From a virus: a stretch of DNA of 20,697 nucleotides. The stretch lies in IMG/VR virus record IMGVR_UViG_3300017917_001170, positions 1 through 20,697 of that record; one strand, 5' to 3'. The position numbers and the translations under genes were made by a program. Shown here in pieces: positions 1 to 20,697 of the stretch. The notes beneath the pieces were generated by a model. The model worked only from the letters and a program-made list of their open reading frames with translations. It did not search any database and was not told the origin of the DNA. How positions within the stretch are numbered: the stretch's first letter is position 1; every line of letters starts with the position of its first letter.

Positions 1-17
1 ATATTAAAAGTTTTCAT
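1..17 (-). CDS. start of an unidentified gene downstream of dnaK (partial)
   Basis: An ATG whose first base is at 17 reads leftward off the window and begins MKTFN. It has a strong Shine-Dalgarno sequence, AAGGAG, seven bases upstream. It follows dnaK in the same direction and carries a leader hairpin like the one before dnaK. The product cannot be identified from five residues. A co-chaperone such as DnaJ would be a natural guess after dnaK, but nothing visible supports it. Confidence 0.55.
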
Positions 18-48
18 TTACATTCTCCTTATTAAGCAAGATAAAAAC

Positions 49-71
49 GAAAGACCCATTAGGCATCTTTC
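49..71 (-). promoter_or_regulatory. leader hairpin between dnaK and the next gene
   Basis: On the minus-strand RNA, GAAAGA (71-66) pairs with UCUUUC (54-49), with a G-U pair and two C-G pairs above, a bulged G, and a UAAU apical loop. The core TGCCTAATGGG is identical to the hairpin at 1999-2023, but the stem differs and still pairs. The 5' arm encodes the last residues of DnaK, and the TAA stop lies in the loop. A GTTTTT run follows, then the shared segment ATCTTGCTTAA and the Shine-Dalgarno of the next gene. It could be an mRNA-end stabiliser, a protein-binding operator or a leaky terminator. Confidence 0.6.
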
Positions 72-1966
72 TTAACTTCAGTAAACTCAGCATCCACTAC
101 GTCTGCTGGTTTTTCTGAATTAGTTTCAGCACCTGGTTCAACTGTTGCTGATTCTGCAGCTTGTTTAGCAGCAAACAGAGGACCTGCTACATTACCTATG
201 GCAATTAAAGCATCACTTATCTTTTCAATGTCGTCTCCTTTAGAGACTTCTTCTAAGGTGCTTAATGCTTCTTCAATTTTAGCCTTTTCATCATCAGTAA
301 TTTTACTACCGTGTTCTTCAAGAGCTTTCTTTACTCCCCATATCTGATGATCTGCTTGGTTCTTACTGTCAATCAATGCTTTGGCTTTGGCATCTGCATC
401 TTTGTTGGCTTCTGCTTCGTCTACCATGCGTTGAATTTCTTCTTCAGTTAAACCGCTGTTGGCCTTGATAGTGATCTTGTTTTCTTTGTTGGTTTTCTTG
501 TCTTTGGCACTGACTTTTAAGATACCGTTAGCATCAATGTCCAAGGTAATTTCAATCTGAGGCATACCGCGAGGTGCTGGGTCAATACCTTCAAGATTAA
601 ATTCGCCAAGTTTCTTGTTATACTGTACAAGTTCACGCTCACCTTGGAAAATAGCCACTGTAACTGCTGGCTGATTATCTTCAGCAGTACTGAACACCTG
701 TGTAGCCTTAGTAGGAATAGTTGTGTTTTTCTTAATCAACTTAGTCATCACACCGCCCATGGTTTCGATGCCTAGGCTCAGCGGAGTAACGTCTAGCAGT
801 AGTACGTCTGTTTTATCACCAGCTAGCACAGCGCCTTGAATGGCAGCACCAACTGCTACTGCTTCGTCTGGGTTAACATCCTTGCGTGGTGCCTTGCCAA
901 ACAGTTTCTCAACTGCTTCTTGTACCTTAGGCATACGTGTTTGACCACCAACCAAGATGACTTCATCAATGTCGCTAGCAGTAACACCTGCGTCTTTTAG
1001 GGCTACCTTACATGGCTCTATACTGCGTTGAATTAGTTCATCAACTAGACTTTCAAACTTAGCACGTGTAATAGTCACGTTTAAGTGCTTAGGACCTGAG
1101 GCATCGGCAGTTACGTATGGTAAATTCACTGTAGTTGAAGATGAACTTGATAGTTCGATCTTGGCCTTTTCTGCTGATTCTTTTAGGCGTTGTAAGGCTA
1201 AGACGTCTTTGCTTAGATCAACACCACTTTCTTTCTTGAATTCTTCAATTAAGTAGTCCATGATACGTTGGTCAAAGTCTTCACCACCTAAGAATGTATC
1301 ACCGTTAGTGGCCAATACTTCAAATTGTTTTTCACCGTCTACATTGATAATATCAATAATACTGATATCAAATGTACCACCACCTAGGTCATACACAGCA
1401 ACCTTGCGATCTTGTTTATCTGCTTTATCAACGCCGTAGGCTAAGGCAGCCGCTGTAGGTTCGTTGATAATACGTAGAACTTCTAGGCCAGCAATAGTAC
1501 CTGCGTCTTTGGTTGCTTGACGTTGCGCATCATTAAAGTAAGCTGGTACCGTAATCACAGCCTGTGTTACTTCGTGTCCTAGGTAGTCTTCAGCAGTTTG
1601 CTTCATCTTTTTAAGAACTTCTGCTGAAATCTGAGGTGGTGCTAACTTCTTATCGTCAATTTCAACCCATGCGTCACCATTGGTGTTTTCTACAATCTTG
1701 TAGGGCATTAGGTCAATGTCTTTTTGTACAGCCTGCTCTTTGAACTTGCGTCCAATTAAGCGTTTAGCTGCGTATACTGTTTTCTTTGGATTAGTAACTG
1801 CCTGACGTTTAGCACTAGCACCAACTAGAATTTCATCGCCGTAGGCAACGATACTAGGTGTAGTGCGAGCACCTTCGTTATTTTCAATTACTTTAGGTTT
1901 GTTGTTTTCAAGAATGGCCACACATGAGTTTGTGGTGCCGAGGTCAATACCGATGATCTTAGACAT
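59..1966 (-). CDS. dnaK: molecular chaperone DnaK (Hsp70), phage-encoded, full length
   Basis: This 635-residue protein matches bacterial DnaK (E. coli: 638) from end to end. It has the N-terminal nucleotide-binding signature IDLGTTNS, the DLGGGTFD phosphate loop, [11 protein letters not shown], and the interdomain linker VLLLDVTP near residue 390. The substrate-binding beta domain, helical lid and canonical tail [14 protein letters not shown] follow. ATP-driven cycles of binding and release refold or assemble client proteins, normally with DnaJ and GrpE, neither of which is visible here. The start is well supported by AAGGAG seven bases before the ATG. No truncation or lost motif is visible, so it should be active. 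From memory, stretches such as [28 protein letters not shown] and [11 protein letters not shown] resemble betaproteobacterial DnaK, which suggests capture from a host. It is preceded by a late promoter and a hairpin leader, so it is probably made late, perhaps for virion protein folding. Confidence 0.98.
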
Positions 1967-1998
1967 ATAGTTTCTCCTTAGTTAAGCAAGATCTAAAA

Positions 1999-2023
1999 TA
2001 TAGAGCCCATTAGGCACTCTATA
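1999..2023 (-). promoter_or_regulatory. leader hairpin upstream of dnaK
   Basis: A perfect 7-bp inverted repeat, TATAGAG (1999-2005) and CTCTATA (2017-2023), encloses CCCATTAGGCA. In minus-strand RNA the inner part can add a U-G pair and two C-G pairs under a UAAU loop. It is the counterpart of the hairpin at 49-71. It starts about where the late promoter at 2028-2035 should begin transcription (about 2022), so late dnaK mRNA would carry it at its 5' end. UUUUAGAUCUUGCUUAA and then the AAGGAG site follow. Confidence 0.65.
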
Positions 2024-2027
2024 CAAT

Positions 2028-2035
2028 TATTTATA
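2028..2035 (-). promoter_or_regulatory. T4-type late promoter for dnaK
   Basis: The minus strand reads TATAAATA, an exact match to the T4 late -10 box used by the gp55 sigma factor. The expected start is about six bases downstream, near 2022, giving a leader of about 56 bases with a 5'-terminal hairpin. The box is 62 bases upstream of the dnaK ATG, in a non-coding gap. Confidence 0.7.
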
Positions 2036-2047
2036 CCTTAGAACTAC

Positions 2048-2077
2048 AGTTTACTACATTTCTAGCTATCTTGTCAA
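2048..2077 (-). promoter_or_regulatory. possible sigma70 promoter upstream of dnaK
   Basis: The minus strand has a perfect -35 TTGACA (2077-2072), an 18-bp spacer and TAAACT (2053-2048), a moderate -10. The -35 overlaps the end of the oxygenase-like gene. With the late box just downstream, dnaK may have both early and late promoters. The -10 is weak, so this is tentative. Confidence 0.35.
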
Positions 2078-2737
2078 TGGATATTGGTTATCTATTTCTT
2101 TTTCTATTATTTGTTCCACTGTACTATCAAAGTTTTTTACGTGTCCTACTAACACATGTCTATTTTCACATGAATCATTTTTTACTGCGTGTACAAAATT
2201 TTCCTGATTTAATAGGTAAATGTTGCCTAAATTAACGTTAACAGTTCCGTACGGGTAAATTTTTAATTCTGCGCCTTGAGGATTATCCAAAGGTAACCAA
2301 AAATAGTTTAAAGGATTAGGATTAAGTGCTATATCTCGGTGAGGTCTGAGATACCCTCCTGGTTCAAACACAGACAGCATACACACTTCAATGTCTAGCC
2401 CTTTTAATAAAAGATAATCTTTGACTAACTTATCATTGTTTGTAGCGACTTGTTCTTTTAATTTTGTTCCTGGTTTTTTATAGTATATGTCAGATAGAAA
2501 TAAAGTTAGATTACCACTACTCCATAGCACCTCCATAGACCAATTATAAAATCTAGGAGAGATTTCTCCTGGGTATGAATTTCTTACAACTTTGTTGGGT
2601 GTTTTATCTTTTAATAAATCTTGGATATAGGCAACATCAACATTTAAAGGTAGTTCTAATATTGGAATATTATCTGTATGGTTACTATAATATCCAGGAA
2701 ATTTGTTAGTAAAAAAATCTTTAGTTAGTTGATCCAA
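2066..2737 (-). CDS. 2-oxoglutarate/Fe(II) oxygenase-like protein, aspartyl/asparaginyl beta-hydroxylase type
   Basis: This 223-residue protein carries the double-stranded beta-helix oxygenase pattern: His133-x-Asp135 (in RPHRDIAL), distal His183 (ENFVHAV), and Arg193 ten residues later as the likely 2-oxoglutarate anchor. This spacing is that of the aspartyl/asparaginyl beta-hydroxylase group, which hydroxylates side chains. The substrate is unknown. The start appears to be TTG at 2737. AAGGA lies eight bases upstream, no ATG occurs before Met69, and the reading begins MDQLTKDFF. It overlaps the end of the upstream gene by 17 bases, so the two are probably translationally coupled. Such oxygenases are common in marine T4-like phages (general knowledge). 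The family call is fairly firm, the substrate not. Confidence 0.75.
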   Translation of the reverse strand: MDQLTKDFFTNKFPGYYSNHTDNIPILELPLNVDVAYIQDLLKDKTPNKVVRNSYPGEISPRFYNWSMEVLWSSGNLTLFLSDIYYKKPGTKLKEQVATNNDKLVKDYLLLKGLDIEVCMLSVFEPGGYLRPHRDIALNPNPLNYFWLPLDNPQGAELKIYPYGTVNVNLGNIYLLNQENFVHAVKNDSCENRHVLVGHVKNFDSTVEQIIEKEIDNQYPLTR

Positions 2738-3113
2738 GAGGAAAATCCTTGTAATTAAACGAGTTCATTTTTTCACACCAATACTGCCATATAGGAGTTT
2801 TGATAACAATGTTGATAAATCCCGGTTGGTTAAGTTGTGTTGCCTGATTTCCGTTTATAGTTGTACACAAGAAAGTTACTAGCCCAAACTGTATATCATC
2901 TATTATTATATCACTCAATGTAAGACTATGGATGAGATCTTGTGATCCAATTTGTATTAAGTTGTCTGGGTGCAATTCAGTGGAAAATTTAATAAAAAAT
3001 GTACTATCATCGTATCCGCTAGGCTCAACCTGATATTCTATGTCAGCATCATTTATTCTAACTGTTAACTGCGGCAGCTGATTAGTTTGTATTGTTAAAA
3101 GTATATTTGACAT
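2721..3113 (-). CDS. phage protein of unknown function, probably beta-sandwich
   Basis: This 130-residue protein alternates hydrophobic and polar residues through most of its length, suggesting an all-beta fold. It ends with an aromatic segment (PIWQYWCEKMNSFNYKDF). No catalytic motif, signal peptide or membrane segment is visible. It is the first gene of a minus-strand pair whose second gene is the oxygenase-like protein, with 17 bases of overlap. The ATG at 3113 has no clear Shine-Dalgarno sequence. The C-terminal aromatic segment resembles uncharacterised proteins I recall from marine phages. A carbohydrate-binding or virion role is possible but unproven. Confidence 0.7.
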   Translation of the reverse strand: MSNILLTIQTNQLPQLTVRINDADIEYQVEPSGYDDSTFFIKFSTELHPDNLIQIGSQDLIHSLTLSDIIIDDIQFGLVTFLCTTINGNQATQLNQPGFINIVIKTPIWQYWCEKMNSFNYKDFPLGSTN

Positions 3114-3138
3114 ATAAATGAACGAGGTGTTAAACTAC

Positions 3139-3167
3139 ACTATAAATATTGTATCACAAAATAACAA
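3139..3167 (-). promoter_or_regulatory. possible sigma70 promoter for the 3113-2066 gene pair
   Basis: The minus strand reads TTGTTA (3167-3162), a 17-bp spacer, then TATAGT (3144-3139), a 4/6 and 5/6 match. The start would be near 3132, 19 bases before the ATG. The -10 overlaps the late box on the opposite strand at 3141-3148, so the two promoters would compete. Tentative. Confidence 0.35.
3141..3148 (+). promoter_or_regulatory. T4-type late promoter for the radical SAM gene
   Basis: An exact TATAAATA lies on the plus strand 22 bases upstream of the ATG at 3171. The expected start is about 3154, leaving a leader of about 17 bases without a recognisable Shine-Dalgarno sequence. It serves a single plus-strand gene set among minus-strand genes. 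Confidence 0.65.
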
Positions 3168-3170
3168 ATT

Positions 3171-4730
3171 ATGGCCCATGTTATACTATTTACTGATCGC
3201 ACACCGCTGACTAGAGATTTTGAAAACACCCCAGTACAAATAGAAAGATATTCTAGAGCTGCCGGTGCTTACAAAATTGCCAGCAAACTAAGACAACAAG
3301 GGTACACAGTACAAGTGGTTCCTAATTGTCTTCGTTTAACCTTGTCCGGTATAAAAGATTTCATTGATGCAAACTCAAAAGACTTACTTTGGGTGGGCAT
3401 CAGCACCACATTTTTTACAATAAAATCCTCTGCAATAGATCAGTATCGTCAAGAGTGGGCACAAAGCTCAAAACAACTAATTGATATATCTGCATTAGAA
3501 AACACACACTATATCAAAAATGTAGCTACACAACTTATTTGGGGTACAGAAGAAATAGAGTTGATCGGCCACTACATTAGAAACAAATATGATGCTAAGG
3601 TGCTGATAGGTGGCACTTGGGTAAGCCATATTAAAAATGGTGGACTAGATCTTACCAGTAACAATGTTATCTCCGTAACAGGACATGCAGAAGATTATGT
3701 GGTAAATCTTACCAGAGCACTGTCACAAAAAACTGTGCTGCCTTTCTTTAGCGAAGGCGAGCAAGATTTTAAATCTAGCACTATAGATTACACAGCAGCT
3801 GATGCTATAGATCCTAATGAATGGATTAGTATAGAAATAAGCCGAGGCTGTGCTTTCAAATGCGCTTACTGTACATATGATCACAAAGGTAAAGATGACA
3901 CAACCAAATACACTAAAACCTTGCGCAACGAACTTATTAAAAATTACGAGCTCTACGGGATTACAAAGTATCACTTATTAGATGATCTCTACAATGACAG
4001 CGACCATAAGGTCAAAACATTATATGAAGAAGTTTGGAGCCGGTTACCATTTACTCCCGAGTGGATAAGTTATCTTAGACTAGATTTAATATGGTCTAAT
4101 CCTGACAGTGCTGATTGGTTACGTGAGTCTGGGTGTAGGTTAGGTTGTTTTGGTATAGAAACCCTACATGATCGTGCAGGTAGAGGAGTGGGCAAAGGCC
4201 TAGGTAAACAGCGTATTATTGAAACTCTACAGCATCTAAAAGAAACTTGGGGTAATGAGGTTATTGTAAATGCTCTTATGATTGCTGGTTTACCTTATGA
4301 ACCCTATGAACACATTGTTGAAACCATGGATTGGCTACACAACACAGATCTAGTACATAGTTACAAATACAGTGCCTTGTGGGTAACACCACCAGAACAC
4401 AAGGTTATTGTACTGAAACAAAATGATATGAGTAATGACTACGAACGTTATGGGCTGTCATGGAGTTCTGATGGATGGGTCAACAATGAAGGTGTAAGTT
4501 TCAAAATGGTCAGTGAATTAGTTGAAGCAGACGATCGTGATCATTTTAATAATCATTATCCCGTTGACTTAATAGAATATCCTGAGCTTAGAACTGCTGG
4601 ATTTACTCATGAAACTCTAGCAGATCGTAATCAAAATGCTGATATTTTAGCAGATATCGCAGACGGATCTTACCCTATTAATAATTTAATAGAGCAAAGA
4701 TTGTCAAAAATTTTAAAAGTTACTGACTAG
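3171..4730 (+). CDS. radical SAM protein with N-terminal B12-binding-like domain
   Basis: This is a 519-residue protein. Residues about 25-180 look like the Rossmann-type B12-binding domain of class B radical SAM enzymes, with alternating strands such as LLWVGIST and AKVLIGGTW. The canonical cluster motif CxxxCxxC is Cys227, Cys231 and Cys234 in RGCAFKCAYC, and binds the [4Fe-4S] cluster that splits S-adenosylmethionine. A typical radical SAM barrel follows (LDDLYND, YLRLDLIW, GCFGIETL, VNALMIAGLP). The last 100 residues match nothing I recognise. I do not see the Asp-x-His-x-x-Gly cobalamin motif, so cofactor use is uncertain. Such enzymes perform methylation, methylthiolation or cyclisation. 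The substrate here is unknown. It is the only plus-strand gene in the first 10.6 kb and its stop overlaps that of bS21 tail to tail. Confidence 0.88.
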   Translation: MAHVILFTDRTPLTRDFENTPVQIERYSRAAGAYKIASKLRQQGYTVQVVPNCLRLTLSGIKDFIDANSKDLLWVGISTTFFTIKSSAIDQYRQEWAQSSKQLIDISALENTHYIKNVATQLIWGTEEIELIGHYIRNKYDAKVLIGGTWVSHIKNGGLDLTSNNVISVTGHAEDYVVNLTRALSQKTVLPFFSEGEQDFKSSTIDYTAADAIDPNEWISIEISRGCAFKCAYCTYDHKGKDDTTKYTKTLRNELIKNYELYGITKYHLLDDLYNDSDHKVKTLYEEVWSRLPFTPEWISYLRLDLIWSNPDSADWLRESGCRLGCFGIETLHDRAGRGVGKGLGKQRIIETLQHLKETWGNEVIVNALMIAGLPYEPYEHIVETMDWLHNTDLVHSYKYSALWVTPPEHKVIVLKQNDMSNDYERYGLSWSSDGWVNNEGVSFKMVSELVEADDRDHFNNHYPVDLIEYPELRTAGFTHETLADRNQNADILADIADGSYPINNLIEQRLSKILKVTD

Positions 4731-4960
4731 TAAAGTTTAGCAGGCAGTTGTTGGCTTGATAACTTTTTCTTCCAGCGGTTTTTTGCTGCACTTGCCTTGC
4801 GTTTTTTCTTAGTGGTGGGTTTTTCGTAGGCTTCGCGGTCGCGTAGCTCTTGTAGTAATCCGCTGTCTTGGACTTTTTTCTTAAGTTTTCGAATAGCCTG
4901 TTCTACGTTATCGTTTTTAACGTATACTATACTGCCGTTCAATGGTGACTGATATGCCAT
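4727..4960 (-). CDS. rpsU: ribosomal protein bS21 homologue
   Basis: This 77-residue basic protein matches bacterial bS21 (71 residues in E. coli) over nearly its whole length. The shared parts are the helix VEQAIRKLKKKVQDSGLL, the diagnostic REAYEKPTTKKKRKAS and the C-terminal Leu-Tyr. It has about six extra N-terminal residues. bS21 sits on the small subunit near the anti-Shine-Dalgarno region of 16S rRNA and helps translation initiation. Phage-encoded bS21 is known from pelagiphages and other viruses, where replacement of host S21 has been proposed. The ATG has GAGG about seven to eight bases upstream. A sigma70-like promoter and a late-box variant lie in the 64-base upstream gap. The stop shares the tetramer CTAG with the stop of the convergent radical SAM gene. 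Confidence 0.95.
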   Translation of the reverse strand: MAYQSPLNGSIVYVKNDNVEQAIRKLKKKVQDSGLLQELRDREAYEKPTTKKKRKASAAKNRWKKKLSSQQLPAKLY

Positions 4961-4986
4961 TAATATTCCTCAAAATATAAGTATAT

Positions 4987-4994
4987 TATTTATC
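4987..4994 (-). promoter_or_regulatory. late-promoter variant (GATAAATA) upstream of bS21
   Basis: The minus strand reads GATAAATA, one base off the late box, 27 bases before the bS21 ATG. The expected start near 4981 would leave a 20-base leader containing GAGG. The same variant occurs at 8884-8891, also just before a gene start. Confidence 0.4.
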
Positions 4995-4999
4995 AAATT

Positions 5000-5028
5000 A
5001 TACTAGCATATTATGATTTTGTTGTCAA
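5000..5028 (-). promoter_or_regulatory. sigma70-like promoter upstream of bS21
   Basis: The minus strand has TTGACA (5028-5023), a 17-bp spacer ending in TGC, and TAGTAT (5005-5000). The TG one base before the hexamer makes an extended -10. The start would be near 4993, about 33 bases before the ATG. The -35 overlaps the last codons of the upstream gene. Confidence 0.45.
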
Positions 5029-5339
5029 CCATTTAATGATTGAAAATAGTCCAAAGGTGCTTTGATAGTTTGATCAGCCCCAACTCGTTCAACAATAGCA
5101 CAGTTTACTATACTAACTTTACTGTTATCGTTAATTAGAACTTTGTCTGAAAGCTCTGTTATTGTTTGAAGATACTGTAGATCTCCCCAATCACCGTTGT
5201 AAAGATATATGTCATAGTCTTTATCTGCTGCTGCACAGAAAAGTCCTACCTGTTCAATTTCATCAGGTGTAGGATCTATTAGGGTAACTGTGTAATTTTC
5301 TTTTGCTACAAAATCTGGTACTGTGATAAACCTACTCAT
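5025..5339 (-). CDS. conserved-looking phage protein of unknown function
   Basis: This is a 104-residue acidic protein with no recognised domain. It alternates short strands and helices (VTLIDPTPDEIEQVGLFC, YDIYLYNG, VSIVNCAIV), as in a small alpha/beta fold. No signal peptide, membrane segment or catalytic motif is visible. Its ATG overlaps the stop of the upstream membrane-protein gene by four bases (ATGA), so the two are probably cotranslated. The codon pattern is coherent over the whole frame, which supports a real gene. Confidence 0.65.
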   Translation of the reverse strand: MSRFITVPDFVAKENYTVTLIDPTPDEIEQVGLFCAAADKDYDIYLYNGDWGDLQYLQTITELSDKVLINDNSKVSIVNCAIVERVGADQTIKAPLDYFQSLNG

Positions 5340-6829
5340 CTAAGGTTACTCCGTGTTGAATAATCAAGGTGTTTTAGCACTTCTTCTTGTTCTGGTTTGG
5401 TCAAATCGTCAAAGCTGTATTCTCCAGATTTAACCTTGTCAGTTATGTATTTTATATACTCTGCTTCATATATGTATTGGTCAGTAGTTTCACGGTCTAC
5501 TTCTATCCACTTAACACCGTTCCATTTGTACAGTCGGTTAGGCAAGTAGTCTACACGTAGATAAAGGTCGCCCTTGTTAGGATTTGTAGGAAACTTAGTA
5601 CCAAAACTTGCGTTAGTTTTTTTAGGTGCAGACTCTGCATTGTCTGCGTCCTCAGCAGTCAGAGCAAATTGCGATGAATTTTTTAATCTTTGTATTTCTG
5701 CTTCTTTTTCTTGTATCAGTAAGATAGCACTGGCTAAATCTTTTTCGGTCTGTTCAAGCTGAGCATGTTCGTCGATCACGCGACTGGCCCAAGTTTCTTC
5801 GTTTTCTAACACAGGAATATCTTCAGGAAAATGTCCACTGTTAGCATCTATTGCCTGGGCAAGTTTTTGACCCTGTTCAAAAAACTCTTTGGCTTTGGGC
5901 TCTGCAGTAAACAGTGTGTCAGTCATAGCGACCTGCACGTTAGCTTGACTGTTGATTTCATCAATTTGACTATCGTTCAAAGGCTCAATATCATGCCAAG
6001 GATTTTCTGTATCGGGTACCCACTCTTGATGCCACCCTTCTGGATGGCTATCAGCTTTTTTTGGCTTGCGGTCCGTCCTTGCCCACTCTATTGTCTGCTC
6101 ACCTGCTAGGATAAGAACTAGAGCTAAAGGATCGAATACTAATACTAGTAGAATAATAACCCAACGCACAGCTCGCTCTAACAAGTTAGCGTCTGGGTTA
6201 TCACCATAGATAAGTGCTGCAATATATTTAACTGGTCCTACTTCTGCTTCAATTTTACGTGTCTGCGCAGCCAGAGGAGCACGTTCATTTTGTAGTCTGC
6301 TGATGTTTTGCTGTGCTTGTGTGATTTCTCGCTGTAGGTTTTTACGTTCAGCGGCCTGTTGTTTACGTATTTGTACTGCGCGATTAGTACCCTTGTCGTC
6401 TGTGGTACGACTTAACATTTGATCAACCTGTGCATCCATTTGAGATAGGGCACGTTTGGCACTGTCAATGTTTGATTTTTCTGTGGCGATCTTTTCATCT
6501 AATATAGCTACCTGAGCAGCACTGTCACCTACTGTGACTGTTTGGTCCATGTGTGCTTTGCTTAGAAAACCAAAGATACCCATAGAGGTAATGATCATTA
6601 GAATTACAATGGCAGGTATTAGATATAGTTTAAACTGTATGCTGGCGCGGTGCCAGTATCTATGTAACCATACTGTGGCTACTATTTTACCTGCTTCTAA
6701 TGCACCGCCCATGATAATCACAGGTACCACAGCCGCGGCAAATATAGCACAGAGACCTGCGATACTGTAGTATGCGGCCACTGCTGATATAGTAAGTGCA
6801 ACGGTTAATGTAAATATGCCAAATATCAT
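5336..6829 (-). CDS. coiled-coil membrane protein with a C-terminal fibre-like motif
   Basis: This is a 497-residue protein. The N-terminus has hydrophobic segments at about 2-22, 25-47 and 69-91, with the sequence GGALEAGKIVA between the second and third. A charged coiled coil (about 105-200) rich in Gln, Lys and Glu follows, then a fourth hydrophobic segment, WVIILLVLVFDPLALVLILAG. A long charged stretch with more coiled coil leads to a short aromatic-glycine motif, GDLYLRVDYLPNRLYKWNG. That motif resembles a beta-hairpin common in phage tail and fibre proteins. I recall similar membrane proteins in marine T4-like phages but no assigned function. A late promoter ends eight bases before the ATG, and no Shine-Dalgarno is visible, so the late mRNA would be leaderless or nearly so. 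Roles in the membrane late in infection (adsorption block, lysis timing, assembly) are guesses. Confidence 0.8.
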   Translation of the reverse strand: MIFGIFTLTVALTISAVAAYYSIAGLCAIFAAAVVPVIIMGGALEAGKIVATVWLHRYWHRASIQFKLYLIPAIVILMIITSMGIFGFLSKAHMDQTVTVGDSAAQVAILDEKIATEKSNIDSAKRALSQMDAQVDQMLSRTTDDKGTNRAVQIRKQQAAERKNLQREITQAQQNISRLQNERAPLAAQTRKIEAEVGPVKYIAALIYGDNPDANLLERAVRWVIILLVLVFDPLALVLILAGEQTIEWARTDRKPKKADSHPEGWHQEWVPDTENPWHDIEPLNDSQIDEINSQANVQVAMTDTLFTAEPKAKEFFEQGQKLAQAIDANSGHFPEDIPVLENEETWASRVIDEHAQLEQTEKDLASAILLIQEKEAEIQRLKNSSQFALTAEDADNAESAPKKTNASFGTKFPTNPNKGDLYLRVDYLPNRLYKWNGVKWIEVDRETTDQYIYEAEYIKYITDKVKSGEYSFDDLTKPEQEEVLKHLDYSTRSNLR

Positions 6830-6836
6830 AGTTTTT

Positions 6837-6844
6837 TATTTATA
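6837..6844 (-). promoter_or_regulatory. T4-type late promoter immediately before the coiled-coil membrane protein
   Basis: The minus strand reads TATAAATA, then seven bases, then ATG at 6829. Starting about six bases past the box would give a leader of only about two bases. The box overlaps the inner arm of the inverted repeat at 6841-6861. Confidence 0.65.
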
Positions 6845-6861
6845 GAGAGCCAGTCTCTATA
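6841..6861. repeat. perfect 8-bp inverted repeat overlapping a late promoter
   Basis: TATAGAGA (6841-6848) and TCTCTATA (6854-6861) flank the five bases GCCAG. It lies between the tail-fibre-like gene (stop at 6899) and the membrane-protein gene. There is no U-run after it on the minus strand, so it does not look like a standard terminator. Its arms share TATAGAG/CTCTATA with the dnaK leader hairpin. It may be a DNA operator over the late promoter or an RNA hairpin in read-through transcripts. Confidence 0.6.
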
Positions 6862-6898
6862 TTATATTAAAAGTTTATTGAAAGGTCAAGAAGTTTGA

Positions 6899-8248
6899 TT
6901 AAACGCGGCTGACTGCCACGTAGGTATTAGCTGAAGTGCCATCAATACATGTATAGGTTAATTGTACACATTGTGGACTCGTCAAACTGGTACTTGGAAG
7001 ACTTGTAGCACCTGTGGTTGAGTTACGTGCAGCTGCTACGCCAAAATTTATTGTACGTCTGGTATCCATGCTGATAATTAAGGTAATCTGTGCTCCGGCG
7101 TCATAGCTGTTTAGATTAACTGTTAGGTCGCCACTTGGGTTGAAGCAGTGTACGATGCTGTCTACACCAAACTGTAGATTAGCGTAAATACCATCTTGGA
7201 TAGCTCTTACACCAGTTCCGCTGTAGATAATTCGAGGGGTGGTCAGCGTGCCATTAGCGTTTACTGTAACATTTCCTGCGGAGACATTTCCTGTGATAGT
7301 AGCACTGCCCAGTGTAGCAGTAGTTGCCACAGCATTACCAACAATACTTCCACCAACTGTTAGGTTTCCAACAACATTAGCTTTGGTTGCCGTAAGTCCA
7401 CTGGCGCTATCAACTGTAACAATTTTGCTCAGTGCGTTGCTACCCACAGCACAGGTCCAAATACTAATATTACTACCAGTTGCTGTTGGTGTGTAGTTTT
7501 CTACTGCTTGGTATACTATGCGGGCACTGCCAGTGGGTGAAACATTAGTACCATTGTGTCCTGTACTCGAGATACGAATAATTTCATCACCAGCCTGTAC
7601 ACCAGTTGGCACAGTTAAATTACCGTTAATTCTACGGCCAACAAATGCCGCAAAACTGCCAATAGCATCATTGTATAATCTTGAGGCATCATTGTTGTTG
7701 CCAGTTAATTGTAACATCACACCAGTGTTTAACGGAGGGCTAACTCTTCCCGTAGCACTGCCAACAATTTTCACTGCGCCTGACAACGGGTCACTTGTGG
7801 GTACTAAAATAGTAATCTGTCCATCGTTGCTGGCTGTAAAGAACGGGATACTACTTGGACTACTCGCAGTAGTATGAAAGTGTACATTACCAACCAGTTC
7901 AACATTGCCTACACCGTTTGATTGTAGTATTAAATCTTCGTTAGAATTAAGTGTAAGGATAGTGGTATCATTGATTAATAAGTTACCAATGTTTAAGGGT
8001 AAACCAGCAGTGTCAATGGTTAATGTACCGTCTACACTGACGTTAGCGCCTGGACCTGCTTTGATACCGCCCACGGTTGTAGTTGTTGCGATTGTGTATG
8101 GAATTGGAAGACCACCTGGAGTAGTACCATCTGATAATTTTACGACTCCGTTAGAGCTATCATAGAACAGGCGTCCTGCGTGTCCTACGTAAGCGGCTGT
8201 GTTTGATACAGCGCCATTTCTACTAACAAAAAAGTCATAAATTGCCAT
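6899..8248 (-). CDS. putative tail fibre or virion surface protein
   Basis: This 449-residue protein is low in charge and rich in Gly, Asn, Thr, Ser and Val. It contains degenerate beta-repeat stretches such as GNLTVGGSIVGNAV and GNVSAGNVTVNANG, typical of trimeric beta-fibres. The N-terminal 60 residues (AGRLFYDSSNGVVKLSDG, then TTPGGLPIP) resemble the display-window motif often seen in marine phage tail fibres. The C-terminus (from about 370) is a beta-rich domain ending in ANTYVAVSRV. It is followed at four bases by the ATG region of the preceding virion-like gene, so it sits in a structural block. No chaperone or peptidase domain is visible. Function as fibre is inferred from composition and context. 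Confidence 0.7.
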   Translation of the reverse strand: MAIYDFFVSRNGAVSNTAAYVGHAGRLFYDSSNGVVKLSDGTTPGGLPIPYTIATTTTVGGIKAGPGANVSVDGTLTIDTAGLPLNIGNLLINDTTILTLNSNEDLILQSNGVGNVELVGNVHFHTTASSPSSIPFFTASNDGQITILVPTSDPLSGAVKIVGSATGRVSPPLNTGVMLQLTGNNNDASRLYNDAIGSFAAFVGRRINGNLTVPTGVQAGDEIIRISSTGHNGTNVSPTGSARIVYQAVENYTPTATGSNISIWTCAVGSNALSKIVTVDSASGLTATKANVVGNLTVGGSIVGNAVATTATLGSATITGNVSAGNVTVNANGTLTTPRIIYSGTGVRAIQDGIYANLQFGVDSIVHCFNPSGDLTVNLNSYDAGAQITLIISMDTRRTINFGVAAARNSTTGATSLPSTSLTSPQCVQLTYTCIDGTSANTYVAVSRV

Positions 8249-8252
8249 CTAA

Positions 8253-8588
8253 TTACATGTCCAAAGGTTCGTCGTCGCTGGCTATGTGTAGTATTACTGG
8301 ACGAATGCCTGCGTGTTGTTTGATAACTTCTAATTCATCTGGTTCTTCGCAACCACATGACTCTTCTTCATCATAGATATTATCAACACCTGTGGCTTTC
8401 TTAAGTAGTTCGATTTTTTGTTGCAGTGGAGGAACCATAACTGAAGTTTCAGTATGGTCAGTATTGTCAACTTCAACAGGCTCTAATTCAGCGTGTGGTA
8501 CTGAGTTAGTAGGACGTTCCTCTTCACCCTCTGTACTGTGCTGATCAATCATATCAGCTAATTTGCGTAGTATTTCTGCGGCTTTCAT
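8253..8588 (-). CDS. small acidic phage protein, possibly structural
   Basis: This is a 111-residue, strongly acidic protein. It has an N-terminal amphipathic helix (KAAEILRKLADMIDQ), a probably disordered middle, a second helix (LQQKIELLKKATGV) and a Cys-x-Cys pair in ESCGCEE. A conserved-looking C-terminus reads IRPVILHIASDDEPLDM. I recognise no domain. It lies between the tail-fibre-like gene (four-base gap) and a small virion-like gene, all in one direction. A virion or assembly role fits the context, but there is no direct evidence. Confidence 0.65.
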   Translation of the reverse strand: MKAAEILRKLADMIDQHSTEGEEERPTNSVPHAELEPVEVDNTDHTETSVMVPPLQQKIELLKKATGVDNIYDEEESCGCEEPDELEVIKQHAGIRPVILHIASDDEPLDM

Positions 8589-8605
8589 ATTAATCTCTCA
8601 ATAAA

Positions 8606-8866
8606 TTATTCCCAAGGGCGACCAGCCACTAACACATTGCCGTCAACAATATTATCAACAACCACATTACCTACATATTTAGTAGGCAACAAGGATATAT
8701 TTGCTGAATTTAATGTGCGATAAAAAGGTTGGCTGGTGTTAGCCACATTACCAATATTACCGTTGATGTCAACTGTGTAACCTTGGCGTTTAGCTTCAGC
8801 TATGGTTAGTTTAGCTTCTTGCTTGGCCTGTTTACTTGGTAAAGTTGATATTCCGTTGGCTGCCAT
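8606..8866 (-). CDS. small phage protein, possibly virion-associated
   Basis: This is an 86-residue protein. A basic N-terminal helical part (STLPSKQAKQEAKLTIAEAK) precedes a beta-rich half with NGNIGNV and VVVDNIVDGNVLVAGRPWE. I recognise no domain or motif. A late-box variant (GATAAATA) lies 18 bases upstream, and AGAG precedes the ATG. Its place between two other virion-like small genes suggests a structural role, by inference only. Confidence 0.65.
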   Translation of the reverse strand: MAANGISTLPSKQAKQEAKLTIAEAKRQGYTVDINGNIGNVANTSQPFYRTLNSANISLLPTKYVGNVVVDNIVDGNVLVAGRPWE

Positions 8867-8883
8867 TTGTAATCTCTTTAGAG

Positions 8884-8891
8884 TATTTATC
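8884..8891 (-). promoter_or_regulatory. late-promoter variant (GATAAATA)
   Basis: The minus strand reads GATAAATA, 18 bases before the ATG at 8866. The expected start, about 8878, would leave a 12-base leader carrying the AGAG site. It matches the variant before bS21, which makes chance less likely but does not exclude it. Confidence 0.4.
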
Positions 8892-8895
8892 TAAG

Positions 8896-9171
8896 TTAAG
8901 CAGAACAACTAGAACTTGCGCCACCACCTGTTTCAGTAACTGTTACAGTGCCTGCGTCTTTTACTGCCAAGACCGCTACTCGAGAACACTTCACTGGAAG
9001 ATTTAGGTCGATAGTTTGCCCGGCACGTAGAAGTGCGCAGTTGTTGTTAGCTTCAGGATTTTCACCCACACGCCAGTAGACTGGTACTGTGGTGTGTATT
9101 TTAATAGGTCCTTTGCGCAACACTGGAGTTGCTTGGCTTTGGTTATTGGCGGTAATTACAAATGATGTCAT
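8896..9171 (-). CDS. small beta-rich protein, probable virion component
   Basis: This is a 91-residue protein with alternating beta pattern throughout (SFVITANN, IKIHTTVPVYWRVGENP, ALLRAGQTIDLNLPV, RVAVLAVKDAGTVTVTE) and a small Gly/Ser/Cys tail. This is the look of a beta-sandwich decoration or adhesin-like domain. I recall similar short proteins in marine T4-like phages, without a name. It is the first gene after the terminator at about 9190-9215. The minus strand just upstream has CTAAATA ending five bases before the ATG, a weak late-box resemblance that would again give a leaderless start. Confidence 0.68.
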   Translation of the reverse strand: MTSFVITANNQSQATPVLRKGPIKIHTTVPVYWRVGENPEANNNCALLRAGQTIDLNLPVKCSRVAVLAVKDAGTVTVTETGGGASSSCSA

Positions 9172-9184
9172 GCAAATATTTAGC

Positions 9185-9212
9185 CAAAAAAGAAGGGCCC
9201 CGAAAGGCCCTT
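9185..9212 (-). terminator. intrinsic terminator of the 10528-9248 unit
   Basis: On the minus strand AAGGGCC (9212-9206) pairs with GGCCCTT (9199-9193) around the six-base loop TTTCGG. A C and then TTTTTT follow. This is a textbook Rho-independent terminator facing left, 36 bases beyond the stop at 9248. On the plus strand only a weak T run follows the hairpin. Confidence 0.85.
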
Positions 9213-9247
9213 TGAATTAGGAGTTTTAATGAAAGGTACTACAATGA

Positions 9248-9454
9248 CTACACTTTTGCAACCGCCGCTCGAGCAATCTTATGACTAATCATGTCAGGAA
9301 TGCTGAGCCACGGCCACTCGAGTTCAAACGGACAACCATTACTGCCCCAACTGTGGTTGTCTAAAAAACTTTTATAGGCCAGTAAATCTTCTTTATTGTT
9401 TACATCAAAAACTCGTTTAGGAAAACGAGCATTCAGTTGATTAAAAAATCCCAT
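9248..9454 (-). CDS. small protein of unknown function
   Basis: This is a 68-residue protein of mixed charge with a Trp-rich middle (NHSWGSNG, then FELEWPWLSIP) and a helical C-terminus. No recognised motif. The ATG overlaps the stop of the upstream gene by one base (TAATG), so translation is probably coupled. It is the last gene before the terminator at 9185-9212. Confidence 0.6.
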   Translation of the reverse strand: MGFFNQLNARFPKRVFDVNNKEDLLAYKSFLDNHSWGSNGCPFELEWPWLSIPDMISHKIARAAVAKV

Positions 9455-9858
9455 TACGCATACTCCTTTGCTGTTTCAATTGATAATGCTACTTCTCGAT
9501 CGCCGCCTGGCATGTGTTCTACAAACATGATAGTGCCAATATTATATTCAATATGGAATGGATTGTCAAACACTACTTCGTTCACACCTTCTAAATACCA
9601 TTCTGGGTCGTAGACATCTTCAACACGAATACAACCAATTAAGCCAGCATCTACTGGATACTTGCGACCTTCACCATCATAGTATGTGCCGTCACCGTAG
9701 GCGGTTGAACTTAAGGCAAAACGTACACCGTTACTCAAGTTGAACTCGCCCTCTAACACACCACTGTCTGTGGCAAACATTAGGTCACAAACTTCACGCC
9801 ACTGTGGGTGCATGACATAGCATAAGTCACCAACATAATAACGACCTGGACGCATCAT
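9454..9858 (-). CDS. phage protein of unknown function, beta-rich
   Basis: This is a 134-residue acidic protein rich in Gly, Tyr and Asp. It begins GRYYVGDLCYVMHPQWREVC, a start I recall from uncharacterised proteins in T4-like phages, and continues as predicted beta strands (GVLEGEF, VRFALSSTAYGDGTY, IGTIMFVEHM). No catalytic motif, signal peptide or membrane segment is visible. AAGGAG precedes the start; the TAAGGAG that ends the upstream mini-gene supplies it. Two adjacent ATGs (MM) make the exact start uncertain by one codon. Confidence 0.72.
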   Translation of the reverse strand: MMRPGRYYVGDLCYVMHPQWREVCDLMFATDSGVLEGEFNLSNGVRFALSSTAYGDGTYYDGEGRKYPVDAGLIGCIRVEDVYDPEWYLEGVNEVVFDNPFHIEYNIGTIMFVEHMPGGDREVALSIETAKEYA

Positions 9859-9870
9859 AATCTGTTCTCC

Positions 9871-9969
9871 TTAGAAGCAGTACATGCCAATTAACAAACC
9901 TGCGATAAACAAACAAGCCCAACCTACTAAACGATCACCTAGGTCAGCATCATCAAATAAGTTCCACAT
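9871..9969 (-). CDS. 32-residue single-span membrane peptide
   Basis: A short frame starts at the ATG at 9969 and reads MWNLFDDADLGDRLVGWACL, then a hydrophobic tail rich in Leu, Ile and Gly. One membrane segment covers about residues 13-31. The ATG overlaps the upstream stop as TAATG, AAGGAGG lies ten bases before it, and its stop TAA is the first base of the next gene's TAAGGAG. This fit into the operon spacing supports a real gene. The function is unknown. A small inner-membrane modulator is possible. Confidence 0.6.
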   Translation of the reverse strand: MWNLFDDADLGDRLVGWACLFIAGLLIGMYCF

Positions 9970-10232
9970 TATGCAGCCTCCTTAACAAATTTTTCTTGGT
10001 TAAACATGATAAACTTGGCAATATTCATATATTGACGAGCACGGTTAGCAGTTTCTGGACTTACCCACCCATCAGCGTTGAATTCTGGGTCTAAAATCTG
10101 TTGCGCATCGCTCAGCATGCCAGCAGCAAACATTAATTCTGTGCCTGGAAAAGCCTGGATTTTAACCATGTTAACGATAGCTGCTTCGCTCATACCGTAT
10201 GCTTGCATTTCCCACTGTAGATCTTTAGCCAT
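9969..10232 (-). CDS. small, mostly helical phage protein of unknown function
   Basis: This is an 87-residue protein predicted largely helical (DLQWEMQAYGMSEAAIVNMV, MFAAGMLSDAQQILD, ETANRARQYMNIAKFIMF). I recognise no domain. A strong sigma70-type promoter lies upstream at 10267-10295, with a leader of about 28 bases that includes AAGGAG ten bases before the ATG. It starts a four-gene set coupled by TAATG junctions and ended by the terminator at 9185-9212. Confidence 0.7.
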   Translation of the reverse strand: MAKDLQWEMQAYGMSEAAIVNMVKIQAFPGTELMFAAGMLSDAQQILDPEFNADGWVSPETANRARQYMNIAKFIMFNQEKFVKEAA

Positions 10233-10266
10233 TTGTCTTGCTCCTTATTAACAGTTTATGTATAGC

Positions 10267-10295
10267 ATTATAGACTCTTTTTACCAAAAAGTCAA
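10267..10295 (-). promoter_or_regulatory. sigma70-type promoter P1 (TTGACTTTTT class)
   Basis: The minus strand has TTGACT (10295-10290), a 17-bp spacer and a perfect TATAAT (10272-10267). Transcription would start near 10260, giving a 28-base leader. The -35 overlaps the TGA stop of the upstream membrane-protein gene. The ten bases TTGACTTTTT are shared with three other promoters here. Confidence 0.8.
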
Positions 10296-10528
10296 CCAAA
10301 AAATGCCTTAAAAATGCCAAAAGTTCCAATACTAATACTAATAAAGTTAACTAAAGTCTGCGGTTTGTTCCGTGTTCTAATACTCCATGTTAGGAAGCAG
10401 GCTGTGCCAAAAAAGAACACTACGATGTTCCATGGATAAACACTTGGGCCAACAGCATTTAGGCTGTGCCCTGCTATGACCAACGGAGCGCCAGTCCACT
10501 GTAGGATATCGTTAGTTGTTAATTTCAT
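10292..10528 (-). CDS. small multi-span membrane protein
   Basis: This is a 78-residue protein with hydrophobic segments at about 10-28, 33-51 and 59-76, separated by a basic turn (RTRNKPQ). Two or three membrane passes are likely. No motif identifies a function. Holin-like size and hydrophobicity are noted, but the middle segments and the early-type promoter do not favour a holin. It is preceded by promoter P2, whose predicted first base is the A of the ATG, so its mRNA should be leaderless. Its stop overlaps the -35 of promoter P1. Confidence 0.72.
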   Translation of the reverse strand: MKLTTNDILQWTGAPLVIAGHSLNAVGPSVYPWNIVVFFFGTACFLTWSIRTRNKPQTLVNFISISIGTFGIFKAFFG

Positions 10529-10534
10529 TATAAG

Positions 10535-10563
10535 AGTATAGCATCACATAACCAAAAAGTCAA
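10535..10563 (-). promoter_or_regulatory. sigma70-type promoter P2, leaderless geometry
   Basis: The minus strand has TTGACT (10563-10558), 17 bp, then TATACT (10540-10535). Six bases separate the -10 from the ATG at 10528, so the usual +1 (seven bases past the -10) falls on the A of the start codon. It lies back to back with P3. Confidence 0.78.
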
Positions 10564-10585
10564 GTGAACTTTAGTTTGACTTTTT
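10554..10585. repeat. inverted repeat formed by the divergent promoters P2 and P3
   Basis: AAAAAGTCAA (10554-10563) and TTGACTTTTT (10576-10585) form a perfect 10-bp inverted repeat around 12 bases. It consists of the two -35 regions with their T-runs. It may be simply two facing promoters or a dyad for a regulator of both. Confidence 0.7.
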
Positions 10586-10604
10586 CATTAACTGAGTATA
10601 TAAT
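10576..10604 (+). promoter_or_regulatory. sigma70-type promoter P3, leaderless geometry
   Basis: TTGACT (10576-10581), 17 bp, and a perfect TATAAT (10599-10604). The ATG at 10611 begins exactly seven bases after the -10, where transcription should start. No room remains for a Shine-Dalgarno sequence. It drives the plus-strand run starting at 10611. Confidence 0.82.
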
Positions 10605-10610
10605 AACAGT

Positions 10611-10841
10611 ATGAAAATCTTATTGGAACAAGAAGGCAGACATTTAAGAATGTTTGTAGTACACTCAGATACTCACGCAGATGACATGAGTTGGGCCGCT
10701 ACTATTGCTGACATGGATGCTGAACTTAAAGGTCGACAAGGTGTCAAACGTATGAGTTACGACACTTGGCACTGGGACCTGCGTCGGCGCAGAGAAGCAG
10801 AAGAATACATCACATATTTTTATTTGAAACACGGAAAATGA
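10611..10841 (+). CDS. small protein, member of the C-terminal-motif paralogue array
   Basis: This is a 76-residue basic protein (KILLEQEGRHLRMFVVHSDT). Its C-terminal part, WHWDLRRRREAEEYITYFYL, resembles a degenerate version of the pattern seen at the ends of several genes in 10.6-15.1 kb: an aromatic strand, a charged Glu/Asp turn, then an Ala-x-x-Phe-x-Leu helix. It is the first gene after promoter P3 and appears to be read from a leaderless mRNA. Its TGA overlaps the ATG of the next gene (ATGA). Function unknown. No DNA-binding or catalytic motif is visible. Confidence 0.68.
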   Translation: MKILLEQEGRHLRMFVVHSDTHADDMSWAATIADMDAELKGRQGVKRMSYDTWHWDLRRRREAEEYITYFYLKHGK

Positions 10842-11143
10842 CCAGCCTGATATATCGCCACAATCCACACATAGTTAAAATGGACCGTAGATATAGATTA
10901 TATAATCAAGGGTTCAGATATCGTCTTGAGTTTGAAACCTACGGTGAAGGTAAGTGGGATCGTTGGGCCAGGGTCGTCGCTTGGTGTGAGCGCACCTGGG
11001 GCAAAGAACATGACTGGCACTGGCCAGTAAGTAAATGGAATGAAAACTATAGAACGGCCTGGCCTAAAAATAACAACTATAGACAGTTGTTCTTAAGGAC
11101 TGAAGAAGATTTAACAATGATGTTATTGGTAATGGGCGAATGA
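10838..11143 (+). CDS. small Trp/Tyr-rich protein, possible member of the paralogue array
   Basis: The start is placed at the ATG at 10838, which overlaps the previous stop as ATGA. The product is 101 residues. A longer frame from 10766 would run deep into the upstream gene and is less likely. It is rich in Trp, Tyr, Arg and Lys (RWARVVAWCERTWG, DWHWPVSKWNENY) and ends in LFLRTEEDLTMMLLV, matching the strand-turn-helix motif of the array. No known domain. It overlaps the methyltransferase-like gene by four bases. Confidence 0.68.
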   Translation: MTSLIYRHNPHIVKMDRRYRLYNQGFRYRLEFETYGEGKWDRWARVVAWCERTWGKEHDWHWPVSKWNENYRTAWPKNNNYRQLFLRTEEDLTMMLLVMGE

Positions 11144-12318
11144 TTACAATAGAAGATTTACATCGTACATGGGGCACTGAACAGTATCACACTCATGCCT
11201 TGCTACAAGGACTAGACGAGTTCACCTGTTACGAAGGTGTACTTGAACAGTTAAGCACATATACCAAAGAACGGTATCAAGCCAACCCAGATAAGGTTGT
11301 TGAAGAAATATTTGATATCTATCGTAGTATCAATATTGTGCCTATTGTCTACTACACTGAAGCTGGAGTAAAACGTGCCATTATGAATTTAGATCACACT
11401 GTGGCTAACAATGTAGAAATTATAGAAAAAGATGGTATTACTGTTAAGAAGTCACCCAGTATACCATTAGGTAATAATCAAGGACAAAGTATCAATAGAT
11501 TTTGTTTTCCTAACATGATGACTGCTGAGCCCAAAGGTCGTGGCAGTAATAGTCTACGGGATCGTTTCAATGATGATAGAAAACTCGAGCGTGCTATCCG
11601 TCTTTGTTTTGAGCATAGGGATGGTGCTAATCTCGCTGGACCGACAGCATTACGTAGAGCTTTGGAGTTGGTTACTGGAGAAAACATACAAAATTTCAAG
11701 CCTCTCAATGCTCGCGCTATTGTTGAGTATCTATGCCCTACTATTTGGGGTAATGTATATGATTACTCAGCAGGCTACGGTGGTAGGCTTCTAGGTATTG
11801 CTACTAGCAAAATGCGTTTTAACTATGTAGGTATAGATCCCAACACAGAAACCGTGGGTTACTTAAATTACTTAAATGATTTAATCTACGATACTGTAGG
11901 CAATCGTGGGGTCATTGTTCAATCGGTGTCGGAGGAATATCGTCCAGATGGAGGTGTTGATTTGGCCTTTAGTAGTCCGCCCTACTTTAACTTAGAAAAG
12001 TATTCTGATGAGCCTACACAGTGTATGAATCGTTACACTACCTTAGATGATTGGTTTGAAGGTTACGTGGTTCCCACTATGTGTAATATACATACAAGTT
12101 TAGAACCGGATGGTATATTTGCTACTAATATTGCTGACTATAAAGTGGGTGGCAATAAAGAATTCAAAGTTGTAGAGCGTTGGATTGAGACTGCTGAAAA
12201 ACTAGGATTCAAACACAAGTCAACTATACGTATGATGCTGAACACACGTCCAGGTGTAGGTAACGATAAAACAGCGGGGCGTGAAAAGTGGGAAGGCGTC
12301 TATGTGTTTAAGAAATAA
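11140..12318 (+). CDS. DNA methyltransferase-like protein (amino-methyltransferase type)
   Basis: This is a 392-residue protein. Residues 208-215 (DYSAGYGG, followed by RLLGIA) look like the S-adenosylmethionine-binding motif I. GIDPNT is the motif II acidic loop, and Ser278-Ser-Pro-Pro-Tyr282 (FSSPPYF) is the catalytic motif IV of N4-cytosine/N6-adenine methyltransferases. DIFATNIADYKV-like strands (GIFATNIADYKVG) follow. Motif I before motif IV is the alpha/gamma-like order. The first 130 residues match nothing I recognise and may recognise the target. No partner endonuclease is nearby, so it is probably an orphan enzyme for protecting or marking phage DNA. RNA as a substrate is not excluded. 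Its ATG overlaps the upstream stop (ATGA), and a 67-residue gene follows at eight bases. Confidence 0.8.
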   Translation: MITIEDLHRTWGTEQYHTHALLQGLDEFTCYEGVLEQLSTYTKERYQANPDKVVEEIFDIYRSINIVPIVYYTEAGVKRAIMNLDHTVANNVEIIEKDGITVKKSPSIPLGNNQGQSINRFCFPNMMTAEPKGRGSNSLRDRFNDDRKLERAIRLCFEHRDGANLAGPTALRRALELVTGENIQNFKPLNARAIVEYLCPTIWGNVYDYSAGYGGRLLGIATSKMRFNYVGIDPNTETVGYLNYLNDLIYDTVGNRGVIVQSVSEEYRPDGGVDLAFSSPPYFNLEKYSDEPTQCMNRYTTLDDWFEGYVVPTMCNIHTSLEPDGIFATNIADYKVGGNKEFKVVERWIETAEKLGFKHKSTIRMMLNTRPGVGNDKTAGREKWEGVYVFKK

Positions 12319-12326
12319 CAGGAATT

Positions 12327-12530
12327 ATGGGTATAAAATTCAAAAAGGTTGTAAGAGGTGAACATGCTTGCATCTATGGACTCATAGAAGATATCAGCAG
12401 TGTAGAGTATGCTCAGGTAGTCAACTGGCTTGACACACACTGCCCTAATGCCTATGAGTTTGGCAATACGCATTTGTTTATTAATAGAGATGCAGAATTG
12501 TTTTTTGAATTGACTTTTTCTATAGAATAG
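12327..12530 (+). CDS. small protein of the paralogue array
   Basis: This 67-residue protein has the array pattern: a central strand and helix (IEDISSVEYAQVVNWLDTHC), then THLFINRDAELFFELTF. It aligns by eye with the second half of the protein at 14692-15132: Asp-Ile-Ser, Trp-(Leu/Met)-Asp, then a strand with Asp-Ala-x-x-Phe. AGGA precedes the ATG by about four to five bases. Promoter P4 begins inside its last codons. Function unknown. Confidence 0.68.
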   Translation: MGIKFKKVVRGEHACIYGLIEDISSVEYAQVVNWLDTHCPNAYEFGNTHLFINRDAELFFELTFSIE

Positions 12531-12538
12531 TTTATAAT
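12510..12538 (+). promoter_or_regulatory. sigma70-type promoter P4, leaderless geometry
   Basis: TTGACT (12510-12515), 17 bp, and a perfect TATAAT (12533-12538), then six bases and the ATG at 12545. The predicted +1 is the A of the ATG. The -35 lies within the end of the preceding gene. The first 11 bases, TTGACTTTTTC, are identical to P3. Confidence 0.8.
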
Positions 12539-12544
12539 ATACAT

Positions 12545-13339
12545 ATGAAGATTGCACTTGCATCAGATCTACACCTTGAATTTGGTGATATAGAACTTAA
12601 GAACACAGAGAATGCTGATGTTCTAATTCTTGCTGGCGACATTTGTGTGATTGATCACTTTAGATACGGTAATCATTACAGCGAACGCTACTTTAACTTC
12701 TTTGATCGTGTGTCAAAAGAGTTCCCTCATGTCATTTACATTTTAGGCAATCACGAATTCTACGATTACGACATTCCCAAAGCCGAAGAAAAGATTAAGT
12801 ATTGTCTGAACCATTTAGCTAATGTACACATCTTATGTGATGAGGCATGGACCTTAGATGGCTACACTTTTATTGGCGGAACATTGTGGACTGACTGTAA
12901 TGGGGAAGATCCGTTAACTCTGCACGCTGTTGAGCACATGATGCATGACTTCCGTTGCATTCATGACAGTAGTAAACCTGTAGATGGTACTAAGAAATTT
13001 TTACCTAAAGATGCTGCACAGCGCAATCATCGTTTCTTAGACTACATAGATGCTGTGATAGGTGGTGATAGCAAGTACGTAGTTGTTGGACATCACGGTG
13101 CCACACATAAGAGCATTGATGCCAAGTATGCTAATGCTGGATTAATTAATCACGGCTTTGTGAACGACTTAGAAGATTACATAGCCTATCGTGAAAAGAT
13201 CCTACTGTGGATACACGGGCACACACATGATCCGTTTGACTATATGGTAGGCACTACTCGTGTTTGTGCTAACCCACGTGGTTACGTTGGATACGAGCCG
13301 CAAGCAGAAACTTTTAAACTACAGTACATTGATCTATGA
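12545..13339 (+). CDS. calcineurin-like metallophosphoesterase
   Basis: This 264-residue protein has the full metallophosphoesterase signature: Asp8-x-His10 (SDLHLEF), Gly31-Asp32 (AGDIC), Gly68-Asn-His-Glu71 (GNHEF), Gly182-His-His184 and Gly225-His-Thr-His228 (HGHTHDP). These residues bind two metal ions and catalyse phosphoester hydrolysis. The substrate could be a phosphoprotein, nucleotide or nucleic acid; sequence alone does not tell. No signal peptide, so it should be cytoplasmic. The ATG has no Shine-Dalgarno sequence but sits exactly at the predicted +1 of promoter P4, and the protein begins directly with the first beta strand, which leaves no alternative start. It overlaps the next gene by four bases. 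Confidence 0.92.
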   Translation: MKIALASDLHLEFGDIELKNTENADVLILAGDICVIDHFRYGNHYSERYFNFFDRVSKEFPHVIYILGNHEFYDYDIPKAEEKIKYCLNHLANVHILCDEAWTLDGYTFIGGTLWTDCNGEDPLTLHAVEHMMHDFRCIHDSSKPVDGTKKFLPKDAAQRNHRFLDYIDAVIGGDSKYVVVGHHGATHKSIDAKYANAGLINHGFVNDLEDYIAYREKILLWIHGHTHDPFDYMVGTTRVCANPRGYVGYEPQAETFKLQYIDL

Positions 13340-13611
13340 AAGCCATAGTGCTTAAACATCGCGAGTGGGATCGGATATTTCAGCAGATTAAAAGTGATTA
13401 TGCTGACAGTCCCGCTACCTATTTGATCCGAAATCGTATGCGAGATGTCTTAGGGTTTACTGTACGTGAACACCAAGATTGGCAGTATAGATCAGAAGAA
13501 ATTCCCGGCCGTGACTACGATTGGCGTGATGAACGCAGTCAAATACACATTGACTTTTACAATGAAAGTGCCCGCACTTACTTTATTATAAAGTATATGA
13601 CCAATGATTAG
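13336..13611 (+). CDS. small protein, probable member of the paralogue array
   Basis: This is a 91-residue charged protein (HREWDRIFQQIKSDY, PGRDYDWRDERSQ) ending IHIDFYNESARTYFIIKYM, the aromatic strand, acidic turn and helix of the array. No known domain. Its ATG overlaps the metallophosphoesterase stop (ATGA), and its own stop overlaps the next start by eight bases, so the three genes form one translational chain. Confidence 0.66.
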   Translation: MKAIVLKHREWDRIFQQIKSDYADSPATYLIRNRMRDVLGFTVREHQDWQYRSEEIPGRDYDWRDERSQIHIDFYNESARTYFIIKYMTND

Positions 13612-14110
13612 ATTACTATTACTGTCATGCTTATTAGTGGGCTGTGCTACAGAACGATTGGGTGTAGAGTATATCAAAGATCGTGACTATCGAGTACAGG
13701 GTCATTTGGATAGAGACGAGTATGACGAGATCATACGCATAGTTAAAGCACATCCAAAAGAGCAGATAAACTTTTATGCTTCAAGTGTTGGTGGCACTAG
13801 TCATGACCTATTTGACTGTATGGACGCACTGTATCAACATGGGCAGGTCTACTGGTATAGTTTAGATCAGTGCGACAGTGCCTGTGCTGTGTTGGCATTA
13901 AGCACACATCATGCCAATGGTCACTATAGACTACACAGTTTCTATCGTCACCATCACCATCACATAGAAGCCGCAACTGGTTACAATGCTCAGATATTAG
14001 ATAGGTTAGGCAGTTATGGATATGATAAAGACCGACTACATCATATGTTTCACAGTGTAGAAGAGTTGTGGGACATAACTTTAACGGACGGAGTTATAGA
14101 TGAGCATTAA
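13604..14110 (+). CDS. ClpP-like putative lipoprotein
   Basis: This is a 168-residue protein. It starts with a short lipoprotein signal: Arg3, a hydrophobic stretch, and the lipobox Leu-Val-Gly-Cys14. The remainder resembles the ClpP/crotonase-fold serine peptidase relatives often exported by bacteria: INFYASSVGG (the Gly-Gly strand-turn), then CDSACAVLALS with a candidate nucleophile Ser92 between Cys90 and Cys94, and a candidate His111 in YRLHSFY. A run of five histidines (116-120) follows. The protein could be a membrane-anchored protease-like factor. A role in envelope modification, superinfection exclusion or lysis is possible but not shown. The fold call rests on motif order alone. The gene overlaps both neighbours. 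Confidence 0.6.
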   Translation: MIRLLLLSCLLVGCATERLGVEYIKDRDYRVQGHLDRDEYDEIIRIVKAHPKEQINFYASSVGGTSHDLFDCMDALYQHGQVYWYSLDQCDSACAVLALSTHHANGHYRLHSFYRHHHHHIEAATGYNAQILDRLGSYGYDKDRLHHMFHSVEELWDITLTDGVIDEH

Positions 14111-14393
14111 ATTTGGCTTAGAAGAATCACTAATGGCAGATTTAGGCCGTCAAATACAAGATTCCATTGACGACAAAATGAGTTACGCCTTTCTGATGAT
14201 GTATTGGAAAGAGCAAGGTTGGACTACTGTCAAGTTAAGCAAATTCCAAGATAACGAACACGCTGTGGATATTACTGATTGGTTGTTTGATAATGATCTC
14301 AGAGATACTGTAGACTATTATCGTGAGGGCGCAGAGTTTGTGTTTGCCAGTGAGAAAATTGCTACCTTGTTTGCTCTAAGGTGGGCGGCGTGA
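14100..14393 (+). CDS. small protein of the paralogue array
   Basis: This 97-residue protein has Gly-Trp-Thr-x-Val-Lys-Leu (GWTTVKL), a following helix (VDITDWLFDNDL), and the C-terminal array motif FVFASEKIATLFALRWAA. The next gene shares GWTQVRL and ALRWA, so these two are clear paralogues. The ATG overlaps the lipoprotein stop by 11 bases. Its last codons read CTA AGG TGG and serve as the Shine-Dalgarno of the following GTG start. Function unknown. Confidence 0.72.
   Translation: MSIKFGLEESLMADLGRQIQDSIDDKMSYAFLMMYWKEQGWTTVKLSKFQDNEHAVDITDWLFDNDLRDTVDYYREGAEFVFASEKIATLFALRWAA
14378..14381 (+). promoter_or_regulatory. Shine-Dalgarno deciding the GTG start at 14390
   Basis: AAGG (in AAGGTGG) lies eight bases before GTG at 14390, inside the Leu-Arg-Trp codons of the upstream gene. 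The other in-frame GTG, at 14381, overlaps this site and has no ribosome binding site of its own. Confidence 0.6.
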
Positions 14394-14695
14394 TACATAA
14401 TATTCCTCAGGAACATAGGCCCACTGCCAACGATAGACGCATCGCAGAGGACGAATTAGAGGCATTGGGTTGGACCCAAGTCAGGTTACCGCGCACAGAA
14501 CCAACACGTCAGAGTCCGCAGTTTATCGACATGATGAAGTGGTGTGAAGATTATGTAGGACAAGGTCGAGTAGAAATTGAACCAGGTAAGGTTGACGCTA
14601 ACGATCTGTGGTATAGTTTTAGTTGGTACGGTTATTGGAACTTTTGGTTTCGTAAAGAAACAGATGCCACAGCATTTGCATTGAGGTGGGCATGA
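14390..14695 (+). CDS. small protein of the paralogue array (GTG start)
   Basis: The start is placed at GTG 14390, which overlaps the previous stop as GTGA; a GTG at 14381 is less likely. The product is 101 residues: an N-terminal helix, GWTQVRLPRTEP, a helix with MKWCEDYVG, an aromatic stretch (WYSFSWYGYWNFWF) and the terminal motif RKETDATAFALRWA. It is paralogous to the gene at 14100-14393. The terminal TTG AGG TGG GCA TGA provides both the Shine-Dalgarno and the overlapping ATG of the next gene. Function unknown. Confidence 0.72.
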   Translation: MIHNIPQEHRPTANDRRIAEDELEALGWTQVRLPRTEPTRQSPQFIDMMKWCEDYVGQGRVEIEPGKVDANDLWYSFSWYGYWNFWFRKETDATAFALRWA

Positions 14696-15132
14696 AGACT
14701 CCTTGGCAATTTTTGTTAGAAATACAAACATGGGATCGTGCTCCTGGTGACGATGAAGAATGGATGACTGCTCGCTTACAAAATCGTTGGCCTGGACCTT
14801 ATCGTGTAGAAAAGGTCATTGATTATCAGTGGCAAAGCGTTGAATATGAAATAGTGTTTGACACCCCTCAAGATGAAACTAAGTTTAGGAAAATTATGAG
14901 TCTATTAGAAGGCGCCAATGGGCGCAAGTTTATCTTATCAGGACCGTTTGATGAGGAAATGCCCCATCATTATATAGTGATTGCTGATATTAGTTTTTGG
15001 AACAAAAATGAACCAGCAATATATCAGTGGATGGACGAAAATCTACCACGTGGACGCTTACATCAAACAGGTATGGTTATTGAACTCGACGATGGTCAAG
15101 ATGCTACAGCATTTTTGCTACGCTGGGGCTAG
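14692..15132 (+). CDS. two-repeat protein of the paralogue array
   Basis: The start is placed at ATG 14692, overlapping the previous stop (ATGA) with GAGG six bases upstream. The alternative GTG at 14686 adds two residues and lies on the GAGG site. The product is 146 residues and appears to hold two copies of the array unit. The first ends YEIVFDTPQDETKFRKIM, the second is IADISFWNKNEPAIYQWMDE followed by IELDDGQDATAFLLRWG. The second half aligns by eye with the gene at 12327-12530. It is the last gene of the plus-strand run, and its stop shares CTAG with the convergent minus-strand gene. Function unknown. Confidence 0.72.
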   Translation: MKTPWQFLLEIQTWDRAPGDDEEWMTARLQNRWPGPYRVEKVIDYQWQSVEYEIVFDTPQDETKFRKIMSLLEGANGRKFILSGPFDEEMPHHYIVIADISFWNKNEPAIYQWMDENLPRGRLHQTGMVIELDDGQDATAFLLRWG

Positions 15133-15368
15133 TGTAGTGTAGCGTCAGCTGGACGTACAAGTTTGTATTTTTCTATTAGATAACTAATTATTTCTTCTAC
15201 CACAGGGTCAACTGTATCTTCATCGCCAAGAGTTTCTGGAAAACTTATTCCCTTTAATTGACCTGCTGAGTTTACTACAAATACAAAATCGTCTTCTTGA
15301 ATATCTTCGAGAACATCATACTCTTCTGAGACTGGGTCTAGGAAAACTTTTTCTTCGTATTTTGCCAT
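15129..15368 (-). CDS. small acidic protein
   Basis: This is a 79-residue, very acidic protein (VLEDIQEDDFVFVVNSAG, DEDTVDPVVEEIISYLIE). The N-terminus has FLDPVSEEY, which resembles YLDPVTEYF at the start of the overlapping upstream gene, a possible duplication or shared binding motif. No known domain. AGAGG precedes the ATG, and the start lies 53 bases inside the upstream gene, an unusually long overlap. Its stop is tail to tail with the plus-strand gene. Function unknown. Confidence 0.6.
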   Translation of the reverse strand: MAKYEEKVFLDPVSEEYDVLEDIQEDDFVFVVNSAGQLKGISFPETLGDEDTVDPVVEEIISYLIEKYKLVRPADATLH

Positions 15369-16029
15369 GGTCGATATCCTCTAAAAATTGTAGGTTATGT
15401 TGAATCTTATTGCGTAGTTCTACTATTACTGGATGTTTCTTTCCAAACGCTTTGATATAGTTAGAGTAGTCTAAACTCTGACTGGTCCAATTCTTATCAG
15501 TTACAACTGTATTTAACTGTGTTTTTAGTATATGTAATCTTGCGGCTATATTTGCGGCATAGGCATCTATTTCATCTGGATTGCCTAGATATTCTTGCTC
15601 ACTCTTACGATCAAGATTAGCGTGTTTACTTACAAAATTTTCTTTTTGAAGTTTAAATTTTCTTTTACGATACTGTACCAGGTGCTGGTATTCGTGTACC
15701 AATGCTTCTGTTAAATCTAATGCTATTTTACCTGCAATTTCTTGTGTAATTGTCCAAGGTAAAATCTTATTGTGATTAATAAAAAAATTAATGATTATTT
15801 GTTTTTTGTTTTGTTGATCAAGGTCAGGATCATACTCAGCACCTATAGTAAAATCACCTTGATCTAAAAAGTCATTACCTGCTTGTATGCACTTGACACG
15901 AACTGTATGATTACTGTTCAGATGTTTACCAAGTCTACGTACAAAATTTCGAGGCGTTATATTATTGTCAACCAGTGTAGCGATCCATTTAGTAATTCTA
16001 AAGTATTCAGTTACTGGATCAAGATACAC
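15316..16029 (-). CDS. HExxH metalloprotease-like protein (GTG start)
   Basis: This 237-residue protein contains the zinc-protease motif His112-Glu113-Tyr-Gln-His116 in LTEALVHEYQHLVQY. Glu153 or Asp155 in NPDEIDAYAAN is a candidate third zinc ligand. The N-terminal 90 residues are alpha/beta without a recognised fold, and the C-terminus is basic (IRRKSFPRPSLRRV). No signal peptide is visible. The start is GTG at 16029, with GGAGG five bases upstream inside the Gly-Gly codons that end the preceding gene. Its position after two probable virion genes suggests a possible role in virion maturation, but the HExxH match alone does not prove protease activity. Confidence 0.68.
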   Translation of the reverse strand: MYLDPVTEYFRITKWIATLVDNNITPRNFVRRLGKHLNSNHTVRVKCIQAGNDFLDQGDFTIGAEYDPDLDQQNKKQIIINFFINHNKILPWTITQEIAGKIALDLTEALVHEYQHLVQYRKRKFKLQKENFVSKHANLDRKSEQEYLGNPDEIDAYAANIAARLHILKTQLNTVVTDKNWTSQSLDYSNYIKAFGKKHPVIVELRNKIQHNLQFLEDIDHGKIRRKSFPRPSLRRV

Positions 16030-16030
16030 T

Positions 16031-16825
16031 TTAACCTCCGCTTAGTAATTTTTGTGCGCTTTGTGTTGACAGATCAACATCGCCACCTGCTGGTAGATTT
16101 TCAAAAGGATTATAAGATGGAGGTGCAATTCCCGCAGCTGCCATGGCTTTGAGATTTTTACCTTCAGCCATAGACAATTTAATAGCATCGCCAAATTCAC
16201 TGTTAGGCATAACCAATTGATTAAGAATATTAGCTGAACCAATTCCATTAGTTTCTGCACCTATTTTGTGCAGACTTGTAGCAGATTGTATTAGTGTTCC
16301 TAGATTTTTAGGAGGAGTTGCGGCCACATCTACACCTGCGGTATTAAACAATGATTGCGATTTACTTACCATTGCTGAAATATTGGTTATAGCATTAAGA
16401 TCAATGTTATTAGGGTTAGCTAACAGTGCATCAATTGCTCCCCCAGCAGCCACAGGTTCCATAAAATCTTGCATGTTAGGCAAACCTAAAGGACCTGTGC
16501 CTGTGCCGCTCATTGCATTTAGATTTGCTTGGAAATCCGTTCTTTCCATCATTACTTTTAAATTACCAAATTCTTTATCGTATGTTGGTACAGGCGGAAC
16601 TCTTATATTGTCAAATAAATTTTTAGCCGCGTCACCGTCTTTAAATTTAGCGCCGAGATCTTTCATCTTTTCGCCCATACCGGCTAGATCTGTGTTTACT
16701 CCCCGTAGGTTATCGGCACTGACAATTTTGTTAATATCAGTAAAGTCTTTAAGAGACTGTAGTCCTGATGTATTAGGATTTGCTACTGGTGCTGCGGCCT
16801 GTGCTGATTGTATTAAGTTTGACAT
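16031..16825 (-). CDS. probable virion-associated protein, Ala/Asn/Gly-rich
   Basis: This 264-residue protein is rich in Ala, Asn, Gly, Leu and Ser and has no known domain. It begins MSNLIQSAQAAAP and contains repeated short amphipathic segments (LKDFTDINKIVSADN, AMVSKSQSLFNTAG, GTLIQSATSLHKIG). Its upstream neighbour, beginning MSDLIATARNSTV, has the same composition and a related start, so the two look like distant paralogues. They are coupled by TAATG. Proteins of this look occur near structural genes in marine T4-like phages (from memory). A tail or virion role is inferred. The last codons (AGC GGA GGT TAA) hold the Shine-Dalgarno of the next gene. Confidence 0.65.
   Translation of the reverse strand: MSNLIQSAQAAAPVANPNTSGLQSLKDFTDINKIVSADNLRGVNTDLAGMGEKMKDLGAKFKDGDAAKNLFDNIRVPPVPTYDKEFGNLKVMMERTDFQANLNAMSGTGTGPLGLPNMQDFMEPVAAGGAIDALLANPNNIDLNAITNISAMVSKSQSLFNTAGVDVAATPPKNLGTLIQSATSLHKIGAETNGIGSANILNQLVMPNSEFGDAIKLSMAEGKNLKAMAAAGIAPPSYNPFENLPAGGDVDLSTQSAQKLLSGG
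16035..16039 (-). promoter_or_regulatory. Shine-Dalgarno deciding the GTG start at 16029
   Basis: GGAGG on the minus strand lies five bases before the GTG at 16029. It is unusually strong and is encoded by the final Gly-Gly codons of the preceding gene. Confidence 0.65.
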
Positions 16826-17793
16826 TATCTATTCCCCGCGTTGGAATTCGTTTTTGCGGTGCCAAACGCTTTTGTATCATTTACAGCAGCCCAATTCCCC
16901 GGTGTTGGTGCGGGTTGTACTGGAGTTGGTGCACCGCCTAGTATTGATTGCGCTCCTGTATTTACACTGGCATCTGCACCACTGTAGGCAGGTACTCCTG
17001 AGAAAGGATTTGCGGCTGCCGCTGCATCTAATCCGCTGGTTAGTTCAGTACTGCTGACCTGCGGTAACCCACCAGGTGGATTTATATTAAACTGTTCTCC
17101 CACTGCGGCTAATACTTTAGGGTCCTTAATTTGACTCATAGCCTTGTCAATTTGATCTTTGTAACTCGGATCAGTTAATCGATTAGTATCTACTCCTGCT
17201 TTGGCCAATGCTGCATTTATACCTGTAGAGTTGCCCATCTTGGTAGCATTGAGTTTGTTAATTAATCCTGCAGATGTACCAAATGTTGACATGTCGTTTA
17301 GATCAAATAATCCGCCAGCAGATTTAAACACATTACCCACATTGGTTAAATTACCCAACTTACTGCTTAATCCTTGATCAGCCAAGTCGCTTGTATTACT
17401 AATACCGCTACCGAAACTGCTGAGATTAGCGTTGGTACAGAAAGCAGTAACCTTTTTAAGTTCTATAGCATCGCCAATATGAGCTCGAGCTTGGTTAAAT
17501 TTTTGCATTAATCCTGCAGGACCGCCCTTCATTAGATTATTACTATGTGTAGTTAAAGCCAGTGCGGCAGCATTAGCCTCTGGACCTAGGTCTGGATTGG
17601 TTTTATAAACGTTTTTAAGTGTAGTTATTGCCAAAGCCACGTTAGGGTGCATCTGCAGACCTGTGCCGGCGTTAAAACCTACCATGGCTGTAATAGTTGC
17701 TGGTGTCAGCCCACCCTTAGGCAAGCCAACAGTATTGTATTGCCCTTCAGCAACAACAGTACTATTACGTGCGGTGGCTATCAAATCCGACAT
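16825..17793 (-). CDS. probable virion-associated protein with Pro-rich tail
   Basis: This is a 322-residue protein of low charge, rich in Ala, Gly, Asn, Ser and Thr. It begins MSDLIATARNSTV and ends in a flexible region with a Pro-rich stretch (GGAPTPVQPAPTPGNW). The middle shows repeated Gly/Asn-rich segments (LGNLTNVGNVFKSAGGLFDL, FGTSAGLINKLN). No recognised domain. It is followed by the related 264-residue protein (TAATG junction) and preceded by the Sm-like gene with a gap of ten bases. A structural role is inferred from composition and pairing. Cys136 is its only cysteine that I see. Confidence 0.65.
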   Translation of the reverse strand: MSDLIATARNSTVVAEGQYNTVGLPKGGLTPATITAMVGFNAGTGLQMHPNVALAITTLKNVYKTNPDLGPEANAAALALTTHSNNLMKGGPAGLMQKFNQARAHIGDAIELKKVTAFCTNANLSSFGSGISNTSDLADQGLSSKLGNLTNVGNVFKSAGGLFDLNDMSTFGTSAGLINKLNATKMGNSTGINAALAKAGVDTNRLTDPSYKDQIDKAMSQIKDPKVLAAVGEQFNINPPGGLPQVSSTELTSGLDAAAAANPFSGVPAYSGADASVNTGAQSILGGAPTPVQPAPTPGNWAAVNDTKAFGTAKTNSNAGNR

Positions 17794-17803
17794 ACTTTAC
17801 ATC

Positions 17804-18109
17804 CTATGTTACTATACTACTTGCAGGTTGAATTCCTGTAGTTGTTTGAATATAGTGACTTTCTACTTCTTTCTGTGTAGGAGCATGAAACATTACATGA
17901 GTTTTATCTAATGTAATATTTGAACTAAGTTCGCTGGTAAACAGACTTTGTAGTAATCCAATACCTCGTTGACTTGGCATCACAGTACAGGGTTTGCTGA
18001 TTACAAAACTTTTCTCTGTTTCTTCGGCTACTTTAGCAACGATTTCGTCACCATTAACTAATTTAAATGTAACTACGTCGTCTCTTTCATATTTGTGATT
18101 AACTAGCAT
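17804..18109 (-). CDS. Sm-like (SH3-barrel) protein
   Basis: This is a 101-residue protein. Residues 8-45 read like the Sm/Hfq-type strand core: ERDDVVTFKLVNGDEIVAKV, then SFVISKPCTV. Here a Gly-Asp turn between strands resembles the Sm1 motif. A loop (SQRGIGLLQSLF) and a last strand (VMFHAPTQKEVESHYIQ) follow. An Sm-like protein of putative cyanophage origin has been described structurally, and this may belong to that group, but I could not compare them. If so it may form a ring and bind RNA. The start overlaps the glutaredoxin-like gene by 11 bases. It could equally be a simple SH3-barrel structural protein. Confidence 0.6.
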   Translation of the reverse strand: MLVNHKYERDDVVTFKLVNGDEIVAKVAEETEKSFVISKPCTVMPSQRGIGLLQSLFTSELSSNITLDKTHVMFHAPTQKEVESHYIQTTTGIQPASSIVT

Positions 18110-18374
18110 CTAATTGATTTATCCTTTCATTGATTTCTATTTGAGTTGCATGTGCTATATCTTTGAATCCGTTTTCCCAAGCCACATCTTCACCTACGTA
18201 AAATTGTGGAAGTGGATAACGTTTAATTTCTCTATTTTTACTGTTTAAAAATTCTACTGCTTCTGGTTGTTGCTCTAAATTTATTTCGTCGAATGGTACA
18301 CCTAAATTGGTCAAATACTGTTTAGCGACCACTGAACGTACACCTCGATCTGTGTATACTTTTAATTTAGCCAT
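18099..18374 (-). CDS. glutaredoxin-fold protein lacking the CxxC active site
   Basis: This 91-residue protein follows the glutaredoxin pattern: strand (KLKVYTD), helix, strand (PFDEINLE), helix, then the cis-proline strand PLPQFYVGED and a Gly-Phe turn (ENGFKDI). Where the adjacent true glutaredoxin has CPFC, this one has Val-Arg-Ser-Val (residues 12-15), and the whole protein has no cysteine. It therefore cannot act as a thiol-disulfide reductant. It might bind glutathione, a protein partner or the reductase complex. It overlaps the glutaredoxin gene by eight bases, which suggests duplication followed by loss of catalysis. Confidence 0.8.
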   Translation of the reverse strand: MAKLKVYTDRGVRSVVAKQYLTNLGVPFDEINLEQQPEAVEFLNSKNREIKRYPLPQFYVGEDVAWENGFKDIAHATQIEINERINQLDAS

Positions 18375-18624
18375 GAACTGCTCCTAGTCTTTCCTGTAGG
18401 TCTTGATCACTTAATTTTGCCAGACCTTGATAACCACCTTCTACAAATAACTGCTCGCCTAGATATAGTTGCGGAGCAGTTCTATGACCTTGCGCAATTA
18501 ACCACTCTCTGGCGTCGGGGTCTACATCTATATTTACTACTTCAAAAGGTATGTTTTTTGTTGTCAGTAAATGTTTTGCTTTGTCACAGAACGGGCAGTT
18601 GTTTTTAGAGTACACAGTTAGCAT
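18367..18624 (-). CDS. nrdC: glutaredoxin
   Basis: This 85-residue protein has the classic glutaredoxin layout: Cys10-Pro-Phe-Cys13, Thr49-Ala-Pro51 (the cis-proline TVP-type motif) and Gly63-Gly64-Tyr for glutathione binding. It would supply electrons to the ribonucleotide reductase encoded just upstream. AAGGA precedes its ATG, and it follows nrdB after 15 bases. The symbol follows the T4 usage for the reductase-linked glutaredoxin and is an analogy rather than a proven orthologue. Confidence 0.93.
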   Translation of the reverse strand: MLTVYSKNNCPFCDKAKHLLTTKNIPFEVVNIDVDPDAREWLIAQGHRTAPQLYLGEQLFVEGGYQGLAKLSDQDLQERLGAVHG

Positions 18625-18639
18625 GGTAAATTATCCTTA

Positions 18640-19740
18640 TTATAGTGAAGGTAGTTCATCGTAATTGATAGCATCACTCATTACACCAATTACATAGTTA
18701 GTTGATTCGTTTTCTTGTAGGGCAGTTTGTTTTTTGCTGGTATCGCTGTGCTTGTTAAACCATGGAATAGGTGTAGTCTTAGGCGCTGGATTCCAGTACT
18801 TGATTCCAATTTCTTTTAGTGCACCTACTGCGGTATAGTCCACAAAGTCTTTTAAGATATTAGCGTTAAGACCAATAACAGGACCTAGTTTAAACAAGTA
18901 GTCAGCCCAGGCCTTTTCCTCGCGAATAACATCTTCATACATGCGAATTACTTCAGCTTCACATTCATCTTTCACAGCGGCAAAGCGTGGATCTTCTTTG
19001 ACCACTTGATTGATCATCCAAGCAGTCCAATCTTTGTGTAGAACTTCGTCTTGTAGAATTAGGCTAATAATATTACCATTGCCGATAAAGATTTTGTTTT
19101 CTACCATGGCTAAACTTGTAGCGAATGATACCATGAAACGGAATGCTTCTAATCCATAACTAGCGTGTAAGGCCAACCATATGGCTTTAATGTAATCTTT
19201 TTCGTCTACTTTGTGTCCTAGCTCACGCTTACAGTTGATTAAGTGTAGAGCATCATAGTAGTTGCCAATGGTTGATGCCATACTGACAATCTCTGCTGTG
19301 TCATGGATAGTGTTAAACACTTCTTTTGGCACGTTATAGATATTACGGATGATGTGGCTGTAACTGCGACTGTGTATGTTAGTTTCAAAGAAAGTCCAGT
19401 TATACACTAAGGCTTCTAGTTCAGGTAGGCTCACTACAGGAGTAAACACTTGACTAGGACCACGACCTTGTAAACTATCTAAGGCAGTTTGTCTTAGTAA
19501 ATTGCTAGTAAAAATATGTTTCACCGTGTCACTGGCATCTTTAAAGTCTTGACTGTCTTTGGTCAATGAAATTTCTTCAGGCACCCAAAAGAAGCCGCGA
19601 GCTGTTTGTTCAAACTTCACTAGTTTGTTATATTTTACTTCTTCAAAGCGTTGGATAGTTACAGGACCTGCAGGGTCAAGAAACATCTTACGGTTAAGAT
19701 AGTCTGTGGCGTGTGTTAAATCGTATTGTGCTTTTGACAT
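18640..19740 (-). CDS. nrdB: class Ia ribonucleotide reductase, small subunit
   Basis: This 366-residue protein (E. coli NrdB: 376) provides the diiron-tyrosyl radical for making deoxyribonucleotides. Metal ligands align by eye with E. coli: Asp88 (LDSLQGRGP), Glu119, His123, Glu198 (GLEAFRF), Glu232 and His235 (QDEVLH). Tyr127 is the radical residue, with Phe202, Phe206 and Ile228 around it. Tyr349 near the C-terminus matches the radical-transfer Tyr356. One oddity: the usual Glu-x-x-His is Glu-Thr-Asn-Ile-His, one residue longer, while the alignment from Asp88 to Glu119 needs no gap. The gene follows nrdA after eight bases, and its C-terminus ends DELPSL for docking to NrdA. The start has AGGG seven bases upstream. 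Confidence 0.96.
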   Translation of the reverse strand: MSKAQYDLTHATDYLNRKMFLDPAGPVTIQRFEEVKYNKLVKFEQTARGFFWVPEEISLTKDSQDFKDASDTVKHIFTSNLLRQTALDSLQGRGPSQVFTPVVSLPELEALVYNWTFFETNIHSRSYSHIIRNIYNVPKEVFNTIHDTAEIVSMASTIGNYYDALHLINCKRELGHKVDEKDYIKAIWLALHASYGLEAFRFMVSFATSLAMVENKIFIGNGNIISLILQDEVLHKDWTAWMINQVVKEDPRFAAVKDECEAEVIRMYEDVIREEKAWADYLFKLGPVIGLNANILKDFVDYTAVGALKEIGIKYWNPAPKTTPIPWFNKHSDTSKKQTALQENESTNYVIGVMSDAINYDELPSL

Positions 19741-19748
19741 GATTATCC

Positions 19749-20697
19749 CTATAATTTGCAGCTTTCGCAGTCTTCTTCTTGTAATACTTCTTCTATTATT
19801 ACTTCGCTTGTTTTTGTTTCTTCTACTTGTTTACTACCTGCTTTGTTGATCAAGCTATAGTAGAATGTTTTAAGTCCCCAACGATGTGCCTGCATTAAAT
19901 TCTTAGCAATCAGCGTAGTTGGTACCTTACGTTCTGGGAAGTGCGCCGGATTGTAGAATGTATTAGTACTAATACTTTGATCTACATAGGCAGCTAGTAC
20001 TGCGGCTGTTTTTAAGTAGCCGTCACAGTCTGTTTGTTCCCACATGAGTTGATATTTATTCTTTAGTCTATTATATTCTGGAACTACCTGTATAAATGAA
20101 CCTGCTTTGGATTCTTTAACTGAAATCAAACTCATAGGCATTTCAATACCATTGGTACTGTTAATCACAACACTAGAACTTTCTACTGGTGCGATAGCCA
20201 TTAAGGTAGCATTACGTACACCATAACTGCGCATGTCTGAACGTAGTTGTTCCCAATCTAGTTCCGGAGTAAAGTCTGCAAGCTCATTAACTGCCTGAGC
20301 ACGATGTTCCCACGGGAATTGCCCTTGTCCGTAACGTGTGCGACTACTGTCTAGGCATGCACCACGTTCTTTTGCTAATTCCACAGTGGCTTCTGTTAGA
20401 TAGAATGCTTGATGTTCCATCCAGCTTTTTACATCTTGTAGGGCATCGGACTCGCCGTACTGATATCCGCGTTTAGCGTGCCAGTAGGCTAAGTTAGTAA
20501 CACCTATGCCCAATGGCTGTATTTCATCGTTACTTAGTTTACTTTGAATACTCAAGAAGTCTTGATAATCTAAAATATTACACAATGATCTTTGTAGAAT
20601 ACGGCAAGCACGGCGCATGTCTTCTGGGTTACGGAACGCACCCCAATTGATACTGCCTAAGGTACATAGAGCGATACGACCTTGATCGTCATCTAAA
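19749..20697 (-). CDS. nrdA: class Ia ribonucleotide reductase, large subunit (C-terminal part)
   Basis: The frame continues off the right edge. The visible part, about 315 residues, corresponds to E. coli NrdA from just before Cys462 to the end. The Cys of GRIALCTLGSINWG matches Cys462, one of the redox pair. NSTNGIEMPMSLISVKESK, QVVPEY and DQSISTNTFYNPAHFP match conserved barrel segments. FYYSL supplies the radical-transfer tyrosines (Tyr730 and Tyr731 in E. coli). The C-terminal shuttle pair is Cys-Glu-Ser-Cys, two residues closer than Cys754 and Cys759 in E. coli. The first internal ATG, at 20618, is not the start, since strong similarity continues upstream. The enzyme reduces ribonucleotides for phage DNA synthesis. 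It leads the minus-strand unit nrdA-nrdB-glutaredoxin. Confidence 0.95.
   Translation of the reverse strand, partial: LDDDQGRIALCTLGSINWGAFRNPEDMRRACRILQRSLCNILDYQDFLSIQSKLSNDEIQPLGIGVTNLAYWHAKRGYQYGESDALQDVKSWMEHQAFYLTEATVELAKERGACLDSSRTRYGQGQFPWEHRAQAVNELADFTPELDWEQLRSDMRSYGVRNATLMAIAPVESSSVVINSTNGIEMPMSLISVKESKAGSFIQVVPEYNRLKNKYQLMWEQTDCDGYLKTAAVLAAYVDQSISTNTFYNPAHFPERKVPTTLIAKNLMQAHRWGLKTFYYSLINKAGSKQVEETKTSEVIIEEVLQEEDCESCKL

Follow-up and report, generated by a model that had tools for sequence, protein, structure and literature searches.

ROSE-like two-hairpin leaders of phage chaperone genes and their proposed recognition by phage Hsp20

Genes and features of the dnaK locus

The stretch of viral DNA analysed in this study (IMG/VR record IMGVR_UViG_3300017917_001170; 20,697 nucleotides, referred to here as the window) carries a dnaK gene and the start of a further gene on its minus strand. 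Each of the two genes is preceded by a leader with two hairpins, hairpin 1 (HP1) and hairpin 2 (HP2), and the leader of dnaK is itself preceded by a late promoter. In the direction of transcription, the features are:

2028..2035, minus strand: T4-type late promoter TATAAATA, exact match, 4 nt upstream of dnaK hairpin 1
1999..2023, minus strand: dnaK leader HP1; variable stem, U.G pair, bulged G, CC/GG, loop UAAU (from folding and covariation)
1973..1991, minus strand: dnaK leader HP2; UCUU-G(bulge 1987)-CUU paired with the Shine-Dalgarno sequence AAGGAGA (1979-1973); ROSE-type motif
59..1966, minus strand: dnaK (Hsp70), 635 aa; Pfam HSP70, E=7e-256
49..71, minus strand: second leader HP1; overlaps the dnaK 3' end, with the dnaK stop TAA (61-59) within the loop
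24..41, minus strand: second leader HP2; UCUU-G(bulge 37)-CUU paired with AAGGAGA (30-24)
1..17, minus strand: first codons of the following gene (MKTFN), truncated at the contig end; hsp20 by synteny, with only 5 residues visible

The gene after dnaK is assigned as hsp20 by synteny, since 44 distinct leaders from relatives show the same arrangement, dnaK followed by an hsp20 with this leader. The Hsp20 of the window phage itself extends beyond the contig end, and the Hsp20 residue data given below come from relatives. The overlap of HP1 with the dnaK 3' end is also seen in related phages, e.g., L120.

Structure and folding of the leaders

The two HP1 copies share the 11-mer TGCCTAATGGG (minus strand, 2016-2006 and 65-55), which at one mismatch or less has three matches versus 0.2 expected, a number that was reached in none of 100 shuffles. 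Their stems are different, TATAGAG/CTCTATA (2023-1999) and GAAAGA/TCTTTC (71-49), and each is perfectly paired; folded in isolation, both HP1s are better than dinucleotide shuffles (z of -3.1 and -3.6). An earlier note on this DNA had described two hairpins with a common segment and different, paired stems, and the positions, shuffles and folding bear this out. What it took for a shared loop is indeed the same 11-mer in both copies, but this 11-mer is not open: in the predicted fold it forms a U.G pair, a bulged G and two C-G pairs (CC/GG) around the terminal loop UAAU. Likewise, the U-run, the conserved segment and the AAGGAG that were said to follow are all present in the window (ATCTTGCTTAA and AAGGAG downstream of both HP1s), but the U-run (TTTTT after 71-49) is not conserved in relatives, and the conserved segment ATCTTGCTT is not a spacer. 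In the predicted fold it is the partner of the Shine-Dalgarno (SD) sequence AAGGAGA around a second bulged G; in the resulting HP2, the conserved TCTTGCTT pairs with AAGGAGA around this bulge. Each leader is thereby made up of two tandem hairpins with the common core Y-G-CY...RG-G. Kissing between the loop UAAU and CUUAA was considered and rejected, as no more than 3 bp would form and the loop sequence is freely variable.

By computed folding, the SD of dnaK is the most sequestered among 30 genes of the window. With nearest-neighbour folding, the probability that the SD of the dnaK leader is unpaired rises from 0.02 at 5 °C to 0.24 at 42 °C, a shallow thermal response that is no proof of thermosensing, given that the same method fails on the known E. 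coli ibpA thermometer. Since the energy model fails on this control, the thermal step of the mechanism proposed below rests on analogy. As in silico controls, two altered versions of the dnaK leader were also folded, and deletion of the bulged G left the dnaK HP2 locked; in Pseudomonas ibpA, it was shown experimentally that removal of the bulged G locks the hairpin (PMC3669281).

Covariation

Covariation was assessed on 118 distinct leaders in an alignment fitted to the model, and a first, unfitted alignment gave the same picture. Across these leaders 96.1% of the pair cells pair, two-sided changes occur in 289 cells versus 83 in shuffles, and the covariation score is 0.385, compared with 0.13 for shuffles and at most 0.084 for slid partners. 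The signal comes entirely from HP1, where it is strong. HP2 is nearly invariant, which is what constraint by the SD would predict, and its pairs are each kept in 110-118 of the 118 leaders. The view in the earlier note that changed bases with kept pairing point to a selected RNA structure is upheld by these numbers and by the loss of the signal on sliding the partners; selection on the leader as an RNA structure is strongly supported.

Distribution in phages and bacteria

With an exact DNA pattern, 39 further viral contigs were found, all with complementary stems of varying sequence and with the same motif, SD and start codon; the genes downstream of the pattern matches are nearly all hsp20 or dnaK. 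A covariance model (R1) built from 20 leaders gave matches upstream of dnaK and hsp20 in dozens of phages from IMG/VR, and among 83 loci scanned it placed the element before these two genes in nearly all and before almost nothing else. On the window, R1 matches the dnaK leader at 2024-1973 (63.5 bits) and the second leader at 73-24 (63.8 bits). Scans of whole records (24 viral contigs and Melnitz, 9-361 kb each) returned 1-4 matches each, the confident ones lying nearly all at hsp20, dnaK or groES, and one good match at a small protein without a known family. The earlier note had proposed such a covariance-model search and had named a lack of copies in relatives, or unpaired stems, as speaking against its claim; the opposite was found, namely many copies with paired stems.

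A groES gene with a two-hairpin leader is present in five phages (L221, L222, L223, L228 and L229), and three chaperone genes therefore share the element. Weak R1 matches in L225, L226, L227, L230 and L232 (E>0.007) look like chance and were discarded. ROSE-like leaders also stand before small phage proteins (63-88 aa) that have no Pfam family and are phasin-like by eye (L224, L231 and L100:4687-4735); with R1, the leader in L100 reaches 57 bits and that in L231 is weak.

For cultured phages, a further 12 records were scanned and R1 matched the hsp20 leader in 10, among them S-PM2, P-SSM2, S-SM2, HTVC008M and Ettore; Melnitz likewise has a match, and S-PM2, P-SSM2, HTVC008M and Melnitz are T4-type phages. 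In most of these records hsp20 is the sole match of the model. Phosso gave no R1 match, and S-T4 gave a single weak one that is not at hsp20. By eye or by model, the layout of the hsp20 leader is found in S-PM2, P-SSM2, S-SM2, Bellamy, ACG-2014f, S-T4, S-CRM01, C48C1, AG-345-F15, HTVC008M, Melnitz, Ettore and Phosso. At or beside the match, the places in S-PM2, P-SSM2, S-SM2, S-CRM01 and Ettore are annotated as hsp20 or as an unnamed protein, and AG-345-F15 is unannotated. Cyanophages mostly have CUCGCUU in HP2.

In bacteria, R1 found the element in none of 80 dnaK loci, which are mostly betaproteobacterial, and acquisition of the leader from a host dnaK was rejected on this ground. A contig binned into a metagenome-assembled betaproteobacterium (L215) contains an hsp20 with the same leader and the loop CCTAATGG; the contig could belong to a phage, or the gene could be the host's own.

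Promoter context

A late promoter like TATAAATA, at one mismatch or less, was found for 51 of 58 dnaK leaders, compared with 20% of shuffled upstream regions. It lies mostly 1-7 nt upstream of HP1, which puts the HP1 of dnaK near the 5' end of the mRNA, and dnaK transcripts of the window would start at or just before HP1. None of 44 hsp20 leaders behind dnaK has such a promoter, nor does the second copy in the window. Two more TATAAATA late promoters of the window, at 3141 (plus strand) and 6844 (minus strand), have no hairpin leader; at 6844, the promoter and a TATAGAG..CTCTATA inverted repeat overlap. A generic leader of late phage mRNAs was rejected because the other TATAAATA genes of the window are without the hairpin leader and whole records hold only 1-4 matches. 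Elsewhere in the window (~10528-10611), the divergent genes at 10528 (minus strand) and 10611 (plus strand) share the inverted repeat AAAAGTCAA..TTGACTTTT, which may act as an operator or as a terminator for both genes.

Relation to ROSE elements and other RNA thermometers

Short ROSE-like RNA thermometers are recognised by a two-hairpin leader in which U(U/C)GCU faces the SD and a G is bulged (PMC3669281, PMC11342760). The motif reads UUGCU in the window and UCGCU in most cyanophages, with imperfect SD pairing in the last hairpin, the core pairs being kept in 111-118 of the 118 leaders. The base bulged opposite the SD strand is G1987 and G37 in the window, and among the 118 leaders it is G in 97 and A in 19. 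Two hairpins with the SD in the last agree with the two to four 5'UTR hairpins of ROSE elements, and the gene context of ROSE-like thermometers is found in most relatives, while the window gene is dnaK and copies at groES occur too. The leaders are ROSE-like by layout and motif and fall outside RF02523 as delimited. This identity was missed in the earlier note because the SD-sequestering HP2 was missed.

The Rfam model ROSE_3 (RF02523) aligns end to end with the leaders of Melnitz and L120, including UGCC..GGG of hairpin 1. Of 27 phage records, 8 have their chaperone leaders matched by this model, with E values of 1e-7 to 5e-4 and scores of 25-38 bits. Its curated cut-off of 43 bits is not reached, the best phage copy scoring 37.5 bits, and the window copies are not matched; none of the Rfam models reaches its cut-off on any tested phage copy. 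A metabolite riboswitch was rejected, there being no Rfam match and the gene set consisting of chaperones.

The short ROSE-like thermometers of Pseudomonas ibpA have the same two hairpins, the same U(U/C)GCU-SD pairing around a bulged G in HP2 and likewise a small heat shock gene; they have been validated, and hairpin 2 alone suffices (PMC3669281). In contrast to these, the phage leaders are also found on dnaK and groES, are combined with T4-type late promoters instead of sigma32, may have A as the bulge, and may overlap the upstream stop codon with HP1. The 5'UTR of E. coli ibpA contains a hairpin with the same core (ACGC-G-CCTGATGG-GTGT) and CTCGCTG..AGGAG, but has an extra middle hairpin, unlike the phage leaders. 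The RNA thermometers of lambda cIII, SPbeta blyA (fourU) and a Caudoviricetes sigma70 leader (PMC11182007) are likewise phage-encoded and translational; however, they control other genes and none is described as ROSE-like in PMC11182007. No description of ROSE elements in phages was found in the open-access literature. In a 2014 review, ROSE elements were "always associated" with small heat shock genes (PMC4166951), an association that was later widened to ABC transporters (PMC11342760); dnaK and groES are further departures from it.

The bulged base and residue 54 of Hsp20

Most phages have G as the bulged base and some have A, with joint changes in HP1, HP2 and the leaders of hsp20 and dnaK: HP1 and HP2 are G/G in 127 cases, A/A in 42 and mixed in 1, and the leaders of dnaK and hsp20 both have G in 67 cases, both A in 47 and are mixed in 2. 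The residue of Hsp20 that corresponds to position 54 of E. coli IbpA follows the same division, being Ala in 126 of 129 Hsp20s with a G bulge (Ser in 3) and Thr in 50 of 52 with an A bulge (Ser in 2). The two phages with mixed leaders (L237 and L240) are the two A-type phages with Ser54. Among 140 Hsp20 columns, position 54 is the only one that separates the bulge classes, with no other close, and no DnaK column separates them over all phages. When residue 54 is masked for tree building, about 4 changes of the bulge are needed (3-5 in bootstraps; 0 of 200 bootstrap trees with one). These switches are confined to a single region of the Hsp20 tree, and well-supported branches force only 2 of them. 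All A-type phages fall within a few hsp20 clades, and the matches were chosen by similarity.

Leaders with G and with A bulges occur together with a Ser54 Hsp20 in single genomes at L237:2450-2500 and L240:2450-2497, which are apparent evolutionary intermediates. In A-type dnaK leaders, e.g., L068:4955-4994, HP1 is shrunk to GAGC-AUAGU-GCUC, without the usual CC/GG core. Residue 18 of Hsp20 was rejected as a reader of the bulge, as it is Thr in 10 of 10 A-bulge phages of the first set but Arg or Gln in 11 of the larger set. The assignment of L034 and L035 as A-bulge proved to be a parsing artefact (CTTGCTTACTT).

E. coli IbpA binds its own 5'UTR, and repression needs Arg93 and the aromatic residue 34 (PMC10474464); in this protein the three positions are Ala54, R93 and Y34. 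In the Hsp20 of the relatives, residue 93 is Arg in 178 of 181 and Lys in 3, and residue 34 is aromatic (Tyr/Phe) in 181 of 181; residue 97 is R/K in most and partly conserved, and residue 98 is mostly not basic. Residue 54 and R93 lie outside the strands of an AlphaFold model of Hsp20 (pLDDT 71). For E. coli IbpA, no report of base-specific reading of the bulge or of a role of residue 54 was found. The simplest account of the link between bulge and residue 54 suggests direct reading of the bulge by Hsp20; an RNA contact between the two bulges could explain the concordance of HP1 and HP2, but not the link to residue 54. On balance, phage Hsp20 is more likely than not a base-specific RNA-binding repressor whose residue 54 (Ala/Thr, with Ser ambivalent) would read the bulge, G or A, of both tandem hairpins, one chaperone thereby controlling the translation of its own gene, dnaK and groES.

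Proposed mechanism and alternatives

The likely function of the leaders is that of a ROSE-like translational switch on phage chaperone genes (dnaK, and hsp20 by synteny), with phage Hsp20 as a proposed additional binder. In the cool, or when free Hsp20 is plentiful, HP2 would pair the SD with UCUUGCUU around the bulged purine, keeping translation low, and warming would open HP2. By analogy with IbpA, which binds its mRNA, the leader is probably also bound by the phage's own Hsp20. Hsp20 would bind both hairpins via the bulged purine and repress hsp20 and dnaK, and unfolded proteins would titrate it away and relieve the repression, as with E. coli IbpA on its own 5'UTR. Most of the contigs come from aquatic samples, an environment in which the signal may be something other than heat.

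Of the three guesses in the earlier note, the operator for a phage RNA-binding protein now stands first, given that changes of the bulged base go hand in hand with those of a single phage Hsp20 residue. That the leader is nothing but such an operator, a site for Hsp20 or another phage protein that senses chaperone demand (e.g., late capsid-protein load) with temperature being irrelevant, is nevertheless unlikely. The coevolution of bulge and residue 54, the late promoter that drives the dnaK copy and the proposal that hsp20 of T4-like cyanophages aids capsid maturation (PMC3037559) would all fit, but all ROSE thermometer features are kept, including the destabilising bulge against the SD, and both in bacteria and in vitro ROSE elements are heat-responsive on their own (PMC3669281, PMC11342760).

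It is slightly less likely still that the leader is solely an RNA thermometer, with HP2 melting in the absence of a protein reader and HP1 only aiding folding or protecting the 5' end. Such a thermometer accounts neither for the bulge of the thermally inert HP1 changing together with HP2 and with the leader of the other gene, nor for the bulge tracking a single Hsp20 residue, although layout and motif equal those of the validated Pseudomonas ibpA thermometers, in which hairpin 2 alone is sufficient (PMC3669281).

The other two guesses, a 5'-end stabiliser or a processing site, with HP1 shielding late mRNAs from decay, are improbable. No evidence for processing was found. HP1 may have stabilisation as an additional role when it stands at the mRNA 5' end, i.e., at dnaK, where it starts 1-7 nt after TATAAATA in most leaders, and the same role was suggested for hairpin I by the authors of PMC3669281. 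However, where hsp20 lies behind dnaK its copy is internal (a late promoter in 0 of 44), the late-promoter genes at 3141 and 6844 have no such hairpin, and a fixed bulge, SD pairing and a chaperone-only distribution are not needed for this role. An intrinsic dnaK terminator, as the U-run behind the window hairpin (71-49, then TTTTT) might imply, can practically be dismissed, given that the U-run is not conserved, the same hairpin precedes dnaK directly after a promoter, and the stems vary freely and are often A/U-rich.

Significance

The gene hsp20 is a cyanophage core gene. If the proposed translational switch with Hsp20 as an additional binder is correct, ROSE-like switches would be standard, and so far unannotated, in T4-like aquatic phages, and would extend to dnaK and groES. 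These phages would then encode a chaperone (heat-shock) regulon that works without a transcription factor. From the coevolution of a single base with a single residue it would become apparent how a small heat shock protein recognises its own mRNA, and this coevolution would give a reason for the conserved, so far unexplained hairpin 1 of ROSE elements.

Follow-up and report, generated by a model that had tools for sequence, protein, structure and literature searches.

In leaderless genes of certain bacteria, the –10 box is located about 12 bp before the start codon (PMC3160421; for Deinococcus-Thermus, PMC12340547), and leaderless genes with the –10 box adjoining the open reading frame (ORF) have been described in Actinobacteria and Deinococcus-Thermus (PMC3160421, PMC12340547). 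Among phages, lambda cI serves as a leaderless model (PMC9031893), and phage transcripts have been stated in passing to be often leaderless (PMC5312081). The literature that we searched, with most subscription journals outside it, contained no report of leaderless mRNAs in T4-like phages, pelagiphages, or cyanophages. To our knowledge, leaderless phage mRNAs such as that of lambda cI come from single regulatory genes of temperate phages and comprise no conserved replication set. Leaderless mRNA is a known mode of expression; the literature searched appears to contain no report of a phage group that uses it systematically, for specific genes, and in conserved form.

We analyzed a 20,697-nucleotide virus sequence (IMG/VR record IMGVR_UViG_3300017917_001170; hereafter the window) and its relatives and found promoter patterns consistent with leaderless expression. 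The Pribnow box right before the start codon and the missing Shine-Dalgarno sequence resemble bacterial leaderless genes. The latter are, however, a host trait that runs through the whole genome in certain phyla, whereas the phage class has full –35 and –10 elements, concerns a subset of genes, and extends to promoters of the T4 late type. A phage mRNA starting at AUG is the point of likeness to lambda cI. The presence of both early sigma70 and late TATAAATA motif types is shared with T4, which differs in having no peak at offset 6 at its sigma70-like promoters and no late ATGs within 11 nt (offset being the number of nucleotides between the promoter element and the start codon). We consider it highly probable that a large assemblage of T4-like myoviruses, most of them uncultured, makes leaderless mRNAs, with leaders of 0–2 nt, from both promoter types; we infer +1 from the promoter positions. 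The argument starts from four promoters and three genes of the window:

10295–10267, minus strand: P1, sigma70-like promoter, TTGACTTTTTGGTAAAAAGAGTCTATAAT; normal leader, ORF 9969–10232 (minus strand).
10563–10535, minus strand: P2, sigma70-like promoter, TTGACTTTTTGGTTATGTGATGCTATACT; 6 nt and then ATG.
10576–10604, plus strand: P3, sigma70-like promoter, TTGACTTTTTCATTAACTGAGTATATAAT; 6 nt and then ATG; divergent from P2.
12510–12538, plus strand: P4, sigma70-like promoter, TTGACTTTTTCTATAGAATAGTTTATAAT; 6 nt and then ATG.
10292–10528, minus strand: P2 gene, 78 aa, no family found; predicted leaderless.
10611–10841, plus strand: P3 gene, 76 aa, no family found; predicted leaderless.
12545–13339, plus strand: P4 gene, calcineurin-like metallophosphoesterase, 264 aa (PF00149, E = 1.4e-10; phrog_1649, E = 1e-46).

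The four promoters have in common TTGACTTTTT, which has four exact matches in the window, a 17-bp spacer (with the –35 element counted as TTGACT), and TATAAT or TATACT as the –10 element. The hexamers are TTGACA-like and TATAAT-like, and the spacer is within the 17 ± 1 bp expected of host sigma70-type promoters. The nucleotides between the –10 element and the start codon are CTTATA for P2 (ATG at 10528), AACAGT for P3 (ATG at 10611), and ATACAT for P4 (ATG at 12545), in each case 6 nt, with the A of ATG as the seventh base. The leader of P1 is 34 nt long, contains AAGGAG, and ends at the ATG at 10232. A sequence-only reading of the window had reported the common motif with its spacer and –10 forms, the ATG exactly seven bases past –10 in P2–P4, the ATG-AA starts and missing Shine-Dalgarno sequences of the three genes, and the ordinary leader of P1; we recovered all four promoters and every one of these features. 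In the relaxed form TTGAC-N18-TATANT with at most one mismatch, the pattern occurs 11 times in the window versus 2.9 expected, a count reached by none of 100 shuffles.

The start codons of P2 and P3 are 82 bp apart, and the two promoters fill the interval. The P3 gene is followed by the overlapping cistrons 10838–11143 and 11140–12318, the latter methyltransferase-like by a weak match, and then by ORF 12327–12530, whose 3′ end is overlapped by the P4 promoter. At P2, P3, and P4 alike, the ATG is the first ATG, GTG, or TTG following an in-frame stop. The P4 protein has the metal-binding motif SDLHLE at about residues 7–12, so near the N terminus that a start at M1 is favored over a later one. 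Shine-Dalgarno sequences are present before many of the 34 window genes inspected, and the phage therefore also uses the usual initiation mode. The 20.7-kb record is probably a fragment. Its gene content includes DnaK, ribonucleotide reductase NrdA/NrdB, and glutaredoxin-like genes, and no tRNA genes were found in the window; larger relatives encode distant T4-type proteins, mostly at 22–43% identity to T4, and the phage group has genes for T4-like replication proteins and for ribonucleotide reductase. The phage DnaK resembles that of Beta- and Gammaproteobacteria, among which it forms a long branch in the DnaK tree.

We tabulated the distance to ATG at sigma70-like promoters in 12 related records (group A) and six more distant records (group B), allowing two mismatches and requiring an ORF of at least 40 codons. 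In group A, 41 of the 525 promoters had such an ATG at offset 6, the counts at offsets 4–8 being 0, 8, 41, 10, and 1, and a second, leadered class formed a broad peak at 29–34 nt. The peak was equally placed in group B (1, 1, 17, 4, and 2). Decoy hexamers gave a mean of 1.6 (group A) and 1.2 (group B) cases at offset 6, with a maximum of 4. The excess was absent at the sigma70-like promoters of T4, Xanthomonas phage X1, S-CRM01, and HTVC008M, which had 4 cases together, within the decoys; 800 kb of ‘Ca. Methylopumilus’ also gave 4, within decoys, and a host trait was rejected on this sample. Raw counts are inflated by related and redundant records, and most records are fragments; the case stands despite this redundancy because distinct gene families and the decoy tests carry it. 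The idea of a deliberate class was strengthened, with many more members in related phages, the spacing kept gene by gene, and absence from the controls.

The exact pattern had 39 matches in 20 relative records and none in the reversed-pattern control, in six cultured phages, or in five bacterial genomes; in 4.1 Mb from 11 cultured jumbo phages that encode a related primase or UV endonuclease, it was found 4 times. Among IMG/VR matches to TTGACTTTTT-N13-TATAAT unselected for ATG, 0 of 122 had an ATG at offset 6, and most ATGs were 20–35 nt away, which makes the window, with three of its four promoters at offset 6, exceptional. When an ATG was required at offset 6 across IMG/VR, 52 of 104 distinct cases had an ORF of at least 100 aa beginning there, compared with 11 of 82 in an offset-12 control. 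Together, these two results show that a minority of viruses genuinely have the offset-6 layout. A definition of the class by TTGACTTTTT was rejected: besides the lack of offset-6 cases among unselected matches, relatives have other sequences after TTGAC, and TTGACTTTTTGGT drives leadered genes too, namely the P1 gene and, in relatives, the gene divergent to the P3 gene.

The promoter layouts were compared gene by gene. Of the 26 contigs with the P3 gene, 24 include the upstream sequence, and all of these keep the promoter layout: a TTGACTTT-type –35 is followed after a 17-bp spacer by TATAAT and then, at offset 6 (7 in L291), by ATG. Counting the window, these upstream regions represent 13 distinct sequences, and the spacer sequence varies freely. 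Across codons 2–13 of the gene, the first, second, and third codon positions vary at 6, 2, and 11 of the 12 sites; this coding constraint points to translation from M1, not M14. In most relatives, a different gene, whose TTGACTTTTTGGT promoter is leadered, is divergent to the P3 gene, and the leader type thus goes with the gene. Relatives of the P2 gene with a promoter of their own have offsets of 6–8, in differing neighborhoods, and in three (L298, L299, and L305), the gene is directly behind another gene. L243 retains the P4 promoter, and its layout recurs before the phosphoesterase genes of G002, G004 (offset 7), and G014; the offset is 9 in some phosphoesterase relatives. In L245–L249, the promoter is replaced by a –10 element and a leader with a Shine-Dalgarno sequence, and L244 lacks the promoter.

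The primase provided an independent test. The best 80 genes of an alignment search yielded 61 distinct upstream regions, with protein identities of 58–100%. The distance from a –10-like box to ATG was 6 nt in 21 regions, 7 in 35, and 8 in 3, so that 59 were scored at 6–8; in the other two, L714 with a degenerate –10 and L713 for which the script took an overlapping hexamer, the offset was 7 by eye. Nearly all regions have a –35-like hexamer 17 bp upstream of the –10. Cultured primase relatives at 32–33% identity (RaK2, PBECO4, XbC2, CBB, and Munch) are leadered. In Salicola phage SCTP-2, the primase appears leaderless if the start is moved to where homology begins, and the annotated gene looks 32 codons too short. 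An inverted repeat spans the –10 of the primase; it is clear for this gene only and was rejected as a general feature of the class (z of –0.7 in groups A and B).

About 16 predicted leaderless gene families recur in at least two records (G001 and G003 are near duplicates), including primase, DnaB-like helicase, exonucleases, UV endonuclease, DnaJ-like, GIY-YIG endonuclease, and metallophosphoesterase, and thymidylate synthase is a single leaderless case. This replication content fits early or middle functions. The start codons at offset 6 are 58 ATG, 2 GTG, and 5 TTG. The second codon starts with AA in 32 of 84 leaderless versus 43 of 302 leadered genes, and a Shine-Dalgarno sequence is present in none of the former versus 178 of the latter, a lack that is largely forced by geometry since the –10 element occupies that position.

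The same placement was found at a second promoter type, represented in the window by two sites:

9172–9183, minus strand: late-type motif CTAAATA plus 5 nt, abutting ATG 9171 of ORF 8896–9171 (minus strand); predicted leaderless.
6830–6844, minus strand: late-type motif TATAAATA plus 7 nt, preceding ATG 6829 of ORF 5336–6829 (minus strand).

The TATAAATA-like –10 sites are candidate promoters of the T4 late type and, by analogy, may depend on a gp55-like factor. The CTAAATA layout of ORF 8896–9171 recurs in G002, G004, and G012. ORF 5336–6829 has an additional sigma70-like site at 6889–6861 with a 31-nt leader, and its family, 13 members in 12 records, has the late-type motif at offsets 4–7. 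Counting ATGs with an ORF of at least 60 codons in groups A and B, we found 46, 54, 12, and 25 cases at offsets 4, 5, 6, and 7 from [AC]TAAATA, few at offsets 0–3 and 8–15, and a second hump at 16–27; non-AUG starts were no higher than background. None of 20 permuted motifs reached the ATAAATA rates of 0.18 and 0.24; the highest, 0.08, was that of TAAATAA, which overlaps the true motif. HTVC008M, a cultured Pelagibacter phage, has 11 genes whose ATG lies exactly 5 nt past the late-type motif. With the same ORF threshold, none of 65 ATAAATA sites in T4 had an ATG within 11 nt, the peak being around 25–28. T4-late-type promoters (ATAAATA/CTAAATA) thus place the ATG as the sigma70-like class does in the same phages, and the earlier description of the class as “early-type” was too narrow.

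The mechanism that we propose assumes promoter activity in the host. P2, P3, and P4 would act as host-sigma70-type promoters with +1 at the A of the start codon, which would make the transcripts of their genes leaderless. The usual distance from –10 to +1 in bacterial promoters is 6–7 nt, and this spacing, together with the restriction to AUG, argues for a start no more than about 2 nt from the ATG. The transcripts would then be translated via the 5′-terminal AUG without a Shine-Dalgarno sequence, a form of recognition established for leaderless mRNA in E. coli. As a group-wide mode, the mechanism would serve a specific gene set under sigma70-type promoters (primase, DnaB-like helicase, exonucleases, UV endonuclease, thymidylate synthase, DnaJ-like, metallophosphoesterase, and small orphans) as well as a set under late-type promoters, the promoter being 4–8 nt before ATG in both sets, with the remaining genes of the same phages keeping longer leaders, often with Shine-Dalgarno sequences. 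The simplest advantage may be a compact, gene-portable signal of about 40 bp, the output of which would track the state of ribosomes and initiation factors and not Shine-Dalgarno strength.

A variant compatible with this explanation is that part of the class has very short leaders of 1–3 nt and heterogeneous start sites. The primase offsets of 7 (35 of 61) and 8 (3 of 61) and the offset of 9 in some phosphoesterase relatives point that way; the mode is, however, sharply 6 for the window and the sigma70 class overall, and we regard the variant as possible but doubtful. Since offset 7 is common in relatives, leaders of 0–2 nt is a safer wording than +1 exactly at A. A claim of purpose, suggested in the sequence-only reading, may be added to the main explanation, according to which the class keeps phage genes translated as infection alters the 30S subunits or the initiation factors. 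IF3, S1/S2, and ppGpp affect leaderless mRNAs differently, and initiation factors and S1 are phosphorylated in T7 infection (PMC9031893); a differing response of leaderless mRNAs to kasugamycin or raised IF3 is also reported (PMC5230787, PMC9031893). Both promoter types, however, serve leadered as well as leaderless genes, and the claim seems unlikely. We regard as similarly speculative a split translation programme, in which defined early and late gene sets would be leaderless and the rest would use Shine-Dalgarno sequences, initiation changes in infection would shift output between the sets, and the primase hairpin would silence read-through copies.

It is considerably less probable that upstream promoters with ordinary leaders dominate and the –10 beside the ATG is minor or a decoy. 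The P4 gene and the primase follow co-directional genes, making read-through possible, and the inverted repeat over the primase –10 could act in read-through RNA. P2 and P3 are, however, divergent, with the 82 bp between their ATGs occupied by the two promoters, the spacing is conserved while the sequence varies, and a leadered transcript would find no Shine-Dalgarno sequence. Chance, AT-richness, or genome compaction setting ATGs near –10 boxes, which compact and AT-rich phage genomes might suggest, has a negligible probability as the cause of offset 6 and was rejected on the decoys and other offsets (1–2 counts vs. 41), the equally compact T4-like outgroups without the peak, and the conserved layout of orthologues.

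Leaderless mRNA in phages has usually been shown as single cases, whereas leaderless expression as proposed here would extend over two classes of promoters in a T4-like assemblage that is widespread and whose orthologues keep the promoter–ATG spacing almost to the base. The assemblage would lend itself as a natural system to the question of what conditions favor leaderless translation, and its promoters offer portable expression signals of about 40 bp. Leaderless placement may also explain wrong start codons in phage annotation, as in the SCTP-2 primase, and HTVC008M, a cultured phage with the same late layout, makes a directly testable case.

Many primase promoters carry an inverted repeat that spans the -10 and is confined to the 24 nt directly upstream of the primase ATG; the 6–8 nt between the -10 and the ATG pair with the bases preceding the -10. 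Among the primase loci of relatives, the repeat occurs at L718, L723, L726, L733, L740, L745, L751, L752 and others, and its sequence differs from phage to phage. The longest stem exceeded that of partner-shuffled controls among the 80 best loci from an alignment search (z = 7) and among 18 dissimilar loci (z = 4.1), the observed length being reached by 0 of 500 partner shuffles. Across groups A and B (12 related and six more distant records), the repeat was not a general feature of genes predicted to be leaderless from promoter placement. At the primase, it may act as a read-through RNA hairpin or as an operator.

Two phages call for comment on the primase start:

MF360958, about 160185: primase of Salicola phage SCTP-2 (L756)
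MK797984, 145884: primase of PA5oct (L755)

In SCTP-2, the annotated start is likely wrong: both the homologous region and a plausible leaderless ATG are first met 32 codons further upstream. In PA5oct, TTGACA...TATAAT is followed directly by GTGCGCGTG, making a start codon other than AUG near +1 possible.

Two genes of the window were compared with their relatives:

59-1966, minus strand: phage-encoded DnaK
11140-12318, plus strand: methyltransferase-like protein of 392 aa, matching phrog_12517

The DnaK shows up to about 73% identity to Betaproteobacterial DnaK and forms a long branch; DnaJ-like genes in relatives are predicted to be leaderless. The best cultured relatives of the methyltransferase-like protein are in Bacteroides phages (36%).

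Group B also contains a repeated family of leadered promoters, the conserved promoter-leader unit TTGACAATAAATNNNTTTGGGTATATAAT-AGAATCTTAAACAG...AAAGGA...ATG being present at many sites in each record (L251, L254, L263-L268 and L271).

In the cultured Pelagibacter phage HTVC008M (NC_020484), 11 genes, including those at 6280, 7562, 31132 and 49760, have an ATG exactly 5 nt downstream of the late-type motif [AC]TAAATA, and these provide a laboratory case open to testing.
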